Positions 1-64,000 of a stretch of DNA of 64,000 nucleotides are shown one piece after another. The stretch lies in NCBI RefSeq assembly GCF_001870515.1, contig NZ_MDGT01000003.1:450151-514150 (forward strand), written 5' to 3'. How positions within the stretch are numbered: the stretch's first letter is position 1; every line of letters starts with the position of its first letter. The stretch comes from Idiomarina sp. MD25a. Lineage in GTDB: Bacteria > Pseudomonadota > Gammaproteobacteria > Enterobacterales > Alteromonadaceae. The translations under genes and the position numbers were made by a program. The notes beneath the pieces are model-generated. The model ran no database searches. It was not told where the DNA came from and saw only the letters and a list, made by a program, of their open reading frames with translations.

Positions 1-1
1 T

Positions 2-313
2 GACTATGGTTCGCTGAACTTGGCGATGGCCGTTCAAACCGTCTGCTACGAAGTGCGCATGCAGTTCCTTGAACAGGACGAAACGCCCGAAGTCACTCAA
101 GCGTACCCTCGCGTTGAGGCACTAGAGCAGTTTTACCAACATTTAGAGTCGACGTTGACAGATACGGGCTTCATTATTCGCCAACATCCAGGGCAGGTGA
201 TGACCAAGTTGCGACGCTTATTTAATCGCGCGCGACCAGAAGAAAATGAGCTTAATATTTTACGCGGCATTCTTGCTTCAGTGGATAAACAGACGAAAAA
301 TTCGGACTCGTAG
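2..313 (+). CDS. trmJ: TrmJ, tRNA (cytidine/uridine-2'-O-)-methyltransferase, C-terminal part
   Basis: This is the 3' end of a gene whose start lies left of the window. The frame reads [12 protein letters not shown] at its beginning, the S-adenosylmethionine-binding trefoil-knot motif of SPOUT methyltransferases, followed by the conserved tail with [18 protein letters not shown] and [10 protein letters not shown] that is diagnostic for TrmJ. The family 2'-O-methylates the nucleotide at position 32 of the tRNA anticodon loop. TrmJ sits directly before iscR in many gammaproteobacteria, which agrees with the downstream neighbour here. A TTG at position 20 could be mistaken for a start, but the knot motif begins before it. 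Confidence 0.93.
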
Positions 314-314
314 A

Positions 315-346
315 ATACTTGACTAATTTAGTCGGAAAAGTACACT
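315..346 (+). promoter_or_regulatory. iscR promoter with type 1 IscR binding site
   Basis: Positions 315-339 match the known type 1 IscR box (ATASYYGACTRWWWYAGTCRRSTAT) at 22 of 25 positions; the core is TTGACTAATTTAGTCGG. The same stretch supplies a -35 TTGACT (319-324), with a 16-bp spacer and a -10 TACACT (341-346). The operator therefore covers the -35 region, the arrangement through which [2Fe-2S]-IscR represses its own operon in E. coli. Inference: iscR-iscS here is autoregulated by cluster status. Confidence 0.85.
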
Positions 347-389
347 AATTAGGAGAAAGATCATACTGAGCTATTAAAGGGGGAGATTG

Positions 390-857
390 ATGCGTCTGAC
401 TTCAAAAGGTCGCTATGCTGTGACAGCGATGCTCGACGTTGCGATGTTTGCAAAGCAAGCACCTGTACCCCTGGCTGATATCTCAGAGCGCCAAGGTATT
501 TCTTTGTCTTATCTCGAGCAACTCTTTGCTCGTTTGCGTAAACGCGGGCTGGTACTGAGCGTGCGGGGGCCGGGCGGTGGCTACCGCTTGGGTCGCGATG
601 CCGATTCAATTTCTGTAGGTGCAGTCATTGATGCTGTAGACGAGTCAATAGACGCGACCAAATGCCAAGGCAAAGGCAACTGTCACAATGGTGAACAGTG
701 CTTGACCCATTCGCTCTGGGAGGGCCTCAGTGATCGTATCGCACAGTTTCTGGATGGAATTACCCTCGCGGAATTAATGGCGACCAAGGAAGTGGCGCAA
801 ATTGGTAACCGTCAAGCAGGCGAGCATAGTCAGAAAATAGAGCTTAATGTGCTGTAA
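390..857 (+). CDS. iscR: IscR, Fe-S cluster-sensing Rrf2-family transcription regulator
   Basis: This 155-residue Rrf2-family winged-helix regulator opens [16 protein letters not shown]. The [2Fe-2S] ligands fall at Cys92, Cys98, Cys104 and His107, the E. coli IscR positions. The DNA-recognition segment [16 protein letters not shown] and the wing [10 protein letters not shown] are intact. I start at the ATG at 390 rather than the TTG one codon earlier, because the family begins MRLT and GGGGGAG at 379-385 gives a good ribosome-binding site. The upstream IscR box indicates negative autoregulation. iscS follows after 15 bp, so the two form one transcript. In the family, apo-IscR also regulates other stress genes. 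Confidence 0.96.
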
Positions 858-872
858 TATCGGAGAGTTGTT

Positions 873-2024
873 TTGAAACAGCCGATCTACTTAGATTACG
901 CGGCAACCACGCCCGTGGATAAATCCGTCGCAGATGCCATGATGAAGTACTTAACAGCGGATGGCATTTTTGCTAATCCAGCATCGCGCTCACACCGTCT
1001 CGGTTGGCAGGCGGAAGAGGCGGTGGACATTGCACGCAATCAAGTCGCGGATTTAATCAACGCGGATCCGCGTGAAATCGTTTTCACCTCAGGTGCGACA
1101 GAATCGGATAATTTAGCACTCAAGGGTGTCATGCATCAGGCGCGTAATAAGGGAAAACACCTTATTACTGTAGCGACAGAGCACAAAGCTGTTATTGATC
1201 CGGCATTGCAGCTTGAGCGTGAAGGTTTTGATGTGACGTTTTTATCAGTCGATAAAGACGGCTTGATAGATAGCCAAGCATTGCAACAAGCGTTCCGCGA
1301 GGACACCGTGTTAGTCAGTGTGATGCACGTAAACAATGAGCTGGGTGTTATTCAAGATATCCCAGCCATCAGTGCATGCTGTCGGGAAAACAACGTACTG
1401 CTGCATGTCGATGCCGCGCAAAGTGCAGGCAAGCTGCCACTTGATGTAGAACAACTCGGTGTAGACTTGCTTTCTATATCGGCACACAAAATGTATGGGC
1501 CAAAAGGAATAGGTGCGCTCTATGTGCGTCGTAAACCTAAAGTACAACTTGAGGCTGAAATGCACGGGGGCGGGCATGAACGCGGTATGCGTTCGGGTAC
1601 CTTGGCGACCCATCAGATTGTTGGTTTAGGCGAAGCGGCGCAGCTTGCCCGTCAACGCTTAGACGATGATCGTGAACATTACAGCGCGTTAAGTCAGCGG
1701 TTTCTCGAAAAGTTACTAGCTGAACCAGGCATCAAACTCAATGGTCATCCGTCCCAGCGCGTTCCCAACATCATGAATATCAGCTTCGCCAACGTCGAGG
1801 GTGAACTGCTGTTAATGTCGCTGAAAGACTTAGCGATCTCATCGGGATCAGCCTGCACTTCGGCGAGTGTTGAACCGTCTTATGTGTTGCGCGCGATTGG
1901 CTTAGCGGATGAATTGGCGCATGCATCATTACGCTTTAGCGTAGGCCGCGACACCACCATGGAAGAGATGGAATATGCCGCGGATCATGTGTTGAATACT
2001 TACCGCGTGTTAGCTGCGCAGTAA
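873..2024 (+). CDS. iscS: IscS, cysteine desulfurase (short C-terminus)
   Basis: This is a pyridoxal-phosphate cysteine desulfurase of 383 residues that supplies sulfur for Fe-S clusters and tRNA thiolation. It aligns without gaps in its first part to E. coli IscS: His104, the PLP Lys206 in [12 protein letters not shown] and the catalytic Cys328 in [10 protein letters not shown] are at identical positions. The start is a TTG behind CGGAGAG. The oddity is the end: the reading frame stops about 20 residues before the E. coli protein does, so the conserved tail (PLWEMYKQG...IEWAHH in E. coli), known to contribute to scaffold IscU docking, is absent. No iscU, iscA, hscBA or fdx follows; msrA overlaps the 3' end by 15 bp on the other strand. 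Confidence 0.95.
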
Positions 2025-2558
2025 TTCAGCGAAGGTTTTACGGAATTTTGCCAGCTTAGGTGAAATAACCGCTTGGCAATACGGGTTCTCCGGGTTGCGA
2101 TTAAAGTAATCATCATGGTAATCCTCGGCACTGTAAAAGGTGTCGAGCGGTGCGACTTCAGTCACAATCGGATCTTCAAACACTGCATCGTTTTCGAGTT
2201 CATCAATGAGTTCAAGCGCGATCTGTTGCTGCTCGTCATCATGATAAAAGATAGAAGTGCGATATTGTGTACCCACATCGTTACCTTGACGATTCACTTG
2301 GGTGGGATCGTGTAAGGTAAAAAAGATTTCTAAAATTTGACGATAACTGATAATCGACGGATCAAACGTTAACTGTACAACCTCTGCATGACCGGTATCG
2401 CCATTGCAGACCTGTTTGTACGTTGGATTCTCGGTTGTGCCGCCAGTGTAACCTGACTGCGCCGATTCAATGCCTTTAAGTTGGTTAAATGCTGATTCAA
2501 TACACCAAAAACATCCACCGCCTAAGGTAGCTTTTTGGAACTGGGTCGTATTCGACAT
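2010..2558 (-). CDS. msrA: MsrA, peptide-methionine (S)-S-oxide reductase
   Basis: This 182-residue protein reduces S-epimers of methionine sulfoxide in oxidised proteins. The MsrA signature GGGCFWC lies near the N-terminus with catalytic Cys16, followed by [26 protein letters not shown] and the family's [13 protein letters not shown] segment. It is convergent to iscS and their 3' ends overlap by 15 bp. It reads away from ndk, with a 164-bp divergent region between them. Co-location of an oxidative repair enzyme with Fe-S genes is suggestive, but the two are on opposite strands. The product is cytoplasmic, with no signal peptide. Confidence 0.96.
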
Positions 2559-2641
2559 ATGACGGACTCCTTTTGGACGTCTACAAGGCTAAACGTTTTT
2601 CGATACTAGCTGAGAACGAGTTAAAAAACAATCAATAGATA

Positions 2642-2671
2642 TTCGATTTTTTCCGAGATCTAACGTATAAT
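2642..2671 (+). promoter_or_regulatory. Probable ndk promoter
   Basis: A perfect -10 hexamer TATAAT (2666-2671) lies 18 bp downstream of TTCGAT (2642-2647), about 50 bp before the ndk start. It is a sigma-70-type promoter candidate called by eye; the -35 is weak. Confidence 0.55.
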
Positions 2672-2722
2672 TCGCGCGGAAATTTTCACCTCTGGTTAAA
2701 TACCCATTTTGGAGTAAAAAAG

Positions 2723-3154
2723 ATGGCTTTAGAGCGCACTTTATCAATTATTAAGCCCGACGCGGTTGCGAAAAACTTAATCGGCGCAATCTACAATCGT
2801 TTCGAAAGCGCAGGTCTGCGTATCGTAGCGTCAAAAATGATGCACTTGAGCAAAGAGCAAGCTGAAGGCTTCTATGCCGAGCACAGCGAGCGTCCTTTCT
2901 TTGGCGCATTGGTTGAATTCATGACTTCAGGTCCAATCGTAGTACAAGTATTGGAAGGCGAAGAAGCTATCCTGAAAAACCGTGAAATCATGGGTGCAAC
3001 CAACCCTGCCGACGCATTGGCGGGTACGCTTCGCGCAGACTATGCTGAAACTATCGACGAGAATGCAGTACACGGTTCTGACGCAGCTGAAACAGCAGCA
3101 CGTGAAATCGCGTACTTCTTCAGCGATGAAGAGATCTGCCCACGTACTCGATAA
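2723..3154 (+). CDS. ndk: Ndk, nucleoside diphosphate kinase
   Basis: This 143-residue enzyme transfers the gamma phosphate between nucleoside tri- and diphosphates through a phosphohistidine. It begins [15 protein letters not shown], and the active-site motif NAVHGSDA carries His117, the canonical phosphorylated residue. Length and motif match bacterial Ndk fully. GGAGTAAAAAAG precedes the ATG. It is followed by a hairpin and then rlmN, the order seen in E. coli and relatives. Confidence 0.97.
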
Positions 3155-3196
3155 GTCTCGCTTCATGAGCAAGACTGATCGTTTAACGAATGAAAT

Positions 3197-3225
3197 CGTG
3201 CGCCCTCTGGCGCACGGTACTTTTT
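3197..3225 (+). terminator. Hairpin after ndk
   Basis: A perfect 8-bp stem CGTGCGCC/GGCGCACG with a CTCT loop spans 3197-3216, followed by GTAC and five T residues. The gap before the T-run makes it a weak or partial terminator between ndk and rlmN. Confidence 0.55.
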
Positions 3226-3240
3226 AGATACAGGAAATTT

Positions 3241-4377
3241 ATGACCAACGCTATCGATAAAAAAGTGAATCTTCTAAACCTGAACCGCGATGGGATGAAA
3301 GCCTTTTTCAAAGATATGGGCGAAAAACCATTCCGTGCCGATCAGGTCATGAAATGGCTCTATCACTTTTGTGTCGACGACTTTGATGAGATGACCAATC
3401 TCAACAAAGGACTACGCGAGAAGCTCAAACAATGTGCTGAAATTCGCGCACCAGAAATTCGTGAACAACAGCAATCGAGCGATGGCACCATTAAATTCGT
3501 GATGACATTGTTTGATGGTCAAGACGTTGAAACTGTTTGGATCCCAGAGCGTGACCGCGCCACATTGTGCGTCTCGTCACAGGTAGGCTGTGCCCTTGAG
3601 TGCACTTTCTGCTCAACCGGTCAACAAGGTTTCAACCGTAACCTCAACGTAGCGGAAATCATTGGCCAAGTGTGGCGTGTGAATCAGCTACTCGGAGCCT
3701 ATGGTAAAACAGGTATCAAACCTGTGACTAACGTAGTTATGATGGGGATGGGCGAACCGCTGCTCAACCTCAACAATGTGGTGCCAGCGATGGACCTCAT
3801 GATGGATGATTACGGTTTTGGTTTGTCGAAACGTCGAGTCACCTTGAGTACCTCAGGTGTGGTACCGGCATTGGACAAGCTACGCGAGCAAATCGATGTA
3901 ATGCTCGCTATTTCGTTGCATGCGCCTAACGACGAACTGCGCAATGAAATCGTACCGATTAATAAAAAGTACAACATCGAACAGTTTTTAGAGTCGAGTC
4001 GTAAATACGTGGAGCAGTCAAAAGCTCAGCATAAAGTGACAGTTGAGTATGTCATGCTTGATCACGTAAACGACTCGATGGATCAAGCGCATGAGCTCGC
4101 TCGTACGCTTAAAGATACACCGAGCAAAATCAACCTGATTCCGTTTAATCCATTCCCAGGTTCTGACTATGGTCGTTCGAGTAATTCGCGTATTGACCGT
4201 TTCGCTAAAGTATTAATGGACTATGGTTTTACCGTCATGGTTCGTAAAACTCGAGGCGACGATATCGATGCCGCATGCGGTCAGTTGGTCGGTGATGTCA
4301 TTGATAGAACTAAACGTATTCTAAAGCGCCAACAAGCACAGCGTGGCGGCAGCTCGATTGAGGTGAAGTCGAGCTAA
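3241..4377 (+). CDS. rlmN: RlmN, dual-specificity 23S rRNA/tRNA adenine-C2 methyltransferase
   Basis: This radical-SAM methyltransferase of 378 residues forms m2A2503 in 23S rRNA and m2A37 in some tRNAs. The CX3CX2C cluster motif is at Cys117, Cys121 and Cys124. Cys110 and Cys346 (in [10 protein letters not shown]) correspond to the other conserved cysteines, the latter carrying the transient methyl group. The frame is open further upstream to 3190, but the ATG at 3241, preceded by AGGA, gives [35 protein letters not shown], which aligns with the family start. It lies upstream of pilF and rodZ as in most gammaproteobacteria. Confidence 0.96.
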
Positions 4378-4419
4378 TCAGAAGCGGCGCACTCGAGTCA
4401 CTAATGAAGGAGTGTCTCA

Positions 4420-4830
4420 GTGCGTTGGTTGCTAATTATCTTGATGAGTTGGGGGTTAAGCGCGTGTGCTGCGACAGGACGTAGCGCGGCCGCCGATGCT
4501 CATTTACGCGCAGGGATGGCGTATCTGAAGCAAAATCAATTGGATCATGCTGAACGTCATTTAAAGCAAGCATTTCTCACCGCTCCACGACGCATCGACA
4601 CCGTGTTAGCGCTCGGTCACTGGTATTTAAGTAAAGAACGTGTCAATTCCGCGTTGCTACTTTACCAAGAAGCATTATCATGGCAACCTATGAGCGGAGT
4701 TCTGCACAACAATTATGCGGTAGCGCTGTGTTTATCAGGTCAGCACCAAGCGGCTGAGCGCGCATTTGCCCAAGCCAAACGCTTAGGCGCGCAATCAGGT
4801 CAGCAAAATAACTGTGCACAACGTCGCTAG
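4420..4830 (+). CDS. pilF: PilF/PilW-like TPR lipoprotein, unusually short
   Basis: This is a 136-residue lipoprotein with a GTG start, set by an excellent GAAGGAG site seven bases upstream. The signal peptide MRWLLIILMSWGLSACA ends in a lipobox with Cys16. About three tetratricopeptide repeats follow (AHLRAGMAYLKQNQLDHAERHLKQA; ALGHWYLSKERVNSALLLYQEAL; NNYAVALCLSGQHQAAERAFAQA). Position between rlmN and rodZ identifies it as the type IV pilus assembly lipoprotein that helps PilQ multimerise. Family members usually run to about 250 residues with six repeats; this one stops after half. Only 48 bp separate it from rodZ, so the missing part is gone rather than frameshifted. Confidence 0.8.
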   Translation: MRWLLIILMSWGLSACAATGRSAAADAHLRAGMAYLKQNQLDHAERHLKQAFLTAPRRIDTVLALGHWYLSKERVNSALLLYQEALSWQPMSGVLHNNYAVALCLSGQHQAAERAFAQAKRLGAQSGQQNNCAQRR

Positions 4831-4878
4831 AATGCAATTCGCTTAACTTTAGTTAAACTAGGGAACGACCCAAAGATC

Positions 4879-6060
4879 ATGACTGCCGATAACTCATCTG
4901 CAAATAACAGCTCAAGCGCGGACCAAAATAACGAACAACTCATGTCGTCGCCAGAGCAACCGAGTCGCCCAACAGCAGGCCCAGGGCATATACTCAAACA
5001 GGCGCGCGAAGCAAAATCGATGACGCCGCGTGAGGCTGCCGATCGCTTACGCTTGCGACTGCAAGTGATTGAACTCATCGAAGCAGATGATTATACCACT
5101 TTCTCAACCACGACCTTTGTCAAAGGCTATTTGCGCGCCTATGCCAAACTACTGGGTGTTGACCAAAGCCATATCGATGAGGCGTATAAGTCACTCAATA
5201 TCCAAGAACCTGAAAGCACGCCGATGCAAAGCTTTTCGCGTCGTGTTAAACATCAAGAAAGCGATAACCGATTGATGATGATTACTTGGTTGGTGGTTGT
5301 AGTCGTTATCGCGTTAGTGATTTGGTGGTGGCAAGACAGCGATTTGAGCTTCTCGAAGCTGAGCAATGACGTTGAACAAGCAGTCACTGAGCAAAGCGAA
5401 TCAACGCAACCAGAAAACATCGACGATACGCCGACCTTACGTCAATCAAACGAATCTCAAGCGCCCACATCGGGTGAGCAGCCTGTGCTTGAATCTGAAG
5501 TCAGCGCGGCGGATGCAAGTACCTCATTAAGTATCAATGACCCTGCCCAACAGGATGAGCTGAATCCAGACGCTATCGAGCAGCCCGTTTCAGAGGTGCC
5601 AGAAACGTCCTCGAGCCAGCAAGCAAGTCCAGAAGTGACAGAGCAAGAGTCGGGCGATAACGTCGTCAACGATTCGGGTGACACAGGCGCTCAAGAGCCA
5701 GTGGTCGAAACCGATCCAGCTGTGTCAGAGAATGCAGATAATACAGAGAATGCAGAGAATACAGAGAATACAGAGAATACAGAGAATACAGAAAATACCG
5801 CAGATACCGCACCAACCGCTACTTTGGTGATGGAATTTAGTGAAGAATGCTGGGTAAAAGTTGAAGACGCCGATGGCGAAGTACAGGCGATTGGTACCAA
5901 GGCACAGGGCTATCGTATGCCGGTACCAGGCTCAGCACCGTTTTCGGCAACCATCTGTAAGCCTGCCGCGGTAACTATAACCTACGCGGGTAATACGCTA
6001 GACTTGTCACAATATCGCCAAGATCGTGTGGCACGATTAACGATTCCTTCAAGCAATTAA
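4879..6060 (+). CDS. rodZ: RodZ-like cytoskeleton/cell-shape protein
   Basis: This 393-residue bitopic inner-membrane protein would link MreB to the elongation machinery and maintain rod shape. A Cro/C1-type helix-turn-helix spans about residues 35-105 (GHILKQAREAKSMTPREAADRLRLRLQVIELIEADDY...FVKGYLRAYAKLLGV). One membrane helix lies at about 132-151. A long acidic Ser/Glu/Thr-rich periplasmic linker follows, then a C-terminal beta domain (about 308-393, ECWVKVEDADGE...) of the DUF4115 type. The linker contains a 9-bp tandem repeat encoding Asn-Thr-Glu. It lies between pilF and ispG, as in E. coli. The start is the first ATG; no strong ribosome-binding site was seen, and an ATG 60 bases on is possible. 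Confidence 0.9.
   Translation: MTADNSSANNSSSADQNNEQLMSSPEQPSRPTAGPGHILKQAREAKSMTPREAADRLRLRLQVIELIEADDYTTFSTTTFVKGYLRAYAKLLGVDQSHIDEAYKSLNIQEPESTPMQSFSRRVKHQESDNRLMMITWLVVVVVIALVIWWWQDSDLSFSKLSNDVEQAVTEQSESTQPENIDDTPTLRQSNESQAPTSGEQPVLESEVSAADASTSLSINDPAQQDELNPDAIEQPVSEVPETSSSQQASPEVTEQESGDNVVNDSGDTGAQEPVVETDPAVSENADNTENAENTENTENTENTENTADTAPTATLVMEFSEECWVKVEDADGEVQAIGTKAQGYRMPVPGSAPFSATICKPAAVTITYAGNTLDLSQYRQDRVARLTIPSSN
5731..5799 (+). repeat. In-frame 9-bp tandem repeat inside rodZ
   Basis: Seven consecutive 9-bp units of AAT-RCA-GAK (first NAD, then NTE, NAE and four NTE), plus a partial unit, encode an Asn/Thr/Glu repeat in the periplasmic linker. Four near-identical adjacent units make it a candidate length-variable locus. 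Because the unit is 9 bp, copy-number changes keep the frame and alter only linker length. Confidence 0.9.
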
Positions 6061-6080
6061 GAGACTGAGTGTAAGCCGTT

Positions 6081-7199
6081 ATGATGCACGAAAATCCAAT
6101 TAAGCGCAGACCTTCCCGTCGGATTTATGTAGGTAATGTGCCGATTGGAGACAATGCGCCCATTGCCGTTCAGTCGATGACCAACACTGAAACAACCGAC
6201 GTACAAGCCACTGTTGAGCAAATTAACCGTATTGCAGCAGCGGGGGCCGATATTGTTCGCGTCTCGGTGCCGACCATGGATGCGGCAGAAGCGTTTAAGC
6301 TGATTAAGCAACAAAGCCCTGTTCCTTTAGTCGCAGATATTCACTTCGATTATCGTATTGCACTCAAAGTGGCTGAATACGGTGTCGATTGTTTGCGAAT
6401 TAACCCAGGTAATATCGGTCGCGAAGACCGCATTCGCGCCGTAGTCGATGCGGCACGAGATAAGAATATTCCAATTCGCATTGGTGTGAACGGCGGTTCG
6501 TTAGAGCGTGAATTGCAAGAGAAGTATGGTGAACCGACGCCGGAAGCGCTCGTTGAATCTGCCTTGCGACACGTCGATATCTTGGACCGTTTAGACTTTC
6601 AAGATTTTAAAGTCAGCGTTAAAGCATCCGACGTGTTCTTAGCGGTAGAATCGTACCGTCTTTTAGCTAAGCAAATCGAACAGCCGTTGCACTTAGGTAT
6701 TACCGAAGCCGGTGGCCTTCGCAGTGGTTCGGTTAAATCGTCCATTGGCTTAGGCATGTTATTAGCAGAAGGCATCGGTGATACATTACGTGTGTCACTT
6801 GCCGCGGATCCTGTTGAAGAGATCAAAGTGGGCTTTGATATGCTTAAATCGCTGCGTATTCGCTCGCGCGGTATTAACTTTATTGCTTGCCCCAGCTGTT
6901 CGCGACAAGAATTCGACGTGATTTCTACGGTGAATGCGTTGGAGCAACGACTTGAGGACATCACCGAGCCAATGGATGTTTCTGTTATTGGCTGTGTGGT
7001 CAATGGTCCCGGTGAAGCATTGATTTCAGAAGTCGGTCTTGCTGGTGCAAAAAGCAAGAGTGGCCTGTATATTGGCGGTGAGCGCCAAAAACTGCGACTT
7101 GATAACAATGATCTGGTGGATCAATTAGAAGCTCAGATCCGTGAACGCGTTGAATATGTCAAAAAGCATCGCATTGACGTAAAAGAAATCGACAACTGA
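6081..7199 (+). CDS. ispG: IspG, 4-hydroxy-3-methylbut-2-en-1-yl diphosphate synthase
   Basis: This is a [4Fe-4S] enzyme of the MEP isoprenoid pathway that converts methylerythritol cyclodiphosphate to HMBPP. It has 372 residues. The cluster ligands Cys270, Cys273 ([11 protein letters not shown]) and Cys305 with Glu312 (GCVVNGPGE) fall at the E. coli positions. The N-terminal TIM barrel reads [24 protein letters not shown]. Two consecutive ATGs occur at 6081 and 6084; I keep the first because it reproduces E. coli numbering. It is 20 bp downstream of rodZ, and the hisS promoter begins directly after its stop. Confidence 0.97.
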
Positions 7200-7200
7200 T

Positions 7201-7229
7201 TTTACCCGCCGTCGTAAAGACTCTATAAT
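7201..7229 (+). promoter_or_regulatory. hisS promoter
   Basis: TTTACC (7201-7206), a 17-bp spacer and a perfect TATAAT (7224-7229) occupy the gap between the ispG stop and hisS. This gives a leader of about 30 nt and allows hisS-yfgM-bamB-der to be transcribed independently of ispG. Confidence 0.7.
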
Positions 7230-7265
7230 ACGCGCTTATTTTGTAGGCTAAACGGAAGAGTGACC

Positions 7266-8543
7266 GTGGCAAAGACCATCCAAGCAATTCGAGGAATGAA
7301 CGACCTGTTACCTGAGCAAACAGCTGCTTGGCAACAGGTCGAGGCAATTATCCGTCAAGTTGCCGCAAGCTATGGCTACCAGGAAATACGCATGCCCGTG
7401 CTCGAGAGCACGGCATTGTTTAAACGTTCTATTGGTGAAGTGACCGATATCGTCGAAAAGGAAATGTACACCTTTGACGATCGTAACGGCGAGAGTGTGA
7501 CCTTGCGCCCAGAGGGCACCGCCAGTTGCGTGCGTGCCGGTAATCAACATGGCTTGCTGTATAATCAGATTCAGCGTTTGTGGTACATGGGTCCCATGTT
7601 CCGCTACGAGCGCCCGCAAAAAGGTCGCTATCGTCAATTCCATCAATTTGGTATCGAGACTTTTGGCCTCGCGGGCGCGGATGCGGACGCTGAAGTCATT
7701 TTATTGTCAGCCCGACTCTGGAAGGCGCTGGGTATGGCCGACCAAGTTGAGTTACAGCTTAACTCGCTTGGCTCAAATGAAGCGCGTGCACGCTATCGTG
7801 ATGCATTACGGGACTATTTAGAACAGTACAAGAGCGAGTTAGACGAAGATAGTCAACGCCGACTAGACTCTAATCCTTTGCGTATTTTGGATTCGAAAGA
7901 CGCCAATACGCAGCAATTGTTAGAACACGCCCCGAAGCTATCGGACTATTGGGATGAAGAGTCTAAACAGCACTTCGATGAGTTAAAGGCCCGCCTTGAT
8001 GCCGCAGGCATTGAATATGTACTCAACGAGCGCCTCGTGCGTGGTCTTGATTACTATAACCGCACCGTGTTCGAATGGGTCACTACCGCGTTAGGTGCTC
8101 AAGGTACCGTTTGTGCCGGTGGCCGTTACGATGGTTTGGTTGAGCAACTGGGTGGCAAGGCAACACCGGCTGTTGGCTTCGCGATGGGCATGGAACGTTT
8201 AGTATTGCTGTTACAAGAGCAAGAAAAGCTTGCGCCGCGCCGCGCTGTCGATGCCTACCTAATGCCTTTAGGTGAAGCTGCGGAACTTAACGCCCAAGCT
8301 GTTGCCGAAAAGCTGAGAAATGAACTGCCGGACCTGCGCATCGTCGTGCATAGCGGTGGTGGCGCAATGAAAAAGCAAATTAAGAAAGCCGATAAATCCG
8401 GTGCTGAAGTGGCGCTGATTTTAGGCGAGAATGAATTAGAAAATAATCAGTTGACTGTCAAACCCTTGCGGACGACTGATGACCAACAAACATTCGGTTG
8501 GAGCGAGTTGATTGTCGCGCTCAAGCCATTGACACAAGAATAG
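7266..8543 (+). CDS. hisS: HisS, histidyl-tRNA synthetase
   Basis: This class II aminoacyl-tRNA synthetase of 425 residues charges tRNA-His. Motif 2 ([21 protein letters not shown]), the histidine signatures [16 protein letters not shown] and [18 protein letters not shown], and motif 3 ([13 protein letters not shown]) are all present, followed by the C-terminal anticodon-binding domain. I choose the GTG at 7266 ([15 protein letters not shown], as in E. coli) with GGAAGAG at 7254-7260 at correct spacing. A GTG six bases earlier would overlap that site. The gene order hisS-yfgM-bamB-der is the standard one. Confidence 0.96.
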
Positions 8544-8552
8544 GGGTGTCCT

Positions 8553-9170
8553 GTGGATCAAACAGAAGAACAACAAGTAGAACGAATTAAAGAGTTTTGG
8601 GCCGAACACGGTAAAGGCATCATCGCAGGCGCGATTATTGGCTTAGGTCTGTTCTTTGGTTGGCGCTATTACGATAAAGCGACCATCGAGGCGCAGAACA
8701 CAGCGTCACGTGGCTATGAAGCCGTGGTGAGCCAGCTCAATGCCGGCGAAGAAGGTGCAATCACTAACGCACAGAGCTTTATTAAATCGCATCAGGATTC
8801 ACAGTACGGGTATTTAGCTGCGTTGCAATTGGGTCGCTTTGCGGCACAAGAGGGCGACCTCGCAACCGCGGTTACGTCATTCCAATCGGTGATTGATGGT
8901 GGTGCAGATGATAACTTATCTGCGATTGCCCGTGTGCGTCTTGCTCGTGTATTAACCGCACAAGAGCAGTTTCAACCAGCATTGGATGTACTCAACGCAG
9001 AGTTACCCAAAGCTTATTTAGCATTCGCTAACGAAATTAAAGGCGATGTTTATGCCGCTCAAGGCGATATAGCTAAAGCGCGTGAAGCCTATGAAAGCGC
9101 ACTGAACAGCGATGGTTCAACACTGTCTCCGGCAGTAGAACTTAAACTCAACAGCTTGGCGAAGTCATAA
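8553..9170 (+). CDS. yfgM: YfgM, periplasmic chaperone/ancillary SecYEG subunit
   Basis: This 205-residue single-pass inner-membrane protein begins MDQTEEQQVERIKEFWAEHGKG. One helix at about 20-38 (IIAGAIIGLGLFFGWRYY) is followed by a periplasmic tetratricopeptide-like domain rich in Ala and Leu. In E. coli YfgM associates with PpiD and the SecYEG translocon and helps hand off envelope proteins. The start is a GTG nine bases after the hisS stop. The stop codon overlaps the bamB ATG (TAATG), implying coupled translation. Confidence 0.92.
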   Translation: MDQTEEQQVERIKEFWAEHGKGIIAGAIIGLGLFFGWRYYDKATIEAQNTASRGYEAVVSQLNAGEEGAITNAQSFIKSHQDSQYGYLAALQLGRFAAQEGDLATAVTSFQSVIDGGADDNLSAIARVRLARVLTAQEQFQPALDVLNAELPKAYLAFANEIKGDVYAAQGDIAKAREAYESALNSDGSTLSPAVELKLNSLAKS

Positions 9171-10408
9171 TGCAGTCTAAAACAGCGATGAAATCTCTAT
9201 TTCGTACCAGTCTGATTGCCTTAGCAGGGCTTTCACTGTCGGCGTGTTCTCTTTTCGGTGATGACGACGAAAAAATCACTGTGGCTCCGTTACAACCCGT
9301 GAGTCAGCAGGTGGATACGCGTATCAAATGGGAGCGTTCAGTTGGTGACGGTGTTGGTGAATACTTTTCTCGCCTGAATCCGACCGTCGCCTACGGTAAG
9401 GTGTTTGCCGCAGACCGGCAAGGTGTGGTGAAAGCGTTTGATAAAGAAACCGGTAAAACGCTATGGGAAGTTGAGTTACATGATCTTATCGAGATCAACG
9501 AAGGTGTTGATGACGGATGGTTTAGCGGCTTGTTCTCATCACCATTTCCTGCGCGCATCTCAGGTGGCCTCGTTGCCCAGTACAATAAGCTGTTTTTAGG
9601 CACCGAAAACGGCGATGTTGTCGCGATCGACACCGAAACAGGTGAGCTCGCATGGCACGCTGAAGTGGGTAATGAAGTGACGTCTGACCCAGCTGTCGGT
9701 GAAGGTATGGTCGTAGTTCACACCACCGGTGGTAAAGTGATTAGCTTATCGGCAGATACCGGTGAGCAAAACTGGGTTCACGAATATCAAACACCCACGC
9801 TAACATTGCGCGGTGCATCAGCGCCCAGCATTGTCAGTGGTGGCGTGATTCTGGGAGATTCTTCTGGTCGTGCATCCGTATTGATTGGTACCAATGGCCA
9901 GCAAGCGTGGACCCAAGCGGTTGGTGACCCAACCGGCGCAACCGAGTTAGAAGCCCTTGCAGATATCGACTCAAACCCTGTTGTTGTCGGTGGCGTTATT
10001 TACATGATTGCCTACAACGGTGAACTTGCCGCACTTGAGCTACGTTCGGGCGAAGTTCGCTGGAAGCGTGACTACAGCGCCTATGAAAACCTGCACATCA
10101 ATGGCGGAAATATCTATCTAACCGATTCAAATAGCCATGTGTTTGGTCTGGATTTGCGCGGCGGTATCGAGCAATGGAGCAACAACGAATTGTTCGGTCG
10201 TGCATTAACAGGACCAACGATCGTTAACAATCATTTAGCACTCGGTGATTTTGAAGGTTACCTGCACTGGTTATCGCCGAGTTCAGGCGAAATTATCGGC
10301 CGTATGGACTTAGGTGGAGACGGGATCTACGCTCAACCAGTCGTTGACGGCAATACGATTTACGTACAAACCCGCGATGGTGACTTATACGCCATCGAGG
10401 TTAATTAG
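9170..10408 (+). CDS. bamB: BamB, outer-membrane beta-barrel assembly lipoprotein
   Basis: This 412-residue lipoprotein has the lipobox LSLSAC, with the acylated Cys around residue 26. It has PQQ-type beta-propeller repeats of the form (A/G)-x-D-x-x-T-G-x-x-x-W, for example [28 protein letters not shown] and [15 protein letters not shown]. It is the BamA-binding propeller of the Bam complex in the periplasm. The start overlaps the yfgM stop. An ATG six codons in, giving [14 protein letters not shown], would make a more typical signal peptide and cannot be excluded. Confidence 0.95.
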
Positions 10409-10421
10409 GAAGTACTCATAC

Positions 10422-11861
10422 ATGTTACCTGTCGTGGCCTTAGTAGGCCGACCCAATGTAGGCAAATCTACATTATTTAATCGTTTAACTCGAACTCGGG
10501 ATGCGCTCGTAGCAGACTTCCCGGGTTTGACCCGTGATCGTAAGTATGGCCAAGCCAATTATGACGGTTATCAGTTTATAGTTGTCGATACCGGCGGTAT
10601 TCACGGTGACGAAGAGGGCATCGACGAGGTGATGGCCAAACAGTCGCTGCAAGCGATTGAAGAGGCTGATGTTGTCTTGTTCTTAGTGGATGCGCGTGAT
10701 GGCGTCACCGTGGGTGACCAAGCGATCGCAACCCATCTACGCAAACAAAAGAAAAAAGTCTATCTGGTTGCCAACAAAATCGATGGCATCGACGCTGACT
10801 CAGCGATGGCTGACTTTTATTCGCTTGCGCTAGGTAATCTCTATGGTATCGCTGCAGCGCATGGTCGCGGTGTCGAGTATTTATTAGATTCGTGTTTCAA
10901 GCCGCTAGCCGATGATTACCCAGACGTTATCGTTCCAGATGCGCCTGACAGCGAAGATCTTGAGCACGATGAAATTGATTATGAAGCATTGCCGCTAAAG
11001 CTGGCTATAGTCGGTCGTCCGAACGTCGGTAAGTCAACGTTGACCAACCGTATTCTCGGTGAAGACCGGGTGGTCGTGTTCGACATGCCGGGTACCACGC
11101 GCGACTCCGTGTACATCCCCATGGAGCGAGATGGACGTGAGTATGTCTTGATCGATACCGCAGGTGTGAGACGCCGCGGGCGTATCGATGAAGCGATAGA
11201 AAAATACTCAGTGGTAAAAACCTTGCAGGCAATCGAAGATGCTAACGTAGTGTTAGCTGTCATTGATGCGCGCGAAACCATCAGCGATCAAGATCTGAAC
11301 TTGATAGGTTTTGCACTAAATGCAGGTCGTTCTATCGTGATTGCGGTAAACAAGTGGGACGGTTTGCAGCAAGACCATAAAGATGAGATCAAACGAGAAC
11401 TCGATCGTCGCTTGGGCTTTGTCGACTTTGCCCGTTTGCATTTCATCTCAGCGTTGCATGGCACCGGCGTGGGTCACTTATTTGAGTCCGTTGAGGAAGC
11501 CTATAAGAGTGCGACCCAACGTGTGTCGACTTCTAAGTTGACCAAGATCATGGAGATGGCGCAAGAAGAGCACCAACCACCGTTAGTGGGCGGTCGCCGA
11601 GTGAAATTGAAATATGCGCACGCAGGGGGCTATAACCCACCGCGTATCGTGATCCACGGTAATCAGGTCACTCGCTTGCCGGGTTCTTATCAGCGTTATT
11701 TAACGAACTATTTTCGTAAGGCGCTCGGCGTCATGGGAACACCCATCAAAGTCGAGTTCCGTGAACCTAAAAACCCGTATGCAGGTAAGAAGAACAACCT
11801 GACGCTATCGCAGCAACGCAAACGTCGTCGCTTGATGAAGTTTGTTAAAAAGAGCAAATAG
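10422..11861 (+). CDS. der: Der (EngA), double-GTPase ribosome assembly factor
   Basis: This 479-residue essential GTPase with two tandem G domains acts in late 50S subunit assembly. The P-loops GRPNVGKST appear twice, near residues 8-16 and about 198-206, with DTGG and DTAG switch II motifs and NKxD motifs (NKID, NKWD). A C-terminal KH-like domain ends in a basic tail. The frame is open to 10314, but [43 protein letters not shown] is the family start. It is the last gene of the hisS block and is followed by a strong terminator. Confidence 0.97.
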
Positions 11862-11863
11862 CA

Positions 11864-11895
11864 CAAAAAAAGAGGTCCTCAAGACCTCTTTTTTT
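11864..11895. terminator. Bidirectional terminator between der and hslO
   Basis: Stem AGAGGTC (11871-11877), loop CTCAA, stem GACCTCT (11883-11889), flanked by A and T runs on both sides. It can stop der transcription rightward and hslO transcription leftward. Confidence 0.93.
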
Positions 11896-11914
11896 ATCAA
11901 CACCTAGCGAACGG

Positions 11915-12751
11915 TTACGCGAAATCTTCGTCTTTAAAGACATATTCCGTCAGACAATAGTCACACGTCATGACAATCTCGCCATCCTGCTCAAGGATCT
12001 GTTTAAGCTCGTCGACAGGTACCGAAGCCAAAGCCTCTAGAGTACGCTCTTTTGAACAGCCGCAAACAAAACGGACCGGTTGCGATGGATACATATGTAC
12101 GGTTTCTTCGTGATACAGTCGGTGCAGCAGTTGTTCAGCCGGAAGCGTAAACAACTCTTGTGCGGTCACGGTATCCGTCAAGGTGGCCAGGTGCTCAAAG
12201 CCTACCATGTCTTTACCAGAGGCCGGCATGCGCTGCAAAAACATACCCGCAGCATGCTCACCATCGGCAAATAACCAAACGCGCGTCGACAACTGTTCAG
12301 ACTGTTCGAAGTAGTCTTGAATCACTTCGGCCAATGAATCTGCATCAGCACTGACAACGCCCTGATAGCGCTCGCCATCCTGCGGGGTCAAGGTAATAAT
12401 CAGTTGCCCTTTACCTATCAGGCTGCGTAAGTCCGTTTCACCAATATCAGCGCGTACCCGGGCAATACCGCGTAGTTCTAACGCATGGTTACCATTAACG
12501 GCAACAAAGTTGACCGGCCCATCACCTTGCAGTTGCACCGCAATATGACCTTCAAATTTGAGTGTCGCAGTCAGCAACGAAACGGCCGCCATCATTTCAC
12601 CGAGCAGCTGTTGTACCGCGGGATGATACTGGTGTCCTTTAATTAGGCTTTGGTAACTACTGGTTAGTTGCACCATCTCACCGCGCACATCTTGCTCAGC
12701 AAAGCTGTAGCGCGCGAGTTGATCGGTTGGATAGTCAAGCTGGGTTGTCAT
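11915..12751 (-). CDS. hslO: HslO (Hsp33), redox-regulated holdase chaperone
   Basis: This 278-residue chaperone is activated by oxidation. The C-terminal zinc-binding cysteines appear as VCGCSKER and MTCDYC (CXC...CXXC), whose oxidation releases zinc and unfolds the linker in the family. The N-terminal domain with YQSLIKGHQYHPAVQQLLGEMMAA and the RGIARV core are typical. It overlaps hslR by 4 bp (ATGA), so the two are translationally coupled. It is convergent to der. Confidence 0.95.
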   Translation of the reverse strand: MTTQLDYPTDQLARYSFAEQDVRGEMVQLTSSYQSLIKGHQYHPAVQQLLGEMMAAVSLLTATLKFEGHIAVQLQGDGPVNFVAVNGNHALELRGIARVRADIGETDLRSLIGKGQLIITLTPQDGERYQGVVSADADSLAEVIQDYFEQSEQLSTRVWLFADGEHAAGMFLQRMPASGKDMVGFEHLATLTDTVTAQELFTLPAEQLLHRLYHEETVHMYPSQPVRFVCGCSKERTLEALASVPVDELKQILEQDGEIVMTCDYCLTEYVFKDEDFA

Positions 12752-13143
12752 GTATTACCACCATCTTTCATTTTAATCAGTTGCCGACGTTGTTTTTTGT
12801 CCGGCCGCTTGTCGGGGTGTGGATTGTAAAGCGCATTCAGTTTACGCGCCTCAGCATTCTGCTCGCGTTTTTCTATACTCGCTTCAGATTCTTGGTACAG
12901 TAATTGTGCCTCGGGCGCTCCCCGTCGTTGCTCGCTCAGCGCCAACACTTCGACTTCTTTGCTATCAAAGCCTTGTCGTAAGGTAATTCGATCACCTACC
13001 TGCACGAGTTTAGAGGGCTTACTGCGTTTACCCGCAACATGGACCTTGCCCGACTGCACCATCTGACGCGCAAGCGCCCGAGTCTTATAAAATCGAGCTG
13101 CCCAGAGCCATTTGTCGAGCCTTACACCGCTGTCTTGTGTCAT
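12748..13143 (-). CDS. hslR: HslR (Hsp15), ribosome-associated heat-shock protein
   Basis: This 131-residue S4-domain RNA-binding protein begins VRLDKWLWAARFYKTRALARQMVQSGKVHVAG, the alphaL RNA-binding motif. The C-terminal part is strongly basic (PDKRPDKKQRRQLIKMK). Family members bind 50S subunits carrying stalled peptidyl-tRNA and rescue them. It is the first gene of the hslR-hslO operon and overlaps hslO by 4 bp. Confidence 0.94.
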   Translation of the reverse strand: MTQDSGVRLDKWLWAARFYKTRALARQMVQSGKVHVAGKRSKPSKLVQVGDRITLRQGFDSKEVEVLALSEQRRGAPEAQLLYQESEASIEKREQNAEARKLNALYNPHPDKRPDKKQRRQLIKMKDGGNT

Positions 13144-13183
13144 AAAATCGTCACGAAAATATTATAAAATTAGTGTTAATCGA

Positions 13184-13212
13184 TTGTTGACTACTCGTGC
13201 CTACGCTACAAT
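13184..13212 (+). promoter_or_regulatory. Candidate gsp operon promoter
   Basis: TTGTTG (13184-13189), a 17-bp spacer and TACAAT (13207-13212) lie in the roughly 200-bp divergent gap between hslR and gspC. A TTGACT also starts at 13187 but leaves only 14 bp to the same -10. The remaining leader to gspC is AT-rich, with no further feature recognised. Confidence 0.45.
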
Positions 13213-13358
13213 GCCAAAACATCAAAATTGTATAATTCGACGATGCGACACTAGCGCTAGCCACCAAGTTGCGTATATTGTATCAAATTCCTATACGGAT
13301 GTAGCGCATTGCTTCGGTAAAACAACAACGATAAAAGTGAATTAAATTGATAAGCCTA

Positions 13359-14225
13359 ATGCCATCAACCCAGAACGCGAATCAGTGGATATCCCGTTCC
13401 GTAACTGTAGTTACGGTGCTTTTGTGGATATGGGTCGTCATTGTTGCGGCGCAAGCGACTTGGTGGTTTATGACGCCCTCACCTGAAACACAACAGCGCC
13501 CTAACGTTGATGTGCGTGCGCAAAACCGCGATAACCAAAGTGTCGACCTCGCTAAACTACAGCAATTACCGATTTTTGGTCGTCAGCAGGCGGGTACGCA
13601 GTCGCGCGGTAATGATTACGCCAACGCCCCTAAAACGTCTTTAAATGTCCGTCTCGTAGGCGTTTCCGCAAGTTCACGCCCGGAGCGCTCAGCCGCTATA
13701 ATCGAACAAGCAGGCAAGCAGTCGACTTATATAGTTGGCGACGCTATTGGTCGCAGTCGTGTCACGGTGGAGCAAATTCTCGCTGACCGTGTCATTTTAG
13801 ATAACGGTGGACGCTTAGAGACACTGCAATTAGAAGACATTGGCGAAGATCGTCCCGCCCTGTCATTGGTGGTAGAGAGCAGTGAAGCCGAAGCGAATAA
13901 AGCAAATAACACCTCGGATGCGTTACAGCGGGTCAAACGTGACCCCGATCAGTTACTCGATTATGTGTCTATCGCACCCGTTTTAGAACAAGGTAGTCTG
14001 CAAGGCTACCGTCTCTCGCCTGGGAATCAGGCCGATATTTTTTACCAAGCAGGCTTTCAGGAAGGTGACCTAGCCGTCGCGATTAACGGCTACGACTTGA
14101 CCGATATGCAACAAGCCTCAGAGCTGAGCAGCCAGTTACAGGGTGCGACCGAAGCGACAGTGACGGTGCTACGTAACGGCGAGCGTATTGAGCTGAGTTT
14201 GCAGCTTCCTAACCAGCAGGAATAA
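13359..14225 (+). CDS. gspC: GspC, type II secretion inner-membrane component
   Basis: This 288-residue bitopic protein has one N-terminal membrane helix (about 16-36, VVTVLLWIWVVIVAAQATWWFM). It is followed by a homology region (about 60-140, LPIFGRQQ...LNVRLVGVSAS...RSAAIIEQAGKQSTYIVGD) that contacts the secretin, and a C-terminal PDZ domain (about 200-285, GYRLSPGNQADIFYQAGFQEGDLAVAINGYDL). It recruits substrates and couples inner and outer membrane platforms. I use the ATG at 13359; a TTG at 13347 in frame is an alternative, and neither has a strong ribosome-binding site. It is first in a twelve-gene operon. Confidence 0.9.
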   Translation: MPSTQNANQWISRSVTVVTVLLWIWVVIVAAQATWWFMTPSPETQQRPNVDVRAQNRDNQSVDLAKLQQLPIFGRQQAGTQSRGNDYANAPKTSLNVRLVGVSASSRPERSAAIIEQAGKQSTYIVGDAIGRSRVTVEQILADRVILDNGGRLETLQLEDIGEDRPALSLVVESSEAEANKANNTSDALQRVKRDPDQLLDYVSIAPVLEQGSLQGYRLSPGNQADIFYQAGFQEGDLAVAINGYDLTDMQQASELSSQLQGATEATVTVLRNGERIELSLQLPNQQE

Positions 14226-14230
14226 TAATT

Positions 14231-16318
14231 ATGACAGTTACTCGTTTTGGTCCAAAAACATGGTTGAGCGCGCTGGCTATCGCTATTGGTTCGGTATCAA
14301 TGACAATGCCCGCGCCGTCAATTGCGCAAGAGTACGCCGCTAGTTTTAAAAATACGGATATCACCGAGTTTATCCAAGTTGTCGGGCGTAACTTGGGCAA
14401 AACTATCATCATCGATCCCAATGTACGTGGCACCATTGATGTGCGTAGCTACGACGTGATGAATCAAGAGCAGTACTACCAATTCTTTTTGAACGTCTTA
14501 GAAGTCTACGGCTTTGCCGCCGTGCAAATGGATTCCGGCGTGATTAAAGTCATCCGTGATAAAGACGCTCAACACGCGCCTTTACCGGTCGTCGCAGGTG
14601 ACCAAAAGGAACAGGGTGACACCATGATCACTCGCGTGGTGCCGGTAGAAAACGTCTCAGTGCGCGAGTTGGCTCCGTTATTACGTCAGTTAAACGACCA
14701 AACGGGCGGCGGCATGGTGGTGAGCTATGACCCGTCTAACGTCATTATGATGACAGGCCGTGCCGAAACGATCTCACGTTTAGTACAAATTATTGAACGT
14801 GTTGATAAAGCCGGTGACCAAGATGTCGACATCGTCGAACTGCAGTATGCTTCGGCACGTGAACTCGTTGGCATTGCTCAAAACCTGTTCGAAAAAGCCA
14901 ACGCGGATGGCACACCCGCATTATTGATCCCGAAAATTGTCGCTGACGAGCGCAGTAATAGCGTGATTGTCAGTGGTGAACCACGCGCGCGTTCGCGAGT
15001 TGTGAAATTGATAAAACAACTCGACCAAGATCTTAAAACTGAGGGCAATACCCGCGTGTACTACCTCAAGTATGCTCGCGCTGAAGAGATGGTTGAGGTG
15101 TTACAAAACGTCAGTCAGTCGATCAAAGCGGAAGAAGCGAAACAAACGGGTCAAAACTCGATTCGTAACCGCTCGGATAACAGCATTAGTATTAGCGCGC
15201 ACGAGTCGACGAATACTGTCGTTATCACAGCTGAACCCGATATGTTGTCGGCACTTGAGAATGTCATCCGCGACCTCGATATTCGTCGTGCGCAAGTACA
15301 AGTCGAAGCTATCATCGTCGAAGTACTCGAAGGCGATAACGTCGATTTTGGTATTCAGTGGATTAGTGAAGACGGTGGTTTAGTTCAATACAATACGGGT
15401 AACCAAGTGCCTATCGGTAGTTTAGCCGCAGCGGCATACCAAGCACGCCCACGTGAAGGCACATCAGTCACCACAGTCAATGATAACGGTCAAACCGTGA
15501 CAACCACCAACCCAGAAGAGCGCGGTAACCTAGATTTACTTGCTAATCTATTGGGGAGTGTTAACGGCATGATGTTCGGCACCATCAAAGATGATTGGGC
15601 CGCGGTTGTTCAAGCTATCTCGCAAGATACCAACTCAAACATCTTGGCAACACCGAGCATTGTCACCGTCGACAATGAAGAAGCAAGCTTCTTAGTGGGT
15701 CAGGAAGTGCCGACCATTACCGGGTCGACCTTAGGTAATGATAACGACAGTCCATTCCAAACCGTCGACCGCCAAGAGATAGGTATTAAGCTCAAGGTTA
15801 CCCCGCAAATTAACGAAGGCAACGCGGTACAAATGGTTATTGAACAGGAAGTATCGAGTCTGAGTGGTGCGACTTCGGTCGACGTGATCGTGAACAAACG
15901 CGAACTCAAAACCACCGTGATGGCAGAAGACGGCGAGACTATCGTACTGGGTGGTCTTATTGATGAGGATGTGCAAGAGTCGGTCTCTAAAATTCCTTTG
16001 CTCGGCGATATTCCGTTTTTAGGTCGCTTGTTTAGCTCGACCTCGACCTCAACACAAAAACGTAATTTGATGGTGTTTATTCGTCCCACCATCGTACGCG
16101 ACGGTAGCAAGCTCTCTGATATCAGTAAGCAAAAATACAATTACATGCGTGCACTGCAGCTGGATCGCCGTTCACGGGGCGTTGCGCTGATGCCGGATAA
16201 AGAAACACCAGTGATGAACGACTGGAACAGCGATTTAACCTTGCCGCCGAGCTTTGAGGAGTACCTCAACGAAAAGGGCGCGATTAAAGAAGAGTTAAAA
16301 GAGCAGCAAGATGACTGA
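14231..16318 (+). CDS. gspD: GspD, type II secretion secretin
   Basis: This 695-residue outer-membrane secretin forms the export channel. A signal peptide ends near residue 32 ([10 protein letters not shown]). The N0 domain ([30 protein letters not shown]) is followed by N1-N3 domains, with a repeated [24 protein letters not shown] pattern, and the C-terminal secretin domain with [27 protein letters not shown] and [27 protein letters not shown]. The last 8 bp overlap gspE. No lipidation signal is present, so a separate pilotin may be needed; none is encoded in the operon. Confidence 0.96.
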
Positions 16319-17792
16319 TGCCAGCAATATTGCCACAAAGCGCTTACCTTTTAGCTTTGCTAAGCGTTTTGGCGTTGTGGTTGAAGATGGCGAGCCGCCC
16401 GTCGTGCATCATCGCGACGGCACGTCAGCGGAAACACTACTTGAGGTACGGCGTCGTTTAGGCGAGGTATTTACCTTGCAACGGCACGATACCGAAGCAT
16501 TTGAGCGTTTGTTGACCCAAGCCTATCAGCGCGACTCATCCGAGGCGAAACAACTGATGGAAGATATCGGCAATGAGTCCGATTTATTCTCATTAGCCGA
16601 TGAGCTGCCGCAAACCGAAGACTTATTAGAAAGTGAAGACGACGCGCCTATTATCAAACTGATCAACGCGATGTTGAGCGAGGCGATTAAAGAAGGTGCG
16701 TCAGATATTCACATCGAAACTTACGAGAAGCAGTTAACCATTCGCTTTCGTATCGATGGTGTTCTGCGTGAGGTGCTGACACCTAATCGCAAGCTGTCTT
16801 CATTGTTGGTTTCGCGTATTAAAGTTATGGCGCAGCTGGATATTGCCGAAAAGCGAGTGCCACAAGACGGACGTATCTCTTTACTGATTGCCGGACGCGC
16901 TGTCGATGTGCGGGTTTCGACTATGCCATCGAATCACGGTGAGCGCGTGGTGCTGCGCTTGTTAGATAAAAACAATGCCCGTCTTAATCTCGAGCAACTC
17001 GGTATGACAGAAGCCAACCGCGAAGTATTCGCCGAGCTGATCCATAAACCTCACGGTATTATCTTGGTTACCGGTCCTACCGGCTCGGGTAAATCGACCA
17101 CGCTCTATGCCGGACTGACCGAAATTAACTCGAAAGACCGCAACATTTTGACAGTCGAAGACCCGATAGAATACGCAATTGATGGTATCGGGCAGACGCA
17201 AGTTAATCCGCGTGTTGATATGACCTTTGCACGAGGCTTACGCGCGATTTTGCGTCAGGATCCGGATGTTGTCATGGTCGGTGAGATCCGCGATATCGAA
17301 ACCGCACAAATTGCTGTACAGGCGTCGTTAACCGGTCACTTGGTTTTGTCGACGTTGCATACCAATACCGCAGCGGGTGCGATAACACGCTTAGAAGACA
17401 TGGGCGTAGAGCCATTCTTGTTGTCGTCAAGCCTACTCGCCGTGTTGTCACAGCGTTTGGTACGCACCTTGTGCCCAGACTGTAAGCAGCCGCATCAGGC
17501 AGATGAAAAGGAACGGGCGTTACTCGGTGTGACCGACTCAGCGTTGACAATTTACCGAGCGCAAGGTTGCGAAAAGTGCAACCAGACCGGTTATCGCGGA
17601 CGTACGGGCATACACGAACTCATCGAAGTGGATGAGCACGTACGTGAGCTAATTCATAACGGCCACGGCGAGCAATCCATTGAACGCTATGTGCGTAAGA
17701 ATACCCCGAGCATTCGCAGCGATGGTTTGGCGAAAGTACGCAATGGCGTAACCACCCTTGAGGAAGTTTTGCGCGTGACGCGCGAGGAGTAA
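16311..17792 (+). CDS. gspE: GspE, type II secretion ATPase
   Basis: This 493-residue cytoplasmic hexameric ATPase powers pseudopilus assembly. The Walker A is GPTGSGKST (255-263), followed by the Asp box TVEDPIEY and Walker [14 protein letters not shown] zinc tetracysteine lies at Cys388, Cys391, Cys420 and Cys423, which distinguishes GspE/PilB-type enzymes from retraction ATPases. The N-terminal domain (about 1-110) binds GspL. It overlaps gspD by 8 bp. Confidence 0.96.
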
Positions 17793-17795
17793 TCT

Positions 17796-19022
17796 GTGGC
17801 GGCTTTTGAGTATCATGCGCTGGCGGCAGATGGGCGTAAGAAGAAAGGTATCATTGAAGCGGACACCATTCGCCAGGTGCGTCAGCAATTACGCGACCAA
17901 GGGCTCATCCCTATGGATGTTATGCCCGCTGCAGAACAAGAGCAGAAAAAAGGGCAACAGCAAAACCGCTGGCGTCGTGTACGCCGCGTCAAAGCGCAAG
18001 ATCTAGCGCTGATTACCCGTCAGTTATCGACCTTGGTCAACTCGGCTTTACCGATCGAACAGTGTTTGCTCGCCGTGGCTGATCAAAGTGAAAAGCCACG
18101 CATGAAACAACTACTCATGGCGGTGCGCAGTAAAGTGGTAGAAGGCTATGGTCTAGCAGAGGCGATGGCGGAATATCCGGGGGTGTTCGATTCGCTCTAC
18201 ACAGCGATGGTCGCTGCCGGTGAAAAGTCAGGCCACTTGGACCAAGTCCTGGATGAGTTAGCCGATTACACCGAACAACGCCAGCATATGAAGAGCCAGT
18301 TGACGCAAGCCTTGGTGTATCCGGTCATGCTGACATTGGTAGCGATCAGTATTGTGATCTTTCTGCTGGTGTCTATTGTGCCGCAAATCGTGCACAACTT
18401 TTCTACCCTCGGACAGACGTTACCACCCACCACTCAATTTATGATTGGTTTATCGGAGTTTTTGCAGAACTGGGGCTTGTTTATCTTAGCCGGAATTGTG
18501 GTGTTGGTGTTTGCGTTTAAACAATGGTTAAAGAAACCCGAACACGAACTTAAATATCACAAACGGCTGTTGAAGCTGCCGTTGCTGGGTCGAGTGATTC
18601 GCGGCGTCAGTACGGCGCGCTTCGCGCGTACCCTGAGTATCCTCACATCATCGGCAGTGCCGTTACTCGATGGGCTTAAAATTACCGCCACGGTGATTGG
18701 TAACCGTGCGATCAGAGAAGCCGTGGACGAAGCGGCAACGCGGGTACGTGAGGGTGCATCACTGCGTGCGGCATTGCAAGAAACCGGTTTGTTTCCACCA
18801 ATGATGCTTCATATGATCGCCGCAGGTGAGAAATCCGGTGAGTTACAGCAAATGTTGCGACGCACCGCAGATAACCAAGACAGAGAATTTGAATCATTGG
18901 TGCAAATATCACTCAAAGTCTTTGAGCCGGTGCTTATCGTTTCGATGGCCGGGATTGTATTCTTTATTGTATTGTCAATTATTCAGCCAATTTTGCAGTT
19001 GAACCAGAGTATAGGGTTTTAA
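17796..19022 (+). CDS. gspF: GspF, type II secretion inner-membrane platform protein
   Basis: This 408-residue polytopic membrane protein with two repeated GspF cytoplasmic domains begins AAFEYHALAADGRKKKGIIEADTIRQVRQQLRDQGL. Membrane helices occur at about 170-195, 220-243 and 375-400. The family motif ARTLSILTSSAVPLLDGL and the repeat MIAAGEKSGEL are clear. It starts at a GTG three bases after the gspE stop and forms the platform that connects GspE to the pseudopilus. Confidence 0.96.
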   Translation: MAAFEYHALAADGRKKKGIIEADTIRQVRQQLRDQGLIPMDVMPAAEQEQKKGQQQNRWRRVRRVKAQDLALITRQLSTLVNSALPIEQCLLAVADQSEKPRMKQLLMAVRSKVVEGYGLAEAMAEYPGVFDSLYTAMVAAGEKSGHLDQVLDELADYTEQRQHMKSQLTQALVYPVMLTLVAISIVIFLLVSIVPQIVHNFSTLGQTLPPTTQFMIGLSEFLQNWGLFILAGIVVLVFAFKQWLKKPEHELKYHKRLLKLPLLGRVIRGVSTARFARTLSILTSSAVPLLDGLKITATVIGNRAIREAVDEAATRVREGASLRAALQETGLFPPMMLHMIAAGEKSGELQQMLRRTADNQDREFESLVQISLKVFEPVLIVSMAGIVFFIVLSIIQPILQLNQSIGF

Positions 19023-19024
19023 AT

Positions 19025-19462
19025 ATGATGCGTAAAAATCAAGGTTTTTCATTGGTCGAAATTATGGTGGTTATCGCCATCATCGGTATTCTAGCTACCA
19101 TGATTCTACCCAATGTGTTGGGCAGCCAAGAGCAGGCGAATAAACAGAAAGTGACAGCAGACTTAGTCTCGCTTGAGAACGCGTTAGCGCAATATCACTT
19201 AGATAACGGCATGTTTCCAACCACAGAGCAAGGTCTAGAAGCCTTGGTGGAGCGGCCTAATGTTGATCCACAGCCACGCAACTACCGCAATGGCGGCTAT
19301 ATTCAACGTCTGCCGCAAGACCCGTATGGTAACGACTATATGTTACTTAACCCCGGTGAGTACGACGATATCGATATTTTCTCACCCGGTCCCGATCAAC
19401 AGCCAGGCACTGATGATGATTTTGGTAACTGGATGATCGGACAAGACAACGAATCCAACTAA
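19025..19462 (+). CDS. gspG: GspG, major pseudopilin
   Basis: This 145-residue type IV pilin-like protein has the short leader MMRKNQG cleaved before FSLVEIMVVIAIIGILATMILPNVLG. The calcium-binding C-terminal region reads DIFSPGPDQQPGTDDDFGNW, typical of major pseudopilins. It polymerises into the pseudopilus that pushes cargo through GspD. Two ATGs in tandem are possible starts. Processing requires a prepilin peptidase (GspO/PilD) that is not in this window. Confidence 0.96.
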   Translation: MMRKNQGFSLVEIMVVIAIIGILATMILPNVLGSQEQANKQKVTADLVSLENALAQYHLDNGMFPTTEQGLEALVERPNVDPQPRNYRNGGYIQRLPQDPYGNDYMLLNPGEYDDIDIFSPGPDQQPGTDDDFGNWMIGQDNESN

Positions 19463-19465
19463 GTA

Positions 19466-20044
19466 ATGCGCTCATCGGCGTGCAAGCCATCAGGGTTTAC
19501 CCTTGTTGAGATTCTAGTGGTCATGGCGATCGTGGGTTTGATTGCTGCATCGGTGGTATTTACTGTGCCGAGCATGACCCGCGATGAAACCACGCCACAA
19601 ACCGCCGCCGCCACACTGAAAGCACAGCTCCAGTGGGCGCGGGAACGCGCCATGATAGAGCAACGTCCGCTCGGGTTGTTACTTAACACCGAAGGGTATG
19701 AGTTTTTAAGGTGGCAGCAAACCGAAGAAGACTGGCGTTGGCAAGCGGTGAATGAAAAGGGCTTAGCCGCTCAGGATTACCAAGATAATCTTACACTCGA
19801 ATGGCGCATCGATGAACCGCCCTTTATTGCGCAAGAAAAGCAGTTAGAAAACACCCTGTTTTCGCCGTCTGATGATAATGACGACGAAGATCAGCCGATG
19901 CCCCAGTTGCTGATACTGCCGACAGGCGAGTTGACACAATTTTCGATTCAGTTTGCCGCGCCTTTTGATACCGAACCGAGCTACTGGTTAATTGCTGATA
20001 GCGCTTGGACCACTCGCATAGCAGATAGTGATGAAACGCAATAA
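19466..20044 (+). CDS. gspH: GspH, minor pseudopilin
   Basis: This 192-residue pseudopilin has the leader MRSSACKPSG followed by FTLVEILVVMAIVGLIAASVVFTVPSM. The globular domain contains the Trp-rich stretch RWQQTEEDWRWQ and ends in the GspH/FimT-type beta domain. In the family it links the GspI-J-K tip to the GspG shaft. It begins three bases after the gspG stop and overlaps gspI by 14 bp. Confidence 0.9.
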   Translation: MRSSACKPSGFTLVEILVVMAIVGLIAASVVFTVPSMTRDETTPQTAAATLKAQLQWARERAMIEQRPLGLLLNTEGYEFLRWQQTEEDWRWQAVNEKGLAAQDYQDNLTLEWRIDEPPFIAQEKQLENTLFSPSDDNDDEDQPMPQLLILPTGELTQFSIQFAAPFDTEPSYWLIADSAWTTRIADSDETQ

Positions 20045-20432
20045 TCGTGGTTTTACATTAATCGAGGTCATGGTTGCCATCGCCATCTTTGCGATGGCGG
20101 CATTGGCGGCTGTGTCGGCTGCAAGCGGTCACCTTAATAGTTTAAGCACCATCCAACAGCGCACCTTTGCCCAGTACGTAGCGGCTAACCGACTGACCGA
20201 ATTGAACCTAGCAACCACTTGGCCAATTAAAGATAATCAGCGTGGCAGTGAGCGCCAAGGCGGCGTTGAGTGGCAGTGGCGGCAACAAGTGGTTGAAACG
20301 GTCACACCCAATGTGGTGGCGGTGACTATTGAAGTCACACAGGGGGAGCAGGATTACCAATGGGCGCGACTGACCCAATATGTTCGTAAACCTCAATTAG
20401 CCGATACCGACGGAGGCGATAATGCGCTCTGA
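20031..20432 (+). CDS. gspI: GspI, minor pseudopilin
   Basis: This 133-residue minor pseudopilin starts MKRNNRG|FTLIEVMVAIAIFAMAALAAVSAASGHL. It nucleates the pseudopilus tip with GspJ and GspK. I choose the ATG at 20031 over the GTG one codon earlier because it yields the standard six- to seven-residue leader. It overlaps gspH upstream and gspJ downstream. Confidence 0.9.
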   Translation: MKRNNRGFTLIEVMVAIAIFAMAALAAVSAASGHLNSLSTIQQRTFAQYVAANRLTELNLATTWPIKDNQRGSERQGGVEWQWRQQVVETVTPNVVAVTIEVTQGEQDYQWARLTQYVRKPQLADTDGGDNAL

Positions 20433-21090
20433 ACGCGGTTTCACCTTAGTTGAGATCATGGTCACCATGGTTATTTTTACCTTGATAGGGCTCGCAAGTT
20501 ACACCGTGCTTGACCAAATGTCGCGTACCAAAAGCTTATCGGAAGAATCCTCCGAACGTATCGAACAACTGCAATTCACTTGGCTGCTTATCCAACAAGA
20601 CATGCGCCAAGCGGTGCCTAAGCCGACGCGTCCCAATGGTTTAGAAGTCGCACAACAGCTGATTACTAACGACGAACGCATTATTGAATCACAAAGTGGC
20701 GTCTTAGGGTTTGTGCGCAGCGGCTACGATAACCCTGGCTTAATGTTGTCACGCAGTGAACTTCAGCCGGTGGTCTACCGCGTGCAAGATAATGTTTTAC
20801 AGCGTATGACCTATCCGTATGTGAACGACCGCAGTGGTGAGCCTGTGGTGCAAGATCTGCTGGAGGGCGTAAAGTCCTTTCAAGTACGCTTTTATCGTTC
20901 GTCTCAACAGTCGCAATCGAATCAAGGCATTGAAGCCGGCTGGCGCACTAGCTGGGAAACACCGGATGACTTCCCGGCCGCCATCGAGTTAACGATTAAC
21001 AGTGAAGACTACGGCGAAATTAGACGGCGCTTTTTAACCGGCGTTGAGCCTGCACAAACGGTTAAGAAAGAGGATGACAACAATGCGTAA
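20422..21090 (+). CDS. gspJ: GspJ, minor pseudopilin
   Basis: This 222-residue pseudopilin has the leader MRSERG|FTLVEIMVTMVIFTLIGLASYTVLDQM. The family-typical MRQAVPKPTR segment and a long beta-rich globular domain follow (GVLGFVRSGYDNPG...VQDNVLQRMTYPYVNDRSG). It forms the tip complex with GspI and GspK. Its start overlaps gspI by 11 bp. Confidence 0.92.
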   Translation: MRSERGFTLVEIMVTMVIFTLIGLASYTVLDQMSRTKSLSEESSERIEQLQFTWLLIQQDMRQAVPKPTRPNGLEVAQQLITNDERIIESQSGVLGFVRSGYDNPGLMLSRSELQPVVYRVQDNVLQRMTYPYVNDRSGEPVVQDLLEGVKSFQVRFYRSSQQSQSNQGIEAGWRTSWETPDDFPAAIELTINSEDYGEIRRRFLTGVEPAQTVKKEDDNNA

Positions 21091-22051
21091 GCAGCAAGGT
21101 GTCGCTCTTATTACCGTGTTGTTGGTGATGGCTATCATCGCTGTCATTGCAACGAACTTGGGTACTCAATTACAACGTCAAGTGACGCGTACAGCGAGCT
21201 TTGAGCAATCAGAACAAAGCTATTGGATGTGGCTAAGCGGCGAAGCCGTTCTCAAGGAAGTGCTGCAACAGGAAATCGAACGCGATGACGGCATCGTTCA
21301 TGCCAATCAGAACTGGGCACAACGCGCCGGGCCGTTCCCGGTGGAAGGCGGACAGATAGCTGCGCAAGTAAAGGATCTACGTAGTTGTTTCAACCTCAAT
21401 AGTTTAGCTGGCACTGAGCAGCAAGGCCTCAGCCTTGAAAAACGCCGCAAGCAGTTTCAACAACTACTCGTGAGCTTAGAGCTTGATGCCTTCCAAGCCG
21501 AGAGTTTGGCAGGCGCACTGACCGACTGGCTCGACAGCGACAGTGAACTGTCGCAAAGTGGTGCTGAAGACCCCGATTACGAAGCGTTACCACACCCTTA
21601 TCAAACCGCCAATGGGTTGTTATTTGATGTCAGTGAGTTGCGTATGATTAAAGGCTTTACGGCTGAAGTTGTGCAACGTATTAAGCCCTATGTATGCGCC
21701 ATTCCCGGTAACGCAGAGCTACGCATTAACGTCAATACGCTCGATGAGGAGCGCGCGGTTTTGCTGGTGGCGGTGACTCAAGGTAAGCTAACCTTGGATG
21801 GTGCAAAACAATTGGTTCAAGCACGCCCTGAACAGGGCTATGAAAGCCGCGAAGAATTGCTGCAAGATAGTTTATTAACGGGGGCACAGGACGGTGAAAC
21901 CGGCTCGCTCGATGAACTCGCTGTTAGCAGTGAGTACTTTTTACTACAAGCTTATATACAATGGGGGTCGTTAGAGACCACCGCTCGCTCAGTGCTACAT
22001 GTGACATCAGGTCAAGCGCGTGTTGTGTACCGAGCCATGGGAGAAGATTGA
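21083..22051 (+). CDS. gspK: GspK, tip pseudopilin
   Basis: This is the large tip pseudopilin, 322 residues. The leader MRKQQG|VALITVLLVMAIIAVIATNLG lacks the usual Glu5, a hallmark of GspK. The central alpha domain includes ADSLAGALTDWLDSDSELSQSGAEDPDY and YQTANGLLFDVSELRMIKGF, the conserved GspK insert. I choose the ATG at 21083, with AGAGG nine bases upstream, since it gives a normal leader; an in-frame ATG at 21074 is possible. It overlaps gspJ by 8 bp. Confidence 0.9.
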   Translation: MRKQQGVALITVLLVMAIIAVIATNLGTQLQRQVTRTASFEQSEQSYWMWLSGEAVLKEVLQQEIERDDGIVHANQNWAQRAGPFPVEGGQIAAQVKDLRSCFNLNSLAGTEQQGLSLEKRRKQFQQLLVSLELDAFQAESLAGALTDWLDSDSELSQSGAEDPDYEALPHPYQTANGLLFDVSELRMIKGFTAEVVQRIKPYVCAIPGNAELRINVNTLDEERAVLLVAVTQGKLTLDGAKQLVQARPEQGYESREELLQDSLLTGAQDGETGSLDELAVSSEYFLLQAYIQWGSLETTARSVLHVTSGQARVVYRAMGED

Positions 22052-22052
22052 T

Positions 22053-23270
22053 ATGCAAGAACGCTTACTCATCAGGTTACCGGCCTCCGATGCCGAGCCA
22101 AGAATAAGCTGGCTGATTTGGCAGCCCTCAGGTGCCGAAGTGATTGCTAGTGGTGAGCTCAATGATCCAGCTGAACTGACGCAGCTGACCGAGCAGGCAA
22201 AGCGCTGTCAGGTGACCCTGTTGTGTCCGGGGCAAGCGATTTCGATGCGTAAAGTCACCATTCCTAACAGTGGTAAACGTCACCTCGATAAGCTAATCCC
22301 TTACGCGTTGGAAGATGAACTCGCGGATGACATTGATAGCCTGCATTTTGCTTGGGCGGAAAACGGCATTAAAGAAGGCCAGATCCCCGTTGCGGTTGTC
22401 CGTCATAGTGAAATGCAGCAGTGGCAGCAATGGCTGGCCGCAGCACATCTTGAAGCCGATGAGTGGGCGGTTGACTACCTGATGCTTCCAGAGCCTGAGA
22501 GTGAGCAACAGTGGACAGGTGTGCAAATTGCTGATGACGTACTCATTCGTATGGGACGTTGGGATGGTTTAGCCGTTGAACAAACATTGGCGGACGCCGT
22601 GGTCGGGTTAAAACAGAGTGAATACCCACAAACCAACCAAGTGGTCGCTTATTCCGATATCGCGCTCAACGGCAGTGCGCTAGCGCTCGAATTTGCTAAC
22701 AGTGAACTGCCGATGGTAGCGTTTGCCAAACAGCGGGTGAGCCTTGATATTCGTGGTCAACGGTATGCTCCCAAGCGAGCCAAACGAACCCTTGAAATAC
22801 GTTGGCAGCCGCTGGCGTGGGCGGCGGGTATTGCGCTCGCAGTGACACTGGCGAGTAGCTGGGTCAAAACGGCTTATTTAAACCACCAAGCAGAGCAGCT
22901 ACAGCAGCAAGCCGAAACGCTATACAAAGAGACGTTTCCGAATCAAACACGCATCGTTAACCTACGCGCGCAAATGCGTCAGCAATTACAATCTTTAGGT
23001 ATCGATGATCAAGCCATGCCATCGGCGTTAGCAATGCTCGACCAATTGGCGCCGGCATTTTTACAACAACCACAACTGAGCCTGGAGTTGCTGCGCTATC
23101 AAGATGGCGCACTGCGGATGCAAGCAGTGGCACAAAACTTCTCACAATTCGAGGCCTTCCAGAACCAAGCTCAACAACTCGGTTTTGAGGTACAACAGGG
23201 CGCGCTGAATAATCGTGGTGATGGTGTCGCAGGCACCTTGACTATTGCCTATCAAGGAGGTCGTTCATGA
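22053..23270 (+). CDS. gspL: GspL, type II secretion GspE-anchoring protein
   Basis: This 405-residue bitopic protein has a cytoplasmic actin-like domain (about 1-250, MQERLLIRLPASDAEPRISWLIWQ... and GKRHLDKLIPYALEDELADDIDSLHFAW) that anchors GspE. A membrane helix follows at about 253-272 (PLAWAAGIALAVTLASSWV), then a periplasmic ferredoxin-like domain that contacts GspM. The true start is the ATG at 22053 right after the gspK stop; the frame is open slightly further upstream. Confidence 0.93.
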   Translation: MQERLLIRLPASDAEPRISWLIWQPSGAEVIASGELNDPAELTQLTEQAKRCQVTLLCPGQAISMRKVTIPNSGKRHLDKLIPYALEDELADDIDSLHFAWAENGIKEGQIPVAVVRHSEMQQWQQWLAAAHLEADEWAVDYLMLPEPESEQQWTGVQIADDVLIRMGRWDGLAVEQTLADAVVGLKQSEYPQTNQVVAYSDIALNGSALALEFANSELPMVAFAKQRVSLDIRGQRYAPKRAKRTLEIRWQPLAWAAGIALAVTLASSWVKTAYLNHQAEQLQQQAETLYKETFPNQTRIVNLRAQMRQQLQSLGIDDQAMPSALAMLDQLAPAFLQQPQLSLELLRYQDGALRMQAVAQNFSQFEAFQNQAQQLGFEVQQGALNNRGDGVAGTLTIAYQGGRS

Positions 23271-23797
23271 GTCTTCTTACACCATTACTACAAAAACTCA
23301 CGCAAACGCCCCTAGTACAAAGTGCGCAACAGCGCTGGGCGCAACTTGCGGTACGTGAGCAAAACCTCGTGAAAGGACTCGGTGCCGTTATCATCGTTGC
23401 CATAATCTACTTTGCCATCTGGCAACCCACCTATAACGCCCAGCAATTAGCTGAACGGCGCTTAGAGGGGCAACAGCAACAGTTATTCTGGTTGCGTGAA
23501 CAAGTTGCACGCTATCAGTCATTGTCTGCAACCCAAGCACAATCCGAGGTCAGTGGGTCGTTGTCGCAGCGCGTTAACGAAGCGGCTGCCAGCAATAAGA
23601 TCCAAATTGCACGGATGCAGCCGCAGAACAATGGCCTCATCGTCAGTGTCGATGAAACCTCGTATCAACAAGCCATGAGCTGGTTATATGCGCTTGAACA
23701 AACCTATCAATTGCAAGTGACGACACTCGATTTAGCTCGATTAGACGAACCCGGCAAAGTACGTGTGCGACAAGTGTTGGTAACGGAGAAATCATGA
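23267..23797 (+). CDS. gspM: GspM, type II secretion inner-membrane protein
   Basis: This 176-residue protein has one membrane helix at about 43-62 (VKGLGAVIIVAIIYFAIWQP) and a periplasmic coiled-coil plus ferredoxin-like domain. The motif QRWAQLAVREQNLVKGLG before the helix is typical of GspM. It stabilises GspL in the platform. It overlaps gspL by 4 bp (ATGA) and gspN by 4 bp. Confidence 0.92.
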   Translation: MSLLTPLLQKLTQTPLVQSAQQRWAQLAVREQNLVKGLGAVIIVAIIYFAIWQPTYNAQQLAERRLEGQQQQLFWLREQVARYQSLSATQAQSEVSGSLSQRVNEAAASNKIQIARMQPQNNGLIVSVDETSYQQAMSWLYALEQTYQLQVTTLDLARLDEPGKVRVRQVLVTEKS

Positions 23798-24531
23798 AGA
23801 AGTGGTTGTGGTTAATTCCAGTCTATCTCATTGCACTGATTGCCTACATTCCGGCGGCGGTGGTGTATTGGTTGCCAATGCCAGCCGGTATTTATGTTGA
23901 GCAAGTATCGGGTACGTTATGGCAAGGCCGGATTGGTTATGCGGTGGTTAATCATACCGCCTTTCATAACGTCAGCTGGTCACTGGCACCGAGTCAGCTG
24001 ATTACCGGTCAACTCGGCTTTTCGGTGACGGTACCGAGTAAAAATAATCCACTGGCCGCGCAAGCATCAGGCAGTGCATCATTGAATTCGATTGAATTGA
24101 CTCAACTGCGTGCGACAGGCGAGTTGGCACCGCTGATGCAACTGGTTAATTTTAATATGCCATTAAAGACAGAAGGACAATGGCGCATCGCATTAGAAAA
24201 TTATGCACTGAATGATCTGTCGGGCGCCAAGCTTTGTAGTGCATTAAAAGGAAATGCGTCGGGTTCAAACATTCGGGTACTGGTGAACCATCGCTGGGAA
24301 TCTCTGGGTGATTTTCCGCTGAACCTTGGCTGTGCACAAGCTGGGGCAGTAGCGCTGTCGATGGCGGGAGAGAACAGCTTAGGTCTTAATTTCGAGGGCA
24401 CGGTGAGCCCCAGTTCAATACGTGTGAATGGTACGGTGCAACCCAATCCAAGAACGCCCGAGGGCTTGGCAAAAATGCTGAGTTATTTAGGACGACCGGA
24501 TAATCAGGGGCGTTATCGTTTCTCAATTTAA
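23794..24531 (+). CDS. gspN: GspN, type II secretion accessory protein
   Basis: This 245-residue protein begins with an N-terminal membrane helix (MKKWLWLIPVYLIALIAYIPAAVVYWL) followed by the GspN motif LPMPAGIYVEQVSGTLWQGRIGYAVVN. The role of GspN is not well defined; it is dispensable in several type II systems. It is the last gene of the operon. No gspO follows, so the prepilin peptidase must be elsewhere. A 105-bp spacer then leads to mscS. Confidence 0.9.
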   Translation: MKKWLWLIPVYLIALIAYIPAAVVYWLPMPAGIYVEQVSGTLWQGRIGYAVVNHTAFHNVSWSLAPSQLITGQLGFSVTVPSKNNPLAAQASGSASLNSIELTQLRATGELAPLMQLVNFNMPLKTEGQWRIALENYALNDLSGAKLCSALKGNASGSNIRVLVNHRWESLGDFPLNLGCAQAGAVALSMAGENSLGLNFEGTVSPSSIRVNGTVQPNPRTPEGLAKMLSYLGRPDNQGRYRFSI

Positions 24532-24636
24532 TGATCGCCAACTTGCCGAGATCAAAATAAATCGTTAATCTGAACGCATCTTCAAGAAATCAGATGCTAT
24601 ATATAATCGTATCGTTGCCAACAAAAGGACATTTTG

Positions 24637-25461
24637 ATGCAAGCTATAATTGATTGGATTAATAATAACCAAGACATGCTGATCGAATATTCGATCAAAG
24701 TGATTGTCGCGATTGTTATTCTGTTTGCCGCTTCAATAGTGACGCGTATCCTCGCCTCAATCATGCGCAAAGGGATGCAAAAACGTCAGGTCGACAATGC
24801 TGTTATCAGCTTTTTAACAGCCATTGTTAAATCACTGATTTTCATCGCCGCATTGATGGTCGCATTGAATCAAATCGGTGTTGAAACCACATCGTTTATT
24901 GCCATATTAGGTGCCGCGGGTCTTGCCATCGGTTTAGCATTGCAAGGTTCACTCTCGAACATCGCGTCGGGGGTATTATTAATCATGTTCCGTCCCATTC
25001 GTTCAGGTGAGTACGTGGAAGCCGCAGGGACAGCGGGTACGGTTGAAGAAATTAATATCTTCCAGACCATCTTAAAAACGCCGGATCGTAAAGTGGTCTA
25101 TCTGCCGAACTCACAAGTGATTGGTAGCGCCATTACTAACTACAACCGCGAACCGATCCGTCGTATCGATTTGGTGATTGGTGTCAGTTACAGCGCTAAC
25201 TTGCAAAAAACCAAAAAGGTATTAATGGACGTGCTGAAAAATGATGAGCGCATTTTGCAAGATCCAGAGCCGGTCGTGACCGTTACAGCACTCAATAGTT
25301 CTTCAGTGGACTTTAATGTGCGCCCGTGGACTAAAACCGAAGATCACTGGCCAACGCGTTGGGACTTACTCGAGAAGATTAAAGATCGGTTAGATGAAGA
25401 AGGTATTGGTATTCCGTTCCCACAAATGGATGTCCATATCAAAAAAGAAGACAAAGAATAA
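24637..25461 (+). CDS. mscS: MscS-family small-conductance mechanosensitive channel
   Basis: This 274-residue channel opens on hypo-osmotic shock. Membrane helices run at about 15-40, 60-82 and 88-112. The pore helix TM3 has the Gly/Ala-rich pattern AILGAAGLAIGLALQGSLSNIASGVLLIMFRPIRSGEYVE, closely matching E. coli MscS. The C-terminal beta and alpha/beta domains end GIPFPQMDVHI. I use the ATG at 24637, one codon after a TTG, with AAAAGGAC upstream. A TATAAT at 24602-24607 may be its -10. It is followed by a strong terminator. Confidence 0.94.
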   Translation: MQAIIDWINNNQDMLIEYSIKVIVAIVILFAASIVTRILASIMRKGMQKRQVDNAVISFLTAIVKSLIFIAALMVALNQIGVETTSFIAILGAAGLAIGLALQGSLSNIASGVLLIMFRPIRSGEYVEAAGTAGTVEEINIFQTILKTPDRKVVYLPNSQVIGSAITNYNREPIRRIDLVIGVSYSANLQKTKKVLMDVLKNDERILQDPEPVVTVTALNSSSVDFNVRPWTKTEDHWPTRWDLLEKIKDRLDEEGIGIPFPQMDVHIKKEDKE

Positions 25462-25470
25462 GATGGTTAA

Positions 25471-25494
25471 ACGGGGCGTCAGCCCCGTTTTTTT
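25471..25494 (+). terminator. Terminator after mscS
   Basis: Stem ACGGGGC (25471-25477), loop GTCA, stem GCCCCGT (25482-25488), then a T-run. It ends at the stop codon of the convergent metY. Confidence 0.92.
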
Positions 25495-26767
25495 ATGCTT
25501 GCTGTAAGGCCTGCTCGATATCCGCAAGGATATCATCAATATGTTCGATCCCCACGCAAAGGCGTATCGCCTCAGGTGTCACACCAACCGCCGCTTGTTC
25601 TTGTTCATTGAGCTGACGATGAGTGGTTGAGGCAGGATGGCACGCTAAACTTTTCGCATCACCAATGTTGACCAAACGTTTGAACAACGCCAATGCGTCG
25701 TAAAAGTGCACGCCCGCCTCAAAGCCACCTTTGATACCAAAGGTCAGTAGCGAAGCAGGCACACCGCCATTAATGTATTTCTGCACCCGTTGGTAATAGG
25801 CGTCATCTTCAAAGCCGGCAAAACGAACCCACTCAACCTGTGGATGCTCACGCAAATATTCAGCCACTTTTAGTGCGTTTTCGCAATGACGCTCGATCCG
25901 CAGCGGTAACGTCTCGAGCCCTTGCAGGATTAAAAACGCATTAAACGGTGAAATCGCCGCACCGGTATTGCGCAGTGCGACGGTTCGTACACGCGCAATA
26001 AAAGCAGCGGCTTCAAATGCCTCGGTATAGACAATGCCATGATAAGCCGGCTCCGGCTGACTAAACTGAGGGAAACGGTTCTTATGTTTGACCCAGTTAA
26101 AACGACCCGAGTCAACAATCAAACCACCGACCGAGGTACCATGGCCACCGATATATTTGGTTAACGAGTGCACGACAATGTCGGCGCCAAAATCGATGGG
26201 TTTACAGAGCACTGGTGAAGCCACTGTGTTATCAACCACTAACGGCACGCCTTGGGCATGAGCGACTTCAGCGAGGCCTTCTAAATCCGCCACATTACCT
26301 GCCGGGTTGCCAATGGTTTCGCAATAAACGGCTTTGGTGTTGTCATCAATCAGTGCAGCAACCGCTTCTGCCGTATCATTTTCAGCAAATCGTACTTCAA
26401 TGCCAAACGAGGGCAGCATATGGCGGAACAACGTATAGGTGCCCCCATAGAGCTGCGGCGTAGTGACGATGTTATCGCCCTGACTGGCGAGCGTGATCAG
26501 CGCGTATTCAATCGCGGCCATCCCCGATGCAACAGCCAGCGCCGCGATCCCGTGTTCGAGTTCGGCAACGCGCTGTTCAAGCACATCATGAGTCGGGTTC
26601 ATAATACGTGAATAAATATTACCCGGTACCGTTAAATCAAATAAATCGGCACCGTGTTGAGCGTTATCAAACTCAAAAGCGACCGACTGATAAATCGGTG
26701 TAGCAACCGCCTTGGTGGTTGCATCGGTGATATATCCGTGATGAATTGCTAACGTTTCGTCTTTCAT
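25493..26767 (-). CDS. metY: O-acetyl/O-succinylhomoserine sulfhydrylase (MetY/MetZ type)
   Basis: This 424-residue PLP enzyme of the Cys/Met metabolism family makes homocysteine from an acyl-homoserine and sulfide. The PLP lysine is Lys204 in [11 protein letters not shown]. The N-terminal [31 protein letters not shown] and [21 protein letters not shown] segments are characteristic, and the length favours the MetY (sulfhydrylase) subgroup over cystathionine gamma-synthase (about 385 residues). It is translationally coupled to metX by a 4-bp overlap and shares its MetJ-type operator. The acyl group used cannot be told from sequence. Confidence 0.92.
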
Positions 26768-27714
26768 AAAATATCCTCGGTCAGGGGCGATTGAGTACCC
26801 CGTGTCGTCTTAAGTTGGGGCAAAAAATGGCGCACAACAGCGGCGTAGTCGGCTACGTTCTTAATAAAGCCGTCGTGACCAAAAGGTGTATCAATCAGGG
26901 CGAGCCCACGGCAATCAGGTAATGCTTCTTCTAGCTGATGCATCAAGCGAGGCGGCGCAATAATATCGGATTCAAAGCCAACCAGTTGTACCGGTACGGT
27001 GATGCGTGATGGGTCGATTCGGTACTCGTTTAAAATAGGCGTCAAATGGGTAAACAAGCTCTGCGCATGCTGACCATGGCGCTTAAGTAACTTTTCACCT
27101 TGCGCCAGTAAATAGCTAAAGGCTTCGTCGCCGTCATTAAAACGCTGTTCAAATTCGTCCGCACTGCGGTAAGTCAACATGGCAAGTGCCCGCGCCAACA
27201 CGACGCCTTGCTGGCTACAGTCGGCTTGTTGCAGTAACGCTTGCTGAAATAAGCGCAGTGCCGCCGACTGCACCGAAGGTTGATGAGCCGCGCCAATAAC
27301 GACCAGTGCATCGGGTTTAATCAGCCCATCCTGAACCAACTGCAAACCGAGTACGCCGCCAAACGAGCCGCCCAACCAGGCACCTGGTTGTGTTAAACCG
27401 AGTGAACGCAATACGCTGGCATAAGCCTCAGCGTGCTGGCCCAGAGAAATAGGTTCGTCAGGTGTATCAGAGCCGCCCACACCACCGAGGTAATCTAAAC
27501 TGATCACTTGCAGCTCAGGGTGCGGTGCAAACAGCGGATGCAACGATTGCCACCACCCATGACCGTCTAAACGCCAGAGTTGACCGCTGGCGCTGATACC
27601 GCCTTGCACAATAATCGTATGTTCGGGCTTTGCGTCAATATTGCCAAAACGAAAGCCTTTCACCCGTCCATAAGGTGTTTCTGTATAAAAGGAGCGTCCT
27701 ACCGGAAAAACCAT
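26764..27714 (-). CDS. metX: Homoserine O-acyltransferase, MetX-like alpha/beta hydrolase
   Basis: This 316-residue alpha/beta-hydrolase fold enzyme is the probable first step of methionine synthesis from homoserine. The nucleophile elbow is GGSFGG with Ser117; the family more often shows GGSMGG. VISLDYLGGVGGSDTP precedes it, and a catalytic His lies in TPFGHDGF near the C-terminus. It is shorter than classical MetX (about 360-380 residues) and lacks some of its lid region, so substrate choice (acetyl versus succinyl) is open. Coupling to metY and the MetJ boxes upstream support the pathway role. GAGG lies seven bases before the ATG. Confidence 0.85.
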   Translation of the reverse strand: MVFPVGRSFYTETPYGRVKGFRFGNIDAKPEHTIIVQGGISASGQLWRLDGHGWWQSLHPLFAPHPELQVISLDYLGGVGGSDTPDEPISLGQHAEAYASVLRSLGLTQPGAWLGGSFGGVLGLQLVQDGLIKPDALVVIGAAHQPSVQSAALRLFQQALLQQADCSQQGVVLARALAMLTYRSADEFEQRFNDGDEAFSYLLAQGEKLLKRHGQHAQSLFTHLTPILNEYRIDPSRITVPVQLVGFESDIIAPPRLMHQLEEALPDCRGLALIDTPFGHDGFIKNVADYAAVVRHFLPQLKTTRGTQSPLTEDIL

Positions 27715-27746
27715 GATGACCTCAACGCCGATTAATGGATGAGTTT

Positions 27747-27791
27747 AATTTAGCAATACTTACGTTTAACCGTCAAGATGTTTAGACGTCT
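27747..27791 (-). promoter_or_regulatory. metXY promoter with MetJ boxes
   Basis: On the minus strand, TTGACG (27771-27776), an 18-bp spacer and TAAATT (27747-27752) form a promoter about 30 bp before metX. Four abutting 8-mers cover the -35 and spacer: 27760-27767 (5/8 to the met box AGACGTCT), 27768-27775 (5/8), 27776-27783 (6/8) and 27784-27791 (8/8). Tandem 8-bp boxes overlapping the promoter are how MetJ represses with S-adenosylmethionine. Confidence 0.82.
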
Positions 27792-27837
27792 AAATGCGAT
27801 ATGGTGGCACGCACTTCGGTTGTGCTATGATTTGCCC

Positions 27838-29157
27838 ATGTCGATATATACCGTCACACAACTCAACAGCGATATCCGCAAGGCAATAGAGCAGGGCTTT
27901 GGACACGTATGGTTGATGGGCGAAATCTCCAATTTTGCTGCACCAAACTCGGGTCATTGGTACCTCACCTTAAAGGATGAACGCGCCCAGATACGTTGTG
28001 CCATGTTTCGTGGTAATAATCAGCGCGCCAAAGTACGCCCGCAAAATGGCTTACAAGTGTTGGTGCGTGGCCGGGTGACCGTGTACGAGCCGCGCGGCGA
28101 CTACCAACTCATTGTTGAGCATATGGAAGAAGCCGGTATCGGCTTGCTACAGCAGCAGTTTGAACAGCTCAAAGTAAAACTTGCCGCCGAGGGCTTATTT
28201 GCGCAAGAGCGCAAGCGGCCACTGCCCGAACATATTCGCCGTGTTGGTGTTGTCACGTCGTCGACAGGTGCAGCTATTCAAGATGTGTTAGCGGTGATGA
28301 AACGCCGCGACCCGAGCGTCGAAGTCATTATTTATCCGACCGCAGTGCAAGGCGATGCGGCTATACCGCAAATTAAAAGTGCATTACGTACCGCGTTTCA
28401 GCGTAATGAAGTCGATGTGCTGCTAGTGACCCGAGGCGGTGGCTCGTTAGAAGACTTGTGGTGTTTTAATGATGAGCAGGTCGGTCGTTTGTTATTAGAC
28501 GCCCCGATGCCTGTTATCAGTGCGGTTGGCCACGAGGTTGATTTTACCATCTGTGATTTTATCGCGGATTTGCGAGCGCCGACACCGTCGGCAGCCGCCG
28601 AGCAGGTGACCCAAGATCGTAGCGCTCAAATCAACCGTTTACAGCAGTTGCAACAGCGTTTGGCGACCGGCCAAAAGCGCCGCATAGAGCGTCAACACAG
28701 TTTACTACAACAACTACAAATTCGACTGAATCAACAGCATCCGCAACGACAGCTGCAACAACAAAGCCAGCGTTTAGATGAATTATTAGCGCGTGTGTAT
28801 CGCGCCCAGCAGCGAACCTTGGTTAATCAGCAACAACGACGTCAGCATGTTATCCAACGCTTGCAGCAGGTCCACCCGCAACGTGAATTGTCGCGCGCTC
28901 AACAAAAACTCTCGCAGATTCAGCAACGTATACCGCTAGTCGCTGAAGCATGGCTCAAACAACAGCACCAACGCCAACGCGCATTGCTGCATGCATTAAA
29001 CTTGGTGAGTCCACTGAATACGCTTGATAGGGGATACGCCATTGTCCGAGACGATGCGGGACGCGTGATCACCCAGCCGGAGCAGACCCAAGCTGAGCAA
29101 AAACTCAACGTTAAAGTCGCGGGTGGCGAATTTAACGTTAGAAAGTGCTCAGAATAA
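27838..29157 (+). CDS. xseA: XseA, exodeoxyribonuclease VII large subunit
   Basis: This 439-residue large subunit of ExoVII degrades single-stranded DNA from both ends. The N-terminal OB fold ([33 protein letters not shown]...[21 protein letters not shown]) is followed by the catalytic domain with [24 protein letters not shown] and [17 protein letters not shown] very Gln/Arg-rich coiled coil (about 265-400) completes it. An in-frame ATG at 27778 lies inside the MetJ box array and gives no family sequence, so 27838 is the start. No ribosome-binding site is visible before it, and an extended -10 ends seven bases upstream, raising the possibility of a leaderless mRNA. Confidence 0.95.
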
Positions 29158-29158
29158 G

Positions 29159-30694
<1,536 letters not shown>

Positions 30695-30705
30695 TGCCGA
30701 TTTGT

Positions 30706-30730
30706 GAGCCGCCGCTAAGGCGGCTCTTTT
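30706..30730 (+). terminator. Terminator-like hairpin between guaB and guaA
   Basis: An 8-bp perfect GC-rich stem GAGCCGCC (30706-30713), loop GCTAA, GGCGGCTC (30719-30726) is followed by four T residues and a further T-rich tract. It should terminate a share of guaB transcripts before guaA. Confidence 0.85.
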
Positions 30731-30763
30731 ACTTTTAGTTTTATCTGTTACTGGGACCCAACA

Positions 30764-32341
30764 ATGAGCAGAGATATCCACGACCACCGAATTTTGATTT
30801 TAGACTTCGGTTCTCAATATACCCAATTAATTGCGCGCCGTATCCGTGAAATTGGCGTTTACTGTGAGCTGTGGGCATGGGATGTCGACGAGCAAGACAT
30901 TAAAGACTTCGATCCTAAAGGCATCATCCTTTCAGGTGGGCCAGAAAGCGTCACCGAAGCCGGTTCTCCGCGCGCGCCAGACTATGTATTTAAGGCGGGC
31001 GTCCCTGTCTTGGGCGTGTGCTATGGCATGCAAACCATGGCGCATCAATTGGGTGGTTCAGTGCAAGGCTCTCTCGAACGTGAATTTGGTTATGCACAAA
31101 TCGAACTCGTAACAGAAAGCCCGTTATTTGAAGCCATCGAAGATGCGGTCAGCGAAGACGGTAAGCCATTATTAGACGTGTGGATGAGCCACGGTGATAA
31201 AGTCGAAGCCATTCCAGAAGGTTTCCACACCGTTGCAACCACCTCGTACTGCCCATATGCGGCAATGGCGGATGAATCACGTCGTTTTTACGGTGTTCAG
31301 TTCCACCCAGAGGTCACCCATACGCGTCAAGGCATGCGTATGCTAGAGCATTTCGTCAGCGGGATTTGTGGTTGTGAAAAACAATGGACGCCCGCACAGA
31401 TTATCGAAGACGCGATCGAGCGTATTCGTGAGCAAGTCGGTAGCGATAAAGTGATTTTGGGCTTAAGCGGTGGCGTCGATTCATCGGTAACAGCGATGTT
31501 GTTACATCGTGCAATTGGCTCCCAGCTCACCTGCGTGTTTGTTGATAATGGCTTATTGCGTTTAAATGAAGCCGAGCAAGTGATGGAAATGTTTGGTGAC
31601 CACTTTGGTTTAAACATTATTCCCGTCGCTGCGGAGCAACGCTTCTTAGACGCGCTGAAAGGCGAAGCGGATCCAGAGAAGAAACGCAAAATTATCGGTA
31701 ATACCTTTATTGAGATCTTCGACGAGCAAGCGTCTCAGTTGACCGAAGTGGACTGGCTGGCGCAAGGTACCATCTACCCCGATGTCATTGAGTCAGCAGG
31801 CTCAAAAACCGGTAAAGCACACGTCATTAAATCGCATCACAACGTAGGTGGCTTGCCCGAGGATATGAAACTCGGTTTAGTTGAACCATTGCGCGAGCTG
31901 TTTAAAGACGAAGTACGCAAAATTGGTCTAGAACTCGGTCTGCCTTATAACATGCTTTATCGTCATCCGTTCCCAGGGCCGGGTCTGGGTGTGCGCGTAT
32001 TGGGCGAGATTAAGAAAGAGTACTGTGACTTATTGCGTCGCGCCGATGCGATCTTTATTGATGAGCTGCACAAAGCGGATTGGTATCACAAAGTTAGCCA
32101 AGCATTTGCGGTGTTTTTACCCGTACGCTCGGTCGGTGTTATGGGCGACCAACGCAAGTATGATTGGGTGGTTTCACTGCGCGCAGTCGAAACCATCGAC
32201 TTCATGACCGCACGTTGGGCGCACTTACCTTACGAATTATTGGAAAAAGTGTCGAATCGTATCATCAACGAAGTCGACGGTATTTCGCGAGTCACCTACG
32301 ATATTTCGGGCAAACCGCCTGCCACGATAGAGTGGGAATAA
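30764..32341 (+). CDS. guaA: GuaA, GMP synthase (glutamine-hydrolysing)
   Basis: This 525-residue enzyme aminates XMP to GMP. The N-terminal class I glutamine amidotransferase has Cys86 in VLGVCYGMQ and the His/Glu pair in QFHPEVTHT. The ATP pyrophosphatase domain has the PP-loop LSGGVDSS, and the C-terminal dimerisation domain ends with the family signature [17 protein letters not shown]. It is separated from guaB by 69 bp containing a hairpin and followed by its own terminator. Confidence 0.97.
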
Positions 32342-32352
32342 CACCAACACCG

Positions 32353-32377
32353 AAGCCCGCGACTCGCGGGCTTTTTT
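32353..32377 (+). terminator. guaA terminator
   Basis: Stem AAGCCCGCG (32353-32361), loop ACT, stem CGCGGGCTT (32365-32373), with a six-T run from 32372. Confidence 0.92.
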
Positions 32378-32448
32378 ATGCCATTGCCGAACGGGTGAAA
32401 AGTCGGCATAGTAGCGCTTATTCGTAGTCATTTGTTAAGCGGTATAAG

Positions 32449-34905
32449 ATGGATCGAAACCGTTCGTTAAGTCAGAGTCTTTGGCAGGCATTTAGGCGCT
32501 ATGCACTGCTACCCATGATTATGGTGGAGCTGGCGCTGATAACTATTTATGTAGTGACCAACCAGTGGGTAACACAGCAAACCAAACAAGAACTCGTCGA
32601 AACGGCCTTATCCGAATCAACGCAAATTGCCAAACGTCAAGCAACGGTGGTCGATGCTCAGTTGGTCTCAGTCGAGAAACAACTGGCTCTTTATCGTGAA
32701 TCCGTAGCCGCCGTGCTCGATGATCCGCGCATTACCTGGCAAGGTCACGAACAGTGGACGCAGGGAGCGAGCGGTCAGTTCTTTACCCGCAAAGCACTGG
32801 GTCAAGACGGTATCGCCGCTTTTTATTCTGCGTTGACACCGTCACCTCAGCAAAACCTAGACCGTATAGAGCAGTTACGTATGCTCACGCCAGTGATGCG
32901 GCAAATGGTTGCTGACGATAGCTGGGTACAGCAGGTGTACTTTAATACACACGACAGCCTTAATGTTATTTACCCGTTTATTGATGTCGGTTCACAATAC
33001 GCAGCCGATGTTGATATTCCTAAGTTTAACTTTTTCTACCTCGCCGATGAACAACATAACCCAGCACGTAACCCTGTTTGGACGCCTGTTTATCTTGATC
33101 CAGCGGGACAAGGCTGGATGCTATCAGTGATTGCACCGGTATATAAAAATGACTCCCTGGTAGGGGTCGCGGGCGCCGATGTCACCATTGAAAAACTTAT
33201 TAATTACCTGACTCACACTCAAGTGCCGTGGGACGGCTTTGTGGTACTCGCGAGCCAATCAGGAAAAATTCTTGCGCTACCCGAGCGAGCTCAGCAGCGT
33301 CTGGACATTACTGTCCCCCAAAGCTATGCGGTAAAACATGCAAAGCGCGATGAAACGGACTATCAAAGTACCAATTTAGCCGATATAAACGGAGCTCAAG
33401 CGCTTCTGTCGCATTGGCAGAGTAATCCCGATAGTTTGCAAACCATAGCGCTCGGTGGGATGTCTTATATTGCCGCTTGGCATCCTGTCGCTGAAACCGA
33501 CTGGCAGGTATTGGTGCTGGTCGAAGAGGCAAAGCTACTCGCACGAACCAATAACATTTATCGACAAACCGAGTTACTTAGCTTGATTCTGCTTGCCGGT
33601 TTGGTGATTTTTTATCTGCTGTATTTCCAGTTTGTCAAAAGTCGCACACAGCGCTTCAGTCAACGATTAAACCGCAACCTCAAAAAACTATCCGATGCAC
33701 TCGCAAAAACGGGGCGCCAGGAATTCGAACTCACGATTCCTGACCTCGAAGCGCCGGAGCTTAATAGACTCGCCTTACAAATTACCCAAGTCGCCGAGCA
33801 GTTGCGTAGTAACTTATTCAGCCTCCGAAAGAACGAAGCACGGCTAAGGTTTGCATTAGAAAGTAGCGGTGAATCACTAATCACGCAATCGATGGAATAT
33901 AACCGCGTTGAGGTAACCGATAACTTTAGAGTGATATCCCAGCGCGCAGAGAAGGTATTCAACCTGGACGAATACTCGAGTTGGATTCATCCCGATGATC
34001 GCGAAAAAGTACAGGCATTGCGTTTACACGCCCAACAGAGTAAACAACCGTTAAGTGCGGACTACCGCTTGCAACGCAAAGACGGCTCCTTTGTGTGGGT
34101 GCAAAGTCGCGGGCAAGTATTGCATGATGAAGCCTCGGGTCAAGAACTGATCATCGGCACATTAACCGATATTAGTGAGCGCAAAGCAATCGAGCAGAAC
34201 TTACGAGCCGCTAAAGATGCCGCTAACGAGGCGAATCGAGCCAAATCGAAACTGCTGTCCTCAATTACTCACGAGATCAAAACCCCACTGACCACCATAC
34301 TCGGGATTGCAGATATCCTACGGTACAAGCTAGCTAACGTTGAGCATAGAACATCGCTACGTCGACTCATTAGCGCCGCCGAACATCTCAACCATTTAGT
34401 GGATGATATTCTCACATTGTCTAAACTTGAATCGCGAGCGCTCCAAGTGAGCGCTGAACGGGTGACTCCGCATCGCTTAATTGCTGAAACTATCGATTGG
34501 TTTAGTGAAATACTAGAAACATCGGAAACCGTTATTCAATGTGAATTATTAGATAATCCGCCAGAACTTGATATAGATCCAATTCGGTTTAAGCAAGTAC
34601 TAACTAATCTATTGTCTAATGCAATTAAGTACAGTCCTAACAATTCGAAAGTAAAAGTGATTGAAGCACAAACAGAACAGGTGTACACAATAACTGTTAA
34701 AGACGAAGGATGGGGAATTCCGCCGCTCTACCGCGAACGCCTATTTGAATCGTTCAATCGATTTGGGCGAGAACAAACCGCAGTCGAGGGGACCGGAATC
34801 GGACTAGCAATATGTCGTGAGTTGATGAACCTGATGGGAGGCGAGGTCAGCTATCAACCTCAAGAAAAGGGAAGTTTATTTATTTTATCGTTTCCCGTGA
34901 GGTAA
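32449..34905 (+). CDS. Sensor histidine kinase (dCACHE-PAS-HisKA-HATPase)
   Basis: This 818-residue membrane kinase has TM1 at about 20-37, a large periplasmic double-CACHE sensor (about 40-365, with YPFIDVGSQY and GWMLSVIAPVYKNDSLVGVAGADVTIEKL typical of ligand-binding dCACHE) and TM2 at about 375-394. A PAS domain with PAC motif follows (about 465-580, ...ISERKAIEQNL), then HisKA with phospho-acceptor His608 in SSITHEIKTPLTT, and HATPase_c with N box TNLLSNAIKYSP, G1 DEGWGIP and G2 GTGIGL. It is followed 6 bp later by a stand-alone receiver. The ligand is unknown; dCACHE domains often bind amino acids, carboxylates or amines. Confidence 0.88.
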   Translation: MDRNRSLSQSLWQAFRRYALLPMIMVELALITIYVVTNQWVTQQTKQELVETALSESTQIAKRQATVVDAQLVSVEKQLALYRESVAAVLDDPRITWQGHEQWTQGASGQFFTRKALGQDGIAAFYSALTPSPQQNLDRIEQLRMLTPVMRQMVADDSWVQQVYFNTHDSLNVIYPFIDVGSQYAADVDIPKFNFFYLADEQHNPARNPVWTPVYLDPAGQGWMLSVIAPVYKNDSLVGVAGADVTIEKLINYLTHTQVPWDGFVVLASQSGKILALPERAQQRLDITVPQSYAVKHAKRDETDYQSTNLADINGAQALLSHWQSNPDSLQTIALGGMSYIAAWHPVAETDWQVLVLVEEAKLLARTNNIYRQTELLSLILLAGLVIFYLLYFQFVKSRTQRFSQRLNRNLKKLSDALAKTGRQEFELTIPDLEAPELNRLALQITQVAEQLRSNLFSLRKNEARLRFALESSGESLITQSMEYNRVEVTDNFRVISQRAEKVFNLDEYSSWIHPDDREKVQALRLHAQQSKQPLSADYRLQRKDGSFVWVQSRGQVLHDEASGQELIIGTLTDISERKAIEQNLRAAKDAANEANRAKSKLLSSITHEIKTPLTTILGIADILRYKLANVEHRTSLRRLISAAEHLNHLVDDILTLSKLESRALQVSAERVTPHRLIAETIDWFSEILETSETVIQCELLDNPPELDIDPIRFKQVLTNLLSNAIKYSPNNSKVKVIEAQTEQVYTITVKDEGWGIPPLYRERLFESFNRFGREQTAVEGTGIGLAICRELMNLMGGEVSYQPQEKGSLFILSFPVR

Positions 34906-34911
34906 TTATAA

Positions 34912-35289
34912 ATGAAACGTCTTAAACGCGCATTGATCGTTGATGACAACAAAACCAACCTAATGGTGCTCAAAGAGCTGATTGAGATGATTGGTGTGCC
35001 ACAGGTGATTGCCGAAACGAACCCTGTGTATGCACTGAATATTTTAAAGAAGACGCCGGTTGATTGTGTATTAATTGATCAGAATATGCCGCAGATGTCG
35101 GGCTTAGCTTTGTATGCTGAACTAAAACAATCCATGCCGTCGATCCCTGCGACGTTTATGGTGAGTGCGATTGATGACTCTGAGTTGCGAGTGAAAGCCC
35201 GTGAAGCAGGCATGGAAGGTTTTATCAGTAAGCCGTTCAGATATGAAATTATAGAGCGCATGCTGCGGGATTTGGATGAACGCTTATAG
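34912..35289 (+). CDS. Single-domain response regulator
   Basis: This 125-residue protein is only a receiver domain. The acidic pair is Asp11-Asp12, the phospho-acceptor Asp56 (in DCVLIDQNMPQMSG), the conserved Thr/Ser around residue 85 (VSA) and Lys107 (ISKPF). There is no output domain, so it signals by protein contact or passes phosphate on. It is 6 bp after the kinase and almost certainly its partner. The gene ends within the left arm of a terminator stem. Confidence 0.9.
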   Translation: MKRLKRALIVDDNKTNLMVLKELIEMIGVPQVIAETNPVYALNILKKTPVDCVLIDQNMPQMSGLALYAELKQSMPSIPATFMVSAIDDSELRVKAREAGMEGFISKPFRYEIIERMLRDLDERL

Positions 35290-35316
35290 GCCAAGCCCCA
35301 AAAGGCTTGGCCGTTT
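35289..35316. terminator. Bidirectional hairpin after the receiver gene
   Basis: Perfect 9-bp stem GGCCAAGCC (35289-35297), loop CCAAAA, GGCTTGGCC (35304-35312), then GTTT. The T-run is short. It lies between convergent genes and could serve both. Confidence 0.75.
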
Positions 35317-35322
35317 ACTAAG

Positions 35323-36516
35323 CTACTGCGGCAACTCGATGTCGAGCCATACCAAACGATGATCTGAAGACGCATCGCGTTTTTTCATCAAGTCATAACC
35401 GGGTTCACCCTGAACCGGCCAAAAAACGCCTGCGTCTTTGACAATTAAGTCATCAGAAGGCAGCACATAGTCTACCCGTTTACGCCACGCCGCAGTGTGA
35501 TATTGCGATCCCTCAACATCTGGAGAATGATTCGCGCCGCCTTGGCTCATCGGCATCACATCGTTAACACGTGGATGTTCTAACAACTGTGTCATGGCAC
35601 CCTTAACACCGCTCGCACCGGCTTGTGCGTTCAGATCGCCCAATACCACAAAAGAACCGTTGGCAGCGATACCACCACGCTGACCTTGGTCATCATAAAT
35701 GTAGTTATCAGCGCCAGGGGTCAAGTAATCACGCACGAAACGAATTTCGTCGTAGTTCTTCATACCATTACGGTTCTCTGGGCCGTCAAAAGCCGGCGGG
35801 GTTGGGTGCTGAGCTAAGACATGTATAACTTTACCCCCTACTTGAACGGGAACATCCCAATGTGATTTCGAGCTCAACGGGTATTGCGCCATGGCCTCAT
35901 CGCTGTACCACGGCTCATCTGTTGGTTTGCCGTCTTCATCGTGTACATAAGGCGCATGGTGGCCTGGCATGTCTTTCCACAAGAAGTGTTGGAACGTACG
36001 CACGTCATCTTCAAGTATTGGATATTTGGACAAAATCACCATGCCATATTGGCCAGGATACCAGCCAAAGCCCCACGCATCGTTGCCTCGACCCGTCGCT
36101 TTACCATCACGGTTGAGGTCAAACGCAGAGGGCGAACCTGTATTGACGGGGGCAGTGTAAACATAAGGGTACGCGATTGGGTCAAGATGAGCTTGTGATT
36201 GGCCCAAATAGTTGTTTAAAAAGACATCGATACCTTGCTCACGAGGGACATAATCAAACTCGTTGAGCAAAATAATATCGGGGCGCACACGCTGAATGAT
36301 TTCAGCAATACCACGAATTTGTGGATTATTTTCTTGTAAAACCTTGGGCAAAACCGATTCGTAAGTGTTCGGTAAAGCATCGTTTGGCAAGTGGTTGCTC
36401 GAGTCCATACTGACGTTAAAAGTGGCGATACGCACGGTGTCTTGAGCTAAGGATGATGTTGAATAAGTCATTATTAAAAGCAATGAAAATGCAAAGATAC
36501 TACGCATAAAGTTCAT
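35323..36516 (-). CDS. Secreted endonuclease/exonuclease/phosphatase-family protein
   Basis: This protein of 397 residues begins MNFMRSIFAFSLLLIMTYSTSSLAQ, a clear signal peptide cleaved near residue 25. The EEP fold follows: RIATFNVSMD, the metal-binding Glu in PDIILLNEFDYV, WYPGQYGMVILSKYPI, GDLNAQAG and the terminal DHRLVWLDI with the catalytic Asp-His. These match Mg-dependent phosphodiester or phosphomonoester hydrolases. The frame is open 32 codons further upstream, but only the internal ATG gives a signal peptide. Its promoter region faces a Pho-box-like repeat array shared with the oar1 gene, which suggests a role in obtaining phosphate from organic sources (inference). The true substrate is unknown. 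Confidence 0.8.
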   Translation of the reverse strand: MNFMRSIFAFSLLLIMTYSTSSLAQDTVRIATFNVSMDSSNHLPNDALPNTYESVLPKVLQENNPQIRGIAEIIQRVRPDIILLNEFDYVPREQGIDVFLNNYLGQSQAHLDPIAYPYVYTAPVNTGSPSAFDLNRDGKATGRGNDAWGFGWYPGQYGMVILSKYPILEDDVRTFQHFLWKDMPGHHAPYVHDEDGKPTDEPWYSDEAMAQYPLSSKSHWDVPVQVGGKVIHVLAQHPTPPAFDGPENRNGMKNYDEIRFVRDYLTPGADNYIYDDQGQRGGIAANGSFVVLGDLNAQAGASGVKGAMTQLLEHPRVNDVMPMSQGGANHSPDVEGSQYHTAAWRKRVDYVLPSDDLIVKDAGVFWPVQGEPGYDLMKKRDASSDHRLVWLDIELPQ

Positions 36517-36605
36517 GTGAAAGCCTACAGAATGGGACGCTACGACAATGCAAAAGAATAAAGGTTCCCTAAACACTAGGCAAGTGGATAAAAATTGATT
36601 AAAAT

Positions 36606-36634
36606 ATGTCACATATCTGACACGAAAATGTCGC
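36606..36634. promoter_or_regulatory. Three-repeat Pho-box-like array
   Basis: Three 7-mers at 11-bp period read ATGTCAC (36606-36612), CTGACAC (36617-36623) and ATGTCGC (36628-36634), with A/T-rich 4-bp spacers ATAT and GAAA. The first pair matches the E. coli Pho box CTGTCATAWAWCTGTCAY at 15 of 18 positions. It lies 90 bp upstream of the leftward EEP gene and 320 bp upstream of oar1. The first pair is also a dyad, TGTCA-N6-TGACA, so it can be read toward either gene. Confidence 0.6.
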
Positions 36635-36824
36635 AGAAGCTTAATGAATTTAAATGTTCTTCACAAACAGCCCACGTTGAGCCGCTGCCGTGAAATTTTT
36701 CACGCAGTTAGCTTTCCCGTTTTGAATCGACGGTTGTATCGTGGTTCATTAAGTGTTGCTAAATCGTTTTTCTGTAAAGTAGAACATCCAGCATCCTCTC
36801 CTCGTTTTTTCTGCACGCCCCTTC

Positions 36825-36858
36825 GTGTCATCAAGTTGTCATATTCCAGCGTTATAAA
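36825..36858 (+). promoter_or_regulatory. PhoB-type promoter of oar1
   Basis: GTGTCAT-CAAG-TTGTCAT (36825-36842) matches the Pho box at 14 of 18 positions, with both TGTCAT cores perfect and 11 bp apart. A -10 TATAAA (36853-36858) follows after exactly 10 bp, the spacing of classic PhoB-dependent promoters, and there is no -35. The predicted leader to the oar1 ATG is about 80 nt. Confidence 0.72.
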
Positions 36859-36945
36859 TGCGCACTCAAAATTTAGCTCATCTGCTAGTGAGCTTGCTTT
36901 ACCAAAACCATTAGTACGTTTAATTACAACCTCAGGGATAACTCA

Positions 36946-39900
36946 ATGAAATTCAACTCCAAGGTGAGTCGTATTTCTGCTGCCATCGCGTTAGCAGTAG
37001 GAATGTCGACGAGTGTCATGGCCCAAGAGACTTCATCGTCAATGCGCGGTATGATCACAGGCCCACAAGGAAACCCAGTAGCGAACACTAAAATTGTCGT
37101 TACTCACGAACCGACAGGGACAGTAAACGAGTTTGTCACAAGCGCTGACGGTACCTTTACTGCAAAAGGTCTGCGTGTCGGTGGCCCTTACACAGTCGTA
37201 ATCGATTCAGAAAAATTCCAAGATGCAGAGCTCGATAACCTGTATCTTGCTTTGGGTGAAACATTACGTGTGACAAGCCAACTGAAAAACAACGACATGG
37301 AGCGTATTTCAGTATCTGGCTCAGTCATCATGACAGAGAGCGGCGGCGCGAGCAGTAACTTCGGTGAAGAAACCATCGACAACATGCCAAGCCTAAGCCG
37401 TGACCTTAAAGACATCGCGCGCATCAACCCATTGGTATCTATCCGTGGTAATGGCGAAATGTCGATTGCAGGTGGTAACCCGCGCTCAAACAGCATCACT
37501 GTTGACGGTATCGGCCAGAACGATGACTTCGGTCTAAACTACGGCGGCTACCCAACGGAGCAACCACCCGTTTCATTGAGTTCAATTGAACAAATCTCAG
37601 TAGACGTTGCACCTTTCTCAAGTAAGAAAGGCGACTTCTCTGGCGGTACCATCAACGCGGTAACAAAATCAGGTACTAACGAGTTTGAAGGCGAGTTCTT
37701 CTACGAATACTCTTCACCTGACATGAAAGGCGATTCTAAGCGCTTAAACCGTATTACCGGATCAGACGGTAACGACCAAGGTTTCCGTGAGTATGAAACC
37801 GTTGACGTTGAGCCGATTCAAAAAACTTCAACCTTTGGTATGGCACTCAGTGGTCCTATCATCGAAGACACCTTGTTCTTCTTCACTAACTATGAAGAGT
37901 GGAACAGTGAGTTAGATTATCAATACGGTTTCCAAGGTAGCGGTGCAAGCAACGAGTTCTACACCTCACGTGAAAACTTCGATGAATTCTTGCGCATTTT
38001 GGATAGCACTTATGGTATCCAAGATTCATTGCCTGGCGCGCCAGAAGATAAAGACCGTAAGTGGTTGACAAAATTAAGCTGGAACGTAAACCAAGATCAT
38101 CGTCTTGATTTAACCTACCAGTGGCAAGACAACTCAGATATGCGCGGTCACTCAAGCGGTGGTAATACAGTTGTATTAAACTCTCGTGTATATGACTACC
38201 ACACGCGCATGAGCAACATCAGTGCACGCTTATACAGTGACTGGTCGGCAAACTTTATCACCGAGATGGGTATTACCTATAAAGATGTTGTTAGTGATTC
38301 AATCACCAACGCTGACTTTGGTGCGGTAACAGTAGAGGAATACTTCCGTGGTCCGTCTTACGCATTTGGTGCTGACGAATACCGCCACGCTAATAAAGTT
38401 GAGAACCAGAACTTAACCTTCAACTTTGATGCAACGTATTTGTTCGGCGAACACGAGCTCGCGTTTGGTGCAGAGTATGAGCGTCTTCGCTTATATAATA
38501 AGTTTGTACCAGAGAGCTTAGGTGCATGGGAATTCGATAGCCTTGAAGGTTTCGAAAACCGTGAAGTGGGTAACTACAACGGTACGTATGACTTCTCGTA
38601 CCAAAACGCGTTTACAGGTAACCCAGAAGACGCAGCTTATGATGCAGTGCGTTACACCACAGCGCTGTATGTAGAAGATACTTTCTACCCAACAACTGAC
38701 TTCGAGTTGACAGCCGGTGTTCGTTACGAGCGTTTGTCATCAGATGACAAGCCAACCTTGAACCAAAACTTTGTTGATACCTACGGTTTCTCTAACCAAG
38801 AAAACCTTGACGGTATGGACATCGTATTGCCACGCGTGAGCTTCAAGTATTACTTGAACGACGACGTCACGTTACGTGGTGGTTTAGGTCGTTTCTACGG
38901 CGGTGTACCGAACGTTTGGTACAGTAACCCGTTCACTAAAGACGGTATCACGTTGGTAGCTGCAAACAGCGATTTCATCAACGATTACTTTGCTAACAGC
39001 TCAGATCCTGCGGACTTCACACAAGTACCACAAGCGATCCAAGATTCACTGCAGCAAGGCGCTGGTAGCACCAACTACATCGACCCTAACTTTGAATTGC
39101 CAAGCGACTGGCGTGCACAGTTAGCAGCTGATTACAGCTTCGATATCCCAATGGTGGGTGACGACTTCCGCGCAACAACGTCATTCTTGTACGTGCGTAA
39201 GCAAGACGAGTCGGTATGGTTGAACACTGCGTTGACGCCTGTTGATACAACAGCAGACGGTGAGCGTGTTATCTACGAAAGCATCTACAGCGGCAACCGC
39301 TCAGATAACTTCGATATCATGATGACCAACGCAGAAGAGCATGGTCGCAGCTATATCTTCACTCAGTCTTTGGCTAAGCAGTGGGATAACGGTCTTAACT
39401 TGACCATGAGCTACACGCACCAAGACGTTGAAGAAGTATCACCTGGTTCTTCTTCACAAGCAGAAAGTAACTACAAGCACTACGTAGTTAAAACACGTAA
39501 TCAACCGTTCTCTGCACGTGGTGACTACGAAATCGAGCACAGCTTCAAAGTTACCTTAGGTTACGAGAAAGAATTCTTTGATGGTTATAAAACCAACATC
39601 AACTTATTCTATGAGCGTCGTTCAGGTCGTCCGTTCAGCTACACTATGAGCATGTACCAAGATGGCGACTTCGGCGATACCGTTGACTTCTACTCGCAGT
39701 CAGCTTACCTCGCTTACATCCCATCAGGTCCAAACGATCCAAATGTAGATTGGGCGAACTCAGTATCTTGGGACGAGTTGAGCGCAGTACTTGAACGTGC
39801 CGGTATCGCACCAGGCGGTTACATCATGGACCGTAACAGCGGTACTCAGCCATGGATTACTGATATCGACTTGAGCATCAAGCAACAGATCCCAGGTTTT

Positions 39901-40149
39901 GCTGAAGGTCACCGTGGTACCTTGTACTTCACCATCGACAACTTCGCTAACTTGCTTAACAGCGATTGGGGTGTTGAAGAGCGTTTAGGTTATCCGCAGG
40001 TCAACCTGTATGACTTCGGCGGCCTATCGGATGATGGTCGTTACCAGATTGAGCGTTTGCACAATGGTTACGCGCCACAAAACTACGATGAGTACGATAT
40101 TGGTGCATCATCATGGTCTGTCAAACTCGGCGTACGCTACGAGTTCTAA
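36946..40149 (+). CDS. Oar-like TonB-dependent receptor, copy 1
   Basis: This 1067-residue outer-membrane receptor has a signal peptide ending around residue 26 (SVMA-QETSSSMRG). A carboxypeptidase-regulatory-like beta-sandwich (about 30-115, GMITGPQGNPVANTKIVVTHEPTGT...TSADGTFTAKGLRVGGPYTV) precedes the plug (about 120-235, SVSGSVIMTESGG...ARINPLVSIRG...SITVDGIGQNDDFGLN). A 22-strand-type barrel ends in WSVKLGVRYEF with a terminal Phe. Oar proteins import large or unknown substrates using TonB energy. It carries no Cys that I can find. AGGGA lies seven bases before the ATG. A PhoB-type promoter lies upstream and a strong terminator follows. The substrate is unknown; organic phosphate is suggested only by regulation and the neighbouring hydrolase. 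Confidence 0.87.
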   Translation: MKFNSKVSRISAAIALAVGMSTSVMAQETSSSMRGMITGPQGNPVANTKIVVTHEPTGTVNEFVTSADGTFTAKGLRVGGPYTVVIDSEKFQDAELDNLYLALGETLRVTSQLKNNDMERISVSGSVIMTESGGASSNFGEETIDNMPSLSRDLKDIARINPLVSIRGNGEMSIAGGNPRSNSITVDGIGQNDDFGLNYGGYPTEQPPVSLSSIEQISVDVAPFSSKKGDFSGGTINAVTKSGTNEFEGEFFYEYSSPDMKGDSKRLNRITGSDGNDQGFREYETVDVEPIQKTSTFGMALSGPIIEDTLFFFTNYEEWNSELDYQYGFQGSGASNEFYTSRENFDEFLRILDSTYGIQDSLPGAPEDKDRKWLTKLSWNVNQDHRLDLTYQWQDNSDMRGHSSGGNTVVLNSRVYDYHTRMSNISARLYSDWSANFITEMGITYKDVVSDSITNADFGAVTVEEYFRGPSYAFGADEYRHANKVENQNLTFNFDATYLFGEHELAFGAEYERLRLYNKFVPESLGAWEFDSLEGFENREVGNYNGTYDFSYQNAFTGNPEDAAYDAVRYTTALYVEDTFYPTTDFELTAGVRYERLSSDDKPTLNQNFVDTYGFSNQENLDGMDIVLPRVSFKYYLNDDVTLRGGLGRFYGGVPNVWYSNPFTKDGITLVAANSDFINDYFANSSDPADFTQVPQAIQDSLQQGAGSTNYIDPNFELPSDWRAQLAADYSFDIPMVGDDFRATTSFLYVRKQDESVWLNTALTPVDTTADGERVIYESIYSGNRSDNFDIMMTNAEEHGRSYIFTQSLAKQWDNGLNLTMSYTHQDVEEVSPGSSSQAESNYKHYVVKTRNQPFSARGDYEIEHSFKVTLGYEKEFFDGYKTNINLFYERRSGRPFSYTMSMYQDGDFGDTVDFYSQSAYLAYIPSGPNDPNVDWANSVSWDELSAVLERAGIAPGGYIMDRNSGTQPWITDIDLSIKQQIPGFAEGHRGTLYFTIDNFANLLNSDWGVEERLGYPQVNLYDFGGLSDDGRYQIERLHNGYAPQNYDEYDIGASSWSVKLGVRYEF

Positions 40150-40157
40150 GGCTCAGA

Positions 40158-40188
40158 GCCCCTCAATTTTGTTGAGGGGCTTTTTTTT
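40158..40188 (+). terminator. oar1 terminator
   Basis: Stem GCCCCTCAA (40158-40166), loop TTTTG, stem TTGAGGGGC (40172-40180), then eight T residues. It shows the two receptors are transcribed separately. Confidence 0.95.
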
Positions 40189-40192
40189 AGTC

Positions 40193-40226
40193 ATGTCACA
40201 GAACTGACATGATCGAGATTTACACT
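40193..40226 (+). promoter_or_regulatory. PhoB-type promoter of oar2
   Basis: ATGTCAC-AGAA-CTGACAT (40193-40210) matches the Pho box at 14 of 18 positions and is nearly the same sequence as the first pair of the 36606 array. A -10 TACACT (40221-40226) follows after exactly 10 bp. The element starts five bases after the oar1 terminator. An alternative sigma-70 reading is TTTACA (40219) with a poor CATAAC. Confidence 0.68.
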
Positions 40227-40278
40227 TCACGGACTGAATCACATAACAACAGTGTTGAACAAACGGGGATGAACACAC

Positions 40279-43200
40279 ATGTTTAATTCAACTTTTAAGC
40301 GCACCGCATTGGCAGCCGCCATTGCAATGACTGTATCAGGTGCCGCGCTTGCACAAGACACCTCATCGAGCATTCGTGGTGTTGTCACTGCAGAATCAGG
40401 TACCATCATTAGCGGTGCAACTATTCAGTTGCGTGATGAACGCACTGGCTCAGTCAAAACCTTAACGACTAACGCACAAGGCACGTTCTCATCACGTGGT
40501 TTGCCTGTGGGTGGTCCATACACTTTGATGGTTAAAGGTCCTAACGGCCAAAGCCAAGTCATCGAAAACGTTTACCTCACGTTGGGTGACTCAGAGACCG
40601 TAAATGTGGTACTCGAACCGCAAGATATCGAAACAATCAGCGTTACTGGTACAGCACCGACTAACGCGTTGTACGGTAGCAACAGCCCTGCGGCAAACTT
40701 CAACCTCGAAGATTTGCAAGACGCCCCGGCCGCTAACCGTGACCTAAAAGACGTAGTACGTATCGACCCACGCATCTACATCAACGAAACCAACGCAGGC
40801 GACATCCAGTGTGGTGGCGCAAACCCGCGTTTCAACAGCTTGACTGTTGATGGTGTGCGTATGAACGATAACTTCGGCTTGAACTCAAGCGGTTATCCAA
40901 CAGAGCGTATGCCTTTCTCTTATGATGCGATCGAACAGGTTGCAGTAGAATTCGCACCGTTTGATGTGCAATACGGTGGTTTCACCGCATGTAACATCAA
41001 CGCTGTTACCAAATCAGGTGACAACGAAATGTTCGGTGGTGTGTTCTTTGATTACACCAACGATTCATTACAAGGTAGTGAGCTTGAAGGCGATACTATT
41101 AACGTAGGCGCATTCAACGAAAAACGTTACGGCTTTAATGTCGGCGGCGCTATCTTAGAAGACAAATTGTTCTTCTTTACCTCATACGAAAAACTTGAAG
41201 GTTCTGACACCTTTGACCGCGGCCCAGAAGGCACCGGCGTAGCATCACCTGTATTGGGTGTGTCTGCAGCAGACGCAGAACGTATTCGTCAAATCGCGAT
41301 CAACAACTACAACTACGACCCAGGCACGTTCCCTGCGAGCTTGCCAGTCGAAGACGAGAAGTTTCTTGCTAAGTTAGATTGGTACATCAATGACGCGCAC
41401 CGTGCATCATTCACGTACAACTACAACGACGGCTTCTCAATTGCCGAATCAGACGGCGATGCAGACGAGCTTGAGTTCTCAAACCACTTCTATGAGCGTG
41501 GTTCTAAGTTCACTTCATATGTTGGTGAGTTCTTCTCTGACTGGACGGATAACTTCTCAACCGAAGTACGTGTCGGTTACTCAGAGTTAGACGCACGTGT
41601 TAACCCATTAGGCGGCACCGAGTTTGGTGAAGTTCAAATCGGCGTTAACGATGCAACCGTATACTTGGGTGCAGATGACTCGCGTCACGCAAACAAATTG
41701 AAGTACGACACGACGTTCTTCAAATTAAAAGGTACTTACCTTGCGGGCGACCACATCATCTCTGCTGGTATTGAGCAAGAGAAATACGACGTTTACAACT
41801 TGTTCGTACAAGAAGCTCAAGGTGAATACCGCTTCGGTTCTATCGATGCGTTTGAAGCCGGCACACCAAGCCGCGTAATCTATGAAAGCGCAGCAGGTAC
41901 GAATAACCCAACGGACGCGGCAGCAGAATTCTCTTACGCTGTAAACACGGCGTACGTGCAGGATGAGTACTACTACGCACCAATGGACATCACCTTTACT
42001 TACGGTTTGCGTTATGACTGGTACACCAGCAGCGATAACCCAGTAAACAACCCATTGGTAGAAGACCTTTATGGTTTCTCTAACCAGCAAAACATGGACG
42101 GCCAGGACTTACTGCAACCACGTTTTGGCTTCAACTGGTTTGTGAGCCCACAGTTAGAAGTACGTGGTGGCGTTGGCTTGTATTCAGGCGGCAACCCGAA
42201 CGTATGGATCTCTAACAATTACTCAAACAACGGTGTCACTCAGTACGAAGCGAACCTATTTGATGATTTCTTCGCAGGCGGTAACACCTTATTCAACATT
42301 CCTCACACAGGTGAAGGTCGTCCAATCTACGACATTCCACAAAACCTGTTTGACGAAGTCGCTAATGCGAACGGTGAAGGTCCAATCAACACCATGGATC
42401 CAAACTTCGAATTGCCAAACGAGTGGAAATACGCGTTGGGTGCAACTTACACGTTCGATAACGACTACGTGTTATTGGTTGACTTCTTACACACTGAGAA
42501 GAAAGACGCCGCGGTTATCTACAACCTTGGTTTAGAGCAAACGGGTACAGCACCAGATGGTCGTCCTATCTTCAGCGAACTGTCTACTGACGGTCGTGAC
42601 CAAGGCGATGACTTCTTGTTGACCAATGTTAAAGGCGATTCTGGTTCACAAACGACTGTGTCATTGGCATTGAACAAGTCATATGACTTCGGTTTAGACT
42701 GGAGCTTCGCATACGCTTACAACCGTGCAGAAGATGTGAACCCAATGACCAGCTCAGTGGCGTTCTCTAACTACACTAACTTAGCAACCGCGAACCCGCA
42801 GAACCCAGGCGTGTCGACCTCTAACTACGAGATCCCACACCGCTTCACGTTCCGTGCAACGTACACATCAGAAATCATGGGTTACGAGAACACCATGACC
42901 TTATTCGCTACGCGTAACGAAGGTCGTCCATACTCGTTCACGATGTCTGACGGCGCATTTGGTGATGTTGCTTACCAAGGTCGCCAGTTACTGTACGTAC
43001 CAACCGGTGCTGATGATCCTAACTTCGTAGCAGGTATGGATGACGACGGTAACCCGTTTGATACGCAAGCGTTCTTTGACTTCATCAATTCACAAGGATT
43101 AGGTGAGTACGCAGGCGGTATCGCACCGCGTAACGAGTTCAACTCGAAGTGGTGGACCAAAGTTGATTTCCGTATGGAACAACAATTACCTGCATTCAGC

Positions 43201-43434
43201 AGCGACCACGAAGCGTCAGCCTTCTTCGTTGTTGAAAACCTCGGTAACTTGTTGAACGACGACTGGGGTGTATTGTATGAAGCGAGCTTCCCACGTGCTG
43301 TGACGGTGGCTGATGTGAGCATCAACGACCAAGGCCAGTACGTATTTGAAAGCTTCCGTGACCCACGTGTTCAATCACGTGCAGGTGCGCCTTCATTGTG
43401 GTCAGTACGTGTAGGCTTCGAATACAAATTCTAA
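40279..43434 (+). CDS. Oar-like TonB-dependent receptor, copy 2
   Basis: This 1051-residue paralogue of the preceding gene has the same layout: signal peptide to about residue 26 (GAALA-QDTSSSIRG), regulatory-like domain (about 30-115), plug (about 120-245) and barrel ending WSVRVGFEYKF. Shared landmarks include VGGPYT, NRDLKDVVRIDP, NPRFNSLTVDG, NAVTKSG and DPNFELPNEW. It differs in having exactly two cysteines, Cys178 (DIQCGGANPRFNS) and Cys238 (FTACNINAVTKSG), both in the plug, where copy 1 has none. It has its own Pho-type promoter and terminator. The pair looks like an old tandem duplication that has diverged in ligand surface. Confidence 0.87.
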   Translation: MFNSTFKRTALAAAIAMTVSGAALAQDTSSSIRGVVTAESGTIISGATIQLRDERTGSVKTLTTNAQGTFSSRGLPVGGPYTLMVKGPNGQSQVIENVYLTLGDSETVNVVLEPQDIETISVTGTAPTNALYGSNSPAANFNLEDLQDAPAANRDLKDVVRIDPRIYINETNAGDIQCGGANPRFNSLTVDGVRMNDNFGLNSSGYPTERMPFSYDAIEQVAVEFAPFDVQYGGFTACNINAVTKSGDNEMFGGVFFDYTNDSLQGSELEGDTINVGAFNEKRYGFNVGGAILEDKLFFFTSYEKLEGSDTFDRGPEGTGVASPVLGVSAADAERIRQIAINNYNYDPGTFPASLPVEDEKFLAKLDWYINDAHRASFTYNYNDGFSIAESDGDADELEFSNHFYERGSKFTSYVGEFFSDWTDNFSTEVRVGYSELDARVNPLGGTEFGEVQIGVNDATVYLGADDSRHANKLKYDTTFFKLKGTYLAGDHIISAGIEQEKYDVYNLFVQEAQGEYRFGSIDAFEAGTPSRVIYESAAGTNNPTDAAAEFSYAVNTAYVQDEYYYAPMDITFTYGLRYDWYTSSDNPVNNPLVEDLYGFSNQQNMDGQDLLQPRFGFNWFVSPQLEVRGGVGLYSGGNPNVWISNNYSNNGVTQYEANLFDDFFAGGNTLFNIPHTGEGRPIYDIPQNLFDEVANANGEGPINTMDPNFELPNEWKYALGATYTFDNDYVLLVDFLHTEKKDAAVIYNLGLEQTGTAPDGRPIFSELSTDGRDQGDDFLLTNVKGDSGSQTTVSLALNKSYDFGLDWSFAYAYNRAEDVNPMTSSVAFSNYTNLATANPQNPGVSTSNYEIPHRFTFRATYTSEIMGYENTMTLFATRNEGRPYSFTMSDGAFGDVAYQGRQLLYVPTGADDPNFVAGMDDDGNPFDTQAFFDFINSQGLGEYAGGIAPRNEFNSKWWTKVDFRMEQQLPAFSSDHEASAFFVVENLGNLLNDDWGVLYEASFPRAVTVADVSINDQGQYVFESFRDPRVQSRAGAPSLWSVRVGFEYKF

Positions 43435-43459
43435 GCACACGTCATAAAACAGCGACAAG

Positions 43460-43484
43460 GGCCGCTCATTTGAGCGGCCTTTTT
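43460..43484 (+). terminator. oar2 terminator
   Basis: Stem GGCCGCTC (43460-43467), loop ATTT, stem GAGCGGCC (43472-43479), then five T residues. Confidence 0.92.
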
Positions 43485-43554
43485 ATTTTCATATCTTGCC
43501 GCCCACCGCTAATTCCGCTAACCTCGCTCAATCACTTATTAGATAAAAGCCACT

Positions 43555-44946
43555 ATGGAACTGAGCTGGACCAGTTTACTACCTTCACTACTTGCCATCA
43601 TTTTTGCCATAGTGACGCGACGCGTTCTACTGGCACTGATTGGCGGTATCTTACTCGCTAATATCATTCTATTTTGGCCGTCCATCCAAGGTATGGCGCA
43701 AGGTACTTGGTGGTCGAGTTGGAGTACGCTGACTGATAGCAGCAACATGCTAGTATGGTTCTTTACATTGGGCATTGGCGCCTTATTTGGCGTGCTAGAA
43801 AAGGGCGGGACCTTTAAGCAGTTCGTGCAAAAACTGGAACAGCGTCAGTGGGTCGAAAATAAACGGCGCGCACGGATGATGACGTGGGTACTGGGCGTCG
43901 TGGTGTTTATCGAATCCAATGTCACTATTATGATTGCCGGCACAACCTCGCGTCCACTCTACGATCGCTTGGGCATTTCGCGCGAAAAACTCGCCTACAT
44001 CGTGGATTCCACCTGTGCTGCGATTTGTATTTTAATTCCACTCAACGCCTGGGGTGCGTTTAACCTCACATTGATTGCTAAACAAGGCGTTGAAGAACCC
44101 TTATGGGTCTTTATTCAGTCGTTAGGCTTTAGCTTCTACGCTATCTTTGCAGTTCTGCTGGCGCTTTTAGTGGCGTGGTTTGACTGGAACATCGGTCCGA
44201 TGAAAGCGTTTGAGCGTAACGCACAGCCCGATCGCGTATCTAAACATAATTGGGGTGAAGAAGGTAAAAGTAAACCGAGTTATGGCAAGGGCACGGCTGT
44301 CGTATTAACGTCGCTGTTGAGCCTCGTGGTGATGGTACCGGTGATGTTATTAATTACGGGCAACGGTGTGCTGGTTAAAGGCGATGGCACCCTAAGCGTA
44401 TTTACTGCTATCTATACTGCGCTGGCGATTGCCATCGTGGGTACAAAATGGGTACGTAAAACGTCGCTACTCACCATTATCAAAGCAGCCTTGCAGGGGG
44501 CATGGAACATTTTACCACTCGCCGTTATTTTGTGGCTGTCCATTACCTTAGGTGGTCTAACGCGTGATATGGGAACGGGCGAGTTTTTAGCCTCGATTCT
44601 GGATGGCAGCATACAGGTTTGGATGTTGTTACCGCTGATATTCGTGCTGGCAGCATTAACGGGCTTTTCTATTGGTTCAAGCTGGGGTACCTTCGCCATC
44701 ATGCTACCACTGGCGATTCCTATCGCAATGTCGCTCAATTTGCCGTTGGCACCGTTTATCGCGGCAGCGATATCGGGCGGTATCTTCGGTGATCATGCGT
44801 CGCCGATTTCTGACACCACCATCATTGCATCCATGGCATCCGGTACCGAGCACATCGACCACGTACGCACGCAACTACCTTATGCGTTGCTGGCGGGCGG
44901 TGCGTCAATCGTTGCCTTTGCCATCACCGGTGCGGCTATCGGCTGA
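43555..44946 (+). CDS. NhaC-family Na+/H+ antiporter
   Basis: This 463-residue inner-membrane transporter has about eleven to twelve hydrophobic helices. Family landmarks include LVWFFTLGIGALFGVLEKGGTFKQF, VVFIESNVTIMIAGTTSRPLYDRLGISREKLAYIVDSTCA and GFSIGSSWGTFAIMLPLAIPIAM, with the C-terminal motif ISGGIFGDHASPISDTTIIASMASG. These place it in the NhaC/Na+/H+ antiporter family, though some members carry amino or carboxylic acids. It stands alone with no clear promoter seen. Its last 42 bp overlap convergent tadA. Confidence 0.82.
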   Translation: MELSWTSLLPSLLAIIFAIVTRRVLLALIGGILLANIILFWPSIQGMAQGTWWSSWSTLTDSSNMLVWFFTLGIGALFGVLEKGGTFKQFVQKLEQRQWVENKRRARMMTWVLGVVVFIESNVTIMIAGTTSRPLYDRLGISREKLAYIVDSTCAAICILIPLNAWGAFNLTLIAKQGVEEPLWVFIQSLGFSFYAIFAVLLALLVAWFDWNIGPMKAFERNAQPDRVSKHNWGEEGKSKPSYGKGTAVVLTSLLSLVVMVPVMLLITGNGVLVKGDGTLSVFTAIYTALAIAIVGTKWVRKTSLLTIIKAALQGAWNILPLAVILWLSITLGGLTRDMGTGEFLASILDGSIQVWMLLPLIFVLAALTGFSIGSSWGTFAIMLPLAIPIAMSLNLPLAPFIAAAISGGIFGDHASPISDTTIIASMASGTEHIDHVRTQLPYALLAGGASIVAFAITGAAIG

Positions 44947-45402
44947 AGCCTTGTTTCGGCGAGCCCTGAAAAATTGGCGCAGAATATCGCCGCAGGGCTC
45001 CGCTAACACGCCAGACGTTATTTCAACGCGGTGGTTCATTGAGGCATGATTAAGGACTTCAATCGCCGTGCCTGTCGCACCGGTTCGCGGATCGGGGGCA
45101 CCAAATACCAAGCGTTTGACACGCGCATGGGTAATCAGCCCAGCACACATCGCGCACGGCTCCAAAGTGACGTACAACGTCGAGTCGACCAGACGGTAGT
45201 TGTCCACCTGTTTACCCGCCGCACGAATCGCTTGTGCCTCGGCATGGGCACTGGGATCCGATAACGTGATGACCTGGTTGTAGCCCTCGCCAATAATCGT
45301 GTCATCAAGCACCAGTACGGCACCGACCGGCACCTCATCCTCGTCAGCGGCTTTTTGCGCCAATTCAAGGGCGCGTTGCATGTAGATTTCATCAGTTGTC
45401 AT
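44905..45402 (-). CDS. tadA: TadA, tRNA-specific adenosine deaminase
   Basis: This 165-residue zinc deaminase converts A34 to inosine in the anticodon of tRNA-Arg. Zinc ligands are His53 with catalytic Glu55 (SAHAEAQAIR) and Cys83/Cys86 (TLEPCAMCAG). The frame is open 21 codons upstream, but MTTDEIYMQRALELAQKA is the family start. The ATG lacks a visible ribosome-binding site and sits seven bases after a TAAAAT on its strand, so a leaderless start is possible. It overlaps the nhaC-family gene tail to tail by 42 bp. Confidence 0.95.
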   Translation of the reverse strand: MTTDEIYMQRALELAQKAADEDEVPVGAVLVLDDTIIGEGYNQVITLSDPSAHAEAQAIRAAGKQVDNYRLVDSTLYVTLEPCAMCAGLITHARVKRLVFGAPDPRTGATGTAIEVLNHASMNHRVEITSGVLAEPCGDILRQFFRARRNKASADSRTGDGKGND

Positions 45403-45478
45403 GGCAGCGATTTTAGCGCAGACTAAGGTTAAAGACATCCAAATTTTGCGGCCAACCCCCATCACAGGGAGAACAACA

Positions 45479-46780
45479 ATGAAGAACTGGGCATTTGCAC
45501 TGACAACGGCAGCGGTAATAAGCGCTTGGGCGCTACCAACGCACGCACAACAGCAATCACCGGTGATGATTGATAGTAACCTGGAACAACAAGTGATTGA
45601 TTGGCGTCGTCATATTCACGCGAACCCTGAACTGAGTAACCGTGAATACGAAACGGCCAAGATGGTGGCTAACCATCTACGCGAACTTGGATTAGAAGTA
45701 AAAACGGATATCGCTCACACCGGTGTGGTGGGACTGTTAAAAGGCCGTGGTGATGGCCCAACGGTGGCGCTACGCGCCGATATGGATGCCTTACCGGTCA
45801 CTGAAAAAACCGATGTGCCATTTAAATCAACTGTGAAGTCAACCTATCGCGGTAAGGAAGTCGGTGTCATGCACGCGTGTGGACACGATACCCATGTCGC
45901 TATGTTGATGGGAGCAGCTGAAAAGCTCGCCAGTATGCGTGATGAACTCAACGGCAACGTACTGTTCATCTTCCAGCCTGCAGAAGAGGGTGCGCCTGAA
46001 GGTGAGGAAGGCGGAGCCGAGTTGATGCTAAAACAGGGCCTGTTTAGTGATGTGTTCCCGAACTATAAACCTGAGCGCGTATTCGGTATTCATGTTTGGG
46101 CGGGCTTCCCGACCGGGCATATTGGTTATCGTAAAGGCCCATTAATGGCGTCATCGGATAAATTTGAGATTACCGTCAAAGGTAAACAGACCCATGGTTC
46201 ACGTCCTTGGGCGGGCGTTGATCCGATTGTGACATCAGCGCAGATTATTAATAGCGCGCAAACGATTATCAGCCGCCAAACGGATATCACTAAAGCACCT
46301 GCTGTCGTATCATTTGGTATTGTCGAAGGCGGCGTGCGCAACAACATCATTCCTGATGATGTCACCTTAATAGGTACCATCCGTAATTTCGATATGGATA
46401 TTCGTTCGGATATTCATAAACGTCTGACGCACACAGCGGAAACCATTGCCGAGGCCAATGGCGCAGAAGCCGATGTTGAAATCGATTTAGGCTATCCTGT
46501 CACGGTTAATAACCCTGACCTCGTTGAGGAAATGCTGCCTATTACCCGTGAAATCGCTGGCGCAGACAACGTGAAAGAAGTGCCATTGGTGACAGGTGCT
46601 GAGGATTTCTCATACTATGCGTTAGAAGTACCGGGGATGTTCGTATTCTTAGGCGTAACGCCCGAAGATCGTGATATGGCCTCAGAGCCGAGTAATCACT
46701 CGCCGTACTTTTATGCCGACGAAGATGCACTAAAAACTGGCGTTAATCTATACGTTAACTGGACACTTGAGTCACTGTAG
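45479..46780 (+). CDS. Secreted M20-family amidohydrolase
   Basis: This 433-residue protein has a signal peptide (MKNWAFALTTAAVISAWALPTHA). The M20D/amidohydrolase fold follows: RRHIHANPELSNREYET, ALRADMDALPVTE, the metal ligands in MHACGHDTHVAML, FIFQPAEEG, FGIHVWAGFPTG, and a final His in SNHSPYF. Relatives hydrolyse N-acyl amino acids, hippurate or IAA-amino acid conjugates; periplasmic substrates here are unknown. CAGGGAGAA precedes the ATG, and the open frame further upstream is not coding. Its stop is immediately followed by the mltF ATG with no gap, implying coupled expression. Confidence 0.85.
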   Translation: MKNWAFALTTAAVISAWALPTHAQQQSPVMIDSNLEQQVIDWRRHIHANPELSNREYETAKMVANHLRELGLEVKTDIAHTGVVGLLKGRGDGPTVALRADMDALPVTEKTDVPFKSTVKSTYRGKEVGVMHACGHDTHVAMLMGAAEKLASMRDELNGNVLFIFQPAEEGAPEGEEGGAELMLKQGLFSDVFPNYKPERVFGIHVWAGFPTGHIGYRKGPLMASSDKFEITVKGKQTHGSRPWAGVDPIVTSAQIINSAQTIISRQTDITKAPAVVSFGIVEGGVRNNIIPDDVTLIGTIRNFDMDIRSDIHKRLTHTAETIAEANGAEADVEIDLGYPVTVNNPDLVEEMLPITREIAGADNVKEVPLVTGAEDFSYYALEVPGMFVFLGVTPEDRDMASEPSNHSPYFYADEDALKTGVNLYVNWTLESL

Positions 46781-48154
46781 ATGAAGTCAGTGGTAGTAAA
46801 GTGGTGTGGAGCGGCGCTGTTAGTAACCTTTTTACTCGGGTTGCAAGGCTGTACGCCGCAGCCCACGCCCAACCAACTACAAATCGTTAAAGAACGGCAA
46901 GTGTTGCGGGTGGGGACACTAATGAATCCCACCAGCTTCTATTACGATCATGAAGTCGAGCAGGGGTTCGAGTATGAACTCGCACAACGTTTTGCCCGTC
47001 GCATGGGCGTTGAAGTGCGCATGGTGCCTCGGTTTGATGTCGCTGATCTGTTTGCGCTGTTGCAACGCGGAGAGGTGGATATTGTCGCCGCGGGCTTAGA
47101 TGAAACCGCTAACCGTCGCGAGTTATTTAGATTCGGGCCGCCCTATGATGAAATTAGTCATAAACTCATATTTAAGCAAGGCTCAAGGCAACGTCCACGC
47201 GACTGGGCGCAAGTCGATGATGGCGAGATTGTGGTGGTACAGGGCAGCTCCCATGAAGAGTTTTTACGCGCCCTTGAAGACGAATTCCCGGATTTAAAAT
47301 GGCGCTCAACCAGTGACCATGATGCCGTTGAACTGATGCGCATGGTCGATCGCGAGGAAATTGACTACACCATCGCCGATAGCAACCAACTCGAGGTGCA
47401 ACGACGCGCGCATCCGGGTCTGAGCGTGGCATTCACTACCCAACGTGAGCTACAAGTTGCTTGGGCATTGAAAAGTACATCGGACGATTCACTGTATGCC
47501 GCAGTCATTGAGTATTTCGGTGAAGTACGTGATAGCGGGCGCTTAGCGTACCTGAAAGAAAAACACTTTGGTCATGTAAAGCAGTTTAATTACGTCACTA
47601 CCAGCTTGTTTATTGATGCGGTCGAGCAGCAGCTTCCAAAATACATCGATCTGTTTAAACAACATTCGGGAGAGCTCGACTGGCGTTTGTTAGCGGCGAT
47701 TTCGTATCAAGAGTCACTGTGGAATCCTCGCGCGGTATCGCCAACCGGCGTGCGCGGCATGATGATGTTGACACTACCAACTGCTAAAGCCATGGGGGTT
47801 AAGAGTCGGCTCAATGCAGAACAAAGCATCCGCGGTGGAGCGCGTTATTTCGAGCGTATGTTGCAACGTATTCCCGCACGCATTCCAGAGCCCGACAGAA
47901 CTTGGTTTGCCTTAGCAGCTTATAACATTGGTTTTGGTCATCTCGAGGACGCGCGAGTATTAACAGAGCGACAAGGCGGTAACCCCGACCGATGGTTGGA
48001 TGTGAAACAGCGCTTGCCATTATTACGACAAAAGCAGTTTTATCGCCAAACCAAATTTGGCTTCGCACGGGGTGATGAACCGGTCACATACGTGGGAAAT
48101 ATACGCCGTTTTTACGACACATTGAAATGGTTAGACGAGCAAGGACGTTTATAA
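46781..48154 (+). CDS. mltF: MltF, membrane-bound lytic murein transglycosylase F
   Basis: This 457-residue lipoprotein has its lipobox at LQGC24. An SBP_bac_3-like regulatory domain (about 38-265) is followed by the SLT catalytic domain with Glu311 in AISYQESLWNP, then GVRGMMMLTLPTAKAMGV and AAYNIGFGHLEDAR. It cleaves peptidoglycan to 1,6-anhydro-muropeptides, and the N-terminal domain modulates activity on binding muropeptides. In E. coli mltF lies between purL and tadA; here the same trio is present with an amidohydrolase, rfaH and a small gene inserted. Confidence 0.95.
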   Translation: MKSVVVKWCGAALLVTFLLGLQGCTPQPTPNQLQIVKERQVLRVGTLMNPTSFYYDHEVEQGFEYELAQRFARRMGVEVRMVPRFDVADLFALLQRGEVDIVAAGLDETANRRELFRFGPPYDEISHKLIFKQGSRQRPRDWAQVDDGEIVVVQGSSHEEFLRALEDEFPDLKWRSTSDHDAVELMRMVDREEIDYTIADSNQLEVQRRAHPGLSVAFTTQRELQVAWALKSTSDDSLYAAVIEYFGEVRDSGRLAYLKEKHFGHVKQFNYVTTSLFIDAVEQQLPKYIDLFKQHSGELDWRLLAAISYQESLWNPRAVSPTGVRGMMMLTLPTAKAMGVKSRLNAEQSIRGGARYFERMLQRIPARIPEPDRTWFALAAYNIGFGHLEDARVLTERQGGNPDRWLDVKQRLPLLRQKQFYRQTKFGFARGDEPVTYVGNIRRFYDTLKWLDEQGRL

Positions 48155-48159
48155 CGGCA

Positions 48160-48657
48160 TTAATGCAGTTGCAGTTCATTGTAGGATAACGAGGCTTTCA
48201 CTTCCTTTTGCATCCACTCGAGTAAGACAAAGCAGCGTGATTCGCCATCGAGGCCAATGACTTTCGCCATAAAACCTTTAAACGGACCTTCGTTGATCTC
48301 AACCTGATCGCCGATTTTAGGTGCTCGAGTTTCCGCCAAGGCATCCTTGCCCTTAAAAGTGTCTATCCATGACTGCGGAAGCTTTGGGATTCTGTCGCCA
48401 AACCGCACGAGCGAATGTACCCCATACGTACTGCGCAGTTTATAAAACTGTTCAGCCAGCTCGTCAGATTGCACAAAAACATATCCAGGGAAGAGTGGCT
48501 CCGTGCGCAAGCTGCGCTTACCACGAACAATGCGTTCGACATTTAACTTAGGTCCGAAACATTTAAAGCCTTGGCGGTTGAGATTTTCCAGTGCCCGGTC
48601 TTCCTGACGCGGTTTCGTTTTAAGCACATACCAACCACCGAATGTCTGCGTGTCCAT
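48160..48657 (-). CDS. rfaH: RfaH, NusG-family operon-specific antiterminator
   Basis: This 165-residue NusG paralogue has the NGN domain (about 8-105, GWYVLKTKPRQEDRALENLNRQGFKCFGP, VERIVRGKRSLRTEPLFPGYVFVQ, HSLVRFGDRIP) and a C-terminal KOW-type domain that includes GDQVEINEGPFKGFMAKVIGLDGESR. The IVRGKR and EPLFPxYxFV stretches are specific to RfaH rather than NusG. Known RfaH proteins switch the C-terminal fold and bind at ops elements to extend transcription of surface-polysaccharide operons. I found no clear ops element before the capsule genes in this window. It is convergent to mltF with a 5-bp gap. Confidence 0.92.
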   Translation of the reverse strand: MDTQTFGGWYVLKTKPRQEDRALENLNRQGFKCFGPKLNVERIVRGKRSLRTEPLFPGYVFVQSDELAEQFYKLRSTYGVHSLVRFGDRIPKLPQSWIDTFKGKDALAETRAPKIGDQVEINEGPFKGFMAKVIGLDGESRCFVLLEWMQKEVKASLSYNELQLH

Positions 48658-48866
48658 ACGAGACGCCCCGGTTGCTTAATCTGACGAGAGGAAGTTTATC
48701 GCTGTAACAAACGGATTTACAAAAATTTAGAGTCAATATTCTTTAACGTGAGAAATTGACGTCAAAGACCGTAAAAAATACATTTTGAATGTAGTATAAA
48801 TTCTAGTAAGGGCGCTTTACGACGTGAAAAGCTTAAAAAGCTATAACTTTCTGCATATAAAAACGT

Positions 48867-48891
48867 AAAAAGCTAAGCCGAAGCTTAGCTT
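48867..48891 (-). terminator. UUCG-loop terminator of the small basic gene
   Basis: On the minus strand a perfect 9-bp stem AAGCTAAGC/GCTTAGCTT closes a TTCG loop (a cUUCGg tetraloop in RNA) and runs into five T residues. The left arm contains the TAA stop of the 47-residue gene at 48885-48887. Confidence 0.9.
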
Positions 48892-49028
48892 TCTATCTTG
48901 GGTGAGCCTTCCTTTTTCACCAAGCGGAACCATTTTTCTCGGCGCTCGATAATTCGTTTACGGCGTGCACGAACAACAGCGCGGCGACGAGCATCATTGG
49001 CGGTCTTATTAATTCGGCGTTGTGACAT
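48885..49028 (-). CDS. Small highly basic protein, 47 residues, unknown
   Basis: This is a short gene I read from the sequence. It encodes 47 residues beginning MSQRRINKTANDARRRAVVR and continuing with more Arg/Lys-rich helix (about 19 Arg or Lys in total), with one aromatic cluster (KWFRLVKK) near the end. A near-perfect AAAGGAG lies six bases before the ATG, and an intrinsic terminator overlaps the stop codon, so it forms a complete monocistronic unit. It lies divergent to purL and in line with rfaH. The composition suggests a nucleic-acid or ribosome-binding peptide. I do not recognise a family; it somewhat resembles other tiny basic marine-gammaproteobacterial hypotheticals. Confidence 0.72.
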   Translation of the reverse strand: MSQRRINKTANDARRRAVVRARRKRIIERREKWFRLVKKEGSPKIES

Positions 49029-49174
49029 AAAAGACTCCTTTGCAGGTGGAACTTGATCCTAGCAGATCACTTCCTAAGCTGTCACTTAAAAAGCCAAAGT
49101 CAAACATGGCAGGCAGAGGGATTTTTCGATATAATCGCCGCGCAAATTTTACACAAGCGTTGGAGACTGTTGTC

Positions 49175-52100
49175 GTGGAAATCTTTCGTGGTTCACCTGC
49201 CTTATCGGCGTTCAAAATTACAAAAAAGCTTGAACAACTCAAACATGCGGGGATCCCCATAAAGAGTTTATATGCGGAGTATCAGCACTTTATTCACCTT
49301 CGCAACACACTCTCCGACGCGCATCACGACATTCTCAAGCAACTGCTAACCTACGGCCCCACCGCTCAACAACAATCACCCAGCGAATCCAGCACGCTTA
49401 TTCTAGTCGTCCCACGTCTTGGTACTATTTCGCCTTGGGCATCAAAAGCAACCAACATTGCCCATAACTGCGATATTAAAGAAGTCCATCGTATTGAACG
49501 CGGTGTCGCGTATTATCTCGAAGGTGACTTATCAGCCGAAGAGCAAAAACAAGCTGCACTGCTTTTGCATGATCGCATGACCGAGAGCGTGTTGTATCAC
49601 ATGAGTGATGCTGAAAAGCTGTTTCAACAAGCCGAGCCAGCACCATTGTCCAACGTCGATATTCTGGCCGAGGGCCGCTCAGCTTTAGAAGACGCCAACG
49701 TATCGCTCGGTCTGGCGCTCGCTGATGACGAAATCGACTATCTATTAGAAAACTTCAAGAAGTTGGGGCGCAATCCAAACGACATCGAGCTGTACATGTT
49801 TGCGCAGGCAAACTCTGAACACTGTCGTCACAAAATTTTTAACGCGGATTGGACCATTGATGGCGAGGCACAGCCTAAATCGCTATTTAAAATGATCAAA
49901 AATACCTTCGAAGTCACGCCAGACTATGTGTTGTCGGCATACAAAGACAACGCCGCGGTGATGGAAGGGCACGAAGCAGGGCGCTTTTATCCAGCGCCCG
50001 AATCGACCACGTATAGCTACAACCACGAACCGATCCATATTTTGATGAAGGTCGAGACGCACAATCACCCGACAGCGATTGCCCCTTATGCCGGCGCAGC
50101 GACCGGTTCGGGTGGAGAAATTCGTGATGAAGGCGCCACCGGTATCGGCTCAAAGCCCAAAGCAGGTTTGGTGGGCTTTAGCGTCTCTAACTTAAACATT
50201 CCGGGCTTCAAACAACCGTGGGAAGAAAACTACGGTAAGCCTGCACGCATCGTGAGCGCACTCGATATCATGCTCGAGGGGCCGCTCGGTGGTGCCGCAT
50301 TTAATAATGAATTTGGTCGCCCAGCGCTAACCGGCTACTTCCGTACTTATGAGCAAACGGTGAATAGTCATAACGGTCGCGAAGTACGTGGTTACCATAA
50401 ACCGATCATGATCGCCGGCGGTTTAGGTAATATCCGCGAAGCGCACGTGCAAAAAGATGATATCCCCGTCGGCGCAAAACTGGTCGTGTTGGGCGGCCCT
50501 GCGATGAACATCGGTCTGGGGGGCGGTGCTGCGTCGTCGATGGCATCGGGCGAGTCAGCAGAAGACCTTGATTTTGCTTCAGTACAGCGCGATAACCCTG
50601 AAATGGAACGTCGTTGCCAAGAGGTCATCGATCGCTGTTGGCAGCTCGGTTCAGATAACCCCATTGCCTTTATTCACGACGTAGGCGCGGGTGGTTTATC
50701 CAATGCCATGCCAGAACTCGTCAGCGACGGTGGTCGGGGCGGCCGCTTCGAACTACGTGACATACCCAACGACGAACCCGGTATGACACCGCTTGAAATC
50801 TGGTGTAACGAATCACAAGAGCGCTACGTGATTGCCATCGCGCCAGAAAACATGGCGCGTTTCGAGCAAATCTGTGAACGCGAGCGTGCCGAGTACGCTG
50901 TAATTGGTGAAGCGACCGAAGAACTCACCATCTTGTTGAATGATGCTAAATTCAATAACCAGCCGATTGATCTACCGCTTGACGTGCTACTCGGTAAACC
51001 ACCGAAAATGCACCGTGACGTCAAACGTCAACAAGCGGCTGGCGAAACGCTCAAACTCGACAGCATCGATGCCAATGAAGCCGCCGAGCGCCTGATGCGC
51101 TTACCAAGCATCGCCGAGAAAACCTTCTTGATTACTATTGGTGATCGCTCGGTCACCGGCTTGGTTGCACGCGATCAAATGGTTGGTCCGTGGCAGGTAC
51201 CGGTTGCCGATGTGGCGGTTACTGCCGCTTCTTACGATACTTATCATGGTGAGGCCATGGCGATGGGCGAACGTACGCCATTAGCCTTGCTAAACTATGG
51301 CGCTTCTGCGCGCATGGCAGTTGCTGAGGCGCTGACTAACCTTGCAGCCGCCGATGTCGGTGAATTAAAACGCGTTAAATTGTCAGCTAACTGGATGGCC
51401 GCCGCTGGTCACCCCGGTGAGGATGCTGGCTTATACGAGGCGGTAAAAGCCATCGGTGAAGAACTTTGCCCTGCATTGGAAATTACCATTCCGGTGGGTA
51501 AAGATTCCATGTCGATGAAAACCCAGTGGCAAGATGAGGGCGAAGACAAAGCCGTAACCGCGCCACTGTCACTGGTGATTACCGCCTTTGCGCGGGTCAA
51601 TGATGTACGCAACACCTTGACGCCACAACTGCGTCTGGATAAAGGTGATACCCACCTTATTGCCATCGACTTAGGTCAAGGTAAGAACCGTTTAGGCGGT
51701 TCAGCGTTGGCACAAGTGTACAAGCAACTGGGTGAACAAACCCCCGACTTAGACGACGCAGCGCAGTTCAAAGCATTTTTCGAAACCTTGCAACAGCTGA
51801 TAGCTGAAGGGCGTATTCTTGCGTATCACGACCGCTCTGACGGTGGTTTAATGACGACCTTGGCTGAGATGGCGTTTGCCGGTCACTGTGGTGTCCATGC
51901 CGATTTGAGCGATTTAGGTGATGAAGCCTTAGCAGCACTGTTCAGCGAGGAACTCGGTGCCGTCATACAAGTGACGGCCGATCAGCGTGAACACGTACTC
52001 TCAGCATTCCACAAAGCAGGGCTCGAGAACGCTATCCATGTCATCGGTCAGCCCACCGAGCGAGATGAGATTAAACTGACCTTTAACGGTGACACCGTTA

Positions 52101-53065
52101 TTGACTCATCGCGCACGCATTACCGTACGTTGTGGGCCGAGACCACGCATCAAATGCAGCGTTTACGTGATAACCCAGTGTGTGCCGATGAGGAATTCCA
52201 GCTTAAACAACGGGTTGACGATCCAGGCTTGCAAGCCGATTTAAGCTTTGATGTGCATGAAGATATCGCAGCACCCTATATAGCTAAAGGCAGCGCCCCG
52301 AAAGTGGCTATCTTGCGTGAGCAAGGTGTGAACTCGCATTACGAAATGGCTGCGGCTTTTGACCGTGCTGGTTTTGAAGCCGTAGACGTGCACATGAGTG
52401 ATATTTTAACAGGGCGTGTCACCCTTGATGAGATGCAAGCGCTGGCTGCCTGCGGTGGCTTCTCCTACGGCGATGTACTGGGTGCCGGTGAAGGTTGGGC
52501 TAAATCCATCCTATTTAATCAACGCGCACGTGATCAGTTCGAAGCGTTCTTTAACCGCGACAATACGCTAGCGTTAGGCGTGTGTAACGGTTGCCAGATG
52601 CTTTCAACACTGAAAAGCCTGATTCCGGGTACTGAACATTGGCCGCGTTTTGTCACCAACCGCAGCGAACGTTTTGAAGCGCGCTTTAGTTTGGTCGAAG
52701 TACAAGCGACAAATTCGGCGTTCTTTGACGGTATGCAAGGCTCGAAAATGCCGATTGCCGTATCGCATGGAGAAGGGCGTGCCGAATTTGCCGCAGCTGA
52801 CCAACAAGCACAACTTGAGCAAGCGGGTCAGGTAGCATTGCGCTATATCGACAACTGGGGCGACGTGGCAGAGCAGTACCCTGCCAATCCGAACGGCTCA
52901 CCGAGTGGTATTACCGCGGTCAGCAGTCGCGATGGCCGCGTGACGGCAATGATGCCGCACCCCGAGCGTGTATTCCGCACTGTTGCGAACAGCTGGCATC
53001 CCGATGAGTGGGGCGAGGATAGCCCATGGATGCGCATGTTTCGTAACGCACGCACACGCTTCTAA
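49175..53065 (+). CDS. purL: PurL, phosphoribosylformylglycinamidine synthase
   Basis: This 1296-residue single-chain FGAR amidotransferase performs the fourth step of purine synthesis. Domains in order: PurS-like N-terminal ([18 protein letters not shown]), linker, two AIR-synthetase-like halves ([50 protein letters not shown]) and a C-terminal glutaminase with the nucleophile Cys in [11 protein letters not shown] and [10 protein letters not shown] take the GTG at 49175 ([13 protein letters not shown] as in E. coli) behind TGGAGA; the frame is open to 49040 but that part is not family sequence. A TATAAT at 49130-49135 is the likely -10. A strong terminator follows. Confidence 0.96.
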
Positions 53066-53080
53066 CGAGCGCGTTGATAG

Positions 53081-53115
53081 AAAAGAGCAAGCCATTGAGC
53101 TTGCTCTTTTTTTTT
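53081..53115 (+). terminator. purL terminator
   Basis: Stem GAGCAAGC (53085-53092) extended by four A/T pairs, loop CATTGA, stem GCTTGCTC (53099-53106), then nine T residues. Confidence 0.95.
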
Positions 53116-53202
53116 GCCTTTTCAAAACCTTTACGCCGGTGAGCCTAGCCAAATATCTGAGGAACCGCATAATAGAATTAAGACTCAACAGGAGGCAGTA
53201 TG

Positions 53203-53703
53203 ATGAAACGTATTATAGCACTCACAGGTATCCTAGCCGCATCGGTCGCGCTCACTGCACACGCAGAAGATCGTAACTATGTTAGCGGTGGTTACAACGA
53301 TTTTGGTGATTCAGACTTTTACATCAAAGCATCACGTCAAATCGATTCACATTGGGTGATTGAAGGTGAGGCGTTTGATATTGGTGATTTTGGTACGCGT
53401 TTAGGCGGCCAATATTTGTTGAGCAACAGCCCGTTGTTCTTGAAAGGCGGCATGAGCCATTACGATTTTGGTAATACCGATGATACGGGTGGCTACGTGG
53501 GTATCGGTACTGAAATCGGCTTAAGCACGCAAGCAACAGCCATGTTTGATGCAACCTACGACTCAGCACTAGACGGTTATGCGTCAGTGGGCGCCAAAGT
53601 GCGTTACAACTTTGATCAGCGTTTCGCTGCCGATATCGGTTTCCGGGGCAATTTCGACGATATCGACAACGAATTCCGCGTGGGTATCACCTACAAATTC
53701 TAA
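53203..53703 (+). CDS. Small outer-membrane beta-barrel-like protein, unknown role
   Basis: This 166-residue protein has the signal peptide MKRIIALTGILAASVALTAHA followed by alternating-hydrophobicity strands with aromatic ends (YVSGGYNDFGDSDFYIKAS, WVIEGEAFDIGDFGTRLGGQY, YVGIGTEIGL, ASVGAKVRYNF) and a C-terminal VGITYKF with terminal Phe, the Bam recognition pattern. About eight strands would make an OmpA/OmpX-size barrel. I choose the second of two ATGs (53203) because AGGAGG ends seven bases before it. Function is unknown. It lies alone between two terminators. Confidence 0.8.
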   Translation: MKRIIALTGILAASVALTAHAEDRNYVSGGYNDFGDSDFYIKASRQIDSHWVIEGEAFDIGDFGTRLGGQYLLSNSPLFLKGGMSHYDFGNTDDTGGYVGIGTEIGLSTQATAMFDATYDSALDGYASVGAKVRYNFDQRFAADIGFRGNFDDIDNEFRVGITYKF

Positions 53704-53729
53704 GGTTTCCACTCCGAGCAAGGTGGTTT

Positions 53730-53755
53730 GCGGGGCTTAACGGCCCCGCTTTTTT
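53730..53755 (+). terminator. Terminator after the small barrel gene
   Basis: Stem GCGGGGC (53730-53736), loop TTAACG, stem GCCCCGC (53743-53749), then six T residues. The right arm overlaps the end of the convergent protease gene. Confidence 0.9.
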
Positions 53756-56670
53756 ATCCAACCTTGCTTGACTCCACCCAAGCCTGCCAGTAACAGCAGC
53801 ATCAACCAACCTGTACTACCACCACTACTGCCGCCACCTGAACTACCACCCGTTGTGGTCGTTGGTGCCGCCGCAACATCGATAGTTTCCTCAAAGGTAT
53901 CCGTATTACCGGCAGTATCAGTGACGGTGACCGACACGGTATAAGTGCCTTGCTCACTAAAGCTTAAGCGCGCAGAGGTCAGATCCTCGTTACTAATAGT
54001 GACGGAGCTGTCATCAACAGACCATTCGGTGGTATCTAAATCCAAGTTGCCCGATGTCGTAATCGTGGCCGTTGTTGCACCACCTGCGCGCACGCTTGAA
54101 GGCGAGAAACTCATCGCATCAACAGCAACCGGTTCAATCGCTTCAACTGAAATGCTGATGGTATCCATGACCGAGTTACCGTTGCCATCGTTTACACTGG
54201 CAACAAAGTCATAAGCGCCCGAGGCTTGCCCCGGAATATCAAACTCAAACACGTTGCCATCGCTACGAGTCGGATCAAACACCGCGTTGTCACGGCCCGG
54301 TAAACGTTGCTCAACGGTCAGGGTATCGTAGAACGACGTATCGCTCGGCTCATTCAGCGTGACGGTCAAAGTAAACGGCTCATCCTCAAGAATGGTGTCG
54401 CTACTTGCGGTAAAACTCAAAATTGCAGGCTGGTTGTTACTGTACGCACGAATCGGAATCGTCACATCCGGTGCACCTTGAACACCCAAGTCAGCAACAA
54501 TAACCACTGTACCCGTATCGGCGATACTCGTCGCATCACCTTCAACACTGAGAGTAATGACGTCACCTTGCGGCGTCGTAGTGCGGTTGGTTTGCGTCAC
54601 CGCTAGGTTATCAATGCTGACATCACCACCAATCGAATAGGTCGGTGTAACATTCGTAGGTACATTGACTAACTCAGCAGATAAACTAACCGCCTCGTCC
54701 GATACGATCTCATAGCCTTGCGTGAGGTAACCTGTGACAGGGATATCATTATTCGCAGGACCTTCCCACCAAATCATGCTCGATACGCTGTATTCGGAGA
54801 AGTTAGTGTTTACTACGCGCAGTGGCAGCTGAAATACATTGCGTTGGTCGGTATCCGCCAATTCTGCCGCAATCGCCGCCTGAGAACGCTTCGGCGTAAT
54901 AGTCAGCGTACGTTCAGCACCACTGCCCGATACCGAGACATCAAACCATTCACCCGCCTGAGCAATACCCTCACTGATGCTTGGGCGACCCATCGATTCA
55001 TCAAAGTACGTCGCTAACTCAATATTCGAATTAAGAATGCTATCGTCGCTGAGCAAGACGGTGAACGACTGTGCATCACCCACACCTGCGGTTAACACGT
55101 TGTTATCGGTAAAGATAAACGCGTCGTTGCCACCGCTTGATGAGACAGAAGCAGAAAACTCACCAATGAGCTGGTAACCGTTATCGTCTGAAGGGACCAA
55201 TACACAAATACCCAAATTGCCCGGCTCAATAGCGCCCGTGAGTGTCGAGCCGGTGATGGTCTCGCCGTTCTCGATCTGTTGCTGAGTAAAATAGCGGTTA
55301 CTATGACAATTACGATTAACAACAAGATACTCACTAACAGAGTCGTCCGGTAGTTGCAATTGAACGCTACCGCCGTCCAGTGCAACACCGACATTTAAAT
55401 AATCATTCCAACGTTGGAAGCGGCGCGTCCATGGGGTGGTTAAGGTCGTCGCTTTAGCCGCATTAGCCGCATCAACCTCCGCTTCGGATTTACCGGCAGG
55501 CGTGCCATTAATATCTAAATCGGGACTTGAATAGAGCGCCTCGCGACTACAGGTACCGTTCGGTGCCACCTCGCGACAGCTCGAGCCATACGCCATAATG
55601 GTGTAAAACTCACCATCGGGGTCAACATAGCCGTAAGGGATGTGGTTATCGATTTGTGAGCCAGAACCTTGCTCATTATTGTCCAACGTATAGCGGTCGT
55701 GCAGCAAACCAATGTTATGACCTAACTCGTGGGGGAAAGTCCCGGTCCCCAAACATTGGTACGTGGTAAACGCGACGTGGAAGTCGGGCGAAATGCCAAA
55801 AAAGGTGTTATCGGCAGCGATATCCGAAGCAACATACGCTTGTCCGCAGACATCATCGCTCACCCCAATGTAGTGAATCACATCGGCGTTATATTGATCG
55901 CGTAAGCGACTCGCCATACCACTATTAACGAGTTCATCTAAGATATCGGTCGAAGGGGCACCCACAAAATCATTTTCAGTGCTTGGCAATACAATAGGGT
56001 GAGCGCCGACAATACGATGGGCGAGTGATAATTCTGACTGCTCGTAGACAAAGTTGGTAACGGCATCAGCGTACTCAATATCCTCATCAAATACCGCATC
56101 GTTCTCAGCCATATACGCGGGCAAGCGAGGATCAAACAGAATCAACGTATCAATACTAGAATCGGAAGCGGTATCAGTAGTAATCGCATCGGCTTGCATG
56201 GATGGTGTCGACTGCGCGCCGCGCCACTGAATCGCTTGCGTCATATCGGCTGACTTTGCAGTCGCCGGCATACGTAATGGTTCTGGGTACTTGTTATTGA
56301 CTAACACAGTTTTCGTGCGATTGCCTGTCTGATACACCTTAACCCAGTTACCCTCGGCATTTTGTAGAGTATAGATAGTGTGTTCAGGCGTATGGTAAAT
56401 ACTGCCCGCAAAGCGCTGTACCTTGCCATTACTGAGCGGCCTGTCCAGTACGTAAAAGCCTTGCGTTGGTTTACTGCCTTCAGCAATAACATATTCAGCC
56501 GATATGTTATCTGAGCCACTACCAAAAGGTAGAGCGACCGATTGACCCAGCGAAAACTGCTGTGTTTGTAGTTGGTTATGTAGTGTAGGCTGAGGTTCAA
56601 CGGTTTGCGCCAGAGCACTGTTTAACGCCAATGACGCAACAATAGCGGATGTCAAAGATAGTATTTTCAT
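53737..56670 (-). CDS. Secreted reprolysin-like zinc metalloprotease with GlyGly-CTERM
   Basis: This 977-residue exoprotein has a signal peptide to about residue 21 (LNSALA-QTVEP) and a propeptide-like region to about 165. The metzincin domain (about 172-420) has the extended zinc motif HELGHNIGLLHD (His314, Glu315, His318, His324, Asp325) and a Met-turn YTIMAYG (Met359). Several Ig/cadherin-like beta modules follow (about 500-930). The C-terminus is GGSSGGGSSGGSTGW, a short hydrophobic helix and GWIKKRGR, the GlyGly-CTERM signal processed by rhombosortase on type II-secreted proteins. The gspC-N operon in this window is the probable exporter. No ribosome-binding site is obvious; a palindrome lies just upstream. 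Confidence 0.88.
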   Translation of the reverse strand: MKILSLTSAIVASLALNSALAQTVEPQPTLHNQLQTQQFSLGQSVALPFGSGSDNISAEYVIAEGSKPTQGFYVLDRPLSNGKVQRFAGSIYHTPEHTIYTLQNAEGNWVKVYQTGNRTKTVLVNNKYPEPLRMPATAKSADMTQAIQWRGAQSTPSMQADAITTDTASDSSIDTLILFDPRLPAYMAENDAVFDEDIEYADAVTNFVYEQSELSLAHRIVGAHPIVLPSTENDFVGAPSTDILDELVNSGMASRLRDQYNADVIHYIGVSDDVCGQAYVASDIAADNTFFGISPDFHVAFTTYQCLGTGTFPHELGHNIGLLHDRYTLDNNEQGSGSQIDNHIPYGYVDPDGEFYTIMAYGSSCREVAPNGTCSREALYSSPDLDINGTPAGKSEAEVDAANAAKATTLTTPWTRRFQRWNDYLNVGVALDGGSVQLQLPDDSVSEYLVVNRNCHSNRYFTQQQIENGETITGSTLTGAIEPGNLGICVLVPSDDNGYQLIGEFSASVSSSGGNDAFIFTDNNVLTAGVGDAQSFTVLLSDDSILNSNIELATYFDESMGRPSISEGIAQAGEWFDVSVSGSGAERTLTITPKRSQAAIAAELADTDQRNVFQLPLRVVNTNFSEYSVSSMIWWEGPANNDIPVTGYLTQGYEIVSDEAVSLSAELVNVPTNVTPTYSIGGDVSIDNLAVTQTNRTTTPQGDVITLSVEGDATSIADTGTVVIVADLGVQGAPDVTIPIRAYSNNQPAILSFTASSDTILEDEPFTLTVTLNEPSDTSFYDTLTVEQRLPGRDNAVFDPTRSDGNVFEFDIPGQASGAYDFVASVNDGNGNSVMDTISISVEAIEPVAVDAMSFSPSSVRAGGATTATITTSGNLDLDTTEWSVDDSSVTISNEDLTSARLSFSEQGTYTVSVTVTDTAGNTDTFEETIDVAAAPTTTTGGSSGGGSSGGSTGWLMLLLLAGLGGVKQGWIKKRGR

Positions 56671-56679
56671 ATAATCAAC

Positions 56680-56693
56680 TCTAAACGTTTAGA
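56680..56693. promoter_or_regulatory. Perfect 14-bp palindrome upstream of the protease
   Basis: TCTAAACGTTTAGA lies 10 bp before the protease start codon. Its position in the leader would suit an operator or a weak RNA hairpin. The binding factor is unknown. Confidence 0.45.
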
Positions 56694-56830
56694 TTATGTT
56701 AGTGTCGCCTAACTCAGGCTTATGATCAATGTTGTGAAAAAATCGTGTTAAAACAGTAAAATAATTTGCAAACCATAAGAAACCTGATAACGTATTACCC
56801 AATCATGAATGCGTTTTTTAACAACGCAAG

Positions 56831-56848
56831 ATTGATTGGCCAATCGAT
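56831..56848. promoter_or_regulatory. Dyad upstream of the yjbE/gfcA-like gene
   Basis: ATTGATTGGCCAATCGAT is an 18-bp palindrome with one mismatched pair; the inner GATTGGCCAATC is perfect. It overlaps a possible -35 TTGATT (56832) for a promoter with a -10 near 56855-56861, 25-30 bp before the ATG at 56884. It is a candidate operator of the polysaccharide locus. Confidence 0.42.
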
Positions 56849-56883
56849 TGAATTTTGTAGAACGTGTACACAGAGGTGTAATT

Positions 56884-57168
56884 ATGAAAAAACTTTCAGC
56901 TTTGTTTGCTGCAGCTGCTTTAGCAGCGGCCCCAGGCTTGGCTTCTGCACAAGACGCAGAGCCAGCAGGCTCTGAGTCATCAGGTATTGGTGGCGTAAGC
57001 GCAACCACTATCGGTGTGGGCGCTGTTGCAGCGGGTATCGCAATTGCTGTCGCTGCTGACGGTGGCGATGATGAAGATCCAGGTACAACCAATCCTCCAG
57101 GCACTGGTACTGAAACCGCGACTGGTACAGGTACTGGCACTGGTACTACGACAGGTACTGGCCAGTAA
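56884..57168 (+). CDS. YjbE/GfcA-like small Gly/Thr-rich secreted protein
   Basis: This 94-residue protein has the signal peptide MKKLSALFAAAALAAAPGLASAQ. A short Gly/Ala hydrophobic stretch (about 40-58), an acidic GGDDEDPG turn and a C-terminal (Gly-Thr)n tail ending GTGQ follow. Size, hydrophobic centre and Thr-rich tail match the first protein of the yjbEFGH and gfcABCD operons, and the next three genes match the rest. Its role in those operons is not understood. AGAGGTG precedes the ATG; the frame continues upstream but lacks a signal peptide. A terminator-like hairpin follows, so this gene may be expressed above the rest. Confidence 0.72.
   Translation: MKKLSALFAAAALAAAPGLASAQDAEPAGSESSGIGGVSATTIGVGAVAAGIAIAVAADGGDDEDPGTTNPPGTGTETATGTGTGTGTTTGTGQ
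57100..57162 (+). repeat. Gly-Thr codon repeat at the gene end
   Basis: Degenerate hexamers of the GGN-ACN type encode GTGTETATGTGTGTGTTTGTG. Units vary at third positions (GGTACT, GGCACT, GGTACA), so it is an old repeat with limited slippage potential. Confidence 0.75.
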
Positions 57169-57195
57169 TTGGTTAACACTTAACTAAGTGTTTAC

Positions 57196-57224
57196 AAAGC
57201 CGCCCTCAACACGGGCGGCTTTTT
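57196..57224 (+). terminator. Terminator/attenuator inside the yjb-like operon
   Basis: Stem GCCGCCC (57199-57205), loop TCAACAC, stem GGGCGGC (57213-57219), five T residues, and a short A-run on the 5' side. It separates the small first gene from the lipoprotein gene 42 bp further on. Confidence 0.85.
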
Positions 57225-57265
57225 CGTTTATAGTTGTTTACCCATAGATAATTCCTCGGCGTCGA

Positions 57266-57994
57266 ATGACAACAAAAACAATGCACCACAGCCGCTTATT
57301 TCTGCCCAGTCTTGCAGCAGTCGTCCTGCTGTCAGGATGTATGAACCGCGTTGAGTCGATGAAAGAGACATTGGCGTTTGCATGGTCAGGCAATCAGGAT
57401 GTGACGGTCACGCAAGAGCGATTGGACGAAATTAATTACCCTATGATGTATGCACGCTTTAATCAACAGCGGCGCATTGCGTTAGGGCTTGGCTTTGATG
57501 ATAACGACCAATACAAATGGTTGTCAGGCGATCAAGAAGTGGTCGTCACGCGCCATGGTCGCGTGATACAAACGCAGGGCGTATCGGGTAATTTAAATGA
57601 ACTGGCATGGGTCAGCAATCTTAGCAATGATCCGCTTAAATGTCTCACGCAACTAAATAGTCAGTGCTCACTTACATGGCAAGCTCAAGTGCAGTCAGGC
57701 GTTGCACAAGAGGCATCAATCCAAGCGATTACCTCGCAATTTTCACGTATCGGCTCAGAAACGCTAGAGCTCCCCATTAATCGTTCAATTAATACGGTGC
57801 ATTGGCGCGAACAAATAACCCAAGATAACGGTACCACGTGGACTAATGATTATTGGTTATCCACCGAAACCGGGCGGGTGGTGAAGTCGTCGCAACAACT
57901 GACCGACGCATTACCACGAGTGGTGACCGAAGAGCTCAAACCCTACAAAAAAGATTTACAAAAACCGAGTAATTCGAACAGAGGGGCCAACTAA
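57266..57994 (+). CDS. gfcB: YjbF/GfcB-family lipoprotein
   Basis: This 242-residue lipoprotein has the lipobox LLSGC with acylated Cys25. The YjbF/GfcB signatures are visible: DVTVTQERLDEINYPMMYARFNQQRRIALGLG, a central WLSGDQEVVVTRHGRVIQTQG, and WTNDYWLSTETGRVVKSSQQL. Members are outer-membrane lipoproteins needed for group 4 capsule or Yjb exopolysaccharide export. It overlaps the next gene by one base (TAATG) and is the second gene of a yjbEFGH-like set. Confidence 0.85.
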   Translation: MTTKTMHHSRLFLPSLAAVVLLSGCMNRVESMKETLAFAWSGNQDVTVTQERLDEINYPMMYARFNQQRRIALGLGFDDNDQYKWLSGDQEVVVTRHGRVIQTQGVSGNLNELAWVSNLSNDPLKCLTQLNSQCSLTWQAQVQSGVAQEASIQAITSQFSRIGSETLELPINRSINTVHWREQITQDNGTTWTNDYWLSTETGRVVKSSQQLTDALPRVVTEELKPYKKDLQKPSNSNRGAN

Positions 57995-58827
57995 TGCGCG
58001 TATTCGTTGGATTGCTTCTTGTTGTATTAATGAGTGTGAGTCAGACTGCTGCAGCGCAAGTTAAAGTAAACGTTTACTTGCATCAGAGCGCCGAACAGCC
58101 GGGCGATGTCACATGGCAAAAGAGTTATGAACTGAGCCAACCCGAGCGTATTTCGCAAGTCTATGAGCGTATTTTAAGCGATCTCAATGCCGACGATCTC
58201 GCGCAAATTAACTGGTCAGCGAGCCGCCTATCCAGCGACTTTTTACAAGCTAGGCTGGAGCGTCACCGCGAGCGCATGGTTGAACAGCTCGATCAGCTGG
58301 CGCGTCACTGGAGTCGCCAAGATGAACAACAGGTTGCCGATAGCATTAAGCGTCTGGCAGCGCAGGTGAGCCGTTGGCCACTGCAAGCCACCTACAGCTT
58401 TAATTTAACACCGGACCAAACGCGTCTAATTCTGCAGCAAAACCCACTGTTAACACGTGCTGATGGTCGTGTGTTTAACTGGCATCTCTACAGCTTTCCT
58501 CATAAAGCGCTGACATTCGGTTTACCTGAGGATTTAGCGGGTGTCGATAATGATTTCTTATGGCGTGTGCTACCCAATGGCACCGTGGCAAAACAGCCCG
58601 TTGCTTATTACAACAAGCGTTTGCCCGCTGCTTGTTATCAACACGACGAACGCAGCCCGATACAAAGCGTCAACGCTGACCAAGCTCAGCGATGCGCCAT
58701 TAAGGGCAACCTAATTCATAGCGTGCGCTTACTTTCAGAGTATTGGCTTACCGACGAAACCGAGCAGTTGGATCTCGAACTCATGTTATTGGCAAAATTT
58801 ATTCTGCCTAACGGAGGTCAGTCATGA
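57994..58827 (+). CDS. gfcC: GfcC/YjbG-family periplasmic polysaccharide protein
   Basis: This 277-residue periplasmic protein has the signal peptide MRVFVGLLLVVLMSVSQTAAA. It shows SQPERISQVYERILSDL and later RVFNWHLYSFPHKALTFGLPEDLAG, typical of the GfcC family of capsule assembly proteins with ubiquitin-like beta-grasp domains and a C-terminal helix. The start overlaps the stop of the lipoprotein gene, and the stop overlaps the next gene by 4 bp, so the three are translated as a coupled unit. Confidence 0.82.
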   Translation: MRVFVGLLLVVLMSVSQTAAAQVKVNVYLHQSAEQPGDVTWQKSYELSQPERISQVYERILSDLNADDLAQINWSASRLSSDFLQARLERHRERMVEQLDQLARHWSRQDEQQVADSIKRLAAQVSRWPLQATYSFNLTPDQTRLILQQNPLLTRADGRVFNWHLYSFPHKALTFGLPEDLAGVDNDFLWRVLPNGTVAKQPVAYYNKRLPAACYQHDERSPIQSVNADQAQRCAIKGNLIHSVRLLSEYWLTDETEQLDLELMLLAKFILPNGGQS

Positions 58828-60950
58828 AAAAATTGAGTGTTTATACACTGACCATGGCTGCGTTAGGTTATTTACCCAACTTGTCTGCGCAAGATATCAG
58901 TGCCGATCGTATCTATCAGCCTACGCAATCCGATATCGGTGGTGCGGGTTTGATGCAAACCCCGACCGGACGAATGAACCGCGATGGTGAGTTCTCGGTA
59001 CTTTACTACGATAACGATGAATACCGTCGCATGGCGTTGAGTCTCCAGTTGTTCCCGTGGCTGGAGTCAACCATTCGCTATACCGACGTAAGAACGCGCT
59101 TATACAGCGACTCAGAAGGTTTTAGTGGCGACCAAACCTACAAAGACCGGGGGCTTGATGTAAAGTTTAGACTGTTAGAAGAAAGCCGTTGGCTACCCGA
59201 AACCAGTTTAGGCTTACGCGATATCGCCGGAACCGGGCAATTTGCATCCGAGTACATTGCGGCAAGCAAGCGCTTTGGCCCTGTCGATGTCACTTTAGGT
59301 ATCGGTTGGGGCTACTTAGGACGCTCAGGCAATATCGATAACCCGTTGTGCGATATAGCGGATCGTTTTTGTGATCGTGCCAACGAGCTTAGCGGGCAAG
59401 GCGGTGAATTCGAAATTGGCGACTGGTTTACCGGTAACGCAGGCTTATTTGGTGGGATCGAGTACCAAACGCCCTGGGACCCGCTCATTGTCAAAGTCGA
59501 ATACGATGCCAACGACTTCTCGCGTGAGTCGTCGCGTACGCCCATCATTCAGGACTCCCACTGGAACTATGGTTTACATTATCGGGTGAATGATAACGTC
59601 AACCTCAAGTTGAGTTACGAGCGGGGCAATACCTGGATGTTCGGGTTTAGCTTCCGTACCAACTTTGACGATATGACGCAATACAAGCGCACCGATCCGA
59701 TACCGGCACCCACCGAGCCAAAACTCACCTCAATGGATCAGCTGGACACCGATGAGTTACGCAGCAAGTTGCGTAAAGCCAGTGGCTTTTACCTGAAGCG
59801 CTTTTACCTCAGCGATAACGGTAAAAAAGTCACGTTAGTGGGTAACCAAAGCCGCTATCGCTATGAAACCATGAGCCTGGATAGAGCCGCAGCGGTGCTG
59901 GCTAATTATTTACCTGCTGCGGTCACCCAGTATCAATTTGTCGATGATGTGCTCGGCATGCCTATCGCCCAAGTGAATGTCGATGCGCCCACCTTTAAAC
60001 GAGCATTTTACCGCGCCGACTTTACCACGCGCTACAAAGATAGCTACCAACTGGTTAACGTTAATCAAGATGATGACGACCAACTGTTGTTTGAGCGCGC
60101 CAGTGAACTGGGGCTACCCGATATCGGTTTCCGTCCCTTCTTAGAGCAGTCTTTTGGTGGGCCCGAGGCGTTCTACATGTACAAGCTGCGCATGGACGGC
60201 TATTTTAATTGGGTGCCTACCGAGAACTTCTTAGTCAATGGTGTAATCAGTGGCACCATCGTCGATAATTACGATAAATTTAATTATCTCGTTGAGGACG
60301 GCGAAGCACCGTTGCCGCGCGTGCGAACCTATGTGCGTGAATATTCAACGCAATCGGACATTGTACTCACACGTGCACAGGGTACCTATGTCAAAGAGTG
60401 GCAAGACAATCTTTACAGCTCCTTTTACGGTGGGTATCTTGAGCGCATGTTTGGCGGTATCGGGACCGAATGGCTCTATCGCCCGCTCGATAAACCGTGG
60501 GCGGTGGGTGTCGATATCAATTATGCGCGCCAACGTAGCTTCGAAAATCATCTCGGATTTAGAGATTACGACGTGCTAACCGGGCATTTAACGGGTTATC
60601 TGCGCACGGATTATTTCTTTGACAACACACTGTTGACCGTGTCGGCAGGGCGTTTCCTTGCAAAAGACTGGGGTGTGAACGTCAAATTTGAGAAGAAATT
60701 TGATTCAGGTATTATCGTCGGCGCTTTTGCGGCGAAGACAAACGTATCAGCGGAAGAGTTTGGTGAGGGGAGCTTCAATAAAGGCTTCTTTATCAGTATC
60801 CCGTTTGATCTATTACAAATTAACCACAGCACCGGTCGAGGCGCCATTGGATGGACGCCGCTCACCCGTGATGGTGGACAAATGTTGCAACGCGCAGCGC
60901 ATTTATATGGTATTACCGATGCGCGTAGCCGGTTTTATAATGAGTGGTAA
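58824..60950 (+). CDS. yjbH: YjbH/GfcD-family outer-membrane protein
   Basis: This 708-residue outer-membrane barrel protein has a signal peptide (MKKLSVYTLTMAALGYLPNLSAQ). It begins with the family motif QSDIGGAGLMQTPTGRMNRDGEFSVLYYDNDEYRRMALSLQLFPWLESTIRYTD. Many amphipathic strands follow, a region YKDRGLDVKFRLLEE...LPETSLGLRDIAGTGQFASEY..., and a C-terminal ISIPFDLLQINHSTGRGAIGWTPLTRDGGQML. E. coli GfcD/YjbH of similar length is required for polysaccharide export or surface attachment. It is coupled by ATGA to the preceding gene. Confidence 0.87.
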   Translation: MKKLSVYTLTMAALGYLPNLSAQDISADRIYQPTQSDIGGAGLMQTPTGRMNRDGEFSVLYYDNDEYRRMALSLQLFPWLESTIRYTDVRTRLYSDSEGFSGDQTYKDRGLDVKFRLLEESRWLPETSLGLRDIAGTGQFASEYIAASKRFGPVDVTLGIGWGYLGRSGNIDNPLCDIADRFCDRANELSGQGGEFEIGDWFTGNAGLFGGIEYQTPWDPLIVKVEYDANDFSRESSRTPIIQDSHWNYGLHYRVNDNVNLKLSYERGNTWMFGFSFRTNFDDMTQYKRTDPIPAPTEPKLTSMDQLDTDELRSKLRKASGFYLKRFYLSDNGKKVTLVGNQSRYRYETMSLDRAAAVLANYLPAAVTQYQFVDDVLGMPIAQVNVDAPTFKRAFYRADFTTRYKDSYQLVNVNQDDDDQLLFERASELGLPDIGFRPFLEQSFGGPEAFYMYKLRMDGYFNWVPTENFLVNGVISGTIVDNYDKFNYLVEDGEAPLPRVRTYVREYSTQSDIVLTRAQGTYVKEWQDNLYSSFYGGYLERMFGGIGTEWLYRPLDKPWAVGVDINYARQRSFENHLGFRDYDVLTGHLTGYLRTDYFFDNTLLTVSAGRFLAKDWGVNVKFEKKFDSGIIVGAFAAKTNVSAEEFGEGSFNKGFFISIPFDLLQINHSTGRGAIGWTPLTRDGGQMLQRAAHLYGITDARSRFYNEW

Positions 60951-60968
60951 GGACAAATAAGGTAGCAC

Positions 60969-61301
60969 ATGAATAAGTTAGCGCTAATAGGGGTGCTCGT
61001 ATTAGGTATGAGCGGCTGTGCAAGCCAACCCGAAAAAGATAACAACAGTGATTGGCAGGGCACTCACCAAAGTATCGATTATATTTTATCACCTAACTAT
61101 GATGCCATCGCTAGCGCCGTGCCAGGACAGTCACTCAGTTTAACTACGCGCAGCCAACGCAACTATAACGTAACTATCGTTAAACGATATTTCGCAGCGA
61201 GCGGACGCGAGTGCCTCGAGGCCGAGACGCAAACCAATACGGTGGTGTTGTGTGACTACCGCACTGAATGGGGGTTGAGTCGTGCCTTTGAGCAGTTTTA
61301 G
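60969..61301 (+). CDS. Small lipoprotein, surface-antigen-like, unknown role
   Basis: This 110-residue lipoprotein has the lipobox MSGC18. The mature part carries a beta-rich segment VKRYFAASGRECLEAETQTNTVVLCDYRTEWGLSRAF with two Cys that could form a disulfide. The SGRxCxE...C pattern recalls 17-kDa surface antigen/DVU3141-type lipoproteins, but this is only a resemblance. It lies 18 bp after yjbH, in the polysaccharide locus and on the same strand, which suggests a joint role. It is not part of the E. coli gfc or yjb operons. Confidence 0.65.
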   Translation: MNKLALIGVLVLGMSGCASQPEKDNNSDWQGTHQSIDYILSPNYDAIASAVPGQSLSLTTRSQRNYNVTIVKRYFAASGRECLEAETQTNTVVLCDYRTEWGLSRAFEQF

Positions 61302-61406
61302 CAGCGCTTTAACTAGTTTCTAAAGCACGGTGCGAGTGGTAAACTACAAAAAGTTTAACGAGTGAGTAATGAAAACGATAGATAGTATGGTTAACAGGGG
61401 CAGCAA

Positions 61407-63197
61407 ATGAAAGGAACAAAACAAGGCATCGCAGCGCTGCTTTTGTCGTTAGTGAGCGTAACCGCTTCGGCTCAAAGTATCTCCGACTTGACACCCGAGC
61501 AACGCGAACAGCTTGAACAACGTATGGGTGTGACTGCTTCAGATTCAAACCAAACGCCTACCTCGGATATGTCGCAGAGCCAAGTGTTTGGTGATGTCGA
61601 TCCGCGTTCGCCGCTTTCGACCCAATTTGCCGAACAGCAGGTGCGTAGTAGCTGGAGCACGGGCACATACGGTCCGGTGATGGAAGAAATGCTGTCGCCC
61701 GAAGAACGCAACCAAATTCGTCCGTTCGGGGCCGAAGTATTTGACGGGGGCTTTCGTGTAAAACGCTCAGATGGCCTTAATCCACAGTACCGCATTTTGC
61801 CCGGTGATCAAATTACCTTGCGTGTATGGGGAGCTACGGAAGTCGACTCGGTGCTTTCTGTCGATGCGCAAGGCTTTGTTTTTATTCCTTCAGTCGGGCC
61901 CGTACAAGTTCAAGGTGTCACGGCTGCTCAGCTTAATTCAGTGATAACATCCGCGATTAAAACGACCTACCCTAAGAATGTGAACGTCTATACTAATGTA
62001 CAAGGTGTGCAACCTGTTGGTGTGATGGTCTCGGGTTTTGTCGAACGTCCCGGCAAATATGCAGGCGTGCCCAGTGACTCAATTCTTTACTTTTTAGACC
62101 AAGCGTCAGGTATCGATAACAAGCTAGGTTCATTTCGTAACATCGATTTAATCCGCAATGGCGAAGTTATCAAAACCTTTGACCTGTACGATTTCCTCAT
62201 TGATGGCGAGCTTAATCAGCCACAACTGCAAGAGGGTGACACTCTGTTAGTCAAATCGCGCGGTCCACAAGTCACCGTTTATGGCGATGTTGGGCGTGCT
62301 TACCATTACGAGTTAAAATCCGAAGGTGTTAAAGGTCGTAGAATAGAGTCATTAGCCCGCTTAAACCCAGGCGTATCGCATGCACTCGTGGTGGGCACAC
62401 GCATGGGTAACCCTGTAGCAGACTACGTCACCATTGATCAGTTCGCCGATGAGTCGCTAGCCGATGGCGATGAGATTGCATTCTTTGCCGATAAGCGTGC
62501 CGATCAAATCGTGGTGCAAGTCGAGGGTAAATATTTAGGTCAGTCGTATTTTGTATTGCCTAAAAACGCGCGATTGATGGAATTCTTAAATACAGTCGCC
62601 GTGGACCCACAAGAAACCGACTACAAAAACATCTCGATTCGACGTCAAAGCGTTGCCGAACGACAAAAGAAAGCGTTAGAAGAAAGTTTAAACCGCTTAG
62701 AGCAAACTTATTTAGGTGCGCCTTCGTCAACGGCGGAGGAAGCCTCTGTGCGCGCTCAAGAAGCTAAATTAATTAGTGAGTTTGTGCAAAAGGCAAGAAA
62801 TGTGAAGCCGAGTGGGCGTTTGGTCGTCAGTAACGATAACCAACTCGTCGATATTCGACTGCAACATGGCGATGTCGTGACACTGCCGGCTAAAACCGAC
62901 TCAGTACTCGTGAGTGGCGAGGTTTATGTGCCACAATCCGCCGTGTATGTTGATGGCAAGTCGGTTGAGGAGTACATCAATGGAGCGGGTGGATTTACTC
63001 AGCGTGCGAACGAAGATCGCATATTGATCGTCCGCCAAAACGGTGAAGTGATTGAATCAGATAACACCGATTTGCGTCCGGGGGATGAGGTGCTGGTGCT
63101 GCCTGCGGTCAGCTCGAAGAACTTACAAGTCGCGCAGTCAATTACACAAATCATCTACCAGATTGCCGTGGCAACCAAGGTGGCGTTGGATCTCTAA
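61407..63197 (+). CDS. kpsD: KpsD-family capsule polysaccharide export protein
   Basis: This 596-residue protein has a type I signal peptide (about 1-22, VTASA-QSIS) and no lipobox, as KpsD and unlike Wza. The polysaccharide export domain reads NPQYRILPGDQITLRVWG...GFVFIPSVGPVQVQGV, with SLBB domains after it. The stretch SIRRQSVAERQKKALEESLNRLEQTYLG...STAEEASVRAQEAKLISEFVQKAR is closely similar to E. coli KpsD. It forms the periplasmic/outer-membrane conduit for ABC-exported capsule. Its stop directly abuts the kpsM-like ATG. Confidence 0.9.
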   Translation: MKGTKQGIAALLLSLVSVTASAQSISDLTPEQREQLEQRMGVTASDSNQTPTSDMSQSQVFGDVDPRSPLSTQFAEQQVRSSWSTGTYGPVMEEMLSPEERNQIRPFGAEVFDGGFRVKRSDGLNPQYRILPGDQITLRVWGATEVDSVLSVDAQGFVFIPSVGPVQVQGVTAAQLNSVITSAIKTTYPKNVNVYTNVQGVQPVGVMVSGFVERPGKYAGVPSDSILYFLDQASGIDNKLGSFRNIDLIRNGEVIKTFDLYDFLIDGELNQPQLQEGDTLLVKSRGPQVTVYGDVGRAYHYELKSEGVKGRRIESLARLNPGVSHALVVGTRMGNPVADYVTIDQFADESLADGDEIAFFADKRADQIVVQVEGKYLGQSYFVLPKNARLMEFLNTVAVDPQETDYKNISIRRQSVAERQKKALEESLNRLEQTYLGAPSSTAEEASVRAQEAKLISEFVQKARNVKPSGRLVVSNDNQLVDIRLQHGDVVTLPAKTDSVLVSGEVYVPQSAVYVDGKSVEEYINGAGGFTQRANEDRILIVRQNGEVIESDNTDLRPGDEVLVLPAVSSKNLQVAQSITQIIYQIAVATKVALDL

Positions 63198-64000
63198 ATG
63201 AAAGACCAGAATCCAGCAAATACGGTGCGAAGCCCTTATTTAGTGGCGTGGCACGTTTGGTCAGCGTTGTTTATGCGTGAGTTTGTCTCGCGCATGACGA
63301 CGGACCGCTTTGCGCCGGTGTGGTTGTTTCTGCAGCCTATTTTGCATATCGTTATTTTGGTCGCAGTGCGAGACTTCATTGGCCGAGGCAGACTGATACC
63401 GGGCGCTGAATTTATTCCTTGGTTGGTTATTGGAATAACGACATACATTATGTTTCGAACCCTCTGGATACAGGGTATGAACGCGATCCAATCAAATAAG
63501 GCATTGTTCGCTTATCGTCAGGTACACCCAGCCGACACCGTGTTGGTGCGCTGCGCCATGGAAGCAAAGCTACAAGCTTTTGTTTTAATGATTATGGTGT
63601 TTATGTTCACTGGGCTGGGCCATGAGATGATACCCGATGCGCCACTAGAAGCGGTCGAAGTGCTACTAGCGATGACCCTACTAGGCTTAGGAATGGGGTT
63701 AATGACATCGGTCATGGTGACCTTTTTTCCTGAGTCAGCGAAAATTGTGAATTTGATCTCATTGCCGTTGTACTTTTTATCAGGCGTTATTTTACCGATA
63801 CAATTTATGCCTCACGGTATTCAGGAATTTCTATTATACAACCCACTACTTCATGCGGTTGAGCTTATCCGAGCAGAATTTTTTAGCACGTATCATCCGG
63901 TGCGAGGCGTGAGTCTCTGGTACGTCTATCAGTGGGCCATTTGCACGATATTGTTTGGCTTGGCACTGCATGTGAAGTTTAAGATAAGAATGGTGGCGCG
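63198..64000 (+). CDS. kpsM: KpsM/Wzm-like ABC-2 capsule export permease, truncated by window end
   Basis: The frame opens at the ATG right after the kpsD stop and stays open to the window edge (267 codons). It encodes MKDQNPANTVRSPYLVAWHV, then FMREFVSRMTTDRFAPVWLFLQP, the ABC-2 permease entry motif. About six membrane helices follow, ending with PLYFLSGVILPIQFMPHGIQEFLLYNPLLHAVELIRAEFF and a final helix. This matches group 2 capsule transporters, whose E. coli member is 258 residues, so the gene probably ends within a few codons. Its ATPase partner kpsT is expected next but lies outside. Confidence 0.88.
   Translation, partial: MKDQNPANTVRSPYLVAWHVWSALFMREFVSRMTTDRFAPVWLFLQPILHIVILVAVRDFIGRGRLIPGAEFIPWLVIGITTYIMFRTLWIQGMNAIQSNKALFAYRQVHPADTVLVRCAMEAKLQAFVLMIMVFMFTGLGHEMIPDAPLEAVEVLLAMTLLGLGMGLMTSVMVTFFPESAKIVNLISLPLYFLSGVILPIQFMPHGIQEFLLYNPLLHAVELIRAEFFSTYHPVRGVSLWYVYQWAICTILFGLALHVKFKIRMVA

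Follow-up and report, generated by a model that had tools for sequence, protein, structure and literature searches.

Two genes for Oar-like TonB-dependent receptors and a divergently transcribed gene for an EEP-superfamily phosphoesterase in Idiomarina sp. MD25a probably form a PhoB-controlled, TonB-powered locus that scavenges phosphorus from nucleotides or nucleic-acid fragments, because a pstS-like switch precedes the genes and genes for the reuse of nucleic-acid building blocks often lie beside their counterparts in relatives.

Genes and candidate Pho sites of the locus

The locus lies within a stretch of 64,000 nt (GCF_001870515.1, NZ_MDGT01000003.1:450,151-514,150, forward strand), here called the window, with the following features.

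35323..36516, minus strand: EEP-superfamily phosphoesterase/nuclease, 397 aa from ATG 36516, signal peptide recognised by eye
36946..40149, plus strand: oar1, Oar-like TonB-dependent receptor, 1067 aa (PF13620, PF25183 and PF00593 above cutoff)
40279..43434, plus strand: oar2, Oar-like TonB-dependent receptor, 1051 aa (PF13620, PF25183 and PF07715 above cutoff)
36826..36841, plus strand: candidate oar1 Pho box, TGTCA-N6-TGTCA (18-bp site 36825-36842)
36853..36858, plus strand: oar1 -10-like sequence, TATAAA
40194..40209, plus strand: candidate oar2 Pho-like box, TGTCA-N6-TGACA (18-bp site 40193-40210)
40221..40226, plus strand: oar2 -10-like sequence, TACACT
36607..36633, minus strand: candidate EEP Pho-like array, CGACA-N6-TGTCA-N6-TGACA
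36601..36606, minus strand: EEP -10-like sequence, TATTTT, 11 bp from the middle half-site
13138..13170, plus strand: gspC Pho-like site, TGTCA-N6-CGTCA-N11-TAAAAT, preceding a type II secretion operon

The hydrolase was assigned to the EEP family by PF03372 (5.1e-29; Pfam, 429-aa open reading frame), an EEP match was present in all 19 genomes of the genus, and its gene order, diverging from oar, is conserved in Idiomarina. An upstream GTG of the reading frame, at 36612, falls inside the Pho-like box, and by-eye comparison with relatives points to ATG 36516-36514 as the likely start. In an alignment of 17 sequences that took in the one from the window, residues N34, E86, H237, D294, N296, D349, D385 and H386 did not vary; these N, E, H, D/N, D and DH residues presumably map to catalytic ones of DNase I. 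The enzyme had been called secreted in the first-pass annotation; it has a signal peptide here, and 10 of 33 relatives have a lipobox-like N-terminus, so that the enzyme may be periplasmic, and the periplasm or outer membrane is as likely a location as the medium.

Both receptors showed the Oar-like architecture of a CarboxypepD_reg extension, plug and beta-barrel, with CarboxypepD_reg and OMP_b-brl_4 above cutoff in each and Plug above cutoff in oar2 only (20.6 against a cutoff of 23.9 in oar1). The receptor tree was made by a quick method, carries a long-branch warning and omits the G014 receptor (frame <900 aa). The receptor genes are followed downstream by an M20 peptidase gene and one of an antiporter family (Pfam).

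The 18-bp sites of oar1 and oar2 each agreed with the E. coli Pho consensus at 14 of 18 positions, and the gap to the -10-like hexamer was exactly 10 bp in both, which bears out the earlier description of these promoters as Pho boxes spaced from a -10 in place of a -35; the middle half-site of the EEP array stands at a similar distance from its -10-like sequence. The three-repeat array reported upstream of the hydrolase was likewise recovered, on the minus strand. The boxes had been taken as plain TGTCA repeats, which holds at oar1, where the 11-bp-period pair is exact, but not at oar2 or EEP: the oar2 site and the inner EEP array use TGACA as one half-site and are TGTCA-N6-TGACA palindromes that can also be read as degenerate direct repeats. 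The EEP promoter has a second conserved promoter-like element closer to the ATG. A possible sigma-70 or ECF promoter also precedes EEP. The genome encodes PhoB (TIGR02154, 364 bits; cutoff 296).

Likeness to pstS promoters and conservation in the genus

pstS is an established PhoB target. A weight matrix was trained only on the pstS promoters of 19 genomes and applied to the 127,928 positions of the window, where oar1 ranked 2, the EEP array 5 and oar2 6; model R1 ranked them 1, 3 and 4. The EEP matches ranked 5 and 3 lie on the plus strand and face oar1; in the EEP direction the array ranked 16 with the pstS matrix. Under R1 the oar2 and EEP matches were weak taken alone (E ~1 in 64 kb, one half-site covered), and resemblance to the pstS promoters was strong for oar1 and weak for oar2 and EEP. 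A scan of the whole genome at E<=10 returned five places, namely pstS, oar1, the TonB/ExbBD operon and two before phoB, with oar1 second to pstS only; the oar2, EEP and gspC sites were absent from this list, for which a prefilter scored 150 of 1950 candidates.

As a bare pattern, TGTCAN6TGACA with at most one mismatch occurred five times in the window, a count reached by 12 of 100 shuffles, and TGTCAN6TGTCA nine times, reached by 5 of 100; being near chance, such counts were dropped as evidence. The sites stand above chance because of the pstS-trained scoring and their conservation. A TGTCA-N6-TGTCA box at DUF47-PiT was rejected as a genus-wide training site; within 230 bp it was seen by eye in G000, G012, G005 and G004, while G016 had TGTCA sites of other kinds.

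Of the 33 oar genes in 18 genomes, 31 had two spaced half-sites upstream. All 33 promoters reached the top 0.07% of scores, a figure that reflects the highest-scoring of the 137 positions in each promoter and is reached by 6.5% of like-sized blocks, and the median promoter score was attained by 1.4% of such blocks. Across the loci of 17 relatives, R1 gave 10 matches at E<=5; they fell in nine loci, each at an oar or EEP site, and the other eight loci had none. By eye, 17 of 18 genomes kept the register of the EEP array, and its -10-like T/CATTTT had the 11-bp spacing in the same number, the spacing being 13 in G016. These counts are not independent of one another, since the genomes are related. 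The boxes are conserved in orthologous loci, where their loss would have spoken against the earlier claim of a phosphate regulon, and that claim is well supported at the level of sequence by the pstS-matrix ranks and genus-wide conservation.

Similar sites precede other operons, so the three genes, earlier proposed to form a module, do not make a self-contained one. ExbB, ExbD and TonB were identified in the same genome (Pfam), and in all 19 genomes their operon shares a contig with pstS, 8.4-10.1 kb away, and has tandem 11-bp repeats upstream (by eye). The site before gspC, D and E (Pfam) had the best window score with the pstS matrix and rank 2 with R1; by eye, TGTCAT occupied the corresponding position in all 19 genomes, and the best matrix match fell there in 18, the exception being G016. 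We propose the gspC site as a candidate member of the same regulon.

Loci outside the genus and alternative readings

Loci of relatives were picked, 20 and then a further 20, out of 83 places matched across 79 genomes, among them the window's own. Outside the genus, a test for putative PhoB-type arrays before oar gave p=5e-10 over 12 exploratory loci and p=2e-4 over six held-out loci (500 shuffles in the latter, 1000 having been set beforehand), where some oar starts were the nearest in-frame ATG and probably internal (L214, L217) and two loci, L215 and L220, had no array. The same test before EEP was negative (p=0.94 exploratory, 0.55 held-out); this test and the survey of EEP starts leave out seven of the 40 loci, which have no EEP start motif.

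Eleven of 18 EEP-oar loci had an alkaline phosphatase, a RutR-like regulator or nucleoside/nucleotide genes within ~7 kb, the genes seen being alkaline phosphatase, RutR-like TetR, DeoA, DeoB, DeoD, Udk, NupC and an e(P4) 5'-nucleotidase. The reference set of neighbours was chosen after the first 20 loci had been viewed, and the count divides into 10 of 12 exploratory and 1 of 6 held-out oar loci, with 10 of the 11 positive loci in the window's own family, f1. The products had earlier been said to be nucleotides or phosphate, which the neighbours in other genera favour but the second batch supports weakly. RutR is a TetR-family regulator of pyrimidine catabolism (PMC5343134); a RutR-like gene sits between EEP and oar in L195-L199 (in L195, TIGR03613 at 172 bits, below the cutoff of 368), whereas the reference set found none in the window. 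RutR-type palindromes lay upstream of oar in four of the five loci having the regulator; the best such match in Idiomarina oar promoters, 10 of 14, was not accepted as a site.

The sites could be read otherwise. Operators of a dimeric repressor at the palindromic sites, with oar1 alone a true Pho promoter, would account for two of the three sites being perfect inverted repeats, for the lower rank of the EEP array read towards EEP, and for the EEP palindrome being among the best conserved intergenic 16-mers (0.91 identity, 98th percentile, as against 0.85 and 87th for the oar1 box; eight genomes, a regular expression having given 13 of 18 intergenic regions, minus five near-duplicates). This is improbable. 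The palindrome, retained in 15 of 18 genomes, is missing from G003, G013 and G016, the first two of which still have TGTCA at the 11-bp spacing, and we set the repressor aside for that reason; G016 has TGACA-N6-TGTCA at spacing 13. Among 15 slot-2 oar genes, 10 carry TTCA-N6-TGTCA instead, four TGTCA-N6-TGACA and one another form, the array of the TonB operon has both TGACA and TGTCA within a single 11-bp register (by eye), and genome-wide the palindromes were not enriched (4 versus 5 in a reversed control), direct forms numbering 13 versus 3. Ordinary promoter sequence before general peptide or carbon receptors would suit the downstream M20 peptidase and antiporter-family gene as well as the near-chance pattern counts, but is highly improbable in view of the pstS-trained ranking, the conservation across 18 genomes and the test on held-out loci of other genera.

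A different substrate under the same PhoB control deserves more weight, though we regard it as unlikely: the receptors would import phospholipid headgroups, phytate, polyphosphate or peptide-phosphate complexes, and the EEP enzyme would be the matching phosphodiesterase or phosphatase. The Pho sites fit this equally, the EEP fold is common to many phosphoesterases, and a profile search of the PDB returned no relative at E<=0.01 (a single-protein search gave two weak unrelated matches only, E 0.07 and 0.5). The window and 13 named Idiomarina/Pseudidiomarina loci have no nucleoside gene of the reference set nearby, and the Flavobacterium PusCD loci are proposed to serve lipid headgroups besides nucleic acids (PMC8115612). 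Against it stand the nucleoside salvage genes around the same gene pair in relatives and the RutR-type palindromes before oar.

A proposed scavenging route and known systems

We infer that the nucleotide-scavenging locus would work as follows. In low phosphate, phosphorylated PhoB would bind the 11-bp-spaced TG(T/A)CA repeats in place of a -35 and turn on both receptors and the divergent EEP gene, together with the TonB-ExbBD operon beside phoB and pstS. Paired with this TonB and drawing on its energy, the receptors would carry phosphate-bearing nucleic-acid pieces, or nucleosides, across the outer membrane; the EEP enzyme, once exported into the periplasm or onto the cell surface, would cut phosphodiester bonds, phosphatases would complete the release, and Pst would take the phosphate, leaving the remainder to nucleoside transporters and salvage enzymes. 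The earlier order, hydrolysis outside followed by import, is not compelled, as it would suit TonB receptors just as well if the substrate were imported before being hydrolysed in the periplasm. More tentatively, and with rather less than even confidence, the clade's Oar-like receptors may be TonB-powered importers of nucleotides or short nucleic acids, run by PhoB along with a TonB complex belonging to its regulon and, in related genera, by a RutR-like pyrimidine-sensing repressor as well, so that one receptor gene would read both phosphate hunger and pyrimidine supply.

To our knowledge, Oar-like receptors have no well-settled substrate, and none of the titles or abstract openings returned by searches of open-access papers ties them to phosphate or nucleotides. 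The regulatory link to phosphate and the genomic link to nucleoside salvage together suggest a concrete, testable one. The Oar of Myxococcus xanthus and the Oar-like receptors of Xanthomonas share the N-terminal extension on a TonB-type receptor, but the parts of the reports considered describe neither phosphate regulation nor a nucleotide role (PMC3222651; PMC1790865).

In Caulobacter, ElpS, type II secretion and the TonB-dependent receptor CC0171 are linked under phosphate starvation, much as is proposed here, but ElpS is a lipoprotein rather than an EEP enzyme and cc0171 is reported as constitutively expressed (PMC2996285). Pseudomonas aeruginosa PUMA3/PdtA has PhoB-bound promoters, one driving exbB2D2-tonB4, where the sites here are predicted; it differs in requiring the ECF sigma factor VreI and a -35, and its receptor VreA has no barrel (PMC4971064). 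In Flavobacterium, the PusCD systems are TonB-dependent, SusC-like outer-membrane receptors that are induced solely when phosphate is depleted and are encoded alongside phosphodiesterases and phosphomonoesterases (PMC8115612). PusC belongs to Bacteroidetes and has a SusD-like partner beside it, whereas the receptors here are Oar-like, gammaproteobacterial and preceded by candidate Pho boxes, and the 20 window proteins scanned gave no SusD-type Pfam match. The locus is best read as a gammaproteobacterial analogue of these phosphate-inducible loci, which, if true, would take the concept of TonB receptors inducible by low phosphate beyond Bacteroidetes into marine Gammaproteobacteria and would link a TonB complex, and perhaps type II secretion as well, to one common phosphate switch.

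The EEP–receptor locus and its receptors

The 2.68-Mb genome of Idiomarina sp. MD25a carries, in the window (contig C3:450151-514150), two plus-strand genes for Oar-like TonB-dependent receptors, oar1 and oar2, divergent from a minus-strand gene (EEP) for a PF03372 phosphoesterase/nuclease. The close relatives, judged by named loci, are Idiomarina and Pseudidiomarina; counts below refer to 19 genus genomes, with Pseudidiomarina loci tallied separately. An EEP match was present in all 19, and oar was divergent from it in each of the 18 with flanking sequence, as two genes in 15 and as one in three (G007, G010, and G014). Among the named loci, 12 of 13 had oar beside EEP; at the other, L031, no oar was found within 4.35 kb upstream of EEP. 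EEP may act either outside the cell or in the periplasm; a lipobox-like N-terminus occurred in 10 of 33 relatives. In locus L204, a 1720-aa ORF (6896-12058, minus strand in the script's EEP-on-minus orientation) contains the EEP domain, apparently as a fusion.

A tree of 50 receptors built by a quick method (17 from the first oar position, slot 1; 15 from slot 2; 18 from other genera) contained two receptor classes, each with members adjoining EEP in other genera. Among 17 genus genomes, slot 1 was filled by one receptor subtype in 5 and by a second, distinct one in 10; in the single-receptor genomes G007 and G010 it was occupied by a slot-2-type gene, as if receptors had been swapped under a kept promoter in Idiomarina.

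Pho-like sites in the window and across the genus

Features outside the EEP–oar locus
Window 13136-13172: Pho-like site before gspC, best pstS-matrix match of the window
L038:12750-17949: TonB/ExbBD operon that includes DUF3450, close to a porin and to phoB-pstS
L040:1024-3780, minus strand: 918-aa lipoprotein-like ORF built of repeats, TTGTCACAAATTTGTCAC upstream

The first-pass annotation had placed Pho boxes before both oar genes and a Pho-like array before EEP, and re-checking the sequence bore out their positions and spacings; two of the three sites have the form TGTCA-N6-TGACA. We scored them with a weight matrix (box plus -10 part) trained only on pstS promoters from 19 genomes, all of which contain TGTCA-N6-TGTCA. 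Of 127,928 window positions, the six that scored highest were, in order, gspC, oar1, 29134, 35310 (on the minus strand, where it overlaps EEP at its 3′ end), the EEP array in a plus-strand register, and oar2; the EEP array in the register expected towards EEP ranked 16th. Without the -10 part, oar1 came first, the best EEP register 8th, and oar2 25th. A covariance model built on these promoters from sequence alone, run on the window with filters off, ranked oar1 (E 0.0014), gspC (0.12), EEP (1.1), and oar2 (1.3) highest, the EEP and oar2 matches spanning one half-site only. Its genome-wide matches were pstS, oar1 at E 0.059, the TonB operon at E 0.097, and two sites upstream of phoB; weaker sites may have been overlooked because the prefilter scored 150 of 1950 candidates, and in that scan the gspC site was missed.

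Across 33 oar promoters from 18 genomes, the half-site pair was TTCA-N6-TGTCA in 23, TGTCA-N6-TGACA in four, TGTCA-N6-TGTCA in three, and TGTAA-N6-TGTCA in one, with none of these four pairs in G015 slot 2 or G016 slot 1. The best matrix score of every promoter lay within the top 0.07% of 297,998 positions, a figure that takes the best of 137 positions per promoter and is equalled or exceeded by 6.5% of like-sized blocks; the median promoter score was equalled or exceeded by 1.4%. In 17 relatives' loci, all ten covariance-model matches at E≤5 were oar or EEP sites, in nine loci, with no match at that threshold in the other eight. By eye, 17 of 18 genomes kept the register of the EEP array (spacing 13 in G016; the G017 sequence stops at a contig edge and falls outside the count). 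Three of four Pseudidiomarina loci had a TGTCA-N6-TGACA form at EEP. Among intergenic 16-mers of an eight-genome alignment, the EEP palindrome stood at the 98th percentile, compared with the 87th for the oar1 box. Taken over these several comparisons, the receptors are probably PhoB-controlled, the case for PhoB control of EEP itself being weaker.

Adjoining the EEP array is a conserved block, CGCAGAAGCTTAATGA (window 36632-36647; identity 0.91, eight genomes). Between the array and the ATG lies a second conserved element, TTGCCTAG-N7-GRACCTTTATTS (36540-36590, minus strand), readable as a sigma-70 or ECF promoter.

Promoter arrays and gene neighbours in other genera

Within the order, 79 of 295 genomes, this one among them, had EEP relatives. 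We fetched 40 EEP places outside the genus in two batches of 20, in which oar adjoined EEP at 12 and 6, respectively. Pentamers of the TGTAA type, keeping the 11-bp step to the -10, are present in many of these oar promoters. With the array rule fixed before the second batch was fetched, the test before oar gave p=5e-10 in the exploratory batch (12 loci) and p=2e-4 in the held-out batch (six loci; singly, three at p≤0.012, one at 0.084, and two with no array). Upstream of EEP the test was negative, with p<0.05 in 1/18 loci with oar and 2/15 without; outside Idiomarina we therefore assign the predicted array to the receptor rather than to EEP. Several oar promoters there (loci L189, L200, and L203) scored low with the matrix as trained.

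At least one of a reference set of neighbours (alkaline phosphatase, RutR-like TetR, DeoA, DeoB, DeoD, Udk, NupC, and e(P4) 5′-nucleotidase) lay within about 7 kb in 11 of the 18 EEP–oar loci (10/12, then 1/6) and in none of the 22 EEP loci without oar. ExeM-like matches occurred in two of these 22, one of them with 26% identity. Loci L195-L199 share a row of alkaline phosphatase, EEP, and a RutR-like gene, which in L195 are PF00245 for the phosphatase and TetR_C_3 for the regulator (TIGR03613 172 bits, under the 368 cutoff). Scanning with a RutR-type palindrome consensus placed palindromes upstream of oar in four of these five loci (p≤0.015; the exception was L198, p 0.15), as well as in L190 (p 0.007), where no RutR-like gene was in view, and in none of the other 12 oar loci scanned.

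The fuller reading, PhoB-controlled, TonB-powered scavenging of nucleotides or nucleic-acid fragments, is moderately favoured, its nucleotide part drawing on neighbour genes in other genera, with 10 of the 11 such loci in one family.

A wider candidate Pho regulon and known systems

The genes phoB, a kinase ORF in the phoR position, pstS, two permeases, an ATPase, and phoU are clustered. Each of the 19 genomes has a DUF3450-led operon that shares a contig with pstS at a distance of 8.4-10.1 kb; here it encodes two MotA/ExbB proteins, ExbD, TonB, and a TPR protein. By eye, tandem 11-bp repeats stand in the promoter of the operon in every one of these genomes (matrix scores 16.9-27.0). In L038, a four-repeat array is common to this operon and a divergent histidine kinase. 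Before gspC, TGTCAT stood by eye at the aligned place in 19/19 genomes, the best matrix match falling there in 18, and the type II secretion operon may belong to the Pho regulon. In the MD25a genome, further sites lie upstream of ppk, DUF47-PiT, and the 918-aa ORF of L040, a possible further Pho target with a weak beta-helix match under cutoff.

By word search, the main text of a study of marine-sediment DNA degraders mentions neither TonB nor Idiomarina (PMC8289736). Phosphate-inducible TonB receptors beside phosphodiesterases are described in a Flavobacterium report (PMC8115612), and a TonB complex driven from PhoB-bound promoters in one on P. aeruginosa (PMC4971064); what sets the present system apart from both is the Oar-like receptors, the EEP partner, and the nucleoside/RutR link seen in other genera.
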